From Streptomyces ferrugineus (lineage in GTDB: Bacteria > Actinomycetota > Actinomycetes > Streptomycetales > Streptomycetaceae): a stretch of DNA of 64,000 bases. Each line of letters begins with the position of its first letter. Positions within the stretch are counted from its first letter, which is position 1. Shown in pieces: positions 1 through 64,000 of the stretch. The stretch lies in assembly GCF_015160855.1 (NCBI RefSeq), contig NZ_CP063373.1, positions 8,035,001 to 8,099,000 of the forward strand, read 5' to 3'. The notes beneath the pieces are model-generated. The model made no database searches, had not been told where the DNA came from, and saw only the letters and a list, made by a program, of their open reading frames with translations. The position numbers and the translations under genes were made by a program.

Positions 1-1068
1 GCGGGCGGCGAACCCGGTCGGCAGCTCGGGCTCGGGGCCGTGCTCGGTGAGGCGGCGCCGCTCGCGGCGGCTGAGGGCGCGCATGCCGATGAACGACAGC
101 AGGGCGGGCAGCAGGGTCACGGAGGCGGCGACCGTGAGGACCACGGTCAGCGAGGCTGCTATCGCCACGCCGTTGAGGAAGCCGAGCTGCAGGATCAGCA
201 TCCCGAGCAGGGCTATGCACACCGTCGCGCCCGCGAACACCACGGCCCGTCCGGTGGTCGCCACGGCGTTCGTGATGGACTCGGCGACGGGCAGCCCGCG
301 TTTCAGCCCGCGCCGGTGCCGGGTGACGATGAACAGGGCGTAGTCGATGCCGACACCCAGCCCGATGAGCATGCCGAGCATGGGCGCGAAGTCGGCGACG
401 GTCATGGCGTGCCCGAGGAGCACGATCCCGGCGTACGCGGTGCCGACGCTGACCAGCGCGGTGGCGATGGGCAGCAGCGACGCGGCGAGCGAGCCGAAGG
501 CCAGGAACAGGACGACCGCGGCGACGGCCACCCCGACGATCTCGGCGACATGCCCGTCGGCGGACTCGGTGAGCGCGACGGCGCTGCCGCCCAGCTCCAC
601 CTGGAGCCCGTCGGTCTCGGCGTCCTTGGCCGCGTCCACGACGGCCTGCGCCTCGCCGCTGACGAGGTTCTCGGCGCGGTCGTCGAAGGTGACGGTGGCG
701 TACGCCGTGTGCCCGTCCCCGCTGATCTGGGCGGCGCCCTGCTTGTCGTACGGGCTGCCGACGGCCGCGACGCCGGGCAGTTCGGCGATCTCGTCCAGGG
801 CGCGCGTCATGGTCTGCTCGACGTCGGCGGCGTGGACGGTGCCGGACCCGGTGTGCCAGACAACGGTGTCGCTGTCGCCGCCGAGGCCGGGGAAGCCCTC
901 CTGAAGGAGCTGGGTGGCGCGGCCCGACTCGGTGCCGGGGACGTGGTAGTCGTTCGAGTACGCGGTGCCCGTGACGACGGCGGCCGCGCTCACCCCGCCG
1001 AAGGCGAGCAGCCAGAGCAATACGGCGACGAGGCGGCGTTGGACACACCAGCGTGCAAGAGCTGCCAC
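1..1068 (-). CDS. MMPL family RND transporter, N-terminal part (cut by window edge)
   Basis: This is an inner-membrane proton-driven exporter of the MMPL class, which moves lipids or hydrophobic compounds. The reverse-strand translation starts at a GTG (1068-1066) with a GGGAG ribosome site about 7 bases upstream. It shows an N-terminal membrane anchor (residues 10-30), a large extracytoplasmic domain (about 35-185) and then closely spaced membrane helices that include the MMPL-typical GVGIDYALFIVTRHR stretch. About 356 codons are present out of the usual 700 or so, and the C-terminal half lies outside the window. The substrate cannot be told from the sequence. The family call is secure. The start is likely, but an in-frame GTG lies a few codons downstream. 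Confidence 0.85.
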   Translation of the reverse strand, partial: MAALARWCVQRRLVAVLLWLLAFGGVSAAAVVTGTAYSNDYHVPGTESGRATQLLQEGFPGLGGDSDTVVWHTGSGTVHAADVEQTMTRALDEIAELPGVAAVGSPYDKQGAAQISGDGHTAYATVTFDDRAENLVSGEAQAVVDAAKDAETDGLQVELGGSAVALTESADGHVAEIVGVAVAAVVLFLAFGSLAASLLPIATALVSVGTAYAGIVLLGHAMTVADFAPMLGMLIGLGVGIDYALFIVTRHRRGLKRGLPVAESITNAVATTGRAVVFAGATVCIALLGMLILQLGFLNGVAIAASLTVVLTVAASVTLLPALLSFIGMRALSRRERRRLTEHGPEPELPTGFAAR

Positions 1069-1305
1069 GAACGTGCTCCCGGGGACGATTTATGGATCTT
1101 TGACCGGGATCAGTCGTTCATGAAGTGAACAGCCCGCAAAGAACGCATGAGCGATGTGAAGCAAACTCTTACAGGCGGGAGAGATCGTTTGCCGCGTTCG
1201 TGGCTTTATTCACAGGAGTGGGAGCCAGATCACAGGACAGTAACGGTCACTCTGTCGTCGCACGTGGCACCTCTCACAGAATTGCCCGCCCGCACCGGGA
1301 ACTTC

Positions 1306-1656
1306 TCAGTCGAACTTGTCCCCCAGTGCCATCACCATCACCCCGGTGACGAGCAGCCACAGCGCCCGGCGGGTGCGCCCCCGCGAACCGAGGAAGGCGG
1401 CGAGCGCGCAGACGGCCGCGCCGAAGGCATAGGCGGCCGGGACGAGGGCCGGGGCGGATCCGGTGGCCCGCAGCGCCGACGCGGCCAGCCCGGCGAGGGC
1501 GAGGAGCGCCCCGGTCACGGCCGCCGACCAGCGGGCCCGCCGCGCCACCCGCGCCGGATCCTCGGCCTCTTCCAGCTCTTCGTCGCCCACGTCCTCCGGC
1601 GTCTCGGACCGCTCCTCCCCCGTCTCGGATATCTCGGAATCACCGCGTCCACTCAT
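1306..1656 (-). CDS. small membrane protein of unknown function, leader replaced by an IS
   Basis: The product is a 116-residue hypothetical protein. It begins MSGRGDSEIS, has an acidic Glu/Asp-rich N-terminal third and then about three hydrophobic segments, and ends in GDKFD. I do not recognise a named family. Its ATG (1656-1654) lies inside the 5-bp target duplication of the adjacent insertion sequence, so the start codon survived but everything upstream is now IS end sequence. An alternative ATG at 1665, within the IS inverted repeat, would add three residues. The original leader now lies beyond the IS, at 3239 and above. Whether the gene is still expressed is unclear, because it would depend on read-through from the IS. 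Confidence 0.6.
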   Translation of the reverse strand: MSGRGDSEISETGEERSETPEDVGDEELEEAEDPARVARRARWSAAVTGALLALAGLAASALRATGSAPALVPAAYAFGAAVCALAAFLGSRGRTRRALWLLVTGVMVMALGDKFD

Positions 1657-1673
1657 CTTGATCATTAACCTCG
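1652..1673. repeat. IS left end: target duplication CTCAT plus inverted repeat
   Basis: CTCAT (1652-1656) is followed by the left terminal inverted repeat CTTGATCATTAACCTCG (1657-1673). The transposase stop codon TAA (1667-1665) lies inside the repeat. Confidence 0.8.
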
Positions 1674-3238
1674 CTGCTGTTTCAGGCGGACGTGTTCGGT
1701 GAGGGTTTCGATTCGTTTCACGGTCTTCCCAGGCTCGTGACGTGGGGCTGGCCTGCGGTTCTTCGAGCCGGGTGGGCGTCCGGGTCCGGGCTTGGAGGGT
1801 CTGGGCACGTCGGCGGGACGGGCGGTCTTCACGCGGAGGTGGCGGAACCCTCGGCGGACTCGGGCGGGGGTGAGCCGGCGCGGCTCGGAGGGCCGTTCCC
1901 AGGGGCGGCGGAGGTCCTCGGCGAGGGGCCGGGCGAGGCGGAGTTGGGTGTGGGCGGCGATGATCAGCCAGGTCCACAGGTCGGCCGTGTGCGGATCGCG
2001 GACCTTGGGGACGGTCCAGCCCAGGGTCTGCTTGAACAGCCGGAAGGTATGTTCAAGATCGAATCTGCGGAGGAACGCCTGCCAGCGCAGGTCGACGTCC
2101 TGGCCGGTCATGCCGGTGCGCGAGGACCACATCCATACCGGCTTGGGGTCGCGGTCACCAGGTAGGTGCTCGACCTTCAGCCGGATCAACGTGCCGTGGA
2201 TCAGAGGGAGTTCGCCGCAGTGGTCGAGCCAGGGGCCGCGGGCCTGCAATCGGGGGTGCATCCGGTCCCAGGCGAGGGCTTCGGCCGTGCCGTAGCGGGT
2301 GGTGTCGCAGGTCGTGGCTTGGTCGGGGGTGTGCCAGGTCTCCGGCTTGGAGAAGGTGAGGACGCCGCCGTGCTTGCGGGGCTGCCCGCCACGCGGGGAG
2401 GAGCGGCGTGGGCCGGCGTCCCGGAGCATGACGCGGTCCGAGCGTAGGCGGCCGACCAGTTCGACGGGCAGGTCGGCCAGGACGTAGGCGAGGCGGGTGA
2501 CGTCGTAGCCGGTGTCCATCACGACGAGGATGTCTGCGTCGCCCGGCTGCCACTGCCCGGCGTGCACCAGCCGGGTGACCACCTCGCGCAGCTGGGCGGC
2601 GGTCACCGCGGTGGCATCGTCGCACGGCCCCAGCCGGATCGCGTCCAGCACGGCCGTCCATGACGTGCGTCCCGTCGCCAGGGCGGCGACGAAGGAGTAG
2701 GGCCAGCCGGGGATGAACTGATCCGCGCTGCGGCCCCGCCCGTAGACGTGGCAGAACAGCAACTCCGGGCTGGTGGGGGCGTCGGGTCGCAGCCAGTTGC
2801 TCACGTCCACCGCGAGCACGATCCGCCCGTCGGCGGCGCGTGGCAGCGGCGTGGCGGCCAGCAGCCTGCGCAGGCGGCGCGGTTCCAGCCAGCCGTGGTT
2901 GACCGCGTCGTACATCGCTCCGTGCCCGCGCCGGTGCTCGGCGGTGAGCGTCAACTCGACCAGCGACGTCACCGGGCCGTCCGAGCACAGCACCGCGTCG
3001 GTGAGCTCGAAGAGCGCATCCGCCCGGGTGTAGAGGCAGTCGTAGAACTCGACACGAAAGTGGGACAGGACGCCCACCGCGGCGTCAGCGGACTGTTCAG
3101 CGGCGAGACTCTTCACCAGCGGCCGTTCCTTCACGCGACGTTGCTCGACACCTCGAAGCGTGAAGAACGGCCGCCCTGTTGTCCCTGGAACGAACCAAGA
3201 TCAGCGGGTCAGGTGAACGGCCGAGGTTAAACACCAAG
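1657..3238 (-). mobile_element. complete insertion sequence with DDE transposase
   Basis: The ends are defined by 17-bp terminal inverted repeats, CTTGATCATTAACCTCG at 1657-1673 and the inverse of CTTGGTGTTTAACCTCG at 3222-3238, which match at 14 of 17 positions. The pentamer CTCAT flanks both sides directly (1652-1656 and 3239-3243), as a target-site duplication would. The element is 1,582 bp and contains one transposase gene on the reverse strand that almost fills it. The intact gene, the ends and the identical flanking pentamers suggest a fairly recent, possibly active insertion. Joining the flanks without the element and one CTCAT recreates a plausible uninterrupted start region for the 1306-1656 gene. 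Confidence 0.85.
1665..3134 (-). CDS. IS4/IS701-like DDE transposase
   Basis: This 489-residue transposase catalyses cut-and-paste movement of the surrounding IS. Probable catalytic residues are Asp110 in IVLAVDVSNW, Asp207 in LVVMDTGYD and Glu361 in RFDLEHTFRLFKQ. The last resembles the E-x-x-F-R-x-x-K signature of IS4/IS701-type enzymes. The N-terminal motif FRVEFYDCLYTRADALFEL is typical of a transposase group common in Streptomyces that I recall as NF041680, though I could not check the name. The C-terminus is basic and proline-rich. The reading frame is full length with no frameshift. Its stop lies in the left inverted repeat, and about 100 bases of IS leader precede its ATG. Confidence 0.85.
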   Translation of the reverse strand: MKERPLVKSLAAEQSADAAVGVLSHFRVEFYDCLYTRADALFELTDAVLCSDGPVTSLVELTLTAEHRRGHGAMYDAVNHGWLEPRRLRRLLAATPLPRAADGRIVLAVDVSNWLRPDAPTSPELLFCHVYGRGRSADQFIPGWPYSFVAALATGRTSWTAVLDAIRLGPCDDATAVTAAQLREVVTRLVHAGQWQPGDADILVVMDTGYDVTRLAYVLADLPVELVGRLRSDRVMLRDAGPRRSSPRGGQPRKHGGVLTFSKPETWHTPDQATTCDTTRYGTAEALAWDRMHPRLQARGPWLDHCGELPLIHGTLIRLKVEHLPGDRDPKPVWMWSSRTGMTGQDVDLRWQAFLRRFDLEHTFRLFKQTLGWTVPKVRDPHTADLWTWLIIAAHTQLRLARPLAEDLRRPWERPSEPRRLTPARVRRGFRHLRVKTARPADVPRPSKPGPGRPPGSKNRRPAPRHEPGKTVKRIETLTEHVRLKQQRG

Positions 3239-3243
3239 CTCAT
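3222..3243. repeat. IS right end: inverted repeat plus target duplication CTCAT
   Basis: CGAGGTTAAACACCAAG (3222-3238) is the right terminal inverted repeat, followed by the second CTCAT copy (3239-3243). It pairs with the left end at 14 of 17 positions. Confidence 0.8.
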
Positions 3244-3430
3244 GGCGGGCGAGCGTAGCGCGTCGCGCTGGGAAACCGGGTGCGGGACCGAACGGCCGGC
3301 TGCTAGCTTCCGAAGGTCGACCCCTGTGCGGCACACCGCCGCCGACCTGGGCAGGTGCATTGTTTGAGCGTCCGACCGAGCTCCTCCGTATCCCTTTCCG
3401 CTTCCCCGGACTCAAGGAGCCGTCTCACCG

Positions 3431-4243
3431 ATGCCGGACATCCCCCCGCCGACGATGGAACCCTCGGATGAGGACCTCGCCAAGCGGCTGACGCACACCC
3501 GCTACCCGCGCAGCAACAGCTACGACCCCCGCTGGGTCATCGAGAACCAGATGGGCCCGAACGCCCTCTGGCTGCTGGAGTGGCTGTCCCCCGCCCTCGG
3601 CCTGGACGCCCTGCGCCCCTGCGCCCGCGTCCTCGACCTGGGCTGCGGCCGGGCGATGACCTCCGTCTTCCTGGCCAGGGAGTACGACGCCCAGGTCACC
3701 GCCGCCGACCTGTGGATCAAACCCGACGACAACGCCCGGCGCGTCGCCGAGGCCGGCTTCGCCGACCGGGTGCTGCCGGTGCACGCCGAGGCGCACGACC
3801 TGCCGTTCGCCGAGGGCGGCTTCGACGCGATCGTGAGCATCGACGCGTACCAGTACTTCGGCACGGACGATCTCTATCTGCCCACCCTGACCCGGCTGCT
3901 GAAGCCCGGCGGGCGGATCGGTGTCGTCGTGCCCGCCCTGCGGGAGGAGCCGGCCGGCTTCGAACCGCCGGAGCATCTCGAACCCTGGTGGGAGCCCGAC
4001 TTCTGGTGCTTCCACTCCGCCGAGTGGTGGCGGCGCCACTGGACTCGCAGCGGCGCCGTCGAGGTCGAGACGGCCGACTGGCTGGAGGACGGCTGGCGGG
4101 ACTGGCTGCTGTGGTGCGAGGTGATCGCCGAGGAGAGCCCGGAGGAGTTCCATCGCACGATGGCCCGCCGGGTGGGCGAGATGGTGCGGCTCGACGAGGG
4201 GCGCGCGCTGGGCTTCGTACGGCTCGTAGGACGCCGCAAGTGA
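3431..4243 (+). CDS. class I SAM-dependent methyltransferase
   Basis: This 270-residue cytosolic enzyme transfers a methyl group from S-adenosylmethionine to a small-molecule substrate that cannot be named. The Rossmann motif I VLDLGCGRAM is at about residues 67-76, followed by the acidic residue of motif II (TAADLW) and the post-motif LLKPGGRIGVVVP. The C-terminal part is rich in Trp (EPWWEPDFWCF and WWRRHW), as in ubiquinone/cyclopropane-type methyltransferases. The start is chosen because AAGGAG (3414-3419) precedes the ATG by 11 bases. The gene faces the IS-disrupted gene and shares the intergenic region that originally served both. Confidence 0.85.
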   Translation: MPDIPPPTMEPSDEDLAKRLTHTRYPRSNSYDPRWVIENQMGPNALWLLEWLSPALGLDALRPCARVLDLGCGRAMTSVFLAREYDAQVTAADLWIKPDDNARRVAEAGFADRVLPVHAEAHDLPFAEGGFDAIVSIDAYQYFGTDDLYLPTLTRLLKPGGRIGVVVPALREEPAGFEPPEHLEPWWEPDFWCFHSAEWWRRHWTRSGAVEVETADWLEDGWRDWLLWCEVIAEESPEEFHRTMARRVGEMVRLDEGRALGFVRLVGRRK

Positions 4244-4268
4244 CTTACTGAACCCCCTGAGCACGGCA

Positions 4269-4299
4269 ACGGCCCCGGAGGCAGCGCCTCCGGGGCCGT
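4269..4299. terminator. bidirectional hairpin terminator
   Basis: This is a perfect 14-bp inverted repeat (ACGGCCCCGGAGGC against GCCTCCGGGGCCGT) with a 3-base loop. It lies between the convergent methyltransferase gene and gatB. It has no T-run, which is usual for Streptomyces terminators. Confidence 0.75.
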
Positions 4300-4313
4300 A
4301 CGGGTCTCGGCGC

Positions 4314-5828
4314 TCAGCCCTCGCTGACGCCCAGCTTCTCCAGGATCAGCTCCTTGACGCGCGCCGCGTCGGCCTGACCCCGGGTCGCCTTCATGACCGC
4401 GCCGACCAGAGCGCCGGCCGCGGCCACCTTGCCGCCGCGGATCTTGTCCGCGATGGCCGGGTTGCCGGCGATGGCCTCCTCGACGGCGGTGGTCAGGGCG
4501 CCCTCGTCGGAGACGACCTTCAGACCGCGCTTGTCGACGACCTCGTCCGGGGTGCCTTCGCCCGCGAGGACGCCCTCGATGACCTGGCGGGCCAGCTTGT
4601 CGTTCAGATCGCCCTTCGAGACCAGCTCGGTGACCCGCGCGACCTGCGCCGGGGTGATGGCCAGCTCGTCCAGCGACGTGCCCGACTCGTTGGCGCTGCG
4701 CGCCAGTTCGCCCATCCACCACTTGCGGGCGGAGGCCGCGTCGGCACCGGCGTCGATCGTGGCGACGATCGGCTCCAGCGCGCCGGCGTTGAGGATCGCC
4801 TGCATGTCGGTGGCCGAGATGCCCCACTCCGCGAGCAGCCGGGTACGGCGGGCCAGCGGCAGTTCGGGCAGGGCCGCCTGGATCTCCTCGACCCACTCGC
4901 GGGACGGGGCGACCGGGACGAGGTCCGGCTCAGGGAAGTACCGGTAGTCCTCGGCCTCCTCCTTCACTCGGCCCGAGGTCGTGGACCCGGTGTCCTCGTG
5001 GAAGTGGCGGGTCTCCTGGATGACCGTCCCGCCGCCGCCCAGTACGGCGGCGTGCCGCTGGATCTCGTAGCGGGCCGCGCGCTCCACGGACCGCAGCGAG
5101 TTGACGTTCTTGGTCTCGCTGCGCGTGCCGAACTTCTCGCTGCCCTTGGGCATCAGCGAGAGGTTCACGTCGCAGCGCATCTGGCCCATCTCCATGCGGG
5201 CTTCCGACACACCGAGCGCCTTGATGAGCTCGCGCAGCTCACGGACGTACGCCTTCGCCACCTCGGGAGCGCGCTCGCCCGCGCCGACGATCGGCTTGGT
5301 GACGATCTCGATGAGCGGGATGCCGGCGCGGTTGTAGTCCAGGAGTGAGTGCTGGGCGCCGTGGATACGGCCCGTCGCGCCGCCGACGTGCGTCGACTTG
5401 CCGGTGTCCTCCTCCATGTGGGCGCGCTCGATCTCCACCCGGAAGGTCTCGCCGTCCTCCAGCTGGACGTCGAGATAGCCGTTGAAGGCGATCGGCTCGT
5501 CGTACTGGGAGGTCTGGAAGTTCTTCGGCATGTCCGGATAGAAGTAGTTCTTCCGGGCGAAGCGGCACCACTCGGCGATCTCGCAGTTCAGCGCGAGACC
5601 GATCTTGATCGCGGACTCGACGCCGGTCGCGTTGACGACCGGGAGCGCGCCGGGCAGGCCGAGGCAGGTGGGGCAGGTCTGCGTGTTGGCGTCCTGACCG
5701 AGGGCGGTCGAACAGCCGCAGAACATCTTGGTCTTGGTGCCGAGTTCGACATGGACCTCGAGGCCCATGACGGGGTCGTACGACGCCAGCGCGTCCTCGT
5801 ACGACACCAGGTCGGTCGTGGTGGTCAC
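4314..5828 (-). CDS. gatB: aspartyl/glutamyl-tRNA amidotransferase subunit B
   Basis: GatB is the tRNA-binding kinase subunit of the GatCAB complex. It phosphorylates mischarged Glu-tRNAGln and/or Asp-tRNAAsn, which is then amidated with ammonia from GatA. The 504-residue length is normal. Family motifs are [19 protein letters not shown] near the N-terminus, [15 protein letters not shown], the HMEEDTGK segment and the [11 protein letters not shown] motif. The C-terminal 150 residues form the YqeY-like tRNA-binding tail. It is the last gene of the gatC-gatA-small protein-gatB series, and a strong hairpin follows it. Confidence 0.97.
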
Positions 5829-5843
5829 GGTGAAACTTCCCTC

Positions 5844-6079
5844 TCAGCCCAGCAGGACGTCGTCGTCGCCCAGCCGCTTCAGCTCGCGGTAGAGGATGGC
5901 GAGGCCGGTGACGATGGCGGCGGCGGACACGGCGGCGTCGATCAGGACCAGCGTGTCGCTTTCGGCACGGGCCTTCTTGAACCGCTTGGCGACGCCGACG
6001 GCGCCGAACGCCGTGGTGGCGATGGACAGGTACGTACCGGACTTGGACTTCTTGAAGTCCTTGGCCTTGGACAGCTTGC

Positions 6080-6083
<4 letters not shown>
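5844..6083 (-). CDS. 79-residue small protein coupled to gatA
   Basis: The gene begins at a GTG (6083-6081) that overlaps the gatA stop codon in the arrangement GTGA, so translation is probably coupled, and it ends 15 bases before gatB. The N-terminus is Lys/Ser-rich ([16 protein letters not shown]). Two hydrophobic stretches follow, one weak (about 18-33) and one strong (about 48-68, [20 protein letters not shown]), and the tail is acidic (GDDDVLLG). It could be a small membrane-associated protein. I do not recognise the family. Its position inside the gat operon may reflect only co-expression and is not proof of a role in tRNA amidation. Confidence 0.75.
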
Positions 6084-7573
<1,490 letters not shown>

Positions 7574-7579
7574 GGCTTC

Positions 7580-7876
7580 TTAGTCCTCCCCCAGGATCTG
7601 CGGCACCTTGAAACGCTGCTGCTCCTGGGCCGGGGCGCCGGAGAGCGCCTGCTCGGGGGTGAGCGACGGACGGACCTCGTCCACGCGCATGACGTTCGTC
7701 AGCGGGAGCGGGTGCGAGGTCGGCGGTACGTCTTGGTCGGCGACCTCGCTGACGCGGGCGACCGCGCCGATGATGTCGTCCAGCTGGCCGGCGAAGTGAT
7801 CAAGCTCTTCGGGCTTCAGCTCCAGACGCGCCAGCCGGGCGAGGTGGGCGACCTCCTCGCGCGTAATGCCAGGCAT
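7580..7876 (-). CDS. gatC: glutamyl-tRNA(Gln)/aspartyl-tRNA(Asn) amidotransferase subunit C
   Basis: GatC is the small 98-residue subunit that wraps around and stabilises GatA. The N-terminal sequence [20 protein letters not shown] is characteristic, as is the DPLT-like segment [18 protein letters not shown]. The ATG at 7876 is chosen because AGAGGA precedes it by about 7 bases and the family begins here. Longer in-frame extensions upstream are proline/arginine-rich and look non-coding. It is the first gene of the gatC-gatA-gatB operon. Confidence 0.95.
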
Positions 7877-8006
7877 GCAGCGATCCTCTGGGGTGAGTGT
7901 GTGGTTTGGGGCTGGGGCTAGTCGTCCCAATCCTATGGGGCGGGGGCCGATGCCCGTGAAACGGTTTCGCCGCGCCTCGGGGCGAGGCACCGCCGGCACA
8001 CGGGCG

Positions 8007-8378
8007 TCAGACGGCGAACAGCAGTCCGGCGCTGATGAGCACGACGACCGCCGTGGCGAAGTGGATCCCGAAGGCCACCGCCTTCGCGCCGCCGTGCCGC
8101 AGCACTATCAGGGTGTCGCAGAGCGGGACGATCGCCACGGCGAGCATGAACCAGGCCTCGGCGCGGGCACCGACGAAGAGCAGCAGCGCCAGGCCCACCA
8201 GGCCGAAGGTGCCGTCCCGCAGGCCCTTGATCGAGAGATACGCGCCGGCGTCACCGTCGGGCCGGGCGGGGACGCCGTAGCCGGTGGCGGCGGAGGCGGG
8301 CCGGAACAGGAACTGGTATCCGAGGAACAGGCAGAACAGGTTGAGTACGACGGCCAGGGCATAGGCGGTCACGGTCAT
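8007..8378 (-). CDS. DUF4267-like four-helix membrane protein
   Basis: This 123-residue integral membrane protein has four hydrophobic segments (about 5-25, 45-70, 75-92 and 100-122). It resembles the DUF4267 family ([13 protein letters not shown], followed by [17 protein letters not shown]), whose function is unknown. AGGAG lies 8 bases before the ATG. It is divergent from a TetR gene, and the shared 87-bp promoter region carries a strong palindromic operator. The likely arrangement is a repressor controlling this membrane gene and itself. Confidence 0.75.
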
Positions 8379-8392
8379 GTCGTCACTCCTTG

Positions 8393-8455
8393 CTAGCAGC
8401 GCTAGGGACAGGAGCGAAGCTAGCAGAGCATCGACCGCTTCGCTAGCGCTGCTAG
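8393..8455. promoter_or_regulatory. divergent promoter region with paired TetR-type operator
   Basis: CTAGCAGCGCTAG at 8393-8405 and its exact reverse complement CTAGCGCTGCTAG at 8443-8455 lie 37 bases apart, with a further GCTAGC at 8419-8424. Each arm is itself nearly palindromic. The position between the divergent membrane gene and the TetR gene points to autoregulated repression. This is an inference from layout; the regulator's recognition site is not known to me. Confidence 0.7.
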
Positions 8456-8465
8456 AATTCCTGGT

Positions 8466-9050
8466 ATGTCGATCCAGACGCGCAGGGAGCGCGAACGAGC
8501 GGAACGCGAGCGGCTGATCGTCACGGCGGCCAGGGAACTCGCGGAGTCGGAGGGCTGGGACGCGGTGACGACCCGTCGGCTGGCGGCGGAGATCGAGTAC
8601 AGCCAGCCGGTCCTCTACAGCCACTTCAAGGGCAAGGACGCGATCATGGCCGCGGTCGCGGTGCAGGGCTGCGCGGATCTGGCGGCCGAGTTGCGCACGG
8701 CCCGTACGGCGGTGACGGGCGAGCGGGCGGCGCTGGCGGCCGTCGGCGAGGCGTACACGGCCTTCGCGCGGCGGCGCCCCGCCCTCTACGACGCCATGTT
8801 CACGCTCGCCGTGCCGCTCCCGTTCGCCACCGAGGAGGCTCCGGAGCCGCTGAAGGCGGCGTTCGGCGAAATCCTGCAGGCGGTCCTGCCCATCGCGGCC
8901 GAGGGCGACGATCCGGGTCTGCTGACGGAGACGTACTGGGCGGGCCTGCACGGCCTGGTGACGCTGATGCGGAGCGGGCGGCTGCCGGAGTGGGGGCACG
9001 AACAGCGGCTGGCGCTGCTGATCGGGCACTTCACGGCCGCCTCCGGCTGA
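8466..9050 (+). CDS. TetR/AcrR family transcriptional regulator
   Basis: This is a 194-residue one-component repressor. The N-terminal helix-turn-helix spans about residues 10-57 (TTRRLAAEIEYSQPVLYSHFKGKDAIMAAV), and the C-terminal ligand-binding domain resembles TetR_C_13/WHG-type domains. The ATG is chosen because it lies just after the operator region and the N-terminal sequence MSIQTRRERERAERERLI is typical of TetR arms. It probably controls the divergent DUF4267-like gene and its own expression through the CTAGC palindromes. The inducer is unknown. Confidence 0.9.
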   Translation: MSIQTRRERERAERERLIVTAARELAESEGWDAVTTRRLAAEIEYSQPVLYSHFKGKDAIMAAVAVQGCADLAAELRTARTAVTGERAALAAVGEAYTAFARRRPALYDAMFTLAVPLPFATEEAPEPLKAAFGEILQAVLPIAAEGDDPGLLTETYWAGLHGLVTLMRSGRLPEWGHEQRLALLIGHFTAASG

Positions 9051-9075
9051 CCGGGCCGAGCGCCTCGAGGTCAGG

Positions 9076-11331
9076 TCATTCGTCGGTCGCCGCGGCCGGC
9101 AGGGCCGCTCGCGGCCGCTGCCATCCCCGCGACCCGCGCGCCCGCAGCCACGCCGTCGTCTCCTCCGCCGGCATCGCGGCGGCCACCAGCCATCCCTGTA
9201 CGGCGTCGCAGCCCAGGTCCCGCAGCCGCTCCCAGGTCTCGTCGTCCTCGACGCCCTCGGCGACCACCAACAGGCCCAGCGAATGCGCCAGATCCACGGT
9301 GCAGCGCACGATCTCCGCGTCCTCGGTGTCCACCGCGAGCCGGGCCACGAACGAACGGTCGATCTTCAGCTCGCTCACCGGCAGCCGTCTGAGGTGGACC
9401 AGCGAGGAGTAGCCCGTGCCGAAGTCGTCCAGCGACATCTTCACGCCGTGCCCGGTCAGCCCGGCCAGCGTGTCCGCGGCACGCTGCGGGTCCTCCAGCA
9501 GGACGTGTTCCGTGATCTCCAGCTGGAGCGCCCCCGCCGGGACGCCGTGCCGGGCGAGCCGGGCGGCGACGGAGCCCGCGAAGCCGGGGGTGTGGACGTC
9601 GCGCGGGGAGACGTTGACCGCGACCGGCACGAACAGCCCCTGGGAGCGCCACTGGGCCACCTGCCCGAGCGCCGTCTCCAGCACGTACTCCGTCAGATGC
9701 GGCATCAGCCCCGAGGACTCGGCGATCGCTATGAACTCGTCCGGCGGCACCCTCCCGCGCTCCGGGTGCACCCAGCGGACCAGGGCCTCGAGGCCCGAGA
9801 CCTGTCCGTCGAAGCGGACCTTCGGCTGGTAGTGCAGCTCGACCTCGTGCGCGTCGAGGGCGCGGCGCAGATCGCCCAGCAGGCCCAGCCGGTCCGGGGT
9901 GTTCGAGTCGCGCTTGGACTCGTAGACCTCCACGCCCGTGCGGTCCCGCTTCGCCTGGTACATCGCGACGTCCGCGCGCCGCAGCAGCCCCTCGGCGTCC
10001 AGGGCGTGGTCGGGGAAGACGGCGACGCCCGCGCTGGCCTCCAGGACCAGGGTGAGGCCGTCGAGGTCGAGTGGGGAGCTGAGGGCGGTGACCAGACCGC
10101 GGGCGACCCGGGTCGCGGACGTCGTGGAGTCGGCGACCGGCAGTAAGACGGCGAACTCGTCGCCGCCGAGCCGCGCGGCCTCCGCTCCGCGCGGCAGGGC
10201 CAGGCGCAGCCGGTCCGCTATCTGCAACAGCAGCCGGTCACCGGCCAGATGACCGAGCGTGTCATTGACCGACCGGAACCGGTCGAGGTCGATCAGCATC
10301 AGGGCGGACCGGGCGCCGATGCGCTCGGCGTCGTCGAGCGCGGTCCAGATGCGCTCCAGCAGCCACTGCCGGTTGGGCAGCCCGGTCAGCGGATCGCGCA
10401 GCTGCTCCTCCGCCCGGGCCCGGGCTATCCACAGGGTGGAGTCCAGCGCGATGAGGGGGATCGCGAACAGCGGCAGCAGAAGGGGCTTGGCGATGGCGAC
10501 GACGCACACCAGCGGCGCGATGCCGAGCAGGGCGACCGCGACCAGGCCGTGTCTGACCAGGGCGGTGCGCTCGACGGTGGGCAGTCCGCCGCGCGGGGCG
10601 TGCAGGTACCACAGCAGGACCCGGGTGACCGCGAGGTAGGCGGCGGCGACGAGCACCACGCCGGGGGCGGTGTAGAGGGTCCAGCTGTCCGGATTCCAGG
10701 GGCTCTCGACGGTCGGCACCCGCCCGAAGGCGGCCAGCACGAGGGCCCCCGCCGCGATACCGAGGATGTCCACCGCGCCGTGCAGCACGCCCTGGCGCCA
10801 GCGGCCCCGGCGGGCGACCCCGACCAGGACGACGACGGTGAGGCTGACCATGCCGGCGGGCACCCAGCCGTACAGCATCAGCACGGCGAGGGTGAGGGCG
10901 GCGCCGGAGCCGGTGCCGCCCCACCAGCGGGCGCGGCCGAGCGCGACCAGGTGGCCGACGATGACGCCGGTCAGCACGGCCAGCGACCAGCCGACCGTGC
11001 CGGCCGGGAAGAGGGCGTGGTTGTCGGTGAACGCCCGGTAGAACCCGGCGCCGAGGACGAACCCGGCCGCCGCGACGACCGCCGCGGGCAGGGCGGGCCA
11101 GGACAGGTGCCGTTCGTGGTCGGAGTGGTGGTCGGAGTGGTGCAGCCCGGCGGCGCGGTCCGCGCCGAGCGGCGCGGTGGTGCGGCCGTCCACCGCGGTG
11201 CGCTGTCCGGTGGCGCGCCCGGCGCCGCCGTCCGCACCCGGACGCGCCGCTGTCCGCGCCGCCCATGCCCGCCACGCACCGGCCATCCGGCGCAGCCGTG
11301 AGTGCGGGGCGGCGCTCTCGGTCGGTTCCAT
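9076..11331 (-). CDS. rmdB: membrane-bound GGDEF-EAL c-di-GMP enzyme (RmdB-like)
   Basis: This 751-residue protein makes and/or degrades the second messenger cyclic di-GMP. The N-terminal 300 residues hold about eight or nine membrane helices. A GGDEF domain follows, with an intact GGDEF active site (RLGGDEFAVLL, about residue 390), and then an EAL domain with an intact EAL motif (LEALVRW, about 513) and DDFGTGYSS (about 633). Both domains keep their signature residues, so either activity is possible. The position next to ligA and the architecture match S. coelicolor RmdB as I remember it, which acts mainly as a phosphodiesterase affecting development. The ATG at 11331 is preceded by GAGAGGGA. 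Confidence 0.88.
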   Translation of the reverse strand: MEPTESAAPHSRLRRMAGAWRAWAARTAARPGADGGAGRATGQRTAVDGRTTAPLGADRAAGLHHSDHHSDHERHLSWPALPAAVVAAAGFVLGAGFYRAFTDNHALFPAGTVGWSLAVLTGVIVGHLVALGRARWWGGTGSGAALTLAVLMLYGWVPAGMVSLTVVVLVGVARRGRWRQGVLHGAVDILGIAAGALVLAAFGRVPTVESPWNPDSWTLYTAPGVVLVAAAYLAVTRVLLWYLHAPRGGLPTVERTALVRHGLVAVALLGIAPLVCVVAIAKPLLLPLFAIPLIALDSTLWIARARAEEQLRDPLTGLPNRQWLLERIWTALDDAERIGARSALMLIDLDRFRSVNDTLGHLAGDRLLLQIADRLRLALPRGAEAARLGGDEFAVLLPVADSTTSATRVARGLVTALSSPLDLDGLTLVLEASAGVAVFPDHALDAEGLLRRADVAMYQAKRDRTGVEVYESKRDSNTPDRLGLLGDLRRALDAHEVELHYQPKVRFDGQVSGLEALVRWVHPERGRVPPDEFIAIAESSGLMPHLTEYVLETALGQVAQWRSQGLFVPVAVNVSPRDVHTPGFAGSVAARLARHGVPAGALQLEITEHVLLEDPQRAADTLAGLTGHGVKMSLDDFGTGYSSLVHLRRLPVSELKIDRSFVARLAVDTEDAEIVRCTVDLAHSLGLLVVAEGVEDDETWERLRDLGCDAVQGWLVAAAMPAEETTAWLRARGSRGWQRPRAALPAAATDE

Positions 11332-11603
11332 TCCCGTCCCTCTCACAGCCGGCGGTGCCCACGCCACGCGGCCCGATGCCCGACAACGACCTTCAACGGC
11401 ACCGCGTTGGAAAGCCCTTCCCCTCGCCCTTCACAGCTCCTCAAGAGCAAAGGGATGCCCCAACCGCAGCTGGGCACGGCAGGCGCACATCTCAACAGTA
11501 GGCCGCAGAAGGCTTCCACGGGCAGCGGTCGTCGACGGTTGCCCGAATGCGCCCCAGCCACCCGTATGCATCTGGTATGCGCCGATCGGGTGACCTTCAA
11601 CCG

Positions 11604-13811
<2,208 letters not shown>

Positions 13812-14819
13812 TTACTCTGGGTTGTCCGCGAGGGATCTCGCCGCCCGGACGCAGTGGGCGAGGGCCTTGCGCGCGTACTCGGGAGAGGCCCCCGCGAGTC
13901 CGCACGACGGCGTGAGAGTGACCGCCTCCGCGAGAAGCCCCGGTGACAGCCCCAGCCTGCGCCACAGCGTCCTGACACCCATGACGCTACCGGCAGGGTC
14001 TGACAATGGGCCGTCCGTGCCCGGGACGACACCGGCGAAGAGCCGGGTGCCGCCTTCCACCGCCTCACCGATCGCGTCGTCGTCACGTTCGGTGAGCAGA
14101 GAGAGGTCGAAGGAGATCGCCGCCGCGCCCGCCCGGCGCAGCAGGGCGAACGGGACGTCCGGTGCGCACGAGTGGACCACGACGGGGCCGTCGCCGTGAA
14201 CCCCGACGACGTCGCGGAGGGTGGCCTCGACGGTCTGCCGGTCGACGGCCCGGTGGGTCCGGTAGCCGCTGGCGGTCTTCACCCGGCCGCGGAGCACGGC
14301 GATGAGGGAGGGCTCGTCGAGCTGGAGGACGACCTGGGCGCCGGGGACGCGGCGGCGGAGTTCCTCGATGTGCAGCCGCAGGCCCTCGGCGAGGGAGGCG
14401 GCGAGGTCGCGGCAGGCGCCGGGGTCGGAGAGGGCGGCCTCGCCGTTCTTCAGCTCCAGCGCGGCGGCGAGCGTCCAGGGGCCCACGGCCTGCACCTTCA
14501 GCGGCCCGTCGTAGTCCTGGGTGAACTCCTCCAGCGCGTCGAGGTCCTCCCCCAGCCACGACCTCGCCCGCCGGGTGTCCCGCCCCGGCCGGTCCCCGAT
14601 CCGCCACCCGCTGGGCTCCACGCGCGCGTACAGCTCGACGAGCATCCCGGCGGTCCGGCCGATCATGTCCGCGCCGGGCCCGCGGGCGGGCAGTTCGGCG
14701 AGGAACGGGAAGTCCTCGAGGGACCCGGTGACGGTCTTGGCGGCCTCACGGGCGTCGCCGCCGGGCATCGATCCGATGCCGGTGGCGGGGGCGAACCTGA
14801 ACGGGCTGTTTTCACTCAC
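13812..14819 (-). CDS. MetE-like (cobalamin-independent methionine synthase C-domain) protein
   Basis: This 335-residue protein has the fold of the C-terminal catalytic domain of cobalamin-independent methionine synthase (UROD/MetE superfamily). Conserved elements include TGIGSMPGGD at the N-terminus, QLDEPSL in the middle, and likely zinc ligands in HSCAPDVP and TPSCGLAG. It is far shorter than full MetE (about 750 residues) because it lacks the N-terminal domain. It may therefore act in a methyltransfer using a folate-independent donor, and its substrate is unknown. It is often annotated simply as methionine synthase in Streptomyces. It precedes ligA with a 15-base gap and may be co-transcribed. 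Confidence 0.8.
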   Translation of the reverse strand: MSENSPFRFAPATGIGSMPGGDAREAAKTVTGSLEDFPFLAELPARGPGADMIGRTAGMLVELYARVEPSGWRIGDRPGRDTRRARSWLGEDLDALEEFTQDYDGPLKVQAVGPWTLAAALELKNGEAALSDPGACRDLAASLAEGLRLHIEELRRRVPGAQVVLQLDEPSLIAVLRGRVKTASGYRTHRAVDRQTVEATLRDVVGVHGDGPVVVHSCAPDVPFALLRRAGAAAISFDLSLLTERDDDAIGEAVEGGTRLFAGVVPGTDGPLSDPAGSVMGVRTLWRRLGLSPGLLAEAVTLTPSCGLAGASPEYARKALAHCVRAARSLADNPE

Positions 14820-14871
14820 CCGGGAAGCCTATGCAACCCGCCCAGGGCCACGCTCGAGGCGTCCGGCTCGG

Positions 14872-15561
14872 TCAGCGTCCCGGCCGCACCGTCAGGTCGT
14901 TCACCTCCGCGTCCCGCGGCAGGTCCAGGGCCATCAGGATCGTCGTCGCGACCGACTCGGGGTCGATCCACTTCGAGGCGTCGTACTCCTTGCCCTCCTG
15001 CTGGTGGACCTTGGCCTGCATGGGGCTGGCCGTGCGGCCGGGGTAGACCGTGGTGACGCGGACGCCGTTGCCGTGCTCCTCGTGGCGCAGCGAGTCGGCC
15101 AGGGCCTTGAGGCCGTGTTTGGAGGCGGCGTAGGCGGACCAGTCGGCGTGCGCGTTGAGGCCGGCGCCCGAGTTGACGAAGATCACGTGGCCTCGGGTGG
15201 CGCGGAGCTGGGGGAGGAAGTGGCGGGTCAGCTCCGCGGGGGCGATCAGGTTGACGTTGAGCTGGTGGCGCCAGGACTTCGGGGTCAGGTCGCCCACCGG
15301 GCCCAGGTCCACGACCCCGGCGATGTGGAGCAGGGAGTCCACCCGGTCCGGAAGCGACTGGTGGGAGAAGGCCCAGGACAGCTTGTCGGGGTCGGCCAGG
15401 TCGCCGACCAGCGTCCTGGCGCCGGGGAACTCCGCCGCCAACTCCTTCGCGCGGCCCGCGTCGCGCGCGTGCAGGACGAGGTCGTCCCCGCGCGCGTGCA
15501 GACGGCGGGCGACGGCCGCGCCGATGCCGGAACCGGCTCCGGTGATCACATGAGTAGCCAT
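14872..15561 (-). CDS. short-chain dehydrogenase/reductase
   Basis: This is a 229-residue NAD(P)-dependent oxidoreductase of the classical SDR type. The cofactor motif TGAGSGIG is at residues 6-13. The catalytic Ser is in FVNSGAG, and Tyr and Lys are in YAASKHG. The substrate cannot be assigned. A second ATG at 15570 would add three residues (MAG). I prefer the inner start, since the family begins with MATHVITGAG-like sequence. No strong ribosome site is seen for either. Confidence 0.88.
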   Translation of the reverse strand: MATHVITGAGSGIGAAVARRLHARGDDLVLHARDAGRAKELAAEFPGARTLVGDLADPDKLSWAFSHQSLPDRVDSLLHIAGVVDLGPVGDLTPKSWRHQLNVNLIAPAELTRHFLPQLRATRGHVIFVNSGAGLNAHADWSAYAASKHGLKALADSLRHEEHGNGVRVTTVYPGRTASPMQAKVHQQEGKEYDASKWIDPESVATTILMALDLPRDAEVNDLTVRPGR

Positions 15562-15577
15562 GCCGGCCATGCTCGCA

Positions 15578-16149
15578 CTACCGGGCGCCCGCGCTCTCCT
15601 CCAGGTACGCCAGCGCCCCCACCGGCTCCTCCGCGAAGAACACCAGGTCGCTCAGCGGACGGGGCAGGAAGCCCTCCTCCTCCATGCGGCGGAACTGCTG
15701 CTTGAGGCCGTCGTAGAAGCCCGCGGTGTTGAGCAGGACCACCGGCTTGTCCGTGTGGCCGTGCTTCTTCAGCTCCAGGATCTCCGTCGCCTCGTCGAGC
15801 GTGCCCGTGCCGCCGACCATGATCACCACCGCGTCGGCCTTGTCCAGGAGCAGCTTCTTTCGTTCGGCGAGATCCCTGGCGATGACCATCTCGTCGGCGC
15901 CCGGACGGGCCTTCGCCGCGAGGAAGCCCACCGAGACCCCGCACAGCCGCCCGCCGGCGTCCTGCACTCCGTCGGCGACCACTTTCATCAGCCCGACGTC
16001 CGAACCGCCCCACACGTGGGGGTGCCCCCACGCCCTTAAGGCAGTGGGGGAGTGTGCCCGCCCTTGCCCAGCAGTTTCGCGAACTCGCGCGCGGGGCGCG
16101 TGTAACGGTCGTCGAGGTCGGCGGCGGAGAGGAAGACGCAGATTCGCAT
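15578..16149 (-). pseudogene. LOG-family (cytokinin-activating phosphoribohydrolase-like) gene, disrupted
   Basis: The reverse-strand frame from ATG 16149 reads MRICVFLSAADLDDRYTRPA, matching the N-terminus of LOG/TIGR00730 Rossmann proteins, but meets TAA after the codons for GKGGHTPPLP. The rest of the gene (VWGGSDVGLMKVVADGVQ, the PGGxGTxxE-like GGTGTLDEATEILEL, and onward to ESAGAR) continues in another frame. The break is a 38-bp palindromic repeat at 16016-16053 sitting where relatives read GHTLVWGG. It adds an in-frame stop and shifts the frame. Both halves otherwise look intact. A single-site error is unlikely because the inserted sequence is itself a structured repeat. Confidence 0.8.
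16016..16053. repeat. palindromic REP-like repeat inside the LOG-family gene
   Basis: This 38-bp GC-rich repeat has GTGGGGG and CCCCCAC arms around a CGCCCTTAAGGCAG core. It can form a hairpin (CCCCCAC/GTGGGGG stem, inner GCCTTAAGGC). It resembles the dispersed GGGGGCACC-type palindromes common in Streptomyces intergenic DNA. Here it interrupts a coding sequence. Confidence 0.7.
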
Positions 16150-16199
16150 GGGGCCACCGTACGCGGGAAGAACCCGGCGCCCGTGAGCGCTCTTCGGGT

Positions 16200-16523
16200 A
16201 TGGCTGATGGACACACGATCACGATCGAGCAGGGCGCGCGACGCGTACGGGCCGTTCACGGCGGCCAGGTCCTGGCGGAGAGCGACCGGCCCCTCGTGCT
16301 GCGCGAGACCGGCTGTCCCGTGCGGTACTACCTCCCCGCCGAGGACGTGCGGCTGGACCTGCTGACGCCCTCCGACACGCACACGTACTGCCCTTTCAAG
16401 GGAACGGCCTCCTACTGGTCGCTGCCGGACGCGGCGGACCTCGTCTGGTCGTATCCGGACCCCGAACCGGACGTGGCGGAGATCAAGGACCACCTCTGCT
16501 TCTACGAAGTCGAAGTGTCGTGA
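16200..16523 (+). CDS. DUF427 domain protein
   Basis: This 107-residue protein is a single DUF427 domain (NTP_transf_9 in Pfam). Typical motifs are RVRAVHGGQVLAES, LPAEDVRLDLL, THTYCPFKGTASYWS and the closing DHLCFYE. Family structures are small beta barrels, and the function is not established. It starts at ATG 16200, 50 bases from and divergent to the disrupted LOG-family gene. Confidence 0.88.
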   Translation: MADGHTITIEQGARRVRAVHGGQVLAESDRPLVLRETGCPVRYYLPAEDVRLDLLTPSDTHTYCPFKGTASYWSLPDAADLVWSYPDPEPDVAEIKDHLCFYEVEVS

Positions 16524-16560
16524 GCGATTAGTTCCGTGCCGTACGGCAATCTCCACAGGC

Positions 16561-17340
16561 ATGGACAAGAAGACCAATTCGGCCGACGGCACCTCCATCG
16601 CCTACGAGAGCACCGGCGAGGGACCGGTGGTGATCCTTGTCAGCGGCGCGATGTCCACCGGGGGCACCGTGGCGCCGCTGGCCGTGCCCCTGGCGGAGCA
16701 CTTCAAGGTCGTCGTGTACGACAGGCGGGGGCGCGGTGAGAGCCGTGACACGCCGCCGTACGCGGTGGAGCGCGAGGTCGAGGACCTCGCCGCGCTGATC
16801 GAGGCGGCCGGCGGGGAGGCGGCGCTGTGCGGCATCTCGTCGGGGGGCGCCCTGGCGCTGGAGGCGGCGGCGAGCGGGCTGCCGGTGCGTCAGGTCGCCG
16901 TGTACGAGGTGCCGTTCGCCGTCTACGAGGGCGGCGCCAAGGAGCGCGCGGAGTACACCGAGCGGCTGACGGAAGCCCTCGAGCAGGGCCGTCGCGGCGA
17001 CGCAGTCGAGCTGTTCCTGCGGCTGGCCGGGATGGCCGAGCAGATGATCCAGGGCGCCCGCCACTCCCCCATGTGGCCCGGCATGGAGTCGATCGCGCCG
17101 AGCCTGGCCTACGACAACGCCGTGATGGGCGACGGCCTGGTGCCCCGGGACCGATTGGCGTCGATCGCCGTCCCGGTGCTGGCCGTCGCGGGCAGCGCGA
17201 GCCCCGCGTGGATGCACGAGGCCGCGCGGGCCGTCGCTCGGACCGTGCCGGGCGGGACGTACCGGAGTCTGGAGGGGCAGACCCACATGGTGGAGCCGGA
17301 GGTGCTCGGGCCGGTGCTGGTGGAGTTCTTCGGGCGGTGA
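16561..17340 (+). CDS. alpha/beta-fold hydrolase
   Basis: This 259-residue soluble hydrolase has a canonical alpha/beta fold. The oxyanion region is VVILVSGAM, the nucleophile Ser lies in GISSGGALAL (about residue 95), and the catalytic His is in GQTHMVEPEVL near the C-terminus. The substrate is unknown. It follows the DUF427 gene by 37 bases on the same strand and converges on mnmA, with an 8-base gap. Confidence 0.88.
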   Translation: MDKKTNSADGTSIAYESTGEGPVVILVSGAMSTGGTVAPLAVPLAEHFKVVVYDRRGRGESRDTPPYAVEREVEDLAALIEAAGGEAALCGISSGGALALEAAASGLPVRQVAVYEVPFAVYEGGAKERAEYTERLTEALEQGRRGDAVELFLRLAGMAEQMIQGARHSPMWPGMESIAPSLAYDNAVMGDGLVPRDRLASIAVPVLAVAGSASPAWMHEAARAVARTVPGGTYRSLEGQTHMVEPEVLGPVLVEFFGR

Positions 17341-17347
17341 ACGGAGT

Positions 17348-18478
17348 TCAGACGGTCGACGGCGTCGCCCGCACCGTCGACGCGATCGTCGCCGAGCCCA
17401 CCACGCGCGTGCCGTCGTACAGGACGATCGCCTGGCCCGGGGCGACGCCGCGGACGGGCTCGGTGAAGGTGACCTCGAGGGAGCCGTCGATCAGTTCCGC
17501 GGTCACCTCGGTCTCGCCGCCGTGGGCGCGCAGCTGGGCCGTGTAGGTGCCGGGGCCGGTCGGGGCGGCGCCGCACCAGCGGGGCTTGATGGCGGTGAGG
17601 GCGCTGACGTCCAGGGCGGACGCCGGGCCGACCGTGACGGTGTTGTCCACCGGGGAGATGTCGAGGACGTAGCGCGGCTTGCCGTCGGCGGCCGGGGTGC
17701 CGATGCGCAGGCCCTTGCGCTGGCCGATGGTGAAGCCGTACGCGCCCTCGTGGCTGCCGAGCCTGGCGCCCGACTCGTCGACGATGTCGCCCTCGGCCTT
17801 GCCGAGGCGGTTCGCGAGGAAGCCCTGGGTGTCGCCGTCGGCGATGAAGCAGATGTCGTGCGAGTCGGGCTTCTTGGCGACCGCGAGGCCGCGGCGCTCG
17901 GCCTCCGCGCGGATCTCGTCCTTGGTCGTGAGCGTGTCGCCGAGCGGGAACATCGCGTGGGCGAGCTGCTTCTCGTCGAGGACGCCGAGGACGTACGACT
18001 GGTCCTTGGCCATGTCGGAGGCGCGGTGCAGCTCGCGTGTGCCGTCCTCGTTCCGTACGACCGTGGCGTAGTGGCCGGTGCAGACCGCGTCGAAGCCGAG
18101 GGCGAGCGCCTTGTCGAGCAGGGCCGCGAACTTGATCTTCTCGTTGCAGCGCAGGCACGGGTTCGGGGTGCGGCCGGCCTCGTACTCGGCGATGAAGTCC
18201 TCGACCACGTCCTCGCGGAAGCGGTCGGCGAGGTCCCACACGTAGAACGGGATGCCGATGACGTCCGCGGCGCGGCGGGCGTCGCGCGAGTCCTCGATGG
18301 TGCAACAGCCCCGCGCGCCCGTGCGGAAGGATTGCGGGTTCGCGGAGAGCGCGAGGTGGACGCCGGTCACGTCGTGGCCCGCTTCGGCCGCGCGGGCGGC
18401 GGCGACGGCGGAGTCGACCCCGCCGGACATGGCGGCGAGGACGCGGAGGGGGCGGGAGGGCTGCGCGGTGTCAGTCAT
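17348..18478 (-). CDS. mnmA: tRNA 2-thiouridylase MnmA
   Basis: MnmA inserts sulfur at position 2 of the wobble uridine in tRNA-Lys, -Glu and -Gln, using ATP and a persulfide from a cysteine desulfurase. It has 376 residues. The PP-loop [12 protein letters not shown] is at the N-terminus. The first catalytic Cys is in NPCLRCN (about 109) and the second in DICFIADGD (about 209). GGAAGGG precedes the ATG. A cysteine desulfurase gene on the same strand, about 1.1 kb upstream, is the plausible sulfur donor. Confidence 0.96.
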
Positions 18479-18537
18479 AACCCTTCCAGGGTACGGGGCG
18501 CGGGAACCAGGGCCCGCGAGTATCCGTTGACGATCAC

Positions 18538-19206
18538 ATGGGACAGCGGAAGGCTCCGAAGGACGGCGACCGGAAGGTCGGGCGTCGTGCGTTGCTCATC
18601 GGCGGGACGGCGGCCGCGGTGGGCTCGGCCGTGCTGGCCCGGGACGAGCTGGCGCGTCTGTGGTGGCGGGTGCCGGGCGTGGAGAAGCCGCGCAAGGCGG
18701 GCGAGGTCGACTTCGCCGGGGCGCGCTGGGTGGCGGCGTCGGACGCGAACTGGAGACGGGCGGACCGTCCCGACGACTACGGCGTCGACATGGTGGTCAT
18801 CCATGTCACGCAGGGCAGCTACGACAGCGCGGTGAAGGTGTTCCAGGACCCGGAGCACGGGGCGGCCGCGCACTACATCGTGCGCAAGGACGGGCACATC
18901 ACGCAGATGATCCGCGAGCTGGACGTGGCGTACCACGCGGGCAACCGCGACTACAACGAGCGCAGTGTCGGCATCGAGCACGAGGGCTTCGTGGACCGGC
19001 CGCAGGACCTCACGGACGAGATGTACGAGGCCTCGGCGCGGCTCACGGCCCGAATATGCGCCCGCTACGACATCCCCGTCGACCGCGAGCACATCATCGG
19101 TCATGTGGAGGTGCCGGGGACCGACCACACGGATCCCGGGGAGCACTGGGACTGGGACCGGTACATGAAGCTGGTGCGCCAGGCGCGTACGGCGGCGCCG
19201 GCCTGA
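18538..19206 (+). CDS. N-acetylmuramoyl-L-alanine amidase, Tat-type export signal
   Basis: This 222-residue amidase_2 (PGRP-like) enzyme cleaves the bond between MurNAc and L-alanine in peptidoglycan. The N-terminus carries a twin-arginine-like signal ([20 protein letters not shown]). The catalytic domain shows zinc ligands in VVIHVTQG (His), VGIEHEGF and the final [12 protein letters not shown] segment. It is probably secreted folded through Tat. It is divergent from mnmA, with 60 bases between the starts, and converges on the following small membrane gene. Confidence 0.9.
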
Positions 19207-19210
19207 GCGG

Positions 19211-19585
19211 TCAGAACAGCGTGGCGACGAGGGCCACCGCGGGCGCCAGCCCCTGGCCCAGCGCGCCCCGCCACAGTTTCGGGAAGGACACCGCGAAGAC
19301 GACGGCGGAGGCGATCAGGAAGGCGCACAGGTAGCCGATCAGTGTGCGGCCGACCGTGGTGGCGTCGGTGTGCAGGGCGACGATTCCGACGACGAGGCCC
19401 AGGCCGAGAAGGATGTTGTAGACGGCCACGCCCGAGCGCCAGAGGGTGACTTCGGGGGCGTCCGCCTCGGAGGTGGTGAGGAAGACGCGTACGGCGGGAC
19501 GGTCGTAGAAGAAGCGCTCCAGCGTGCCCACCACGATGTGCGTCACGGCCGCGAGCAGGGCGAAGACCTGGGATACGACGTTCAC
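19211..19585 (-). CDS. DUF1304-like small membrane protein
   Basis: This 124-residue protein has four predicted membrane helices. The motif pattern, with an early HIVVGTLERFFYDRP segment and a later AVYNILLGLGLVVGIV helix, resembles DUF1304 proteins of unknown function. The GTG at 19585 is the best start, since upstream extension is basic and low-complexity. It ends 5 bases from the amidase stop (convergent) and begins 27 bases after the cysteine desulfurase gene, so the two may be co-transcribed. Confidence 0.75.
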   Translation of the reverse strand: MNVVSQVFALLAAVTHIVVGTLERFFYDRPAVRVFLTTSEADAPEVTLWRSGVAVYNILLGLGLVVGIVALHTDATTVGRTLIGYLCAFLIASAVVFAVSFPKLWRGALGQGLAPAVALVATLF

Positions 19586-19611
19586 GCCCGGAGTGTCCCG
19601 CTGCCGCGCCC

Positions 19612-20787
19612 CTATGTCAGCCCCGCCGCCCGTGCCCGCTCCACCGCCGGGCCGATCGCCTTGGCGACCGCCTCCACGTCGGCCTCCGTGGAGGTGTGGC
19701 CGAGGGAGAAGCGGAGGGTGCCGCGGGCCAGGTCGGGGTCGGTGCCGGTGGCCAGCAGGACGTGGCTGGGCTGGGCGACGCCCGCGGTGCAGGCGGAGCC
19801 GGTGGAGCACTCGATGCCCTGGGCGTCCAGGAGCAGCAGCAGCGAGTCGCCCTCGCAGCCGGGGAACGTGAAGTGGGCGTTGGCCGGGAGGCGCCCGCCG
19901 GGTGCCGGGTCGCCGCCGAGGATCGCGTCCGGGACCGCCGTACGCACCGCCTCGACCAGGGCGTCGCGCAGGGCGCCGATCTCGTTCGCGAACCATTCGC
20001 GCTGCTCGGCGGCGAGGCGGCCGGCGACCGCGAAGGAGGCGATGGCGGGGACGTCGAGGGTGCCGGAGCGGACGTGGCGCTCCTGGCCGCCGCCGTGCAG
20101 GACGGGGACGGGGGTCTGGTCGCGGCCGAGGATCAGGGCGCCGATGCCGTACGGCCCGCCGATCTTGTGTCCGGAGACGGTCATCGCGGCGAGGCCGGAG
20201 GCGGCGAAGTCGACGGGGACCTGGCCGAGCGCCTGGACGGCGTCGGCGTGCAGGGGGACGTCGAACTCCCTTGCCACGTCGGCCAGTTCCCGGACCGGCA
20301 TGACGGTGCCGATCTCGTTGTTGGCCCACATCACGGTGGCCAGGGCGACGTCGTCGGGGTTGCGGGCGATGGCCTCGCGCAGGGCGTCCGGGTGGACCCG
20401 GCCGTGCCGGTCGACCGGGAGGTACTCGATGGTGGCGCCCTCGTGCTCGCCGAGCCAGTGGACGGCGTCCAGGACGGCGTGGTGTTCGACGGGGCTGGCC
20501 AGGACCCGGGTGCGGTTGCCGGCCGGGGCGGCGTCGCGGCGGGACCAGTACAGGCCCTTGACCGCGAGGTTGTCGGCCTCGGTGCCGCCCGAGGTGAAGA
20601 CGACCTCGCTGGGGCGGGCGCCGAGCGCTTCCGCGAGGGTCTCGCGGGCCTCCTCGACGGTGCGCCTGGCTCGGCGGCCGGATGCGTGGAGGGAGGACGC
20701 GTTGCCGGTGACGCTCAGCCGGGCGGTCAGCGCCTCTGCCGCCTCCGGGAGCATGGGGGTCGTCGCGGCGTGGTCGAGGTAAGCCAT
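19612..20787 (-). CDS. cysteine desulfurase (IscS/NifS family)
   Basis: This PLP enzyme converts cysteine to alanine and forms a protein persulfide. It has 391 residues. The N-terminal motif [11 protein letters not shown] is typical. The PLP-binding Lys is in [12 protein letters not shown] (about 207) and the catalytic Cys is in [12 protein letters not shown] (about 330). The start follows the conserved N-terminus, and the longer upstream frame is not coding. Its proximity to mnmA suggests it supplies sulfur for tRNA 2-thiolation. A wider Fe-S role cannot be excluded. Confidence 0.94.
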
Positions 20788-20858
20788 GGTGGCGACGATT
20801 CTACGGGGGTGTGTCGGCCGACCTCGCTGCAAGGTGGGGCAGTGCCGCGGGCCGTGCC

Positions 20859-21131
20859 CTAGAAGCTCCAGGACAGCGTGTTGTCCATCGCAACGAACGC
20901 CAGCAGGACCAGCAGGTCGGCGACGCCCAGCCCCATGCCCAGGTACGCCCGGCCCTTGCGCCTGGTGCCGCGCCACAGGGACACCGCCGCCAGGACGATG
21001 GCGGTCGGGCCGAGGAAGACGTTGAAGACCAGGAGGCCGATGAGGCCGAGGATGAAGGACGCCACGGCCATGCCGTCGGCGTCGCGGGTGCGGGTGCCGG
21101 GGCGGGCGGTGGCCGGCGCGGTGAGTTGCAC
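20859..21131 (-). CDS. DUF4190-like membrane protein
   Basis: This 90-residue protein has two membrane helices separated by a short basic loop ([10 protein letters not shown]), the layout of DUF4190 proteins. The GTG start at 21131 has AGGAG about 9 bases upstream. The N-terminal 20 residues are polar and Thr/Ala-rich. Its function is unknown. It lies on the same strand as the cysteine desulfurase gene but 71 bases upstream. Confidence 0.75.
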
Positions 21132-21174
21132 GGGTGTCAGCTCCTGAGGAGTCGGGTCGGTCCGGGCGGCGGGG

Positions 21175-21327
21175 TCAGTTGCGGCGGGCGTGACGCTCGC
21201 GGGCGGCGAAGACGCCGAGCCATACGGCGATCACTCCGGCGGCGACGGCGGTGAAGGCGAGCGGCGCGTGGGCCACGGTGCCCAGCAGCACGCCCAGCAG
21301 CAGGAGCGCGGCGACGAGGAACAGCAT
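21175..21327 (-). CDS. 50-residue membrane protein
   Basis: This tiny protein has two hydrophobic helices (MLFLVAALLLLGVLLG and LAFTAVAAGVIAVWLGVF) and a basic tail (RERHARRN). The ATG at 21327 is preceded by GGAGGGGG. An in-frame extension to 21429 would start inside the regulatory palindrome and is strongly basic, so I reject it. The gene is divergent from the TetR gene, and the operator cluster between them suggests it is a target of that regulator. Confidence 0.65.
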   Translation of the reverse strand: MLFLVAALLLLGVLLGTVAHAPLAFTAVAAGVIAVWLGVFAARERHARRN

Positions 21328-21401
21328 GGGTCGGATCCCCCTCCGAGATCTCTCGCGACGATCTCTCTCGTTCTCTACTCGTTCTCTGTCGTTACGTTTC
21401 G

Positions 21402-21483
21402 GTGAACAGTTGTAGTTACAGTTGTTCACTGACTCCTAAGTCTAGCGCGCCGTACGGCTTTTCAATTCCAGAGAACAGTTGTT
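21402..21483. promoter_or_regulatory. triple operator between divergent small membrane gene and TetR gene
   Basis: Three copies of a 10-bp palindrome-like site occur: AACAGTTGTA (21405-21414), TACAGTTGTT (21417-21426) and AACAGTTGTT (21474-21483). The first two sit 12 bp apart inside a larger inverted repeat with GTGAACA/TGTTCAC arms (21402-21429). The third lies 12 bases before the TetR start codon. The GTGAAC...TTGTTCAC form recalls the DesT/FabR fatty-acid regulator site, as I remember it. Confidence 0.7.
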
Positions 21484-21494
21484 AACTGCATGGC

Positions 21495-22124
21495 ATGAGT
21501 CACACCCTCGGCCTTCGGCAGGCACAGAAACAGAAGACCCGACAGGCGCTCCTGGACGCGGCGTTGGGATTGCTGGAGGAGCAGAGCCTGAGCAGCCTGG
21601 GTCTGCGCGAGGTCACCCGCGCCGTCGGCGTCGCCCCGACCGCGTTCTACCGGCACTTCCGGTCCACCGCCGACCTCGGCGTCGCCCTGGTCGAGGAGGC
21701 GCTGGGCAGTCTGCACCCGATGATCCGCACGATCGTCTCCTCGGCCGGCGACAGCGACCAACGCATAGAGCGCGCCGTCGGGTTGATCGCCGGGCATGTC
21801 GAGACGCATCCGGCCCACGTCCGCTTCATCGCCCGGGAGCGGCACGGCGGGGTGCAGTCGGTGCGGGAGGCGATCCAGGACCAACTGGCCCGTTTCGCCG
21901 AGGAGGTGAAGGACGCGCTCGCCAAGGACCCGGTCTCCGCGGGCTGGGACGACGAGGACCTCCTCATGCTGGCCAACCTCTACGTCGACCAGATGCTGAT
22001 CACGGCATCGGCGTTCCTGGACGCCCTGGAGGCCTCGGAGGAGGAGCGACGGCGCGCCGTCCAGGCCGCGACCCGCCGGATGCGGCTGATCAGCATCGGC
22101 CGGGAGCACTGGCTGAAGGGCTGA
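21495..22124 (+). CDS. TetR family regulator, FabR/DesT-like
   Basis: This 209-residue repressor has an N-terminal helix-turn-helix (LGLREVTRAVGVAPTAFYRHF, about residues 34-54, trimmed here) closely resembling FabR and DesT, the regulators of unsaturated fatty acid synthesis. The C-terminal domain (ERAVGLIAGHVETHPAHVRF and onward) is consistent with this. The matching operator cluster immediately upstream points to autoregulation. No desaturase or fab gene is in this window, so distant targets are likely. The nearby thioesterase is a possible but unproven metabolic link. Confidence 0.85.
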   Translation: MSHTLGLRQAQKQKTRQALLDAALGLLEEQSLSSLGLREVTRAVGVAPTAFYRHFRSTADLGVALVEEALGSLHPMIRTIVSSAGDSDQRIERAVGLIAGHVETHPAHVRFIARERHGGVQSVREAIQDQLARFAEEVKDALAKDPVSAGWDDEDLLMLANLYVDQMLITASAFLDALEASEEERRRAVQAATRRMRLISIGREHWLKG

Positions 22125-22196
22125 GCACCGGCGGCGGCACGGCAGGGGCGGCACCCCCTCTCCGGGAGTACCGCCCGTGCCGTACGGCGTCCTGCG

Positions 22197-22583
22197 TCAG
22201 CTCTTGGTCGCCGACGCCTCCGCGCTGGGTGCACCGCTCGGCGCACCGCTGGGTACCGCGCCGCCCTGGCCCCCGCCCGGACCACCGCAGCCACCACCCT
22301 GACCGCCGCCCTGCCCACCACCGGGACCGCCCCTGGGCACACCGCTCGGCACCCCCGAAGGAGCCCCGGACGCCCCGTCCGACGGCGCACCGCTCGGCAC
22401 ACCCGACGGCTGCCGGCACGACGACTGCTGCTGCCCGGAGTCACCGTTGTCCGAGGTCGACGACGAGTCGCCGGAACCGCAGGCCGCCAGGGCCAGGGGC
22501 GAGAGCGCCAGGTCCTGGAGCCGGGAACTCAACCAGCGCCGCTCAGGGCTCCCTTGAGGGCTTGCTGTCGAGGGCCTGTGCAC
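22197..22583 (-). CDS. putative low-complexity lipoprotein, N-terminus doubtful
   Basis: The reverse frame encodes LALSPLALAAC followed by Gly/Ser, which is a good lipobox, and then a tail almost wholly of Gly, Pro, Ser, Ala and Gln (repeats of PSGVPSGAPSGAP and GGGQGGGQGGG), ending in ASATKS. The 128-residue frame starts at 22583, but its first 25 residues (MHRPSTASPQGSPERRW) do not look like a signal peptide, and no strong ribosome site is seen. The normal N-terminal n-region may have been replaced by rearrangement, or the gene may start at a weak alternative codon. It may be a decayed lipoprotein gene. Confidence 0.45.
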   Translation of the reverse strand: MHRPSTASPQGSPERRWLSSRLQDLALSPLALAACGSGDSSSTSDNGDSGQQQSSCRQPSGVPSGAPSDGASGAPSGVPSGVPRGGPGGGQGGGQGGGCGGPGGGQGGAVPSGAPSGAPSAEASATKS

Positions 22584-22627
22584 AGGGCAAAGGCCACTTC
22601 AAGGAACCCTCTGACCTGCGCGTCTAA

Positions 22628-23518
22628 TCAACCCAGCCGCACCCGCGCCAGTTGCCTCGACTGTGCCACCAGCCTGTCCGCGCTGTCCCAGACCTCCGCG
22701 TCCTCCTCCAGGAAGCCGCCGGCGAGGTTGCGCGTGGTGATCGACACCCGCAGCGGGCCCGGTGCCGGGCGGCACCGTACATGCACGGTGAGTTCGACCG
22801 TCGGGACCCAGCCGGATATGCCGATCTCGAAGGCGGTGGGCGGCAGCGCGTCCACCGCGAGGAGCAGCGAGAGCGGGTCGGGGTCGCGGCCGTCCGCGAG
22901 ACCGAACCACGCCCGCATCTCCCCCTTGCCGGAGGGCTGCCCGAGCGCCCAGCCCAGGGTCGACGGGTCGAGCCTGAGCATCAGGCGGTCGGCGATGGCC
23001 GAGCTGCCGTCGACCGGCGCCGGACCACCCGACGGTAGTCGGATATCGGATGCGGTCTCGGGGCCGAAGCAGTGGTCCATCGGCGGGATCGCGGGCGGCT
23101 TGGCCGTCGTACGGACGTCGTCGGGGAGGGTGCCGAGGTCGCCGTAGGAGGCGAGGACGCGGATGCGCTCGATCTCCTTGCCCTGGTCGTCGTACTGCAA
23201 GAGCGAGGCCTGGCCGGTCGACAGGGTGCGGCCGGTGCGCACGACGTCCGTGCGGACGACCGCGGGGCCGGGCTGGGACGCGGTCAGGTAGTGCGCGGAG
23301 ATGGTGAACGGGTCGCCGTGCGGCAGGGCGTCCGCGAGGGCCCGGCCGAGGACGGCCAGCAGATAGCCGCCGTTGACGGCGCTGATGATGGTCCAGCCGG
23401 CGGAGAGGTCGATGTCGTAGACGCCGGGTTCGCGCAGGCTGAGCGCGGTGTCGCGGTCGAACTCGCTGTCGCCGATCGTGCCCCGCGGGGCCGTCGGGGC
23501 GGAGGCTGCTTCTGGCAT
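22628..23518 (-). CDS. acyl-CoA thioesterase family protein
   Basis: This 296-residue protein has two hot-dog domains, as in TesB-like thioesterases, and would hydrolyse acyl-CoA. Recognisable parts are DIDLSAGWTIISAVNGGYLLAV (trimmed), the HYLTASQPGPAVV segment of the first domain, and the C-terminal GISGWVPTVELTVHVRC and GGFLEEDAEVWDSADRLVAQSRQ segments. The ATG at 23518 is chosen. A TTG six codons upstream is possible. There is no ribosome site, and TACCGT lies just upstream, so the mRNA may be leaderless. Confidence 0.82.
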   Translation of the reverse strand: MPEAASAPTAPRGTIGDSEFDRDTALSLREPGVYDIDLSAGWTIISAVNGGYLLAVLGRALADALPHGDPFTISAHYLTASQPGPAVVRTDVVRTGRTLSTGQASLLQYDDQGKEIERIRVLASYGDLGTLPDDVRTTAKPPAIPPMDHCFGPETASDIRLPSGGPAPVDGSSAIADRLMLRLDPSTLGWALGQPSGKGEMRAWFGLADGRDPDPLSLLLAVDALPPTAFEIGISGWVPTVELTVHVRCRPAPGPLRVSITTRNLAGGFLEEDAEVWDSADRLVAQSRQLARVRLG

Positions 23519-23661
23519 GGATGAACGGTACAACAAGAAACTACTAAGCGGTAGCTTTTGCGTGTGACCACATCCGCGAGATCGGCGAGATGCGGTCAGC
23601 TTTTCGGTAAGTGTCCGGCTCGTTCCGAAACCCGAAGCCCGATCTCCCCCTCTATCAGGAC

Positions 23662-24900
23662 ATGAGTCTCACCGGGACCCCGTTTCTCTACACGCTCGTC
23701 GTGCTGTGCGTCGTCGCCGTGGTGCTGCCGCTCGTCCTCTGGTCACGGGTGCGCGGCCCCAGGGTCGTGCGGGCCGCCGCTCGGGTGCTGATGGTGGTGT
23801 TCGCCCAGGGCACGGCCGTCGCGCTGGTCTTCACGATGGTCAACAACTCCAACCAGCTCTACGACAACTGGGGCGACCTGCTCGGCACCAGCGACCATGT
23901 GCACCGGGCCGCGGACCTCGGGGCGAGCGGCACCGGTGGGATCGCCCTGGAGAAGCTGCCCAGGGTCCGGCAGGCCTTCAAGCCGGCCAAGGGGCCGGGC
24001 ATGCGCGCGGAGGGCGGGGTGCTCACCACCGAGCTCAGGGGCCGGGTGTCCGGGGTGCAGGCCGAGGTCAACGTCTGGCTGCCGCCGCAGTACCACGAGC
24101 CCGCCTACCGCAACCACAGGTTCCCGGTCGTCGAGGTGCTGCCGGGCTATCCGGGCTCGTCGAAGGCCTGGTACGGCACGATGGACGCGTCCCAGCAGCT
24201 GGCGCCGCTGATGCGCCGGGGACAGATCGAGCCGTTCATCCTGGTCTCGCCGCGCACCACGCTGCTGCCCGGCAAGGACACCGGCTGCGCGAACATCCCG
24301 GGCAAGGTGAACGCCGACAGCTGGCTCAGCGTCGACGTGCCGAAGATGGTCATGGACAACTTCCGGGCCAAGGCGGCGCCGGACGGCTGGGCGGTCGCCG
24401 GCTACTCGGCGGGCGCGCACTGCGCGGCGAAGCTGGCGGTCGCCCACCCCGACCGCTACCGGGCCGCGGTCAGCCTGTCCGGCTACAACGACCCCGGCGC
24501 CGTACCCCAGTCGCTCGCCGGGAAGTCCCCGGCGCTGCGGGCCGCGAACAACCCGTACGTGCTGCTCAAGGACGCCCGTGTCGCGCCGCGTGTCGCGCTG
24601 TACCTGTCCGGTCAGCCGAACGACGGGTACGAGGCGGCGATGGCTCTCAAGCGGGTCGCGAAGGCACCCACGACCGTGCGTGTCGTGTTCATCCCGACCG
24701 ACGCCGGCGGGCACACCATGGCGCTGTGGAAGCCGCAGGTCGTACCGGCGTTCCGCTGGCTGACCGAGGTGATGGGGAGCGAGCACCGGACCCGTACGGC
24801 GCCGGGCACTACTCCTCTCGCACCGTCGACCGCCGGTTCCAGGCACGCGGAGCTCGCCAGTGGAAACGTATCGCCAGCAGGCGCAGCGCGAAGGCCGTGA
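23662..24900 (+). CDS. membrane-anchored esterase (esterase D/mycolyltransferase-like fold)
   Basis: This 412-residue protein has two N-terminal membrane helices (about 5-25 and 40-60) followed by an extracellular alpha/beta hydrolase of the putative esterase family. The nucleophile is in GYSAGAHCAAKLAV and the catalytic His in DAGGHTMALWKP. ATG 23662 has AGGA just upstream, and a GTG at 23611 would add 17 residues. The last 30 codons, a low-complexity tail, run antisense through the 3' end of the TRIC-type channel gene, a 92-bp tail-to-tail overlap. Confidence 0.82.
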   Translation: MSLTGTPFLYTLVVLCVVAVVLPLVLWSRVRGPRVVRAAARVLMVVFAQGTAVALVFTMVNNSNQLYDNWGDLLGTSDHVHRAADLGASGTGGIALEKLPRVRQAFKPAKGPGMRAEGGVLTTELRGRVSGVQAEVNVWLPPQYHEPAYRNHRFPVVEVLPGYPGSSKAWYGTMDASQQLAPLMRRGQIEPFILVSPRTTLLPGKDTGCANIPGKVNADSWLSVDVPKMVMDNFRAKAAPDGWAVAGYSAGAHCAAKLAVAHPDRYRAAVSLSGYNDPGAVPQSLAGKSPALRAANNPYVLLKDARVAPRVALYLSGQPNDGYEAAMALKRVAKAPTTVRVVFIPTDAGGHTMALWKPQVVPAFRWLTEVMGSEHRTRTAPGTTPLAPSTAGSRHAELASGNVSPAGAARRP

Positions 24901-25465
24901 CGGCCGCGAGAGCGCTGGTGAGCGGGGTCAGGGCGTCGTAGCGGATGCACAGCACGACCATGGTGGCCCCGACGATCGCCGGGGCCGCGTACAGGTCGCG
25001 GTCCCAGCGCAGCAGTGACGGCACCTCGTTGGCGAGGATGTCGCGCAGCACACCGCCGCCCACGGCGGTCGCCATGCCGAGGCAGGCGGAGGCGGTGAGG
25101 CCGAGTCCGTAGTCGTACGCCTTCGTCGTGCCGGCGACGCAGAACAGGCCGAGGCCCGCCGCGTCGAAGACGTTCACCCCGGTCTGGATGCGCTCCACCT
25201 GCGGGTGCAGGAAGAAGACGAGGACCGCGGCGAACAGCGGGGTGAGGAAGTACCCCAGGTCCGTGAAGGCGGCCGGGGGCACGGCGCCGATGACCACGTC
25301 CCGGAACAGCCCGCCGCCCAGGGCGGTGACCTCGGCGAGCACGGCGATGCCGAAGACGTCGAAGTTCTTGCGGACGGCCAGCAGGGCGCCGGAGATCGCG
25401 AAGACGAAGATGCCGATCAGGTCGAGCGTGTGCTGGACGGACGGGCTGAACAATTGCTGGAGCAC
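24809..25465 (-). CDS. TRIC-type (UPF0126) cation channel family protein
   Basis: This 218-residue protein has seven membrane segments in two inverted halves, each with the glycine-rich motif of the family: GALLAVRKNFDVFGIAVLAE and GGGLFRDVVIGAVPP in the first, TAVGGGVLRDILANEVP in the second. Prokaryotic members are trimeric cation channels, with potassium or sodium as likely ions. GTG 25465 is chosen as the start. Upstream codons overlap the opp terminator hairpin. The 3' end overlaps the convergent esterase gene by 92 bp. Confidence 0.88.
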   Translation of the reverse strand: MLQQLFSPSVQHTLDLIGIFVFAISGALLAVRKNFDVFGIAVLAEVTALGGGLFRDVVIGAVPPAAFTDLGYFLTPLFAAVLVFFLHPQVERIQTGVNVFDAAGLGLFCVAGTTKAYDYGLGLTASACLGMATAVGGGVLRDILANEVPSLLRWDRDLYAAPAIVGATMVVLCIRYDALTPLTSALAAVTAFALRLLAIRFHWRAPRAWNRRSTVREE

Positions 25466-25484
25466 CCGTACATTCTTACGCAAC

Positions 25485-25519
25485 AAAAGGCCCCCACCTT
25501 GCAAAACAAGGTGAGGGCC
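25485..25519 (-). terminator. intrinsic terminator of the peptide transporter operon
   Basis: A 13-bp stem (GGCCCCCACCTTG at 25489-25501, CAAGGTGAGGGCC at 25507-25519, one mismatch) has a 5-base loop. Read on the reverse strand it is followed by CCTTTTGTTG, a real U-tract. It lies 10 bases after the oppF stop. Confidence 0.85.
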
Positions 25520-25528
25520 TGAGCACGG

Positions 25529-26698
25529 TTACTTACCTTCGTCCGTGGACGGCTCTTCGGACGGCTCCGTGGACGACGTGGCGGGCACCTCGTCCGGCAC
25601 CAGCTCCGCCGCCTCCTTGGCCACCGACAGCAGCACCGTGTCCTGCGGCTGCTGGTCCTCGAAGTTCTCCGGGTGGTGGCACGCCACGCGCTGGCCGGGC
25701 CGCAGCTCCGTCAGCGGCGGCTCCGTCGTGCGGCAGACCTCCGTCGCCTTCCAGCACCGGGTGTGGAACCGGCAGCCGCTCGGCGGCGCGATCGGCGAGG
25801 GCACGTCACCGCGCAGCAGGATGCGCTCGCTCTTGGCCGTACGCCGCTTCGGGTCCGGGATCGGCACCGCCGACAGCAGGGCCTTGGTGTACGGGTGCAT
25901 CGGCGACGCGTACAGCGAGTCCCGGTCGGCGAGCTCCACGATCTTGCCGAGGTACATCACCGCGATGCGGTCCGAGACATGGCGTACCACGGACAGGTCG
26001 TGCGCGATGATCACATACGTCAGCCCGAGCTCGTCCTGGAGGTCGTCCATCAGGTTCACGACCTGCGCCTGGATCGACACGTCGAGCGCGGAGACCGGCT
26101 CGTCGGCCACGACCATCCGGGGCTTCAGGGCCAGTGCGCGGGCGATGCCGATGCGCTGGCGCTGACCGCCGGAGAACTCGTGCGGGTAGCGGTTGTAGTG
26201 CTCGGGGCTCAGGCCCACCAGCTCCAGCAGCCGTTGGACCTCCTTCTTGACGCCACCCTCGGGTTCGACGCCCTGCAGCCGGAACGGTGCCGAGACGATG
26301 CTGCCGATGGTGTGCCGGGGGTTCAGCGAGCCGTACGGGTCCTGGAAGATCATCTGCACGTCGCGGCGCAGCGGGCGCATGCCGCCGGTGTTCAGGTGCG
26401 TGATGTCCGTACCGTCGAACTCGATCTTGCCGCCGGTCGGCTCCAGCAGCCGGGTGATGAGCCGGCCCATGGTCGACTTGCCGCAGCCGGACTCGCCCAC
26501 GACGCCGAGGGTCTCCCCCCGGCGCACCTCGAAGTCGATCCCGTCCACGGCCTTGACCGCGCCGACCTGCCGCTGCAGCAGGCCCTTCTTGATGGGGAAG
26601 TGCTTGACCAGGCCCTCGACCCTGAGCAGGGGTTCGGCGTCGTCGGCCGGCCCGGCTTTCACGGCCGCTGCCCCGGCCCCGGTCTCAGTCTCACTCAC
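25529..26698 (-). CDS. oppF: peptide ABC transporter ATP-binding protein F
   Basis: This is the second ATPase of an oligopeptide/dipeptide importer, with 389 residues. Walker [10 protein letters not shown], the signature [15 protein letters not shown] and Walker [13 protein letters not shown] are intact. The C-terminal OppF extension includes the cysteine-bearing [11 protein letters not shown] region, which in relatives can hold an Fe-S cluster. An acidic tail follows. The ATG overlaps the oppD stop (ATGA), so translation is coupled. A U-tract terminator follows at once. Confidence 0.94.
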
Positions 26699-27789
26699 AG
26701 TTTCGGCGCAATCTCTTCGGTCCAGATCCGGGTACGGTCCTCCGGCGACAGGTGGCAGGCGGTGAAGTGCCTGCTGCCGACCTCGCGCAGTTCGGGACGC
26801 TCGGTGCGCGTGATCCCGTCCTTGGGGACGTCCGCGTAGGGGCAGCGCGGGTTGAACGCGCAGCCCGAGGGGACGTTGATGAGGCTCGGCGGCTGCCCCT
26901 TGACCGGGATGAGCCGGTCGGTCTGCTCTCGGTCGATGCGCGGCATCGAGCCGAGCAGGCCCCAGGTGTAGGGGTGCGACGGCTCGTAGAAGATCTTGTC
27001 GACCGGGCCGCGCTCCACGCAGCGTCCGCCGTACATCACGAGGATGTCGTCGGCGATCTCGGCGACCACGCCGAGGTCGTGCGTGATGATGATGACGGCG
27101 GAGCCGAACTCCTTCTGCAGGTCCCGGATGAGGTCGAGGATCTGCGCCTGAACGGTCACGTCGAGCGCGGTGGTCGGCTCGTCCGCGATCAGCAGCTCGG
27201 GGTTGTTCACCAGCGCCATGGCGATCATGGCGCGCTGCCGCATACCGCCGGAGAACTCGTGCGGGTACATGTCCACGCGCTTGTTCGGCTCCGGGATGCC
27301 GACGCGGTCGAGGAGTTCGACGGCACGGCGGCGGGCGGTCTTCTTGTCCACCTTGTTGTGGACTCGGTACGCCTCCACGATCTGGCTGCCGACCGTGTAG
27401 TACGGATGCATGGCGGACAGCGGGTCCTGGAAGATCATCGCCATCTCGCGGCCGCGCAGCCGGCGCACCTCGTCGGGGCTCGCCGAGACGAGTTCCTTGC
27501 CGTCGAGCCAGATCTCGCCGGACATCCGCACGTTCTTGCCACGGTTGCCCAGACGGTGCAGGCCCATGACGGCCAGCGAGGTCACGGACTTGCCGGAGCC
27601 GGACTCGCCCACGATGCCGAGGGTGCTGCCCTTCTCCAGCTGGAAGGAGAGCCCGTCCACGGACTTGACCAGGCCGTCGTCGGTCGGGAAGTGCACCTTG
27701 AGGTCGCGCACTTCGAGGAACGCCCGGGGCGGCTCGCCGGCGCGTACGGGCTCGCCCACAGCGGCCCCGGTCTTGGTCAGGTCGGTCAC
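26695..27789 (-). CDS. oppD: peptide ABC transporter ATP-binding protein D
   Basis: This is the first ATPase of the importer, with 364 residues. Walker A is [16 protein letters not shown], the signature [15 protein letters not shown], Walker [13 protein letters not shown], and the H-loop is in [16 protein letters not shown]. The C-terminal oligopeptide-transporter extension carries [16 protein letters not shown]. Its start overlaps the permease stop by 4 bases, and its stop overlaps the start of oppF. It would pair with OppF beneath the two permeases. Confidence 0.95.
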
Positions 27790-28793
27790 GAGAGCCTCAC
27801 CCGCGGGTCGATCGTGGCATACAGCAGGTCCACCACAAGGTTCATGAAAACGACGAAGAACGCCGCAAGCAGGGTCACCCCGAGGATCGGGGGCAGGTCG
27901 TTGGCGGTGATCGCCTGTACCGCGTACTCACCGATGCCGTGCAGGGAGAACACCGTCTCGGTGATGACGGCACCGCCGAGCAGCAGGCCGATGTCCATGC
28001 CGAAGACCGTCACCAGCGGGGTCAGCGCGGCCCGCAGGCCGTGTCGGACGACGACCTTGCGCTCGCGCAGTCCCTTGGCCCGGGCGGTTCGGATGTAGTC
28101 CTCGTTCATGGTCTCCAGCATCCCCGAGCGGGTCAGCCGGGCGTAGATGGCCGAGTACAGCAGCGCCAGTGAACACCAGGGCAGGAACAGGGTGTTGGCC
28201 CACTGGGAGGGGTTCTCGGTGAAGGGGACGTACGTTCTGCCGAAGATCTCCAGCTTGTAGCTGAACAGCAGCAGGGCCAGCTGCCCGGTGAAGAACATGG
28301 GCAGGGAGACGCCCGCCAGGGCCACACCCATGGCGGACCGGTCGAAGACCGAGCCCGGCCTGAGCGCGGAGATGACACCTGCCGTGATGCCGCCGACCAG
28401 CCAGATCACGGCGGCGCCGAGGGCCAACGAGAGGGTGACGGGCAGCCGTTCGGTCAGCTGCGGCCAGACCTCGATGTGGTCCTTGAAGGAGTACCCGAAG
28501 CAGGGGGCGTCACAGCGGACCGTGGTGGGGCCGAGGTCGTACGTGGCGCCGGAGACGATCCCCTTGATGAATTCCCAGTACTGGACGTAGACCGGCTGGT
28601 CGAGACCGAGGTTCCGCTTGACCGCCGCGATGTCCTCGGGGGTGGGGTTCTTGCCGATGTACTGCTGCGCCAGCTGGTCGGCGGTCTGCCCTGCGAGTTT
28701 CGGCAGGATGAAGAAGATGCCGAAGGTGACCGCGGTGACGACGAGCAGCAGGACCAGTGCCGCGATCGTCCGGCGGATGATGTACGAGATCAC
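27786..28793 (-). CDS. oppB: peptide ABC transporter permease B
   Basis: This 335-residue inner-membrane permease has six helices and the BPD_transp_1 domain. The N-terminal helix [17 protein letters not shown] and the EAA-loop region [21 protein letters not shown] are typical of OppB/DppB. The start codon is GTG. A 70-base gap holding a strong hairpin separates it from the solute-binding protein gene upstream. Its stop overlaps oppD. Confidence 0.94.
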
Positions 28794-28806
28794 GAGGACC
28801 GGCGCC

Positions 28807-28839
28807 GGCGCCCGCGGATGACTTCAGTCCGCGGGCGCC
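28807..28839 (-). terminator. perfect hairpin between oppA and oppB
   Basis: A perfect 12-bp inverted repeat (GGCGCCCGCGGA against TCCGCGGGCGCC) with a 9-base loop occupies the oppA-oppB gap. With no U-tract, it more likely stabilises or attenuates the transcript, giving more binding protein than permease, than ends it fully. Confidence 0.65.
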
Positions 28840-28863
28840 AATGCCTTCACCTGCCTTCCGGGG

Positions 28864-30615
28864 CTACTTCTCGGCGGTACCGACGTTGAGGTAGTCGTAC
28901 TGACCGCTCCAGGCGGACGACGACACCAGGTTGGTGGCGTGCGGCGAGCGGTACAGCAGGACCTTGAAGTAGGTCAGCGGAACGATGACGGCCTGTTCCA
29001 TCATCTTCTGGTCGACCTCGGTGTACGCCTTGGTGCGAGCGGCCTCGTCGGTGTTGCCGATCGCGTCGTCCAGCAGCTTGTTGATCTCGGGGTTGTCCAG
29101 CTCGGACAGGTTGGTGTTGCCGGACTGGCTGATGGCCTTGCCGTGCGCGATCTGCTGCAGGAAGCCGTAGCCGGTGGGCCAGTCGGCGCCCCACTGCATC
29201 ATGATCAGGCCGATGTTGTTCTTCTGGTTGAACTTGGGCACGCCCGCGTAGTCGGAGAAGTACTTGCCGGACGGGTACTGCTTGATGCTCGCGTCGATGC
29301 CGACCTTCTTCAGCGCGCCGACGATCGCGGTGGCCGCGTCGACCTCGCCCTGCCGGTCGCTGCGGGCCGAGATCGAGGTCTTGAAGCCGCCCTCCTTGCC
29401 ACAGGCCTTCAGGTGCTCCTTGGCCTTGGCCACGTCGCCCTTGCTGTCCTTGGTGGCGTACAGGTCGGACTTCTCGTAGCCCGTGACGTCGGTGGGCAGG
29501 ACGGTGGTGGCGATGTCACCGCGGACCGGGCCGCCCATCGCCGTCTGCACGGCGGTCTTGTCGATCGCGTACTCGACGGCCTTGCGGCACTCGACGTTGT
29601 CGAACGGCGCCACCTTGGTGTTGATCGCCGTGTAGATGAGGCGACCGCCCAGCGCGTTGTCCGTGTTGGCCATCTCGGCCTTGTCGTTCAGGATCTGCGC
29701 CTGGGTCTGCGCGTCGACACCGGTTCCCTGGATGTCGATCATGGTGGCCCCGGACATCACGTCCTTGTCGATCGTGGCCTTGTTGACCTTGAGGTTCACC
29801 ACGATCTTGTCCGGGTACTGCTTGCGCAGCGGGTCCGTCTTGGCGTCCCACTCGGGGTTGCGCACCAGGACGATCTGCTTGCCCTCCTCGTACTTCTGGA
29901 ACTTGTACGAGCCGGAGGAGACGACCTTCTTGGTGTAGTCCACACCCGTGTCCTTGGCCCGCGGCACGGGGGCCGTCTGCGGGGCGCTGACCAGGTAGTC
30001 GAACTCGGAGAACGACTTGTTCAGGTGGAAGACGATCGTGTGGTCGTCCGGGGTCTCGATGGACGAGATGCCCTTTTCGCTCTTGTCCTTGTAGGGGCCC
30101 TGGTACTTGTCCGGGTCGTCCAGCAGCTGCTGGAAGTAGTTGGGGCCGAGGGAGAGCACGTCACGGGCGAAGTTCGAGCGCTCCACGGCGTACTTGACGT
30201 CCTTGGCGGTGACCGGGGTCCCGTCCTCGTACTTGACGCCCTGGCGAATCTTGTACGTCCAGGTCTTGCCGCCGTCGCTGGGCGTGCCCTTGCTCTCGGC
30301 GAGGTCCGGGACGAGCTCGTTGCCCGCCTCACCGGGGCCGGGCTTGAACGTCATCAACGGACGCGCGTAGAGGCGGCTGAAGTTGTAGCCGTAGGCGTAG
30401 TACATGTTGCCCGGGTCCAGGGACTCGGGAGCATCGGAGCTCGCGTAGGTGACCGTGCCCCCCTTGTGCGTGGACTCGTTCACGACTCCCTTGGTCGCGG
30501 CGTTGGCGCCGGCGCCCTTGGACGTCTCTTTGCCGTCGTCGGCTTTGCTGCAGCCCGCCAGAAGCAGACCGGCGCAGCTGGCGGCCGCCACTGCGGCCAT
30601 TGCTGACCTTCGCAT
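28864..30615 (-). CDS. oppA: peptide ABC transporter substrate-binding lipoprotein
   Basis: This 583-residue SBP_bac_5 family lipoprotein captures peptides outside the membrane. The signal peptide ends in the lipobox LLLAGC (Cys at about 21). The family signature KTWTYKIRQGVKYEDGTPVTAKDV (trimmed) lies near residue 120. The ATG at 30615 has AGGGGA upstream; a longer frame starting at 30732 is not credible because it lacks a signal peptide start. It is the second gene of the C-A-B-D-F operon. The specificity is unknown. Confidence 0.94.
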   Translation of the reverse strand: MRRSAMAAVAAASCAGLLLAGCSKADDGKETSKGAGANAATKGVVNESTHKGGTVTYASSDAPESLDPGNMYYAYGYNFSRLYARPLMTFKPGPGEAGNELVPDLAESKGTPSDGGKTWTYKIRQGVKYEDGTPVTAKDVKYAVERSNFARDVLSLGPNYFQQLLDDPDKYQGPYKDKSEKGISSIETPDDHTIVFHLNKSFSEFDYLVSAPQTAPVPRAKDTGVDYTKKVVSSGSYKFQKYEEGKQIVLVRNPEWDAKTDPLRKQYPDKIVVNLKVNKATIDKDVMSGATMIDIQGTGVDAQTQAQILNDKAEMANTDNALGGRLIYTAINTKVAPFDNVECRKAVEYAIDKTAVQTAMGGPVRGDIATTVLPTDVTGYEKSDLYATKDSKGDVAKAKEHLKACGKEGGFKTSISARSDRQGEVDAATAIVGALKKVGIDASIKQYPSGKYFSDYAGVPKFNQKNNIGLIMMQWGADWPTGYGFLQQIAHGKAISQSGNTNLSELDNPEINKLLDDAIGNTDEAARTKAYTEVDQKMMEQAVIVPLTYFKVLLYRSPHATNLVSSSAWSGQYDYLNVGTAEK

Positions 30616-30691
30616 GATGGTCGGATTCCCCTTCGTAGGTGGACATTTGGGTGGGACGTCGGGTCGCGGCCGGGCGCGGCGACCGCGGACG

Positions 30692-31690
30692 TCAGCGGCT
30701 GCGGGGGTCGAGTGCGTCCCGGAGGCCGTCACCGAGCAGGTTGAAGGCCAGCACCGTGACGAAGATCGCGAGGCCGGGAACGATCATGTACTGCGGGTCG
30801 ACCTCGAAGAAGTCGACGGCCTGGTTGAGCATTCCGCCCCACGACGCCTGGGGCGGCTGGATACCCACGCCGAGGAAGCTCAGCGAGGCTTCGAAGAGGA
30901 TGTTCGTCGGGATGAGCAGCGTCGCGTAGACGATGATCGGCGCGACGAGGTTGGGCAGGAGTTCCTTGAAGAGGATGTACGGGCCGCCGGCGCCCATCCC
31001 CCGGGAGGCGTCGACGAACTCGCGCTCCCGCAGCGCCAGGGTCTGACCGCGCACGATGCGCCCCATGTACGGCCAGTTGAAGAAGCCGATGACGAAGATC
31101 AGCACGGAGATGTGCAGGGGCAGCCCTTCGAGGCCGAAGGCACCGCCCTGGAGCGTCGCGGAGATGGCGATGGCGAAGAGGAGCAGCGGGAACGCGAGGA
31201 AGGTGTCCATGAGGCGGCTGACGACGGTGTCGACCCGTCCTCCGTAGTAGCCGGCGACCAGGCCCATCACCGTGCCGATGGCGACGGACAGCAGCGTCGC
31301 GCCGAAGGCGACGACCAGGGAGACCCAGGAACCCTCCAGGATGCGCGCGAGGATGTCCCGGCCGAACTTCGGCTCGACACCCAGCGGATGGTCCCAGCTC
31401 ATCCCACCGAAGTCACCCTTGGGCAGAGAGGTGTTGGGGTCGATCAGGTCCTGGTGAAAGGCGTTGGGGTCGAGCCCCAGCACTGCCTGGAGCGGGCGGG
31501 ACAGGACCGCCACGAGGATGAGCAGCACGACAACGATGCCGCCCGCCACCGCGACCCTGTCGCGCTTGAAACGGGTCCAGGCGATCTGCCCGAGTGACCG
31601 GCCCTCGATCTTCTCGGACTCGACCCCCTTCAGCACGACCTCCGGCTGGGCGTCGGCCTGCGATCCGGTGGTCTCGATCGGTGCCGTCAC
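30692..31690 (-). CDS. oppC: peptide ABC transporter permease C
   Basis: This 332-residue permease begins with a polar, acidic cytoplasmic region (VTAPIETTGSQADAQPEVVL) and has six helices and the EAA-loop region REREFVDASRGMGAG. The GTG at 31690 is preceded by GAGAGGGG. It is the promoter-proximal gene of the operon. The common order for this family is A-B-C-D-F, so here permease C has moved to the front. Confidence 0.92.
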   Translation of the reverse strand: MTAPIETTGSQADAQPEVVLKGVESEKIEGRSLGQIAWTRFKRDRVAVAGGIVVVLLILVAVLSRPLQAVLGLDPNAFHQDLIDPNTSLPKGDFGGMSWDHPLGVEPKFGRDILARILEGSWVSLVVAFGATLLSVAIGTVMGLVAGYYGGRVDTVVSRLMDTFLAFPLLLFAIAISATLQGGAFGLEGLPLHISVLIFVIGFFNWPYMGRIVRGQTLALREREFVDASRGMGAGGPYILFKELLPNLVAPIIVYATLLIPTNILFEASLSFLGVGIQPPQASWGGMLNQAVDFFEVDPQYMIVPGLAIFVTVLAFNLLGDGLRDALDPRSR

Positions 31691-32052
31691 GGTGCGTCTG
31701 ACCCCTCTCGGCCGACGGTTGTCGGCCCCCCTGGCTGCCGCTGTAGCGGTTGCTCCAACTCGCACACAGAACCTACCGGTCCGTGTCTTGCCGGGAGTCT
31801 TCAACGCTTTGGCGATCTGTTACCAGAGCTGGCGAGGAAAGTATGCGCAACCGTGATGCTGGCTGCGAGGTTCCGTTATCCGAACAGTGGATAACGGCCG
31901 CCGGACGGACGTCAGTTGGGGCGTATGAGGGCGGACCGGGACCTTCCGATCGTATCTACGCGCGGAGATTCGCCTGGGAAACCGAAGTTGACGGCCCTTT
32001 GCGCTGACGACAGCCGGGTCTGCGACCGGTCGGAAGGCCAGCCCATGAATGA
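31691..32052. promoter_or_regulatory. intergenic region upstream of the peptide transporter operon
   Basis: This is 362 bases without a gene. It must hold the opp operon promoter on the reverse strand, but I could not pick a convincing -35/-10 pair. The only clear structure is the 9-bp inverted repeat at 31872-31896. Confidence 0.45.
31872..31896. promoter_or_regulatory. 9-bp inverted repeat CCGTTATCC / GGATAACGG
   Basis: A perfect inverted repeat (31872-31880 and 31888-31896) with a 7-base spacer lies about 180 bases upstream of oppC and 157 bases after the SseB-like gene stop. It could be a regulator site for the transporter or a weak terminator of the upstream gene. It is AT-richer than its surroundings, which favours an operator. 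Confidence 0.5.
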
Positions 32053-32853
32053 TCAGTAACGGCCCTGTGGCGGTGGGTAGCCGTAGCCGGCCGCCGGCGC
32101 CTGTGCCGGGGCGACGGCGTGCGCCTCGCGGTCGTAGAACGGACGGGCGGCGGCACGCATCCACATCGCGACCGGATCGTCGTCGTCGGACATCGCCACG
32201 GTCGACACCGGCAGCCCGTCCGGGACCGCGCCGATCGACTGGAGCATCATCGAGCGCACCGCGTCCACGGCCGGCGGGCTGGTGTCGTACACGTCGAGCC
32301 CGATCGCGAGATACGGCGCGCCGAGGGCCGGCTGCACCCAGGCGCGGCGCAGGGAGCGGACGGCGGGGGTGCGGTGGGCGTTCTGTGCGAGCAGGGCGTA
32401 GAACTGCGGGATCTCGATGCCGGGTTCCGACAGCCGCAGCGGGCCGGCGGGCTGGCGGTCCAGGCCGGTGGCGATGCGGCGCAGGTCGAGCCAGGGGATG
32501 CCGACGCCGCCGCCCGGGGCGTGCGGGTTGAGCCACAGGCCGTAGTGGTCCGGGTAGAGGGTGCGGGCCACGTCGACTCCGTCGACCACCTCGTAACTGC
32601 GGTTCCAGCCGCTGGCCGACAGCTCCTGGGCGGAGGTGACGCACGGCGCGTAGCCGTATCCCTCGACCTCCATGTTTCCGTACTGGGCGTCCGGGGAGCC
32701 GGACTGGCCGTGCCACAGCAGCATCCAGACCTGGCCGTTGTTCGGGGTGGCGAGGGCGCGCAGGAGGGCCTCGTAGGCGTCGTAGCGCCCGGGCGTCACC
32801 TGGCGCAGCATGTGCTCGACCTGTCCGGTCGAGGTGGTGCCGCTCGCGCTCAC
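32053..32853 (-). CDS. SseB-family protein (enhanced serine sensitivity), copy 1
   Basis: This 266-residue protein is related to SseB. It carries an N-terminal SseB domain (WMLLWHGQ, then GYAPCVTSAQEL) and a C-terminal SseB_C-like domain (YLAIGLDVYDTSPPAVDAVRSM, trimmed) with a Pro/Gly/Tyr-rich tail. E. coli SseB overexpression alters serine sensitivity, but its mechanism is not defined. It lies 97 bases after a paralogue and within 5 kb of gcv, glyA and sdaA, a setting compatible with serine metabolism. Confidence 0.82.
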   Translation of the reverse strand: MSASGTTSTGQVEHMLRQVTPGRYDAYEALLRALATPNNGQVWMLLWHGQSGSPDAQYGNMEVEGYGYAPCVTSAQELSASGWNRSYEVVDGVDVARTLYPDHYGLWLNPHAPGGGVGIPWLDLRRIATGLDRQPAGPLRLSEPGIEIPQFYALLAQNAHRTPAVRSLRRAWVQPALGAPYLAIGLDVYDTSPPAVDAVRSMMLQSIGAVPDGLPVSTVAMSDDDDPVAMWMRAAARPFYDREAHAVAPAQAPAAGYGYPPPQGRY

Positions 32854-32950
32854 CTTTTAACCGCCCCTTCGCGAAGTCCGTTTTCGCAACAAGCTTAAGC
32901 GTTGAGAGCTCGGGACCTGATGTGGTCTGCGGGCCGCGGGTCGTGCGACG

Positions 32951-33742
32951 TCAGAAGTCCCGCTGGTAGAAAGGGCGTACCCGCTGCCGCATCCAGTCGA
33001 TCACCGGATCCTGGGCCACGTCGAGCAGGACCAGGTTGACCGGCCACTGGACCGGGGCACGGCCGAGGGCCCGGGCGAGGGCCTCCATGGGGGCCGCTCG
33101 CAGGTCGCCGTCCCAGTGGGAGAGTTCCACGCCTATGAACATCACCGGGGTGGCCGTCTCGATCGCCGCGAGGCAGCGGCGGGCCGTCGCCACCACGCCG
33201 GTCCCCGCGAACTCGGCCGACGCCGCCGCGAGGAAGTCGACCGGGTCCTCCTGCCAGTCGGGCTCGTAGAGCTTGACGCGGCCCCCGGAGGTGAGGCCGT
33301 CCAGCGGCGTACGGCCCACCCGGCACAGTTCGGCGACCGCCGCCGGCGGGAGGGGGACGCCGACCACGCCGTCCGGGTTCAGGGCGATGCCGACCTGCGG
33401 GGGCAGTCCGCGGGCGAACTCCACGGCCGGGGCGACGGTGTACGCCATGTGGGAGCCGACGACCTGGCGGAACTGTTCCTCGGAGCTGAACACCGGGACG
33501 TATCCCTGGCCCTCGATCTCCACCGTCGGCAGGTCCAGCGGGCCGCTGTGCGGACCGCCGCCGCCCGGCAGGGGCACCCAGACGAAGCTGCGGCCCAGCA
33601 CCTCGAGGATCCGGCCGCCCGCCGAGGGCATGCCGAGGGAGGCCGAGAGCACCTCCTCCAGTTCGTTGCCGGGCCAACCGCCGTGCGGATGGAGGTGGGC
33701 CGGGGCCGGGAAGTCCGCGGGGAGATCCGCTGGGAAGTCCAT
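32951..33742 (-). CDS. SseB-family protein, copy 2
   Basis: This 263-residue SseB-like protein is paralogous to its neighbour. Shared features are the FVWVPLPGGGG strand, the GYVPVFSSEEQFRQVV segment (the SseB hallmark) and the C-terminal LLDVAQDPVIDWMRQRVRPFY, which matches PVAMWMRAAARPFYDR in copy 1. It is probably co-transcribed with copy 1. Its upstream region opens directly into the minisatellite. Its function is unknown beyond the serine-sensitivity association of the family. Confidence 0.82.
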   Translation of the reverse strand: MDFPADLPADFPAPAHLHPHGGWPGNELEEVLSASLGMPSAGGRILEVLGRSFVWVPLPGGGGPHSGPLDLPTVEIEGQGYVPVFSSEEQFRQVVGSHMAYTVAPAVEFARGLPPQVGIALNPDGVVGVPLPPAAVAELCRVGRTPLDGLTSGGRVKLYEPDWQEDPVDFLAAASAEFAGTGVVATARRCLAAIETATPVMFIGVELSHWDGDLRAAPMEALARALGRAPVQWPVNLVLLDVAQDPVIDWMRQRVRPFYQRDF

Positions 33743-33820
33743 CTGTGTCTGACCGCCTGCTGTGAACCACGTCTGAGGCTCAGAAGGCTATCGGGTGTCC
33801 GGCCGGTCCGGACCAGGGAC

Positions 33821-34583
33821 GGTCACACCGCGCACGCGACGACAGTCCGACCGCGCGCGTGGCCGCGTGCGTGCGGCTGGTCGGAACGTGCGTGCGGCGG
33901 TCGGCGCGTGCGTGCGGCCGCCGGCACGTGCCTGCGGTCGGTCGGCGCGTGCCTGCGGTCGGTCGGCGCGTGCCTGCGGTCGGTCGGCACGTGCCTGCGG
34001 CCGGTCGGCACGTGCCTGCGGCCGGTCAGCGTCCCTGCGGCCAGTCGGCGCCTACCTACGGCGGTCAGCGCTTGCCTGCGGCGGTCGCACCGCGCACAAC
34101 GACAGTCCGACCACGCATGCAGCCGGTCGCCGCGTGCCTGCGACCAGTCGGCGCGTCCCCGCGGCCGGTCAGCCCGTCCCCGCGACCAGTCGGCAGGTGC
34201 CGTCGGCGGTCAGCGCTTGCCTGCGGCGGTCGGCACGTGCCTACGCCGGTCGGCGCGTGCATGCGGCGGTCGCACCGCGCACAACGACAGTCCGACCGCG
34301 CATGCAGCCGGTCGCCGCGTGCCTGCGACCAGTCGGCGCGTCCCTGCGGCCGGTCGGCACGTCCCTGCGGCCAGTCGGCGCCTACCTACGGCGGTCAGCG
34401 CTTGCCTGCGGCGGTCGCACCGCGCACAACGACAGTCCGACCGCGCGTGCGGCCGGAAGGCACGTGCCTGCGGCCAGTCGGCACGTGCCTGCGGTCGGTC
34501 GGCGCGTCCCTGCGGCCGGTCGGCGCGTCCCTGCGACCGATCAGCGCGTCCCCGCGGCCAGTCGGCGCGTCCCCGCGGCCGGT
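33821..34583. repeat. 20-21-bp tandem minisatellite with higher-order structure
   Basis: About 28 units of 19-21 bp follow the consensus GGTCGGCGCGTGCCTGCGGC(C), many with the palindrome GGCACGTGCC. They are interleaved with a 42-bp block (containing CGCACAACGACAGTCCGACC) at 34083-34124, 34268-34309 and 34413-34454, and a degenerate first copy at 33821-33864. Identical 40-bp pairs precede blocks 1 and 3 (34043-34082 and 34373-34412). Unit lengths of 19, 20 and 21 break the reading frame, so this is not a protein repeat despite long open frames on both strands. No flanking gene enters it. Confidence 0.88.
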
Positions 34584-34676
34584 CGATCACGGCATGTGGT
34601 GGGCTGGGCGCCGTATCGTCCGGCAGCGCCGCATGGCGTCGGCACGGGAGGTCGGGAGCGCACGGGCCGCGGGCGG

Positions 34677-35351
34677 TCAGCCTGCGAAGCCGATCCGGCG
34701 CAGGACGTTCGCCGCCTCCCGGTCCAGCAGCACCGCGGAGTCGCAGCCCCGGGGCAGATGGCCCTTCTCCACCGAGCGCAGCAGGTGGCCGGCGGCCCTG
34801 CGGTGGCGCAGGAAGGCGTAGCGCGAGACGCCCCGGCCGCGCTCGCGCTGGCCCTCCAGGGCCGTGTCCGGGGTCACGTCGAGCAGCAGCAGATGCAGCG
34901 TGCCGCCGCGGCGGCGGGCCTCGCGGGCCAGCCAGGCGCGTACCCAGGCCTGGGTGCCGCAGTCGTGCACGACGACGCCCTCGCCGGAGCGCAGCGCGCG
35001 GCGCAGCCCGGCGTAGTGGGCGAGGCGGACCAGGGGACGGTAGATCGCGTAGGGCAGGAAGCCGGACATACGGGCGTCCCAGCGGTCCCGGGTGTCCTGG
35101 GAGTCGATGCGGATGCCCTTCACCGCCCGCCTCATCAGGGTGGACTTGCCGCTGCCGGGCAGGCCGGTGATCACGACGAGGTCCTCGGGGGCGAAGAGCA
35201 GCGCGTGCGGACTGTGGCCGGAGCGCTCGCGCAGATCGCGGACCACGGGCGCGGGGCACTGGGCGCGGGCTTCGACACCGGGGGCCGCGGGCTGCTTGGG
35301 CAGCGCGATGCCCGAGGTCGTGGCGTACGCCGTGGTGCGGTTCACCGTCAT
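34677..35351 (-). CDS. P-loop AAA/kinase-like ATPase
   Basis: This 224-residue protein has an N-terminal Walker A GLPGSGKST (about residues 62-70), followed by RRAVKGIRIDSQD and a Walker B-like LHLLLLDVTP. The length and layout suit a P-loop kinase of the AAA_33/zeta-like type that phosphorylates a small molecule or nucleic acid end. Its substrate is unknown. GGAGGAGG lies just before the ATG. Its 3' end borders the minisatellite, and upstream it is divergent from the glycine riboswitch. Confidence 0.82.
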   Translation of the reverse strand: MTVNRTTAYATTSGIALPKQPAAPGVEARAQCPAPVVRDLRERSGHSPHALLFAPEDLVVITGLPGSGKSTLMRRAVKGIRIDSQDTRDRWDARMSGFLPYAIYRPLVRLAHYAGLRRALRSGEGVVVHDCGTQAWVRAWLAREARRRGGTLHLLLLDVTPDTALEGQRERGRGVSRYAFLRHRRAAGHLLRSVEKGHLPRGCDSAVLLDREAANVLRRIGFAG

Positions 35352-35524
35352 CGTCCTCCTCCGGGGTCAGGATTCCCCATCCCCACTGAGCGTAAAGAGA
35401 AGGTAATAGAGGATCTCTCGCTTTTTCGTTCGCTTCCTGCCACAAGCCGGTTACAGACATGCCCTGCCGCGGGGCGGTCCAGGCATGCAATGATGTCCGC
35501 GCCAACTGCATACCGGCCGTTTGA

Positions 35525-35756
35525 ATCCGCGCGGGAGAGTTCCCAGCAGTGCAGTGCAGCGCTGGGACGCCGAAGGAGCAAGTCCCTCCCTTGAATCTCT
35601 CAGGCCCCGTTACCGCGCGGGCGAGGCACATCTGAAAAGCGGGCCGCCCCCTCGCCCTGGACGACAGGCGAGGCGTGGCCCCACCCAAGGTGCAAGCCGT
35701 GATCGTCCCTGTGGCGGTCGTGGCGAACCTCTCAGGTTCCGATGACAGATGGGGAG
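35525..35756 (+). promoter_or_regulatory. tandem glycine riboswitch upstream of gcvT
   Basis: Two glycine aptamers lie back to back. Aptamer 1 (about 35527-35620) has GGGAGAG, the conserved GCCGAAGGAGCAA (35569-35581) and GAATCTCTCAGG, closed by CCGCGCGG pairing (35527-35534 with 35613-35620). Aptamer 2 (35629-35751) has CATCTG pairing with CAGATG (35629-35634 and 35746-35751), ACCCAAGGTGCAAGCCG and GAACCTCTCAGG. The gcvT start lies 46 bases downstream. In this family glycine binding turns the glycine-cleavage genes on. Confidence 0.93.
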
Positions 35757-35796
35757 GAACGACCTCGCCCGTCCTGCCTTGGGAGACGACCGTCCG

Positions 35797-36915
35797 ATGA
35801 GCAGTACCCCACTCCGTCACACCGCGCTCGATGCCCTGCATCGCTCGCTCGGCGCGACGATGACCGACTTCGCCGGCTGGGACATGCCCCTGCGCTACGG
35901 CTCCGAGCGCGACGAGCACAACGCCGTGCGGACGAAGGCCGGGCTCTTCGATCTCTCCCACATGGGCGAGATCACCGTCACCGGCCCGCAGGCCGCGGCC
36001 CTGCTGAACCACGCCCTGGTCGGCAACATCGCCTCCGTCGGCGTCGGCCGCGCCCGCTACACCATGATCTGCCAGGCCGACGGCGGCATCCTGGACGACC
36101 TGATCGTCTACCGGCTGGCCGAGACCGAGTACATGGTCGTGGCCAACGCCTCCAACGCCCAGGTGGTGCTGGACGCGCTGGTGGACCGTTCCGCCGGCTT
36201 CGACGCCGAGGTGCGTGACGACCGGAACGCGTACGCGCTGCTCGCCGTCCAGGGCCCCGAGTCCCCCGGCATCCTGAAGTCCCTCACCGACGCCGACCTC
36301 GACGGCCTGAAGTACTACGCCGGCCTGCCCGGCACCGTCGCCGGAGTCCCCGCGCTCATCGCCCGCACGGGCTACACCGGCGAGGACGGCTTCGAGCTGT
36401 TCGTGAAGCCGGAGCACGCCGTCGAGCTGTGGCAGGCGCTGACCAAGGCGGGCGAGGGCGTCGGCCTGGTCCCCTGCGGGCTGTCCTGCCGGGACACGCT
36501 GCGCCTGGAGGCGGGCATGCCGCTGTACGGCCATGAGCTGTCGACCTCCCTGACCCCCTTCGACGCCGGGCTCGGCCGGGTGGTGAAGTTCGAGAAGGAG
36601 GGCGACTTCGTCGGGCGCGAGGCGCTGGCCGAGGCCGCCGACCGCGCCGATCGGAACCCGCCGCGCGTCCTGGTCGGCCTGATCGCCGAGGGGCGTCGCG
36701 TCCCGCGCGCCGGGTACCCGGTCGTCGCCGGCGGCGAGGTCGTCGGCGAGGTCACCTCCGGCGCCCCCTCCCCCACCCTGGGCAAGCCCATCGCCATGGC
36801 GTACGTCGACGCCGCGCACTCGGCGCCGGGCACGGCGGGCGTCGGTGTGGACATCCGCGGCAGCCACGAGCCGTACGAGGTCGTGGCGCTGCCGTTCTAC
36901 AAGCGGCAGAAGTAG
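35797..36915 (+). CDS. gcvT: glycine cleavage system aminomethyltransferase (T protein)
   Basis: GcvT releases ammonia from the lipoyl-bound aminomethyl group and passes the carbon unit to tetrahydrofolate. It has 372 residues. Motifs include MTDFAGWDMPLRYGSERDEHNAVR (trimmed), DLSHMGEITVTGPQA and RTGYTGEDGFELF. ATG 35797 is chosen with GGGAG 11 bases upstream. An upstream in-frame ATG at 35749 overlaps the riboswitch and would add 16 residues. It is the first gene of the riboswitch-controlled gcvT-gcvH-glyA series. Confidence 0.95.
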   Translation: MSSTPLRHTALDALHRSLGATMTDFAGWDMPLRYGSERDEHNAVRTKAGLFDLSHMGEITVTGPQAAALLNHALVGNIASVGVGRARYTMICQADGGILDDLIVYRLAETEYMVVANASNAQVVLDALVDRSAGFDAEVRDDRNAYALLAVQGPESPGILKSLTDADLDGLKYYAGLPGTVAGVPALIARTGYTGEDGFELFVKPEHAVELWQALTKAGEGVGLVPCGLSCRDTLRLEAGMPLYGHELSTSLTPFDAGLGRVVKFEKEGDFVGREALAEAADRADRNPPRVLVGLIAEGRRVPRAGYPVVAGGEVVGEVTSGAPSPTLGKPIAMAYVDAAHSAPGTAGVGVDIRGSHEPYEVVALPFYKRQK

Positions 36916-37086
36916 CGCCAGAAGAAGAGACTGACAGCGGTGCGTGCGTGGCCCCGCGCACATCCCCCGCCGATCACACACGCGCCGATCACACCTGCAT
37001 CGTTCCCACCTGCATCGATACATATCGATACATATCGAGCAGTCCCCCTTTCCCACCACTCCCGCGCGTACAGGAGAATTCAGGCC

Positions 37087-37464
37087 ATGAGCAACCCCCA
37101 GCAGCTTCGCTACAGCAAGGAGCACGAGTGGCTGTCGACCGCCGAGGACGGCGTCTCGACGGTCGGCATCACGGAGTTCGCGGCGAACGCGCTCGGCGAT
37201 GTCGTCTACGCCCAGCTCCCCGAGGTCGGCTCGACCGTGACCGCGGGTGAGACCTGCGGCGAGCTGGAGTCGACGAAGTCGGTGTCCGACCTGTACTCCC
37301 CGGTCACCGGCGAGGTCACCGAGATCAACGAGGACGTGGTGAACGACCCGGCGCTGGTGAACTCCGCCCCCTTCGAGGGTGGCTGGCTGTTCAAGGTGCG
37401 CGTCGCGGAGGAGCCGGCCGACCTGCTCTCCGCCGACGAGTACGTGGCCCACACCGCCGGCTGA
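37087..37464 (+). CDS. gcvH: glycine cleavage system H protein
   Basis: GcvH is the lipoyl carrier that shuttles the aminomethyl intermediate between P, T and L proteins. It has 125 residues. The lipoylated Lys is in [17 protein letters not shown] (about residue 64). AGGAGA precedes the ATG. The gcvP gene is not adjacent. The 171-base gap after gcvT holds a short ATACATATCG direct repeat and no other gene. Confidence 0.96.
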
Positions 37465-37478
37465 GGAGTCGTATCCGC

Positions 37479-38774
37479 ATGTCTTCCCCCATGTCTTCTC
37501 CCATGTCCGACAAGTCCCTTCTGAACACGCCCCTGCACGAGCTCGATCCGGCGGTGGCCGCCGCGCTCGACGCCGAGCTGGAGCGTCAGCAGTCGACCCT
37601 GGAGATGATCGCCTCCGAGAACTTCGCGCCGGTCGCGGTCATGGAGGCGCAGGGCTCGGTCGCCACCAACAAGTACGCCGAGGGCTACCCCGGCCGCCGT
37701 TACTACGGTGGCTGCGAGCACGTCGACGTCGCCGAGCAGATCGCCATCGACCGGGCCAAGGAGCTGTTCGGCGCGGAGTACGCGAATGTGCAACCGCACT
37801 CCGGCGCCTCCGCCAACCAGGCCGCCCTGTTCGCCCTCGCCCAGCCCGGCGACACCATCCTCGGCCTGGACCTGGCGCACGGCGGCCACCTCACCCACGG
37901 GATGCGGCTGAACTTCTCCGGCAAGCAGTTCAAGGTCGTCCCGTACCACGTGGACGACTCCGGTCTCGTGGACATGGCCGAGGTCGAGCGTCTGGCCAAG
38001 GAGCACCGGCCGAAGGTGATCATCGCCGGGTGGTCGGCGTACCCGCGGCAGCTCGACTTCGCCGCGTTCCGGCGGATCGCCGACGAGGTCGGGGCGTATC
38101 TGTGGGTGGACATGGCGCACTTCGCGGGGCTGGTCGCGGCGGGGCTGCACCCGAACCCGGTCGAGTACGCGGACGTCGTCACCTCCACCACCCACAAGAC
38201 CCTGGGCGGGCCGCGCGGCGGCATCATCCTCGCGAGGAAGGACTTCGCGAAGAAGCTGAACTCCTCGGTCTTCCCCGGTTTCCAGGGCGGCCCGCTGGAG
38301 CATGTGATCGCGGCCAAGGCGGTGTCCTTCAAGGTCGCCGCGTCGCAGGAGTTCAAGGAGCGCCAGCGCCGTACGGTCGAGGGCGCCAGGATCCTCGCCG
38401 AGCGGCTGACGGCGGCCGATGCCCGTGCGGCCGGGGTGAACGTGCTGTCCGGCGGCACGGACGTGCATCTGATCCTGGTCGACCTGCGCGCCTCCGAGCT
38501 GGACGGACAGCAGGCCGAGGACCGGCTGCACGAGGTCGGCATCACGGTCAACCGCAACGCCGTCCCCAACGACCCGCGTCCGCCGATGGTGACGTCGGGC
38601 CTGCGCATCGGCACCCCCGCCCTGGCCACCCGCGGCTTCACGGCCGAGGACTTCGCCGAGGTCGCGGACGTCATCGCCGAGACGCTGAAGCCGTCCTACG
38701 ACGCGGACGCGCTCAGGGCCCGGGTCAAGGCACTGGCCGACAAGCACCCGCTGTACCCCGGTCTGAACAAGTAG
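37479..38774 (+). CDS. glyA: serine hydroxymethyltransferase
   Basis: GlyA interconverts serine and glycine with tetrahydrofolate and PLP. It has 431 residues from the first ATG. The PLP Lys is in [12 protein letters not shown] (about residue 240), and the family motif [19 protein letters not shown] is near the N-terminus (trimmed). Three near-identical in-frame starts exist in the opening [12 protein letters not shown], at 37479, 37491 and 37503. GGAG best suits the first. It is tightly linked to gcvH (14 bases). Confidence 0.96.
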
Positions 38775-38785
38775 TTCCTTTTTGT

Positions 38786-38826
38786 GGGGTGTCCCGCACA
38801 CTGGTCGGTGAGCGGCGGGGCACCCC
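38786..38826 (+). terminator. hairpin between glyA and sdaA
   Basis: A 12-bp stem (GGGGTGTCCCGC at 38786-38797, GCGGGGCACCCC at 38815-38826, one G-U pair) has a 17-base loop. There is no U-run after it. It may partly separate sdaA expression from the riboswitch operon. Confidence 0.55.
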
Positions 38827-38865
38827 GCGGAAACCTTTCGCACCACCCCGTATTGAGGAGTCCCC

Positions 38866-40233
38866 GTGGCCATCTCGGTCTTCGACCTGTTCTCGATCGG
38901 CATCGGCCCGTCAAGCTCCCACACGGTGGGCCCGATGCGCGCGGCGGGCATGTTCGCCCGCCGGCTGCGCAACGAGGGCGTGCTGCCCTCCGTCGCGTCG
39001 ATACGCTCCGAGCTGTACGGCTCGCTCGGCGCGACCGGCCATGGCCACGGCACCCCCAAGGCGGTGCTGCTCGGCCTGGAGGGCGATTCCCCGCGCACGG
39101 TGGACGTGGAGACCGCCGACGAGCGGGTGGAGAGGATCAGGTCGGAGGGCCGGCTCAGGCTCCTCGGCGACCACGAGATCCCCTTCGATTTCGACAAGGA
39201 CCTCGTGCTGCACCGTCGTAAGGCACTGCCGTACCACGCGAACGGCATGACGCTGTGGGCGTACGACGCCTCCGGCGCCGAGCTGACGTCCAAGACGTAC
39301 TACTCGGTGGGCGGCGGCTTCGTCGTCGACGAGGACGCGGTCGGCGCGGACCGCATCAAGCTCGACGACACGGTCCTGAAGTACCCCTTCCGCACCGGCG
39401 ACGAGCTGCTGCGCCTCACGCGGGAGACCGGCCTGTCGATCTCCGCGCTGATGCTGGAGAACGAGCGGGCCTGGCGCACCGAGGACGAGATCCGCACGGG
39501 CCTGCTGGAGATCTGGCGGGTGATGCGGGAGTGCGTGACCCGGGGCATGTCGCGCGAGGGCATCCTGCCGGGCGGCCTCAAGGTCCGCCGCCGGGCCTCG
39601 AACACGGCCCGCAAGCTGCGCTCCGAGGGCGACCCTAAGGCGCTCGCCATGGAGTGGATCACGCTCTACGCGATGGCGGTGAACGAGGAGAACGCGGCGG
39701 GCGGCCGGGTCGTCACCGCCCCCACGAACGGCGCGGCCGGCATCATCCCCGCCGTCCTGCACTACTACATCAACTTCGTACCGGGCGCCGACGAGGACGG
39801 CGTCGTCCGCTTCCTCCTCGCCGCCGGCGCCATCGGCATGCTCTTCAAGGAGAACGCGTCCATCTCCGGCGCCGAGGTCGGCTGCCAGGGCGAGGTCGGC
39901 TCGGCCTGCTCGATGGCGGCGGGCGCGCTGGCAGAGGTGCTCGGCGGCTCCCCGGAGCAGGTCGAGAACGCCGCGGAGATCGGCATGGAGCACAACCTCG
40001 GCCTGACCTGCGACCCGGTCGGCGGCCTCGTCCAGATCCCCTGCATCGAACGCAACGGCATGGCCGCGGTGAAGGCGGTCACGGCGGCCCGGATGGCGAT
40101 GCGCGGCGACGGCTCGCACAAGGTGTCCCTGGACAAGGTCATCAAGACCATGAAGGACACCGGCGCCGACATGTCGGTCAAGTACAAGGAGACGGCGCGG
40201 GGCGGGCTGGCGGTCAACATCATCGAGTGCTGA
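38866..40233 (+). CDS. sdaA: L-serine ammonia-lyase (serine dehydratase), single-chain Fe-S type
   Basis: SdaA converts serine to pyruvate and ammonia with a [4Fe-4S] cluster. It has 455 residues. The N-terminal motif [19 protein letters not shown] is typical. Cluster cysteines are in [17 protein letters not shown] and [19 protein letters not shown]. The GTG start has GAGGAG upstream. The last 58 bp, including the stop, are exactly repeated at 42109-42166, so the present 3' end was supplied by the integrated element between the repeats. Confidence 0.95.
40176..40233 (+). repeat. attL-like 58-bp direct repeat (sdaA end)
   Basis: This is an exact copy of 42109-42166, from GGTCAAGTACAAGG to the TGA stop of sdaA. 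Bases just outside differ (ATGTC before and GAGAAC after, against AGGTA and CAATTC at the right copy), so the repeat is exactly 58 bp. Confidence 0.9.
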
Positions 40234-40281
40234 GAGAACAGGCCCTGACCAGCACGTTCGTGTCTTTCAGTGCTGTCGGGG

Positions 40282-40303
40282 CCTTCCCTTCTTACTCGGA
40301 AGG
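40282..40303 (+). terminator. weak hairpin after sdaA, inside the island
   Basis: CCTTCC (40282-40287) can pair with GGAAGG (40298-40303) around a 10-base loop, followed by GGTTCTTG. It is a possible terminator that replaces the native one displaced by the insertion. Confidence 0.4.
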
Positions 40304-40402
40304 GGTTCTTGACCTGCGGGTTCGCGGTACGTGATCAACGCCGGATACACCGATCACCCATCGCTGGATGTATTAAATCGATCCCCTGAGCTGACGCGAG
40401 GG

Positions 40403-40416
40403 GTATCATTCGATAC
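40403..40416. promoter_or_regulatory. promoter/operator abutting the AbiEi start
   Basis: The inverted repeat GTATC-ATTC-GATAC lies directly against the ATG at 40417. It contains TATCAT, a good -10, placed so that the transcript would start at or next to the start codon (leaderless). AbiEi antitoxins bind inverted repeats in their own promoter, so this is a plausible autoregulatory site. Confidence 0.55.
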
Positions 40417-41031
40417 ATGGACGCTGCGGAGAACTCGCGCCTGGAACAGCGGCTGGCCCGCCTCTCCCCCACATTCACGACGGCGCAGGCACGTCAGGCC
40501 CTGCTCTCCCCTCGCGATCTGGCGCACTTGGTCACGGAATCGGAGATAGACGAACTGTCCCGTGGGGTGTACCGGCGGGCAGACGCCCCGGAGACCGCGC
40601 ACGCGGATCTGCTAGCCGTGTGCGCACGGGCCCCTCGCGCCGTCGTATGCGGTGAATCCGCCCTGGCCCTGCATGAGCTGATCGACGACATCCCCGCAGC
40701 AGTACACATCGCCGTGCCGCGCGGTACACGCCGCCCGACGATTTCCTACCCGCCGACCGTGGTGGCGCAGTACGCCGCAAAGACCTTCGGCCTCGGCGTC
40801 GAACGGTTCGAAGCGGCCCCGGGAGAGAGCATCCCCGTGTACAACGCGGCCCGCAGCGTCGTCGACGCAATGCGCCACCGCAGCCGCATCGGCGAGACCC
40901 TCGCCCTCTCCGCGCTCGGCCGCTACCTGCGCCGAAGCGGACGCGGCGGGGTCGGCGAACTACAGCACATCGCACGCGAGTTGGACGCTCTCTCCGTCAT
41001 CCGCCCCGCCGTAGAAGCAGTGCTCGCCTGA
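40417..41031 (+). CDS. abiEi: type IV toxin-antitoxin AbiEi antitoxin
   Basis: This 204-residue protein is the antitoxin and autorepressor of an AbiE system. The N-terminal winged-helix region (TFTTAQARQALLSPRDLAHLV, trimmed) is followed by the typical GVYRRAD segment and the CGESALALHELIDDIPAAVHIAVP core. The C-terminal helices (IGETLALSALGRYLRR and onward) match AbiEi antitoxins. It overlaps the toxin gene by one base (TGATG). It starts right after a palindromic promoter, with no ribosome site, so it is probably leaderless. Confidence 0.88.
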   Translation: MDAAENSRLEQRLARLSPTFTTAQARQALLSPRDLAHLVTESEIDELSRGVYRRADAPETAHADLLAVCARAPRAVVCGESALALHELIDDIPAAVHIAVPRGTRRPTISYPPTVVAQYAAKTFGLGVERFEAAPGESIPVYNAARSVVDAMRHRSRIGETLALSALGRYLRRSGRGGVGELQHIARELDALSVIRPAVEAVLA

Positions 41032-41930
41032 TGGCCAACCCCACCCGCGACACCACCACCGGCCGCGTCTACAACGACCTGCGCAAGCTGGCCCGCCGCA
41101 ACAGCCGGTCCACGGACGAGGTCATGGTCGAGTACGTCCTCGAACGGTTCCTCTACCGCCTGGCGACATCGCCCCTCGGCCGGGAACACTTCGTCCTCAA
41201 GGGTGGCCTGCTGCTCGCCCAGTTCGGCGCACGTCGAATGACTCGCGACATCGACATCCTCGGCCGCTCGTTCCCAGGCACCGAAACCGAGATCATCCGC
41301 AGGGTCGCGGCCATCGCCGCCACAGAGATCGACGACGGCGTCGCATTCGATCCCGCGACGCTCAAGACCGTCCCCATTCGTGAGGAGGACGAATACCACG
41401 GTCTGCGCCTGTCCATGGCCGCCTCCATCGCCCGAGCACGACTCAAGCTCCAACTCGATATCAGCTTCGGCGACCCCGTCACCCCCGGCCCCAGGATCAT
41501 CGACTACCCGCAGCAACTCACGACGGGCAGCTTCCAGATCCTCGGCTACCCACTCGCCACCGTCATGGCCGAAAAACTCTCCACCGCCATGTCACTCGGC
41601 GACCTCAACACCCGCGACCGCGATTACGGCGACCTCTACCGCCTGCTCACCCTCAACGACCTGGATGGCCAGGAACTCACCACAGCGCTGACCGCCACCG
41701 CCACACACCGCGGCATCGCCCTGAAACCCCTCAGCACCACCATCACCGACCTCGGTGAGCGGCGCCAGACCTCGTACGCCGCCTGGCGCCACCGACAAGG
41801 CACCGCCGCAACGAGCTACCCCGAACGCTTCACGGACGTCGTCCGGCAGGTCACTGCCTTCGCAGACACACTTCTCAACGGCGACGCCGTCACCCTCACT
41901 TGGAGTGCGGCGACCCTCACGTGGTCATGA
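41031..41930 (+). CDS. abiEii: AbiEii/AbiGii nucleotidyltransferase toxin
   Basis: This 299-residue toxin is a DNA polymerase beta-type nucleotidyltransferase. The strand-helix motif VLKGGLLLAQFGARRMTRDIDI holds the GG and the DxD metal residues (trimmed). LQLDISFGD supplies the third acidic residue, and MAEKLSTAM with RDRDYGDLYRLL follows, as in AbiEii proteins. Relatives cause reversible growth arrest and abort phage infection, and some modify tRNA ends. The C-terminus ends in a duplicated LTWS motif. The gene is intact, with the antitoxin directly upstream. Confidence 0.9.
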   Translation: MANPTRDTTTGRVYNDLRKLARRNSRSTDEVMVEYVLERFLYRLATSPLGREHFVLKGGLLLAQFGARRMTRDIDILGRSFPGTETEIIRRVAAIAATEIDDGVAFDPATLKTVPIREEDEYHGLRLSMAASIARARLKLQLDISFGDPVTPGPRIIDYPQQLTTGSFQILGYPLATVMAEKLSTAMSLGDLNTRDRDYGDLYRLLTLNDLDGQELTTALTATATHRGIALKPLSTTITDLGERRQTSYAAWRHRQGTAATSYPERFTDVVRQVTAFADTLLNGDAVTLTWSAATLTWS

Positions 41931-42260
41931 ACCAGACCTGGCCGACCGACCAGGCCTTCGGGGCGAACCCGGAACCTACGTAGTGCGAGTGCGGGGTTCA
42001 CCGAAGCCATCGCATGCCGCCCGAGCATCAACTGCCAATCCCGCAAGCGACCAAGCATGCCAAAACTGCAGGTCAGTCAACCCCATGATCAACAGCTGTC
42101 CACAGGTAGGTCAAGTACAAGGAGACGGCGCGGGGCGGGCTGGCGGTCAACATCATCGAGTGCTGACAATTCCGCATCAGGTACGCGTCAGCAGTGGCAC
42201 GGTGGGGCATACACCCAATCCAACTCCTCTCCCCCCACCGGCACTTCAGGGAGTCCCCCC
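41931..42260. other. intergenic region: island right flank and attR junction
   Basis: This is 330 bases without a gene. The first 178 bases (41931-42108) belong to the island; I see no integrase remnant, only imperfect short repeats. Next comes the 58-bp right repeat (42109-42166), then native DNA with the muramidase leader. Confidence 0.6.
42109..42166 (+). repeat. attR-like 58-bp direct repeat (old sdaA end)
   Basis: This is an exact copy of the sdaA 3' end (40176-40233), with stop codon, now cut off from the rest of the gene. It marks where sdaA ended before the island entered. Confidence 0.9.
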
Positions 42261-42818
42261 ATGATCCGCGGCATCGATGTCAGCGCGTACCAGTCGTCGT
42301 CCTACGGCACCGATGGCCTGTCCTTCGTCTTCATCAAGGCGACGGAGGGCCGCTCCTACATCAACCCCAAACTCGCCGCCCAGACGAAACGCGCCCGCGA
42401 CGCCGGCCTGGTCGTCGGCTTCTACCACTTCCTGTGGCCAGGCAACATCTCCGCCCAGGCCGAGTACTTCGTCAGCAAGGCCCCCGAGAAGGCGGGCGAC
42501 ATCCTCGCCGTCGACTGGGAGACAACGAGCGAGGGGACGCACGCGAGCAACGCGCAGAAGGACCTGTTCATCCGGAAGGTGAAGGAGAAGCGGCCGAACA
42601 ACCCGGTCATCCTCTACTGCAACCGGAACTACTGGCTGAACGTGGACACCACGTCCTACGCCGGCGACGGCCTCTGGATCGCCGACTACGTCACGGCGGG
42701 CAAGCCCCGCATCCAGGCCAAGTGGCGCTTCCACCAGTACACGGACAACCCGCTGGACAAGAACGTGGCGGATTTCTCCAGCAAGGCCGCCCTGCGGGAA
42801 TGGGCCGAGAACGCATGA
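42261..42818 (+). CDS. GH25 lysozyme-like muramidase
   Basis: This 185-residue enzyme is a single GH25 domain that cleaves peptidoglycan between MurNAc and GlcNAc. The catalytic Asp is in IRGIDVSAYQ (residue 5) and the Asp/Glu pair in ILAVDWETTSEGT. AGGGAG lies 8 bases before the ATG. There is no signal peptide, so it may act inside the cell, leave by lysis or be exported otherwise. It lay immediately downstream of sdaA before the island inserted. Confidence 0.92.
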   Translation: MIRGIDVSAYQSSSYGTDGLSFVFIKATEGRSYINPKLAAQTKRARDAGLVVGFYHFLWPGNISAQAEYFVSKAPEKAGDILAVDWETTSEGTHASNAQKDLFIRKVKEKRPNNPVILYCNRNYWLNVDTTSYAGDGLWIADYVTAGKPRIQAKWRFHQYTDNPLDKNVADFSSKAALREWAENA

Positions 42819-42820
42819 CG

Positions 42821-42855
42821 AAGGGGCGCCCTTCCCGCTGGGGAGGGCGCCCCTT
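42821..42855. terminator. bidirectional hairpin terminator
   Basis: A 16-bp inverted repeat (AAGGGGCGCCCTTCCC against GGGGAGGGCGCCCCTT, one mismatch) has a 3-base loop. It lies between the convergent muramidase and EF-hand genes. Confidence 0.8.
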
Positions 42856-42864
42856 CCAGGGGCG

Positions 42865-43083
42865 TCACTTGCTCAGGAAGGCCCAGAACTCGTCGAACGA
42901 CAGCAGCTTGTCGCCGTTGAGGTCACGGCTCTTGATGATCGCCTCGGCGACGGACTCGGTCACGTTCCAGTCGCCGCCCTGAGCCAGGGCGGACTTGAAC
43001 TCGGCTGCGGTGATGGTGCCGTCACCGTCCGCATCGATGCGCTCGAACTGCTTGCGTGCTTCCTCGATGTCGATCTGCGCCAC
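42865..43083 (-). CDS. cabC: EF-hand calcium-binding protein
   Basis: This 72-residue protein has two EF-hands. Loop 1, DADGDGTITAAE (about residues 18-29), and loop 2, DLNGDKLLSFDE (about 54-65), keep the metal-binding positions 1, 3, 5 and 12. The GTG at 43083 has GGGGCGG upstream. Its size and location near sdaA match S. coelicolor CabC as I remember it, linked to calcium-dependent spore germination and aerial growth. The gene name is therefore tentative. Confidence 0.85.
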   Translation of the reverse strand: MAQIDIEEARKQFERIDADGDGTITAAEFKSALAQGGDWNVTESVAEAIIKSRDLNGDKLLSFDEFWAFLSK

Positions 43084-43159
43084 CGATCCGCCCCTTTTCG
43101 TCGTACTCTTCGTCGCACGTTGATGTCGTGCCTTGACGTTTTTGCTGACGACGGTCAGA

Positions 43160-44074
43160 TTAACCGGCCACGCGTGCCTCCAACGCGGCGACCACCCACG
43201 CGAACTCCGCACGGTAGGTCGCCTCGGGCCCGCGGCCCTTCACGACCGACACCAACTCCCGATAGCGGGCGACCTCGTCGCTCACCGTGGACTTCAGGCG
43301 TGCGAGTACGGCGGCCGGGTCGGCGTCGCCGAGCAGGTCCCGCAGGATCCGCCCGGCCTCGGGCGACTCCGGCGCGATGCCCTGTCCTCGTGCCTCGGCG
43401 GCCAGCTGCACCAGCTTGCGGGAGAACCACATCGACGCCCCGGCAGGCGTCCCGGCTCCTCGGTCGGCCGCGTTGAACTCGGCCACCTGCCGCATCCGCG
43501 CCCGGAACCGGGGGTCCTGGAGCAGCTCGGCCAGCTCCACCCAGGCGTCCACCTGCTCGGCCGTCGCCTCGTCGGGCAGATCCACGGCCATCTCCCGCAT
43601 CCGGTCGCGGATCACGGGATCCGCCGTGTCCAGGCCGTGGAACATCTCGTCCACGAATTCCTCCAGGATCCGTCGCCGTTCGGCTGCCGACAGTCGGGCG
43701 AGTCTGTTCATCAGCGTCATCTCCTCAGCGGTCGAGCCGCGTCGCGCCACGGTCGACAGCACCGCACGGGTCACCTTCAAGGAACGGATCTGGGCGTCCA
43801 GCGCGGCGACGTGCGCGGCCGCGACCGACGCCACGTCCTTCTCGCCGCTGATCACCTCGCGTACGTCGGCCAGGCCCAGACCCAGCTCGCGCAGGGTGCG
43901 GATCAGCTCCAGGCGGGCGACGGACTCGGCGTCGTAGAGGCGATAGCCGCCCGACGAGCGGGTCACCGGGTGCAGGACGCCCTCGTCGGACCAGTAGCGG
44001 ATGGTCCGGACGGTGAGTCCGGTGACCCGGGCCAGCTCGCCGATGGTGAGAAGTCCGGTGCCGTCTTCGATCAT
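43160..44074 (-). CDS. MerR family transcriptional regulator
   Basis: This 304-residue regulator has an N-terminal MerR helix-turn-helix (LLTIGELARVTGLTVRTIRYW, trimmed), the wing (SSGGYRLYDAESVARL) and a dimerisation coiled coil (DVASVAAAHVAALDAQIRSLK). A long C-terminal region with TipAL-like helices (LARLSAAERRRILEEFVDEMF) suggests ligand sensing. It is divergent from a GNAT gene 57 bases away, which may be a target. Confidence 0.9.
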   Translation of the reverse strand: MIEDGTGLLTIGELARVTGLTVRTIRYWSDEGVLHPVTRSSGGYRLYDAESVARLELIRTLRELGLGLADVREVISGEKDVASVAAAHVAALDAQIRSLKVTRAVLSTVARRGSTAEEMTLMNRLARLSAAERRRILEEFVDEMFHGLDTADPVIRDRMREMAVDLPDEATAEQVDAWVELAELLQDPRFRARMRQVAEFNAADRGAGTPAGASMWFSRKLVQLAAEARGQGIAPESPEAGRILRDLLGDADPAAVLARLKSTVSDEVARYRELVSVVKGRGPEATYRAEFAWVVAALEARVAG

Positions 44075-44131
44075 GTCTGCGAGTGTGGGCCTTCCAGTGG
44101 GTGGAGACTCAAGGAGCGCGAGGATGGCGGG

Positions 44132-44776
44132 GTGGCGGCCGTGACGGAGACCTTGCGGGACATCCTGGACGCGGCGGCACGGGGTGTCTTCCCACCGCCG
44201 GACGGCCGTACGACGGTCGTGCCCCAGCCGTCTCCCCGGAGCGCGGGCGTCGTCGCCTTCACCGCGCACTCGGTCGTCTTCACGGACGAGGATCCGCGGT
44301 GGGTGTACGACACCCTGCGCGCGGCGGACTGCGACGCCCTCGCCGCGACGATGAACCCACGGTTCCTGGCGGCCTTGATGGAGCGGACGGGACGTACGAC
44401 CGAGACCATCGACTCGGTCCTGGTCGGCACCCCGCTCCCGGGTGAGCCGCCGCTCGCCCTGAAGGAGATCGCGGACGCATGCCATCCCCGGATCGGCTAC
44501 GCCCAAGGGCGGCGCGACGAGGTGCGCGCCTGGGCGGTGGAGGGCGGTGTGCTGGTGATGGGGCGCGGGGTCGCCGGGCGGCTGGAGGTGTCGGTGGAGG
44601 TGGACGAGTCCGTACGGCGGCGGGGGCTGGGGCGGCTGCTGGTGACCACGGCCCGGCATCTCGTGACCGAGCCGCTGTGGGCGCAGGTGGCGCCGGGGAA
44701 CGCCCGCAGTGTGCGGGCGTTCCTGGCGGCCGGCTATCGGCCGGTGGGCGCGGAAATGCTGCTGCACGGCACGTAG
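44132..44776 (+). CDS. GNAT family N-acetyltransferase
   Basis: This 214-residue acetyltransferase has its CoA-binding motif near the C-terminus (VDESVRRRGLGRLLVTTARHL, trimmed; VAPGNARSVRAFLAAGYRPVG). The N-terminal 130 residues form an additional, less conserved domain. The GTG at 44132 is chosen with GAGGA 7 bases upstream. A second GTG at 44141 is an option. The substrate is unknown. Confidence 0.85.
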   Translation: MAAVTETLRDILDAAARGVFPPPDGRTTVVPQPSPRSAGVVAFTAHSVVFTDEDPRWVYDTLRAADCDALAATMNPRFLAALMERTGRTTETIDSVLVGTPLPGEPPLALKEIADACHPRIGYAQGRRDEVRAWAVEGGVLVMGRGVAGRLEVSVEVDESVRRRGLGRLLVTTARHLVTEPLWAQVAPGNARSVRAFLAAGYRPVGAEMLLHGT

Positions 44777-44841
44777 ACGTGCGCCGGGCATCTTCACCCG
44801 TTCGGCGGCGTGTCCGATGACCGGGGGCAACCTTTCGTCGG

Positions 44842-46038
44842 CTAGCGGAAGATGCCGGTGTGGCCGAGGGAGTAGCGGCCCGGCTGCGGGTAGACGGCGA
44901 GACCGTGCGGGCCCTCGCCGACCTCGATGCGGGCGAGTTCCTCACCGGTGCGGGTGTCGATGGCGTACACCTCGGAGTCATAGCGTCCCGAGAGCCACAG
45001 GACCTTGCCGTCGGCGGAGACGCCGCCCATGTCGGGGCTGCCGCCGTCGGGGAGGTGCCACTTCTTGGTGAGCTTGTCGCGGGTGAAGTCGAAGACGGAG
45101 ACGCTGCCTTCGCCGCGGTTGGAGACGTACATCTCGCGGGAGTCGCGGCTGACGTAGAGGCCGTGGCAGCCCTTGCCGGTGGGCAGCAGCTTCGGGGTGT
45201 CGAACTTGTCGCCGTCCAGCACCCACATGCCGTCGGCCATCATGTCGGCGATGTAGAACTTCTTGCCGTCCGGGGAGACCTTGACGTCCTGCGGCATGGC
45301 GCCGTCGAAGGGGAGTTTCTGCTGGCCGACGACCTTCATCTTCTCGGTGTCGACCTTGAGGAGTTCACCGCTGAACTCGCAGGAGACGATGAAGTAGCGG
45401 CCGTCGAGCGAGAAGTCGGCGTGGTTGACGCCGTAGCAGGTGACCGGCTCGGTCTTGAGGCGCTTCATGGTGTGGGGGTCGCGGAAGACGAGTTCGCGGT
45501 CGAGGGAGGCCATGACGACGGCGTACTTGCCGTTGGGGGTGAAGTAGAGGTTGTAGGGGTCGTGGACCTTCACCTCCTTGCCCGCCTTGCCGGTCCTGGG
45601 GTCGATGGGGGTGAGGGTGTGGCCGCGGTTGTTGTTGACCCAGAGGGTCTTCAGATCCCAGGACGGGACGACGTGCTGGGGCTGGCGGCCGACGGCGATG
45701 GTGTCGATGATCTTGTAGGTCTTGGGGTCGATGACGGAGACGGTGTCCGACTCGGTGTTGGGGACGTAGACGCGGGAGGGGAAGTCCTTGACGACCGGGG
45801 AGAGCTTGTTGGGGCGGTCGGCGGCGTAGACGTCCTTCGGGTCCAGGACGGGGGGCATGCCGGGGAGGCCCCGGACGGTCTGCTCCTTCGCCGGGGCGGG
45901 CACGGCGGCCTGGGTGCCGTGGGGTGATTCGGGGTGGTGGCGGTCCCTGCCCTTGGCGGACTCGGTGCCGCAGGCGGCGAGGGCGAGGAGAGGGAGGGCG
46001 GCGAGGAGGGTGCGGTGCGTGCGGTGGGGGCGATTCAT
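44842..46038 (-). CDS. YVTN-type beta-propeller lipoprotein
   Basis: This 398-residue exported lipoprotein has a signal peptide ending in the lipobox LALAAC (Cys at about 25). The mature part is built of seven YVTN/NHL-like propeller blades, for example VYVPNTESDTVSVIDPKTYKIIDTI (trimmed), VKVSPDGKKFYIADM and MYVSNRGEGSVSVFD. It probably binds a partner or metal outside the cell. GGAAGA precedes the ATG. Its function is unknown. Confidence 0.85.
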   Translation of the reverse strand: MNRPHRTHRTLLAALPLLALAACGTESAKGRDRHHPESPHGTQAAVPAPAKEQTVRGLPGMPPVLDPKDVYAADRPNKLSPVVKDFPSRVYVPNTESDTVSVIDPKTYKIIDTIAVGRQPQHVVPSWDLKTLWVNNNRGHTLTPIDPRTGKAGKEVKVHDPYNLYFTPNGKYAVVMASLDRELVFRDPHTMKRLKTEPVTCYGVNHADFSLDGRYFIVSCEFSGELLKVDTEKMKVVGQQKLPFDGAMPQDVKVSPDGKKFYIADMMADGMWVLDGDKFDTPKLLPTGKGCHGLYVSRDSREMYVSNRGEGSVSVFDFTRDKLTKKWHLPDGGSPDMGGVSADGKVLWLSGRYDSEVYAIDTRTGEELARIEVGEGPHGLAVYPQPGRYSLGHTGIFR

Positions 46039-46202
46039 CGGCAGTTCTTCCGGTACGGCGCGGGTGGGGGCGCGGCGGTCACCAAAGATCACCGCACCAT
46101 TTAATGAGCATTACGCCGAAAATCACGCTATTTACCCGATAAGCGGCGACTACGGGTCGCCGTCGCCGGCCTGGGAATCGCCGAGCCCGTTGATGAAGCC
46201 GT

Positions 46203-46510
46203 TACGACGAGGTCGTCGCGGCGCCGAAGGAGATGGTGGAGTCCCTGAAGGTCGGCGACCCGTCCGCGCCGGGGAGCCCGCCTCTGCGTCACTCCCGTCC
46301 TGGCCGTGATCGCCTACGACTCGTCGTACGGCCTGTCCGGAGGTGTCTGGTCGTCAAGCACCGACAGGGCCATGGCCGTTGCCCGTCGGCTCCGCACCGG
46401 AACGGTCACCCTCAATGGTTCGCCCATCGGCTTCGACGGGGCGCGAGTACGGCATGGCCGGTCTCTCCGAGTACGTCGAGCAGGAGACGATCGCCCACCA
46501 CAACCCCTAG
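46203..46510 (+). pseudogene. aldehyde dehydrogenase remnant
   Basis: Three ALDH fragments can be read in shifting plus frames. The first is YDEVVAAPKEMVESLKVGDPSAPG (about 46203-46275, trimmed). The second is TPVLAVIAYDSSYGLSGGVWSSSTDRAMAVARRLRTGTVTLNGS (trimmed), with the segment usually between IAYD and SSYG missing. The third is the C-terminal end REYGMAGLSEYVEQ...AHHNP ending in TAG at 46510. Only about 100 of some 480 codons remain, with at least two deletions and frameshifts. It is a decayed relic and explains an otherwise gene-free stretch (46039-46506). Confidence 0.75.
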
Positions 46511-47010
46511 CGGTCCGCCACCCTCATCTCGAACCAGGTCGTCTTGCCACGCGGCAGCAGATCCACGCCCCAGCGGTCGGAGAGTTTGTCGACGAGGAAC
46601 AGGCCCCGGCCGCTGACGTCCATCTCCTGGACCGGCATCAGGCAGGGCAGGCCGCGGGACGGGTCGCGGACCTCGATGCGGATCCAGCCCCGGCGGCGGC
46701 GCATGCGGAGGCCGAAGACGCGGGCGCCGGTGTGGCGGACGGCGTTGCCGACCAGTTCCGAGACGAGCAGGACCGCGTCCTCCGCCATCTTGGGGGTGAG
46801 GCCCCACTGGCGCAGAACGACCACCTGGGCCAGTCGGCGCGCCGTAGCGGCGGACTCGGGGCGGGACGGGAGCGGAACCTCGGCCTCCGTGGGATTGCCG
46901 AACAGTTCCAGCGCCTTTGATGCAGCTTCGTCCTCGACCGCCGGCGACCAGCGTGCCGCAGTCGCACGGCCGTTTCCCCGCGGGTGTTCGACACCCTCCA
47001 GCCCCGCCAT
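46507..47010 (-). CDS. ATP-binding anti-sigma/HATPase-like regulator
   Basis: This 167-residue protein carries a single HATPase_c_2 (SpoIIAB/RsbW-like) domain. The N box is in LLVSELVGNAVRHTG, and the G1-like element is DVSGRGLFLVDKLSD. Such proteins in Streptomyces act as small kinases of anti-anti-sigma factors or as sensors. I choose the ATG at 47010; upstream starts at 47091 or a GTG at about 47058 are possible. It has no partner gene here. Confidence 0.8.
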   Translation of the reverse strand: MAGLEGVEHPRGNGRATAARWSPAVEDEAASKALELFGNPTEAEVPLPSRPESAATARRLAQVVVLRQWGLTPKMAEDAVLLVSELVGNAVRHTGARVFGLRMRRRRGWIRIEVRDPSRGLPCLMPVQEMDVSGRGLFLVDKLSDRWGVDLLPRGKTTWFEMRVADR

Positions 47011-47300
47011 GCCCCCATCATGGCCGCCCGTGGCGCCCCCCGGGGCCGTTCCGGAGGAATACACCCCCCGGAAGACCTCATTCCGGATCATCCGACTGGC
47101 ATATGACACCGGCAGTTCGGAGGCCTTCACAGCCCGTCTGGCCTGCGACGAAGGGTCCACTGGCGGCAATCGACGGGCTCCCTCGACAAGACAGGCTTAA
47201 GGTTGCCTTAAGGCTGCCATAAACCGCCCCATCGAGGGACCCCGGATCAGACATCCCGTCAATTACAAGGGACGCGGACGACTTTGGAGGCGGGCAGCCG

Positions 47301-48068
47301 TCAGCGGAACTTCGCCTTGCCCGGGCCCTCCTCCACGAAGCTCCGCATCCCCCGCTCCCGGTCCTCCGTCGCGAACAGCCCCGCGAACCAGCTCCGTTCC
47401 ACCGCCAGGCCGGTCTCGATGTCCGTCTCCAGGCCCGTGTCGATCGACTCCTTGGCCGCGCGCAGCGCGATGGCCGGGCCCTGAGCCAGCTTCGCCGCCC
47501 AGGCGTGCGCCTCCGCGTAGACCTGGTCCGGCGCCACGACACGGTCCACCAGGCCCAACTCCCGCGCCTCGTCGGCCTTGACCATGCGACCCGTGAAGAT
47601 CAGGTCCTTCGCCTTGGACGGGCCGATCAGCCGGGCCAGCCGCTGGGTGCCGCCCGCGCCCGGGATCAGGCCGAGCAGGATCTCCGGCTGGCCCAGCTTG
47701 GCGTTGTCCCCGGCGATCCGGTAGTCCGCGCACAGCGCCAACTCGCAGCCGCCGCCGAGCGCGTAGCCCGTCACCGCCGCCACCACCGGCTTCGGGATCC
47801 GGGCGACCGCCGTGAACGACTCCTGCAACGCCCGGGAGCGCAGGACCATCGCGGTGTGGTCCATGGCCTGCATCTCCTTGATGTCCGCGCCCGCCGCGAA
47901 CACCTTGTCCCCGCCGTAGATCACCACGGCGCGTACGTCGTCCCGCCGGGTCGCCTCCTCGGCGAGTTCCTTGAGCCGGTCCTGGGTGGCGACGTCCAGC
48001 GCGTTCATGGGCGGGCGGTCGAGACGGAGGGTGCCGACGCCTTCGGCGACTTCGAGATTCACGGTCAT
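47301..48068 (-). CDS. enoyl-CoA hydratase/isomerase family protein
   Basis: This 255-residue crotonase-fold enzyme is probably an enoyl-CoA hydratase of fatty acid or branched-chain acid degradation. The oxyanion hole is in FAAGADIKEM and GYALGGGCELAL. The catalytic Glu lies in LGQPEILLGLIPGAGGTQRL, with the first Glu in GGGCELAL. About 290 bases upstream of the neighbouring ATPase gene hold no further gene. Confidence 0.92.
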   Translation of the reverse strand: MTVNLEVAEGVGTLRLDRPPMNALDVATQDRLKELAEEATRRDDVRAVVIYGGDKVFAAGADIKEMQAMDHTAMVLRSRALQESFTAVARIPKPVVAAVTGYALGGGCELALCADYRIAGDNAKLGQPEILLGLIPGAGGTQRLARLIGPSKAKDLIFTGRMVKADEARELGLVDRVVAPDQVYAEAHAWAAKLAQGPAIALRAAKESIDTGLETDIETGLAVERSWFAGLFATEDRERGMRSFVEEGPGKAKFR

Positions 48069-48096
48069 GCGAGCAGGTTAACGGGGGCTAACGGCT

Positions 48097-48142
48097 ACGG
48101 CCCCGGTGCCGTACCTCACATCGAGGCGGGCGCCGGGGCCGT
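48097..48142 (-). terminator. hairpin terminator after the first L,D-transpeptidase gene
   Basis: A 14-bp inverted repeat (ACGGCCCCGGTGCC at 48097-48110, GGCGCCGGGGCCGT at 48129-48142, one wobble) lies just after the stop at 48160. Confidence 0.65.
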
Positions 48143-48159
48143 ACGTCCGAAAGGGGGCC

Positions 48160-49392
48160 CTAGGCCTTCCACTTCTCCCACGACATGTTCCAGCCGTTCA
48201 GGCCGTTGTCGGGGGCGACCGTCGCGTCGTTGGAGTTCTTCACCACCACCACGTCGCCGATCATCGAGTGGTTGAAGAACCACGCGGCCGGTGTCCCGCT
48301 GTCGTAGGCGCCCTTGACGTCGCGCAGGCCGATGCAGCCGTGGCTGGCGTTGTAGTTGCCGAAGGCGCCGCCGCCCCAGTAGTTGCCGTGGATGAAGGTG
48401 CCGGAGTCGGTCAGGCGGGTGGCGTGCGGGACGTCCTTGATGTCGTACTCGCCCTCGTAGCCGACCGTGTCGCCGTTCATCCGGGTCTGGACGAACTTCT
48501 CGGTCATCACCATCTGGCCGTTCCAGGTGTCGTACCCGGGCTTGCCGGTGGTGACGGGGATGGTCTTGACGACCTTGCCGTCCTGGGTGACCTTCATCTG
48601 CCTGGTCTTCACGTCGACGACCGAGACCTGGTTGCGGCCGATGGTGAAGGTGACCTTCTTGTCCTGCTCGCCGTAGACGCCGGGGCGGCCCTCCACGCCG
48701 TCGAGGTTGAGCTCGACCGTGACCTTCGTGCCGGTCTTCCAGTACTTCTCGGGACGGAAGTCCAGGCGGTCGTTGCCGAACCAGTGGCCCGCGACCTCGA
48801 CGGCCGGCTCGGTCTTGATGGTGATCGCCTTCTCGACGTCCTCCGGGTTGGTGATGCCCCGGGTGAAGCGGAGGGAGAACGGCATTCCGACGCCGACCTT
48901 GGAGCCGTCCTCGGGAGTGAAGCGTCCGATGAAGGTGTTCTTCGGAGTCAGAGTGGTGAAGTCGGCCTCCTTGGCGGCCTCCAGGCCCGCGGAGTCCTTG
49001 GCGACCGCGTGCACCGAGTACGTGGTGGCCGCGGCGAGGTGCGTGGACGGCGTCCAGGTCGCACCGTCACCGGATATCTCGCCGTCTATCGCGTTGCCCT
49101 TGGCGTCCTTGACCTCGACGCTCGTCAGCTTGCCCTTGGCCGCGGTCACCTTCAGCGCCCCGCTGGTGTCGACGGACTTCGCGCCGTCGCCCGGCGCTAT
49201 GGTCACGACCGCCTGGGACTTCTCGGCCTTGGCCGTGCCGGCGTCCCCGCCCTTCCCGTTCCCGGCGCCCGAGTCCGATCCACCGCCCCCGCCGCACGCG
49301 GTGACGGCGAGCAGCAGCGCCCCCGCCACCACGGAGAGCCCCTTGCGGCTCCGTCCTCGCGCCCCCACCGACGCCCCCGATATCGGCCGCAC
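48160..49392 (-). CDS. L,D-transpeptidase lipoprotein, paralogue 1
   Basis: This exported lipoprotein of about 410 residues makes 3-3 cross-links in peptidoglycan. A signal peptide with the lipobox VTAC (Cys at about 33) is followed by a Gly/Ser linker, two Ig-like domains and a YkuD catalytic domain with HGNYW and the active-site SHGCIGLRD. The C-terminus ends in GLNGWNMSWEKWKA. I use the GTG at 49392; a TTG two codons upstream (49398) is also possible. Its neighbour is a close paralogue. Confidence 0.9.
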   Translation of the reverse strand: MRPISGASVGARGRSRKGLSVVAGALLLAVTACGGGGGSDSGAGNGKGGDAGTAKAEKSQAVVTIAPGDGAKSVDTSGALKVTAAKGKLTSVEVKDAKGNAIDGEISGDGATWTPSTHLAAATTYSVHAVAKDSAGLEAAKEADFTTLTPKNTFIGRFTPEDGSKVGVGMPFSLRFTRGITNPEDVEKAITIKTEPAVEVAGHWFGNDRLDFRPEKYWKTGTKVTVELNLDGVEGRPGVYGEQDKKVTFTIGRNQVSVVDVKTRQMKVTQDGKVVKTIPVTTGKPGYDTWNGQMVMTEKFVQTRMNGDTVGYEGEYDIKDVPHATRLTDSGTFIHGNYWGGGAFGNYNASHGCIGLRDVKGAYDSGTPAAWFFNHSMIGDVVVVKNSNDATVAPDNGLNGWNMSWEKWKA

Positions 49393-49577
49393 GTTCAAGT
49401 CCTACTCCCCTCCCCGGGCACCAAGGCCCCGTCCCCCCGCGCGCCCGCCGCGCGCATCGGCGCATATTAACCTCCAGGCCAGGGGCGTCGGCGCCGTCTG
49501 TTTGTCACCGTTCCGTTCCAACATCGGCAGTTGGCCGGCTGTTCGGGCGGCGCACCGCAACTCACCCCCCTGTCGGA

Positions 49578-50816
49578 TTACTTCACCGCACTACCTGCCT
49601 TCCACTCCTTCCAGCCCATATTCCATCCTCCGAGGCCATTGTCGGGAGCGACCTTTTTGTCTTTGCTGCGGACGACTTCGACGACGTCCCCGACCAGGCT
49701 GCGGTCGAAGAACCAGCCCGCGGGCGTGTCGGAGCCGCCGCCCTTGACGTCCATGAGGCCGACGCAGCCGTGGCTGACATTGGTCCGGCCGAAGATCGAG
49801 GCGTCGGCCCAGTAGTTGCCGTGCAGGAAGGTGCCGGAGTCGGTCAGGCGCATGGCGTGCGGGACGTCGGGGATGTCGTACTCGCCCTTGCCGTTCTTCT
49901 TCTTGAAGCCGACGGTGGCGCCGTTCATGCGGGTCAGTTCGAGCATCTCGGTGACCACCATCTTGCCGTTGTAGGTGGTGGTCTTCGGGGCGCCCGCGGT
50001 CACGGGGACGGTGGCGAGCAGTTCGTCGTCGCGCCGGACCTCCATGGTGTGCTTGGCGGCGTCGACGAGCGAGGCCTGATGGCGGCCGACGGTGAAGGAG
50101 AACGTCTTGTACTGGAGGCCGTAGACCCCGGGTGCCCCCTCGACGTCCCGCAGGCGCAGGGCGACGGTGACCCTGGTGCCGGGCTTCCAGTAGGTCCGGG
50201 GGCGGAAGTCGAGGCGGGCCCTGCCGAACCAGTGCGGGCTGACCTCCACGGCCGGCTCGGCGGTGACCTGGACGGCGCGTTCGACGGCCGCCCGGTCGCG
50301 GATCTCCCGGTTGAACTCCAGGGAGACGATCATCCCGGTGCCGACGGTGGAGCGGTTCTCCGGGGCGACGTAGCCGATGAACCGCTCGTCGGGGACGTAC
50401 GTGGTGAAGGTCGTGTGCCGTGCGCTGCGGCGCCCGTGGCCGTCGAGGGCCACCGCGTCGATCGTGTACTTGGCGGCCAGCGCGAGCCTGTCGTCCTCGG
50501 GCTCCCAGCGCAGGCCGTCCTTGGAGATGTGCCCGGGGACGGGGGTCTCCTGGGCGTCCTGGGACTTGACGACCCTGACCGACTCCAGGCGCCCGCTGGG
50601 CACGCGGACGAGCAGCCGGTCGTCGGGGCGTGCGCCCTTGGAGCCGTCGTCTGGGGTGACCCGGATGACGTCCTCGGGTGCCGGCGCCTTGCCCAGCATC
50701 TCGCCGATGCCGCCGTCCGAAGTACAGCCGGCCGCCCCGGCCAGCAGTCCTGCCCATGTCAGTACGGCGGCCAACGCGGCCCCCGCGCGCCGCGCGCGCC
50801 CTTGTGCATGCCTCAC
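49578..50816 (-). CDS. L,D-transpeptidase lipoprotein, paralogue 2
   Basis: This 412-residue paralogue of the preceding gene has a lipobox at GAAGC (Cys at about 29), Ig-like domains and a YkuD domain with HGNYWAD and SHGCVGLMD. It ends in GLGGWNMGWKEWKAGSAVK. The GTG at 50816 is chosen. Two adjacent copies of this transpeptidase type suggest a local duplication followed by divergence. Having its own upstream region, it is probably expressed independently. Confidence 0.9.
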   Translation of the reverse strand: MRHAQGRARRAGAALAAVLTWAGLLAGAAGCTSDGGIGEMLGKAPAPEDVIRVTPDDGSKGARPDDRLLVRVPSGRLESVRVVKSQDAQETPVPGHISKDGLRWEPEDDRLALAAKYTIDAVALDGHGRRSARHTTFTTYVPDERFIGYVAPENRSTVGTGMIVSLEFNREIRDRAAVERAVQVTAEPAVEVSPHWFGRARLDFRPRTYWKPGTRVTVALRLRDVEGAPGVYGLQYKTFSFTVGRHQASLVDAAKHTMEVRRDDELLATVPVTAGAPKTTTYNGKMVVTEMLELTRMNGATVGFKKKNGKGEYDIPDVPHAMRLTDSGTFLHGNYWADASIFGRTNVSHGCVGLMDVKGGGSDTPAGWFFDRSLVGDVVEVVRSKDKKVAPDNGLGGWNMGWKEWKAGSAVK

Positions 50817-50973
50817 GAAGACCCCAACGACCGGGGCGGCCCTGGGGAAACGTGAGTGCGAGCCATGCGGTGGGCAGAACATGTGGGAGGACGACGCGAA
50901 GGGGAGCCGCGGCTGGACGACCGCGTGCCCCCTTTCCACATCGTGTGGTCCGTGAGCCGTGGGAGGCCGACAG

Positions 50974-53229
<2,256 letters not shown>

Positions 53230-53299
53230 GGGGTTTTCGCCCCCGCCGCCCCTACCCGTCCCATCCCCAGGGGCCCCGCCCCTTCGACCCCGGACCCTT

Positions 53300-53320
53300 T
53301 CTGGGGGCTGCGCCCCCAGA
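53300..53320. terminator. hairpin terminator, dispersed-repeat type
   Basis: A perfect 9-bp inverted repeat (TCTGGGGGC/GCCCCCAGA) with a TGC loop lies between the convergent glgX and response-regulator genes. The sequence belongs to a palindrome type common in Streptomyces intergenic DNA. Confidence 0.7.
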
Positions 53321-53327
53321 CCCCCCT

Positions 53328-53975
53328 TCAGCCCAGGATCCCCCGCTGGTAAGCCGTCGCGACCGCCGCCGCGCGGTCGTTGACGCCCAGCTTGGCGTAC
53401 AGGTGGGTGAGGTGGGTCTTCACGGTCGCCTCGCTGATGAAGAGCTCACGGGCGATCTCGCGGTTGGAGGTGCCCTTGGCGACCAGGGCCAGGACCTCGC
53501 GCTCACGGGCGGAGAGGGGCTCGCCCGCGGGGGCCTTCGGCGCGCGGACGGCGGAGACCAGGCGGGAGGCGACGGCCGGGGAGAGTACCGTGCGGCCCTC
53601 GGCGGCGGCCCGGACCGCGGTGCACAGCTCGTCGCGCGGGGCGTCCTTGAGCAGGTAGCCCGTGGCTCCCGCCTCGATGGCGGGGAGGGTGTCGGAGTCG
53701 GTATCGTACGTGGTCAGTACGAGGATCTTGGCGCGGGCGCCGACGCGGGTGAGGTGGGCGATGGCCGCGACCCCGCCGCCGCCCGGCATGCGCAGGTCCA
53801 TCAGGATCACGTCGGGGTCGAGGGCGGCGGCCCGTTCCAGGGCCTCCTCGCCGTTCGACGCCTCGCCGAGCACCTTGAATCCGGGTGCGGACTCGAACAT
53901 GCCGCGCAGACCGTCCCGTACGACGGGATGGTCGTCGACGATCAACAGGGAGATGGCCGCCTCGTCGCTACTCAT
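53328..53975 (-). CDS. NarL/FixJ-type response regulator
   Basis: This 215-residue regulator has a receiver domain with the phosphorylated Asp60 in VILMDLRMPG and acidic pocket in LLIVDDHPVVRDGL. A C-terminal LuxR helix-turn-helix follows (SAREREVLALVAKGTSNREIA, trimmed). Its start overlaps the end of the histidine kinase gene by 8 bases, so the two are co-translated. The likely target is the ABC exporter genes immediately upstream. Confidence 0.95.
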   Translation of the reverse strand: MSSDEAAISLLIVDDHPVVRDGLRGMFESAPGFKVLGEASNGEEALERAAALDPDVILMDLRMPGGGGVAAIAHLTRVGARAKILVLTTYDTDSDTLPAIEAGATGYLLKDAPRDELCTAVRAAAEGRTVLSPAVASRLVSAVRAPKAPAGEPLSAREREVLALVAKGTSNREIARELFISEATVKTHLTHLYAKLGVNDRAAAVATAYQRGILG

Positions 53976-55230
53976 GGCGCACCAACGGTACGCGAGCCGA
54001 CAGCGCGGTGCCGCGCCCCGGTTCGGACTCGACGGTCAGGCAGCCGGCCATGCGCTCGGCGCGGGCGCGCATGCCGGGCAGTCCGAAGCCGCCGTCGCTG
54101 CCGCGCTCGGGGAGGCTGAGCGGGTCGAAGCCCCGGCCGTCGTCGCGGATGTCGAGGATCACCTCGTCGCCGAGGAAGGAGAGGGTGACGCCGACGCGGG
54201 TCGCGCGGGCGTGCCGGGAGGCGTTGGACAGGGCTTCCTGGGCGATCCTGAGCAGGGTCGCCGACAGCTCGTCGTGGAGCTGTTCCGCGGTGCCGGTGAC
54301 GGTGAAGTCGGCGCGTACGCCGGTGCGTTGCGCCCATTCGGTGACCGTGCTCCGCAGCGCCTGCGGAAGCCCGTCGTGCTCCAGCGCCACGGGGGCGAGG
54401 TTGTGCACCGAGCGGCGGGCCTCGCCGAGGCTGTGGCGGGCGAGGGCGCTGGCGCGGTCGAGGTGGACGCGGGCGGTGGGCAGGTCGGGGGCGTTCGCGA
54501 CGACCTGGAGCTGGGCGATGATGCCGGTCAGGCCCTGGGCGATGGTGTCGTGGATCTCGGCGGCCAGCCGACGGCGCTCGTCGGCGACGCCGGCCTCGCG
54601 GGCCTGGACGAGGAGTTGGGTGTGGAGGGCGGCGTTCTCGTCGAGCGCCTGCTGCAACGCGGTGTTGGTGCGTTCGAGTTCGGCGATGGTGGCGACGCGT
54701 TCGCGGGAGCGCTGCTTCTCCTGCGCGGTGAAGTGAGCGACGAACAGATGCAAGGCGGCGTTGACGACGACGAGCCCGGCGAACGCCACCCCCTGGCCCG
54801 TGCTCTTTGGCGGCAGCCCGCCGGACTGTGAGCCGGCCATGGTGACGGCGGCGGCGAACACACCGAGCCGCCGCCACCCGCCCGGGAGCAGTTCGTCGGC
54901 GTCCATCAGCCCGGTGGCCGCGTAGAAGCCGAAGAGCGGGTTGATCCAGGTGAGCGCGAAGGCGATCGCCCAGCGGACGACGTAGTACGCGATCCCGGCC
55001 GGGGACGGCGCGCGGCCCCGGTCGGCCCGCCGGTGGCGGGTGCCGTTCCACCACAGCTGGAGCGCGATCGCGGCGACGAGCAGGACCCCGGCGGCATACC
55101 ACTCGGCGGGGCCGTCCATCAGGTCAGCGGCGGCGGCCGAGAGGAGGACGCTGACGCCGAGCAGCCCGTACGGCCCCAGCCTGTGCAACTGCTCCCAGCG
55201 CTGCTCGAGTTGGGTGTCCCCCGCGGTCAT
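53968..55230 (-). CDS. NarL-type sensor histidine kinase
   Basis: This 420-residue kinase has about five N-terminal membrane helices, a coiled-coil linker (TIAELERTNTALQQALDENAAL), a HisKA_3 dimerisation domain with the phosphorylated His in LAAEIHDTIAQGL and a HATPase domain (NASRHARATRVGV, DDGRGFDP). It lacks a large extracellular sensor and so resembles the intramembrane-sensing kinases that control drug exporters. It is encoded directly after the ABC-2 permease gene. Confidence 0.94.
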   Translation of the reverse strand: MTAGDTQLEQRWEQLHRLGPYGLLGVSVLLSAAAADLMDGPAEWYAAGVLLVAAIALQLWWNGTRHRRADRGRAPSPAGIAYYVVRWAIAFALTWINPLFGFYAATGLMDADELLPGGWRRLGVFAAAVTMAGSQSGGLPPKSTGQGVAFAGLVVVNAALHLFVAHFTAQEKQRSRERVATIAELERTNTALQQALDENAALHTQLLVQAREAGVADERRRLAAEIHDTIAQGLTGIIAQLQVVANAPDLPTARVHLDRASALARHSLGEARRSVHNLAPVALEHDGLPQALRSTVTEWAQRTGVRADFTVTGTAEQLHDELSATLLRIAQEALSNASRHARATRVGVTLSFLGDEVILDIRDDGRGFDPLSLPERGSDGGFGLPGMRARAERMAGCLTVESEPGRGTALSARVPLVRHE

Positions 55231-55255
55231 CCCCCCAGTCTGCACGGTCGGCCCC

Positions 55256-55990
55256 CTACTCCCAGCGGAACCAGCGCGCCGCCGTGGCCGACAGCAGCAC
55301 CGCCCAGCCGGCCATGACACCCAGGTGGGCCCAGCCGGGCCAGTCGCCCACCGCCGCCTGGTTCAGCGCTTCGGAGGCCGCTCCGAACGGGGTGAAGCCG
55401 ACGATGTCGGCCAGCACGTCCGGCATGGTCTGCACCGGCAGCCACACCCCCGCGCAGAACATCGCCGGGAAGAACACGACGGACCCGACGGCCCCGGCGA
55501 TCTTCGTCGTCGGCGACAGCGCGGAGACCACCGCGCCGAGCGCGAGCGCGACCAGGACGGCCAGGACGAGCGCGAGGGCGTATCCGAAGGGCTGGCCCGG
55601 CAGCCGTACGTCGAAGCCGATCCGGCCGACCGCGAGGGCCAGCAGCGCGGACAGCAGGGCCGCGCCGCCGTAGACCAGCATCTGCGCGGACAGCAGGGTG
55701 GACGGCCGTACCGGGGTGGTGGACATCCGGCGCAGGATGCCGCGTTCCCGGTAGCCGGTGAGGGTCTGGGGCATGGCCTGGAGCCCGCCGACGATCAGGC
55801 CGAGCAGCACGGCCACGGGGACGTAGACGTCGATGGTCCGCAGCCCGCCGAGGCCGGCCTCGGCGTCGCGGAAGGCCGGGATGGAGCCGAGGATCACCAG
55901 GAGCAGGTTCGGGAACAGCAGCATCCAGAAGAGGGCGCCCGGTTCGCGGCCCAGGAGGCGGATCTCGGTCCTCAGGACGGCGGGGTTCAT
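55256..55990 (-). CDS. ABC-2 type transporter permease
   Basis: This 244-residue permease has six helices of the ABC-2/DrrB type. The motif GYRERGILRRMSTTPVRPSTLL (trimmed) is a hallmark of daunorubicin-resistance-like exporters. Its start overlaps the ATPase gene by 4 bases. Together with the kinase and regulator downstream it forms the common arrangement of an exporter with its sensing two-component system. Confidence 0.93.
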   Translation of the reverse strand: MNPAVLRTEIRLLGREPGALFWMLLFPNLLLVILGSIPAFRDAEAGLGGLRTIDVYVPVAVLLGLIVGGLQAMPQTLTGYRERGILRRMSTTPVRPSTLLSAQMLVYGGAALLSALLALAVGRIGFDVRLPGQPFGYALALVLAVLVALALGAVVSALSPTTKIAGAVGSVVFFPAMFCAGVWLPVQTMPDVLADIVGFTPFGAASEALNQAAVGDWPGWAHLGVMAGWAVLLSATAARWFRWE

Positions 55991-56892
55991 GCCGAGGTCT
56001 CCTTGGTCAGGTCGAGGAACGCGTCATCGAGGGTGGCGTCGGTGACGCGGAGCTGGTGGGCGGTGACATGGCTGCGGGCGAGGAGGGTGATGACGGCGTT
56101 GACGGTCTCGTCGGTGCCGGCGAGCGTGACGCGGCCGTCCTTGTGCTCGACCGAGGCGAGCCCGGGCAGCGCGTTCAGGTCACTGTCGTCGAGCGCGGCG
56201 GACGGCGTGAAGCTGATGACGGTGGCGCCGGCGGAGCGGCGGATCAGTCCGGCCGGGGTGTCCAGGGCGGCGATCCGCCCCTTGTCGATCACGGCGATCC
56301 GGTCGCACAGCCGCTGCGCCTCCTCCATGAAGTGCGTGACGAGCAGGACGGTGACGCCGCTGGCGCGGACGTCCTCGATGAGCTGCCAGGTGTCGCGGCG
56401 GGCGCGCGGGTCCAGGCCGGTGGTGAGCTCGTCCAGGACGACGGCCCGGGGGTTGCCGATGAGGGCGAGGGCGATGAACAGGCGCTGCTTCTGGCCGCCG
56501 GACAGCTTCGCGAACCGGGTGGTCAGCTTGGCGGTCAGGCCGAGGCGTTCGGCGAGCGGCCGCCAGTCGAGCGGGCGCGGATAGAACGCGGCGTACAGCT
56601 CCAGCGCCTCGCGCACGGTGAGCTTGGCCTGCAGCTCGCTCTCCTGGAGCTGGGCGCCGAGGACGCGGGCCACGCGCGCGTGGTCGGCGACGGGGTCGAG
56701 GCCGGTGACCCGGACGCGGCCCGCGTCCGGGACGCGCAGTCCCTCGACGCACTCGACGGTGGTGGTCTTGCCGGCGCCGTTCGGGCCGAGGATGCCGAAG
56801 ATCTCGCCCTCCTCGACGGCGAAGGAGACGCCGTCGACGACGGTGCGGTCGCCGTAGGACTTGCGCAGATCGGTGACTTCTATGACGGACAT
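55987..56892 (-). CDS. ABC-2 transporter ATP-binding protein
   Basis: This 301-residue DrrA-like ATPase powers the adjacent permease. Walker A GPNGAGKTTT, the signature LSGGQKQRLFIALAL, Walker B AVVLDELTTGLD (Leu in place of Pro after the Glu) and the switch His in LVTHFMEEA are all present. A C-terminal domain of about 80 residues matches DUF4162-like regulatory tails. The ATG at 56892 is chosen because MSVIEVTDL is the typical start. Confidence 0.94.
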   Translation of the reverse strand: MSVIEVTDLRKSYGDRTVVDGVSFAVEEGEIFGILGPNGAGKTTTVECVEGLRVPDAGRVRVTGLDPVADHARVARVLGAQLQESELQAKLTVREALELYAAFYPRPLDWRPLAERLGLTAKLTTRFAKLSGGQKQRLFIALALIGNPRAVVLDELTTGLDPRARRDTWQLIEDVRASGVTVLLVTHFMEEAQRLCDRIAVIDKGRIAALDTPAGLIRRSAGATVISFTPSAALDDSDLNALPGLASVEHKDGRVTLAGTDETVNAVITLLARSHVTAHQLRVTDATLDDAFLDLTKETSA

Positions 56893-57098
56893 GGCATCAG
56901 GGTCGCGGGACGGCGGGGCCCGGCACATCGGCCGTCGCGCTCGAAAGAGCATCACCCGATCGGCTGATGAAGCGGGTACGACTTCACGGCCGCGCCTGTA
57001 CGCCCCCTCGAACGCGCAGGTCGTAGGACCAGCGGCCGATTGCGGACCGGCCAAAACTCGGTGGGCAGTGTCAGTGGCGATCCGTAGGCTCGCTGCTG

Positions 57099-59474
57099 AT
57101 GGTGACGACACGTGCAACCGCCGAGGACAGGTCCGAACGATCCGCCGTACGTACGCTTCTGCGCCTGTGGCCGTACGTCCGGCCGGTGCGGGTGCGGCTG
57201 TTCACCGCCGCGGGCGTCGCGGTCCTCGCCTCGTGTCTGGCGCTGGTCATCCCCCTCGTCCTGAAGTGGATGGTGGACGGGCCCGTCGCCGACCGCGATC
57301 CGGCCGGGGTGTGGCTCGGGGCGCTGGGTCTGCTGCTGCTCGGGTTCGCGGAGGCGCTGCTGTTCGGCCTGCGGCGATGGCTGGTGGCGCGGCCGCTGGC
57401 GGGCGTCGAGGCGGCGATGCGGGCGGATCTGTACCGGCATCTGCAGCGGCTGCCGGTGGCCTTCCACGACCGGTGGGCGTCGGGTCAGCTGCTGTCGCGG
57501 GGCACGACCGATCTGATGCTGCTGCGCATGTTCCTCGCCTTCCCGCTGACGTTTCTGCTGGTCAACAGTGTGACGATCCTCGTCGGCGTGATCATCATGC
57601 TGCTCCAGGACTGGACGCTGGGGCTGGTGATCCTCATCCCGGCGGTGCCCGTGATGGTCACCTGCGTGGTCTTCGAGAAGCGGTACGCCGATGTCGCGCG
57701 CCGCGCGCAGGACCAGGTCGGCGATCTGACGACGGTCGTCGAGGAGAGCGTCCTCGGCATCCGGATCATCAAGGGGTTCGGGCGGCATCGCAGTCAGGCA
57801 CGGGCGTTCAGGGACCTGTCGCGGACGCTGCGCGGCACGGAGCTGCGCAAGGCGCGGCTGCTGGCGACGATCTGGGGCGTCATCGTGACGCTGCCGGAGG
57901 TGGCCATCGGGGCGGCGCTGGTGCTGGGCGCGGTGCGGGTGGCGGACGGGGAGCTGTCGGCGGGCACGCTGGTGGCGTTCCTGTCGACCGCGCTCGCGCT
58001 CAGGTGGCCGGTGGACTCGATCGGGTTCCTGCTGGCGATGAGCCAGGAGGCGGCGACGGCGACGGAGCGGTACTTCGAGGCGATGGACGCGCAGCCGGAG
58101 GGGCACGCGCTCACCTCGGCGGAGCAGGACCGTGCGGACCTCGGACTCCGGTTCCACGACGTGCGGTTCCGCTACCCGGACGCGCCCGCCGACTCCCCAC
58201 CCGTCCTCGACCGCGTCGACCTGCACATCCGCCCCGGCGAGTCCATGGCGCTCGTCGGCGCGACGGGCAGCGGCAAGACGACGCTGACGGCCCTCGTGCC
58301 CCGCCTCCACGAGGTGACGTCCGGCCGGATCACCCTCGACGGGCGGGACATCACGGCGATGAGCCGCGAGGAGCTGCGCACCCTCGTCGCCGTCGCCTTC
58401 GAGGAGCCCACGCTCTTCTCGGCCAGCGTCGCGGACAACGTTCTCATGGGGGCGACGGACGGGGCGGGCGAGCCCGAGTTGGAGCGGGCGCTCGGCGTCG
58501 CGCAGGCCGGCTTCGCGCACTCCCTTCCCCACGGCACCGAGACACAGGTCGGCGAGCAGGGGCTCAGCCTCTCCGGCGGTCAGCGGCAGCGGCTGGCGCT
58601 CGCGCGGGCGGTCGTGGGCCGACCCCGCTTCCTCGTCCTCGACGACCCCCTGTCCGCCCTCGACGTGCACACCGAGGCCGCCGTCGAGGCCGCCCTGCGG
58701 GACGTGCTCGCCGAGACCACCGCCCTCATCGTCGCCCACCGCCCGTCCACGGTGCTCCTCGCGGACCGCGTCGCCCTGCTCTCCAACGGCCGCATCACCG
58801 CCGTCGGCACCCACCACGAACTGCTGCGCGGCAACGCCGAGTACGCCCATCTGATGGCCGGAGCGGAGGCAGCGGACGACGAGGACGCGGTGAACGGAAC
58901 GGTTGCCGGGGCGGACCGGGCGGAGGGAGGGGGCCGGGTGGAGGAAGGGAGCCGGGCGGAGGGAGGGAGCTGGGCGGAGGGAGGGAGCTGGGCGGAGGGA
59001 GGTGGCCGGATGGACGAAGTCGGCCGAGCGGGCGAAGGCAGCCGAGCGGGCGAAGGCAGCCGGACGGACGAAGGCAGCCGAGCGGGCGAAGGCAGCCGGA
59101 CGGACGAAGGCAGCCGGACGGACGAAGGCAGCCAGGCGGACCGGGTCACCCGGGCGGACGAAGAGAGCCAGGCGAACGAAGCCAGCCGGACGAACGAGGA
59201 GAGCCAGGCGGACCGGGTCACCCGGACGAACGAAGTGGACCGGGCGGACGTAGCAGGCCAGGAGGACCAGCGGCACCGAACCGGCCAGGACGACCAGCCG
59301 CACCGAACCACCCGAACCGGCCGAGAAGACCGGACCGGCGAAACCAACCGAGCCAGCCGAAGCGACCAGCCGCACCGGGACAGTCGAGTCGGCCCAGAAA
59401 GGCAGGCGCGCCGGACCGGCCCAACAGGCGACGGGCACCCGGCGGACGGAGCACACGAGGAGGCCCACCGATGA
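57099..59474 (+). CDS. ABC exporter half-transporter with repeat-expanded tail (subunit A)
   Basis: This is a 791-residue type IV ABC exporter subunit. Residues 1-590 are a standard membrane domain with six helices and a nucleotide-binding domain (Walker A GATGSGKTT, signature LSGGQRQRLALARAV). Walker B reads FLVLDDPLSALD, with Asp in place of the catalytic Glu, as in degenerate-site subunits of heterodimers such as TM287. From about residue 600 a hydrophilic tail of some 190 residues rich in Glu, Gly, Ser, Arg and Asp follows, with hexapeptide repeats. Its stop overlaps the next start (ATGA). Confidence 0.9.
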   Translation: MVTTRATAEDRSERSAVRTLLRLWPYVRPVRVRLFTAAGVAVLASCLALVIPLVLKWMVDGPVADRDPAGVWLGALGLLLLGFAEALLFGLRRWLVARPLAGVEAAMRADLYRHLQRLPVAFHDRWASGQLLSRGTTDLMLLRMFLAFPLTFLLVNSVTILVGVIIMLLQDWTLGLVILIPAVPVMVTCVVFEKRYADVARRAQDQVGDLTTVVEESVLGIRIIKGFGRHRSQARAFRDLSRTLRGTELRKARLLATIWGVIVTLPEVAIGAALVLGAVRVADGELSAGTLVAFLSTALALRWPVDSIGFLLAMSQEAATATERYFEAMDAQPEGHALTSAEQDRADLGLRFHDVRFRYPDAPADSPPVLDRVDLHIRPGESMALVGATGSGKTTLTALVPRLHEVTSGRITLDGRDITAMSREELRTLVAVAFEEPTLFSASVADNVLMGATDGAGEPELERALGVAQAGFAHSLPHGTETQVGEQGLSLSGGQRQRLALARAVVGRPRFLVLDDPLSALDVHTEAAVEAALRDVLAETTALIVAHRPSTVLLADRVALLSNGRITAVGTHHELLRGNAEYAHLMAGAEAADDEDAVNGTVAGADRAEGGGRVEEGSRAEGGSWAEGGSWAEGGGRMDEVGRAGEGSRAGEGSRTDEGSRAGEGSRTDEGSRTDEGSQADRVTRADEESQANEASRTNEESQADRVTRTNEVDRADVAGQEDQRHRTGQDDQPHRTTRTGREDRTGETNRASRSDQPHRDSRVGPERQARRTGPTGDGHPADGAHEEAHR
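58900..59240 (+). repeat. coding minisatellite in the ABC exporter tail
   Basis: Tandem 18-bp units alternate between GGCAGCCGAGCGGGCGAA and GGCAGCCGGACGGACGAA (perfect from about 59019 to 59126), giving the hexapeptides GSRAGE and GSRTDE. Flanking units are degenerate. All lengths are multiples of 3, so the frame is kept, unlike the intergenic minisatellite at 33821-34583. Confidence 0.85.
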
Positions 59475-61324
59475 GCGCGCCCGCCACGACCGCCACCCCG
59501 GCCAAGGGCGGCGGCCGGCCCGGCGACGCGAGCCAGGACCCCTTCGACCGGGACGTCCTGCCCACTCCCCCGGGCGCCACCGCCGCCCTCCTGCGCTCCC
59601 TGCTCACCCCGATGAAGGCCCGCGTCGCCCTCACCACACTCCTGCTGCTGCTCCAGCAGGCGGCCGTGCAGGCGGGCCCCCTGCTGGTGGCGTACGCCAT
59701 CGACACGGCCGTACCGGCGTTCCGGCGCGACGACCTCGGGCCGCTGGTCGCGGTCGGCGTCGGCTATCTGCTGTGCGCGCTGGTCTCCGGCGCGCTCCAG
59801 TACGCGTTCATCCTGGTCGCCGCCCGCGTCAACCAGGACGTCCTGCTCGATCTGCGCGGCCGGATCTTCCGCCACGCCCAGGCCCTGAGCATCGACTTCC
59901 ACGAGCGCTACACCTCGGGCCGGCTCATCTCCCGCTCCACCACGGACGTGGAGTCCCTGCGCGAGCTGCTGAACGAGGGCCTCCAGGAACTCGTCACCGT
60001 CATCCTGTCCTTCGTCTACATCTCGGCGATGCTGCTGTGGCTGGACCTCGGCCTGGGCGCGGTCGCCGTGGCGTCCTTCGTGCCGCTATACCTCCTCGTA
60101 CGGCTCTACCGGCGGCGCGCCGCGCGGGTGTACACCCTGCGGTCCACCGCGATCGCCGCCGTGATCGTCAAGTTCGTCGAGACGATGAACGGCATCCGCC
60201 CGGTGCGCGCCTTCCGCCGCGAGGCCGCCAACGACGCCGACTTCCGGGTCCTCAACACCCGGCATGAGCGGACCAACGGCGACGCGCTGCTGGAGATGGC
60301 GCGTTACGTCGTCGGCTCCCGGCTCGTCGCCAACACCGCCGTCGCGGGGATCGTGCTGTGGGGCGCCTACCGGGTCGCGGGCGGCACACTGGCCCTCGGT
60401 GTGCTGGCGGCGGCGGTGCTGTACCTGCGCCGGCTGTACGACCCGATCGACCGGCTCGGCATGTTCCTGAACTCGTACCAGTCGGCGGCGGCCTCCCTGG
60501 AGAAGATCGCCGGACTGCTGGCCCAGACGCCGTCCGTGCCCGAGCCGCGGGAGCCCGGGCGGCTTCCGGCGCTCCGGTCGGAGCACCCCGGCCGCGAGGT
60601 CGTCTTCGACGGCGTCCGGTTCGGCTACCGCACCGGCGGCGAGGTGCTGCCCCGTTTCGACCTCACGATCCCGGCCGGGCAGACCGTCGCCGTCGTCGGC
60701 TCCACCGGCGCGGGCAAGTCGACGCTGGCCAAGCTGCTCGCCCGGTTCTACGACCCCTCCGAGGGCCGGGTCCTGCTGGACGGCGTGGACCTGCGCGAGC
60801 TGGCCGTGCCCGAACTGCGGCGCGGGGTGGTGATGGTGACGCAGGAGGCGTTCCTGTTCTCCGGCACGGTCGCCGAGAACATCGCCATCGGCCGCCCGGA
60901 CGCCACCCACGAGGACATCGAGCAGGCCGCGAAGGCCATCGGCGCGCACGACTTCATCAGCTCCCTGCCCGAGGGCTACGACACCGACGTACGCAAGCGC
61001 GGCGGCCGTATCTCCGCGGGCCAGCGTCAACTCGTCGCGTTCGCGAGGGCGTTGCTCGCCGACCCGGCGGTGCTGATCCTCGACGAGGCGACCAGCTCCC
61101 TCGACATCCCCGGCGAGCGGGCCGTGCAGCGCGCGATGTCGACGGTGCTGCACGGGCGCACGGCCGTCGTCATCGCGCACCGCCTGTCCACGGTCGAGAT
61201 CGCCGACCGGGTGCTGGTCATGGAGCACGGGGAGATCGTCGAGGACGGCACACCGGCCGAACTCGTCGCCGGGACGGGCAGGTTCGCGGATCTGCATCGG
61301 GCGTGGCGGGACAGTCTGGCGTAG
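59471..61324 (+). CDS. ABC exporter half-transporter (subunit B)
   Basis: This is a 617-residue exporter subunit with a standard six-helix domain. The nucleotide-binding domain has Walker [10 protein letters not shown], the altered signature [15 protein letters not shown] and an intact Walker B with catalytic Glu, [12 protein letters not shown]. It complements subunit A: the intact site combines B's Walker motifs with A's LSGGQ, and the degenerate site combines A's Asp-substituted Walker B with B's ISAGQ. The pair is therefore probably one heterodimeric exporter. The ATG start overlaps the previous stop. Confidence 0.93.
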
Positions 61325-61361
61325 GTCGACGGCACGAGTGAGAGACGGGGCACGGGGAACG

Positions 61362-63065
61362 ATGATCGACGCGTACGAGGATCCGGGCGAGCCCGACTGT
61401 CGTGGCGGCGGACGGTATCTGTGGTGGCTGGTCACCCAGCAGGCCGGACGGTCCGCCGCCGGGTCGCTGATCTCCGCCGTGTGGATGGTGCTGCTGGCGG
61501 CGACGCCGTACCTGCTCTCGCGTGCCGTGGACGAGGGGCTGGCGACGGGTGACCACGCGGCGCTGGGCGGGTGGACCGGCGCGCTGGTCGGGGTGGGCGT
61601 CTTCAACGCCTGGCTGAGCATCATGCGGCACCGCACGATGACGCGGGTGCGGATGGACGCCCTGTTCCGCACCATCAAGCTCCTGGTCGGGCAGTCGGTC
61701 CGGCTGGGTGCCGCCCTGCCGCGCCGGATCGGGGCCGGCGAGGTCGTCACGATCGGCGTGGGCGACGTCCAGACGATCGCCGGCTCCCTGACCGTCATCG
61801 GCCCCGGGTTCGGCGCGGTCGTCGCCTATCTGGCCGTGGCCCTGCTGCTGGTGTCGATCTCGGTGCCGATCGCCGTCGTGGTGCTGCTCGGCATGCCCGC
61901 GATCGGCGTACTGGTCGGACCACTGCTCGGACGGCTCCAGGGCACCGAGACGGAGTACCGGGAGCGGCAGAGCGTGCTGACCGCGCGGATCGCCGACCTC
62001 GCGGGCGGACTGCGCGTCCTCAACGGCCTCGGCGGCAAGGGCCTGGTCGCCGACGCCTTCCACCGGGACTCGCAGCGGCTGCGGGCGCAGGGGTACCGGG
62101 TCGGGGCGGTGACCAGCTGGGTGCAGGCACTCGGGATGGGGCTGCCGACGCTGTTCCTCGCCGTGGTGACGTGGCTGGCGGCGCGCCTGGCGGCCCAAGG
62201 CGCCATCACCGTGGGCGAGTTGGTCTCCGTGTACGGCTATGTGGCGGTCCTGGTCCGTCCGGTGGCGTTCTTCGTCGAGTGGGGGTACCAGGTCGCTCGC
62301 GGTCTGGTGGCGGCGCGGCGGGTCGTACGGTTCCTGCGGCTGGAGCCGATGGCGGACACCGGCACCCGGGACGCGCCCGCCGAACCGGCGGTGCTGCACG
62401 ACCCCGAGTCGGGGGTGCGGGTGCTGCCGGGACGGCTGACCGCGCTGGCCGGTTCGCTGCCCGCCGACGCCGCGGCCGTGGTCGACCGACTCGGCCGGTA
62501 CGTCCCGTCGACGGCCACGTGGGGCGGCGTACCCCTGGACGAGATCGCGTTACCGAAGCTCCGGGAGCGCATCCTGGTCGCCGACCACGAGGCGGACCTG
62601 TTCGCGAGCACACTGCGCGAACTGGTCGGCGGCCGCGACGAGGCGGCGATCGCGCAGGCGGTCCGCACGGCCGTCGCCGACGACATCGTCCGTGGCCTGC
62701 CCGACGGCCTGGACACCCCGATCGACGCCCAGGGCCGCAACCTCTCGGGCGGCCAGCGCCAACGCGTCCGTCTGATCCGCGCCCTGCTGGCCGACCCCGA
62801 GATCCTGCTGGCCATCGAGCCCACGTCAGCGCTCGACGCCCACACGGAGGCCCGGGTCGCCGAACGCCTGCACGAGGCCCGACAGGGCCGTACGACGCTG
62901 GTGACCTCCACGTCCCCCCTGGTCCTGGACCGCGCGGACGTCGTGCACTACCTGGTCGACGGCAAGGTGGCGGCGACGGGCACCCACCACGAACTGCTGG
63001 AGGGAGAGCCGGGATACCGGGCTCTGGTGGCCCGTGACGAAGACGCCGAGGAGGCTGTCAGGTGA
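61362..63065 (+). CDS. ABC exporter half-transporter with degenerate nucleotide-binding domain (subunit C)
   Basis: This is a 567-residue exporter subunit with a six-helix domain. The nucleotide-binding domain lacks a Walker A: the position reads LTALAGSLPADAAAVVDRLG, with no P-loop Gly or Lys. Walker B reads ILLAIEPTSALD, with Ile in place of the Asp. The signature LSGGQRQRVRLIRALL is intact. This subunit cannot bind ATP normally but can complete a partner's site. The ATG at 61362 is chosen, and a GTG at 61338 is possible. The next gene overlaps it and is the likely partner. Confidence 0.9.
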   Translation: MIDAYEDPGEPDCRGGGRYLWWLVTQQAGRSAAGSLISAVWMVLLAATPYLLSRAVDEGLATGDHAALGGWTGALVGVGVFNAWLSIMRHRTMTRVRMDALFRTIKLLVGQSVRLGAALPRRIGAGEVVTIGVGDVQTIAGSLTVIGPGFGAVVAYLAVALLLVSISVPIAVVVLLGMPAIGVLVGPLLGRLQGTETEYRERQSVLTARIADLAGGLRVLNGLGGKGLVADAFHRDSQRLRAQGYRVGAVTSWVQALGMGLPTLFLAVVTWLAARLAAQGAITVGELVSVYGYVAVLVRPVAFFVEWGYQVARGLVAARRVVRFLRLEPMADTGTRDAPAEPAVLHDPESGVRVLPGRLTALAGSLPADAAAVVDRLGRYVPSTATWGGVPLDEIALPKLRERILVADHEADLFASTLRELVGGRDEAAIAQAVRTAVADDIVRGLPDGLDTPIDAQGRNLSGGQRQRVRLIRALLADPEILLAIEPTSALDAHTEARVAERLHEARQGRTTLVTSTSPLVLDRADVVHYLVDGKVAATGTHHELLEGEPGYRALVARDEDAEEAVR

Positions 63066-64000
63066 CGGAAGTACAGCCCACCCAGGGGCGCGGGGCAGTG
63101 ACATCATGCGGCTCCGCCGCGGGGCGCGACAAGCCACAACGCACCCGCACCCGGCAGCGCACCCAAGCCCCCGAGCTCTCCCCCGCCCGCCTCCCCATCG
63201 CAGAACGCGCCGAAGTCCGCCGCGCCGCCCTCCACCTGCTCCGCGCGGACGCCCGCGCCTTCACCGCCGTACTCGCCCTGAACTCCCTCGCCGCCATCGC
63301 CGGACTCGCCGGCCCCTGGCTGGTGGGCCGCATCATCGACGAGGTACGCGCCGGCACCGGCGTAGGCACCGTGGACCGCCTGGCCCTGGCCATCCTGATC
63401 TGCTCGGCGGCGCAGCTGTTCCTCGCCCGCTGGGCAAGCTACGTGGGGCACCGGTTCGGCGAGCGCACACTGGCCCGCGTGCGCGAGACGTTCGTGGACC
63501 GCGCCCTCGCGCTGCCCGCGTCGGTCGTGGAACGGGCCGGCACCGGCGATCTGACCGCGCGCGGCACCGCCGACGTCGCCCTGGTCGGCACCACCCTGCG
63601 CGACGTCGGGCCCCAACTGCTCATCAGTTCGGTACAGGCGCTGTTCCTGCTGGGCGCGGTGATCGCGCTGAATCCGCTGCTCGGCGCGTGCGGCCTGCTC
63701 GGCTTCGCCGGCATCTGGTGGGCGCTGCGCTGGTATCTGCGCCGGGCCCGGGACGGCTATCTCGCCGAGGGCGCGGCCACCTCGGACGTCGCGGAGATCC
63801 TCGCGGCGACCGCGACCGGCTCCCGCACGGTGGAGGCGCTGCGGCTTCAGCGGCGGCGGGTGGCGGCGAGCCGGGACGCCCTGGAGACCTCCCGGCGGAC
63901 CCGCTTCTACACCCTCTTCCTGCGCACCGTGTTCTTCCCGGCCGTCGAGGTGTCGTACCTCTTCCCCGTCGCCACGGTCCTGCTGCTCGGCGCCGTCCTG
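63062..64000 (+). CDS. ABC exporter half-transporter, N-terminal part (subunit D, cut by window edge)
   Basis: About 313 codons of an ABC exporter subunit are present and the nucleotide-binding domain lies outside the window. The GTG start (63062) overlaps the previous stop (GTGA). After a basic, low-complexity leader the membrane domain runs from about residue 60 (AVLALNSLAAIAGLAGPWLVGRIID, trimmed; GDLTARGTADVALVG is the coupling-helix region). It probably pairs with subunit C and supplies the working ATP site. The N-terminal leader is made from a dispersed chromosomal repeat. Confidence 0.88.
   Translation, partial: MTEVQPTQGRGAVTSCGSAAGRDKPQRTRTRQRTQAPELSPARLPIAERAEVRRAALHLLRADARAFTAVLALNSLAAIAGLAGPWLVGRIIDEVRAGTGVGTVDRLALAILICSAAQLFLARWASYVGHRFGERTLARVRETFVDRALALPASVVERAGTGDLTARGTADVALVGTTLRDVGPQLLISSVQALFLLGAVIALNPLLGACGLLGFAGIWWALRWYLRRARDGYLAEGAATSDVAEILAATATGSRTVEALRLQRRRVAASRDALETSRRTRFYTLFLRTVFFPAVEVSYLFPVATVLLLGAVL
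63074..63145 (+). repeat. dispersed Streptomyces repeat inside the start of the ABC gene
   Basis: This stretch contains CCCAGGGGCGCGGGGCAGTG, ATGCGGCTCCGCCGCGGGGC and CGACAAGCCACAACGCACCC in that order, which I recognise as a repeat frequent between genes in Streptomyces. Here it lies within the first 28 codons of subunit D. Confidence 0.55.

Follow-up and report, generated by a model that had tools for sequence, protein, structure and literature searches.

CIMEs, as presented in PMC5704250, have neither integration nor transfer genes and are flanked by two cores, attL and attR, which are retained in full. The island described here likewise has no such genes and two flanking cores, and tandem arrangements occur in its family too; it differs in being without its likely arm sites, and any mobilisation of it is hypothetical. 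The DAICEs of Streptomyces, in the account given in PMC9513070, also carry cargo between direct repeats, with empty sites elsewhere and truncated integrases, and one example lies in a protein-coding gene, for a glycosyltransferase. Compared with what that source describes, our family differs in its target, the L-serine dehydratase gene sdaA, and in an integrase gene that has its 3' end in common with the target gene; FtsK_SpoIIIE is the sole transfer family searched for in its large islands. TR1, part of the S. scabiei toxicogenic region, is called a CIME as well and needs a neighbouring element, although its site (aviX1), size and cargo are different and transfer is reported as demonstrated for it (PMC8369830). 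The ssrA islands of Dehalococcoides, of which 16 with a common integration module are described in PMC3146451, resemble the sdaA islands in that many of them sit in tandem where a single essential gene, present in one copy, has its 3' end, but they use a serine recombinase, an RNA gene as target and a 20-bp repeat. An integration site in sdaA, or in a serine-dehydratase gene generally, was not found described in the one open library searched, which lacks most subscription journals.

The window, which is the whole 64-kb stretch of DNA analysed, contains the following features at and around the island (G numbers denote other genomes of the genus):

38866..40233, plus strand: target gene sdaA, for L-serine dehydratase; the left core is its 3' end (455-aa ORF; SDH_alpha 317 bits, SDH_beta 213 bits)
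40176..40233, plus strand: left core (attL), which completes sdaA (58/58 identical with 42109-42166)
40241..40283, plus strand: conserved hairpin at the left end of the island family (fold, stem count)
40294..40300, no strand: left deletion junction; 70 bp including AAGTCCCTG-type repeats absent relative to G275 (pairwise alignment)
40370..40416, plus strand: imperfect inverted repeat just upstream of the AbiEi start (read from the sequence; the alignment has the same in AbiE islands of relatives)
40417..41031, plus strand: AbiEi antitoxin/regulator, 204 aa (E 4.1e-97 with the best PADLOC model; Pfam AbiEi_4 at 25.8 bits against a cut-off of 25)
41031..41930, plus strand: AbiEii nucleotidyltransferase-type toxin, 299 aa (PADLOC 1.5e-82; Pfam AbiEii 118.9 bits, cut-off 22.5, E 4.5e-34)
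42048..42049, no strand: right deletion junction; 78 bp including the right-hand repeats absent relative to G090 (pairwise alignment)
42049..42108, plus strand: right-end remnant, alignable to the integrase gene 3' end; non-coding, with TAG in frame at 42107-42109 (alignments, sequence)
42109..42166, plus strand: right core (attR), 58/58 identical with 40176-40233
42167..42260, plus strand: original right flank, directly joined to the sdaA stop in relatives with an empty site (alignments)
42261..42818, plus strand: GH25 gene, the chromosomal neighbour (Glyco_hydro_25 146 bits)

The island measures 1,933 bp between the two stops. Its core is the longest direct repeat between 38000 and 45000 (among 20 of 28 repeat families; the runner-up has 38 nt at 76% identity) and can be extended without gaps to 65 nt at 97% identity. 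The only credible genes between the cores are those for AbiEi and AbiEii. Similarity to the integrase gene was sought in the island outside the core and none was found; the integrase, rep and tra/traB genes of an AICE are absent, none of them fitting into 1.9 kb, and in carrying neither integrase nor transfer genes the island is like a CIME. The right core abuts the original flank, with no accreted element at the locus, and no tRNA gene was found within the window. These observations bear out what the first-pass annotation had proposed: an exact repeat of the sdaA 3' end around an intact AbiEi/AbiEii pair, insertion precisely at the end of a gene that is restored by the left copy, and no recombinase on board. 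Judging from the same core pair and the same left end in other genomes, and from the existence of an empty site, the core repeat is not the product of chance.

Both kinds of relative that had been proposed as a check, empty sites and larger integrase-encoding elements with the same ends, are present in the genus. The empty sdaA-GH25 junction was matched in at least 13 of 392 genus genomes; eight such junctions were aligned, and the best match (G230) has no gaps and is 92% identical over 326 bp. The conserved left end (40234-40294), which together with the core defines the sdaA-island family and is present in the window's copy, is common to 63 of the 82 loci examined (61 genomes). A second core is located 0.98-54 kb away in 24 of these 63, and four further core pairs span about 109-152 kb. 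The 82 loci were picked because they had either a second core or a match to the left end, some listed candidates being left out, so that 63/82, like the 12/19 given below, is a property of the examined set and not a genus frequency; genes in the relatives were called with our own codon-usage ORF caller, not taken from annotation. The recurrence of left end and second core points to the sdaA 3' end as a recurrent Streptomyces integration site. An AbiE island built in the same way, 2,084 bp long, occurs in the relative G090. DISARM-type and Mza-type genes occur together in one integrase-bearing island at the site, and Wadjet-type genes in one island without integrase. Some islands at the site carry other cargo.

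The same comparisons bear on whether the second 58-bp copy could come from an unrelated segmental duplication beside ancestral AbiE genes, the outcome that the first-pass annotation had set against its own reading. A 424-bp duplication of the sdaA 3' end does exist at the same locus in G095, but the gap-free empty site, the element-specific left end in most loci and an integrase gene that reads into the core are all at odds with this explanation. We reject it on the empty sites at the sdaA-GH25 junction and consider it very improbable.

The 54-152 kb islands at the site encode a tyrosine integrase of 478 amino acids. The reading frame of its gene continues into the core, which makes its final residues the SdaA C-terminus; at least four unbroken genes of this kind and one with a stop were found in the 392 genomes, while related integrases of about 70% identity are without the SdaA tail. 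This protein is the likely cognate recombinase of the sdaA islands. In the proposed mechanism, such a dedicated integrase would insert islands at the sdaA 3' end; since its gene reads into the core, the incoming DNA supplies a working sdaA end. Among 505 phage and 34 plasmid matches to the integrase none reaches 60% identity; a phage or plasmid origin was rejected on this count, and for the same reason no helper can be named. The known helpers of CIMEs that the papers name are ICEs, whereas no FtsK/TraB gene was found in the integrase-bearing islands of four of the five genomes searched (FtsK_SpoIIIE, PF01580, being the sole transfer family covered). A 24-base repeat was looked for near the ends of integrase genes, sdaA-type included, and none was found in the flanks of about 1.5 kb per side, which are too short for this purpose.

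In sdaA islands the core is flanked by AAGTCCCTG repeats, the right-hand ones being the integrase codons for VPEKSL. A set of 12 right ends that were compared had been chosen for having the repeats, and G307 is not in that count. Of the 63 loci with the shared left end, 39 have at least two AAGTCCCTG-type repeats on the left side of the cargo, against a background of 0.026 per 150 nt. They are also present in four of 19 control loci without a recognised left end (G137, G056, G307 and G106), which we take as diverged left ends. Reverse-strand matches in 31 of the 63 left ends are all CAGGGCCTT, an arm of the hairpin with one mismatch, so the one-mismatch rule is loose. The repeats are likely to be arm-type integrase-binding sites, although they could be unrelated to integrase binding. 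In the window's copy the count is zero on the left and zero on the right, and it is the two deletions that take the repeats out.

Could a visiting island with an integrase still move this copy out and in, the core alone sufficing? Both cores are intact and identical, integrase-bearing islands occur in the genus and the AbiE island of G090 is built alike, but the repeats are gone from both sides and the genome has nothing that closely matches the cognate integrase (best E 5e-68 among the matches listed, where near-full-length sdaA-type genes match at 1.6e-244 or better). With the repeats and a close integrase match both missing, mobilisation is unlikely, and the copy is probably stuck in place. 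Our best reading, to which we assign a probability of roughly 0.78, is that the window's island derives from a Streptomyces sdaA-island family that is inserted by a dedicated tyrosine integrase, and has become immobilised; the family would be CIME-like, carry toxin-antitoxin genes and have a protein gene as target. On this reading the window's copy would have lost the integrase gene, of which a short non-coding 3' remnant is left, and, through the two deletions, the repeats; the AbiE pair stayed intact.

Elsewhere in the family, the integrase gene is truncated to several stages at right ends (G137, G067, G096 and G129), and right ends of integrase-less islands can be aligned with its 3' end. 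Integrase-less islands may thus be independent remnants of large integrase islands, in which toxin-antitoxin genes resist deletion and nothing moves in trans. Decayed elements between repeats are described in Streptomyces in PMC9513070, and among 14 AbiE loci AbiEii is broken or missing in nine and is never intact without AbiEi. Independent decay does not readily account for the AAGTCCCTG-type repeats at both ends of 12 of the 19 islands without integrase sequence outside the core (seven lack them on one or both sides), nor for the likeness of the integrase-less right ends also upstream of the repeats, as one lineage would give. It also sits poorly with AbiE genes that have diverged less than sdaA in G275, G396, G002 and G031. 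Relative to G275, the AbiE DNA of the window is 98.3% identical and sdaA 90.1%, with dS of 0.062 and 0.026 for the AbiE genes versus 0.249 for sdaA. This horizontal signal fails or reverses in G090, G174, the AbiEii of G335 and G268, the AbiE genes of G268 having diverged more than sdaA. We regard decay without mobilisation as plausible, with the odds leaning against it.

Repeats at both ends are what a mobilised element would need, and integrase-less islands may be moved, now or formerly, by an integrase acting in trans, or else in cis after tandem accretion. The earlier suggestion of a mobilisable satellite survives for the family and is not supported for the window's copy; the other suggestion, a deletion derivative of a larger element, agrees with the graded truncations in the family.

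The AbiEi and AbiEii genes lie in one operon and overlap by one base, as type IV AbiE systems and the AbiE toxin-antitoxin family in general have it; the window's pair is distinguished by its location in an sdaA island. In type IV AbiE systems AbiEi neutralises toxicity without direct contact, and the outcome is abortive infection of phage. The inverted repeat upstream of AbiEi is, we presume, a possible AbiEi operator. With a dN/dS of 0.13-0.29 (comparison with G000), the pair is, on sequence grounds, kept intact under purifying selection. Its persistence is probably due to the resistance of toxin-antitoxin genes to loss; phage resistance is a possible role, and the label 'defence' for this island is taken solely from family names. 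AbiE pairs also occur outside the sdaA site, at least in G024 and G158, and are thus independent of it.

The hairpin at the left end is well defined: the fold of 40231-40299 has an energy of -30.3 kcal/mol (z -3.5), and across 67 left ends its 14-pair stem is kept in 882 of 938 cells, with slid controls at 0.32-0.48. The stem is almost invariant, both sides being changed in six cells, so that it fits an inverted repeat in DNA as well as a hairpin in RNA; Alifold of the left ends gives five pairs at -1.7 kcal/mol. It is possibly a terminator for sdaA, a role kept at that strength since no U-tract terminator came out of the promoter/terminator scan. An Rfam search of 40100-42400, with E values up to 1 admitted, gave three matches, the best at E 0.25 and none near its gathering score.

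We tentatively propose, at not far short of even odds, that the Streptomyces sdaA site hosts a lineage of true integrase-less, site-specific satellites with toxin-antitoxin and defence genes, of which the window's copy would be a domesticated member, its arm sites lost and its gene pair fixed. If so, the satellites would have both ends in common, arm-type repeats included, would spread on the borrowed integrase of the 54-152 kb islands and would swap cargo among AbiE, PIN-domain pairs, Wadjet and RES/CHAT/caspase genes; the right-hand arm sites would be hidden in integrase codons, and the integrase C-terminus would be that of SdaA.

The locus would be a hotspot in a protein-coding metabolic gene with a likely integrase, empty sites and a graded set of derivatives, the smallest having two genes. 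By carrying the 3' end of its target, an integrase gene has a neat route into a protein gene, which is left unbroken. Since defence genes gather at the site, the stretch downstream of sdaA is worth searching for more. The island series allows one to ask directly whether remnants of islands are kept in genomes by their toxin-antitoxin pairs, and whether islands without an integrase spread on a borrowed one.

In the window, the 58 bp that end sdaA, stop codon included, are present in two identical copies. The left copy, or left core, completes the gene for a 455-residue L-serine dehydratase, and the features around it are arranged as follows.

40176–40233, left core (sdaA 3' end)
40417–41031, AbiEi, strong PADLOC family match, between the cores
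41031–41930, AbiEii, strong PADLOC family match, between the cores
42109–42166, right core
42261 (start), GH25 gene, to the right of the island

The source genome (G000; G numbers denote genomes, L numbers fetched loci) is a single contig of 9.96 Mb, in which the window occupies 8.035–8.099 Mb. A query of 326 bases, made by joining both flanks of the island, was searched against 392 Streptomyces genomes. Matches across the joint (query start at most 3, end at least 323) are present in at least 13: G230, G060, G359, G324, G219, G200, G338, G176, G366, G362, G076, G131 and G127. Base-level alignment of the first eight shows their sdaA stop joined directly to what lies behind the right core in the window, and the island thus went in exactly at the core. 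Short intergenic length differences occur in seven of these eight; G230 has none and aligns gap-free over 326 bases at 92%. Elsewhere, about 1.2 kb (G356, contig C3, L230) or about 50 bp (G243, contig C92, L231) separates sdaA from the GH25 flank and ends in a partial core match, a possible scar of a lost island in each case.

Loci were fetched when they contained a second core or matched the bases immediately to the right of the sdaA stop. The left end seen in the window is shared by 63 of the 82 loci examined (the 63 coming from 61 genomes), and a second core follows within the fetched stretch in 24 of the 63, 977 bp to 54 kb away. Four core pairs are longer (G069, about 109 kb; G361, 120 kb; G066, 137 kb; G022, 152 kb); in G022, only a short sdaA piece precedes the left core, away from the intact gene. 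In the collection of named genomes, a strict left-end pattern retrieved 20 records, of which 19 bear the label Streptomyces and the remaining one [Kitasatospora] papulosa. In G255, G096, G396 and G115 the second core is immediately followed by another left end, as would be expected after tandem accretion. Three loci (L181 of G174, L182 of G089 and L183 of G214) have a core and a left end with repeats at a distance from an intact sdaA; what precedes the core there is unrelated, and these loci may be either secondary sites or pieces that have moved. The duplication at L068 (G095) and L148 (G054) is of another kind: a similar gene set (a DEAD-box helicase-like protein and a protein beginning MSTAQTERAEA) lies behind sdaA, and after it the sdaA 3' end is repeated over a longer stretch, 424 bp in G095.

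The G066 island encodes, at its right end, a 478-residue tyrosine recombinase (Phage_integrase, 39.5 bits, cut-off 27.1; PHROG integrase, 8.5e-50). Its frame enters the core and stops at the sdaA stop codon, so that its last 18 residues are those of SdaA. Residues 1–478 are covered in at least five of the 392 genomes, unbroken in G066, G069, G255 and G361 and with a stop in G022, while C-terminal pieces of decreasing length are found at other right ends, for example in G137, G067, G096 and G129. The best match in the window's genome has an E-value of 5e-68, a range in which the listed integrases are about 40–50% identical, and the cognate recombinase thus seems absent from it. Integrases 68–74% identical to the sdaA type, lacking the SdaA tail, are found in L107–L113; some finish in VPEKSL plus a short tail.

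Tandem copies of AAGTCCCTG flank the core on both sides. Counted with at most one mismatch, at least two are located within 200 nt right of the left core in 39 of the 63 loci and at least one in 46, the background in the fetched DNA being 0.026 per 150 nt. Across the window as a whole, exact copies are absent from both strands and copies with a mismatch number 19. Four of 19 controls without a recognised left end have repeats (G137, G056, G307 and G106) and were interpreted as left ends that have diverged. At the right end, the repeats coincide with the integrase codons for VPEKSL. Integrase sequence outside the core is present in five of the 24 islands with a left end and both cores (G067, G364, G043, G214 and G255). 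Twelve of the 19 integrase-less islands have one or more repeats on each side (G031, G129, G103, G096, G090, G396, G282, G408, G174, G275, G212 and G335); the other seven are the window's copy, G071, G266, G048, G054, G115 and G268, the second core of G054 being part of a longer, damaged sdaA stretch. The integrase-less right ends are probably integrase-derived, since they align with the integrase 3' end and G096 shows weak similarity (44%) to the integrase C-terminus once the core is included. Likeness among twelve integrase-less right ends is 84% in the repeats, a value reached by 3 of 5,000 random column sets and partly due to their having been chosen for repeats, 94% in the GCAGGTCA block, which was no criterion, and 62% elsewhere. 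Arm-type sites are a feature of other tyrosine integrases, and by analogy the repeats are read as putative arm-type integrase sites.

The left end also contains a predicted hairpin, with a stem formed by 40241–40283 (fold of 40231–40299, z −3.5). Of 938 cells (14 pairs in 67 left ends), 882 keep the pairing and six have changed on both sides, and the hairpin is still present in islands without repeats, including the window's copy. Once an island is in place, the hairpin may end sdaA transcription; the promoter and terminator scan found no U-tract after it.

Of the loci examined, 14 contain AbiE sequence and 16 a PIN-domain (VapBC-like) pair or a piece of one; G031 has both, which makes a total of 29. 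In all of these but G103, thus in 28, the first such sequence starts 82–352 bp past the left core. AbiEi is open in 10 of the 14 AbiE loci and AbiEii in five, in all of which AbiEi is also open, and dN/dS against the window's copy is 0.13–0.29. AbiE pairs 82% (L075, G024) and 74% (L076, G158) like the window's are located away from sdaA, the former beside a 42-nt match to the right-hand spacer of the window's island.

Other cargo is varied. The integrase-less G031 island contains JetA3 and JetC3 (Wadjet), and that of G174 (L133, about 9706–17776) an open AbiEi, a broken AbiEii, a PIN toxin and three further proteins, one with a RES domain, one of 961 residues with a CHAT domain and one with a caspase domain; together they may form an uncharacterised defence set. 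The integrase-bearing 54-kb island of G255 (L171–L173) encodes DrmA, DrmB and a cytosine methylase matching DrmMII among others (DISARM-like), MzaB, C and D (Mza-like), and a lantibiotic dehydratase. Given the latter, and the metabolic and transport genes of G214 and G067 (judged by the look of their translations), the sdaA site is not exclusive to defence.

Between the window and G275, the DNA of AbiE is 98.3% identical and that of sdaA 90.1%, with dS of 0.062 (AbiEi) and 0.026 (AbiEii) against 0.249 for sdaA. The direction is the same for G396 (AbiEi 0.129, sdaA 0.300), G002 (AbiE 0.249, sdaA 0.465) and G031 (0.216, 0.351). Values near that of the host are found for G090 (AbiE 0.327 and 0.264, sdaA 0.377) and G174 (0.263, 0.289), mixed ones for G335 (0.150 and 0.381, 0.326), and in G268 AbiE has diverged beyond sdaA (0.536 and 0.628, 0.431). 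These comparisons speak for AbiE movement in only part of the pairs, and homologous recombination may also be involved. The G275 left end is just 79% like the window's, against 98% for AbiE, which indicates past reshuffling of ends and cargo. A second glyA-sdaA pair in the window's genome (G000, contig C1, 3596000–3603000, L089) has a glyA 98.5% identical to the window's copy over 1,237 bp and an sdaA only 84.9% identical, a pattern expected if glyA alone had undergone gene conversion or been duplicated recently; behind this second sdaA there is no island left end.

The closest concept to the sdaA islands is the CIME, as defined in PMC5704250. Decayed elements of actinomycetes that lie between repeats are described in PMC9513070, which also reports empty sites and one case in a protein-coding gene, and a CIME of S. 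scabiei is described in PMC8369830. The open literature searched yielded no description of an sdaA integration site, of an integrase with the SdaA C-terminus or of integrase-less toxin-antitoxin islands at sdaA.

In pairwise alignments the window's copy lacks 70 bp on the left compared with G275 and 78 bp on the right compared with G090. The repeats reside in these stretches, and its count outside the core is zero on either side. An in-frame TAG at 42107–42109 stands ahead of the rest of the right core, so no integrase can be read into it. From its sequence, the copy would probably be immobile even should an integrase arrive. The AbiE unit and about 118 bp behind AbiEii are shared with the 2,084-bp island of G090, and the two-gene form was therefore not made only in the window's genome. 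We rate the window's copy as a fossil of the sdaA island kind.
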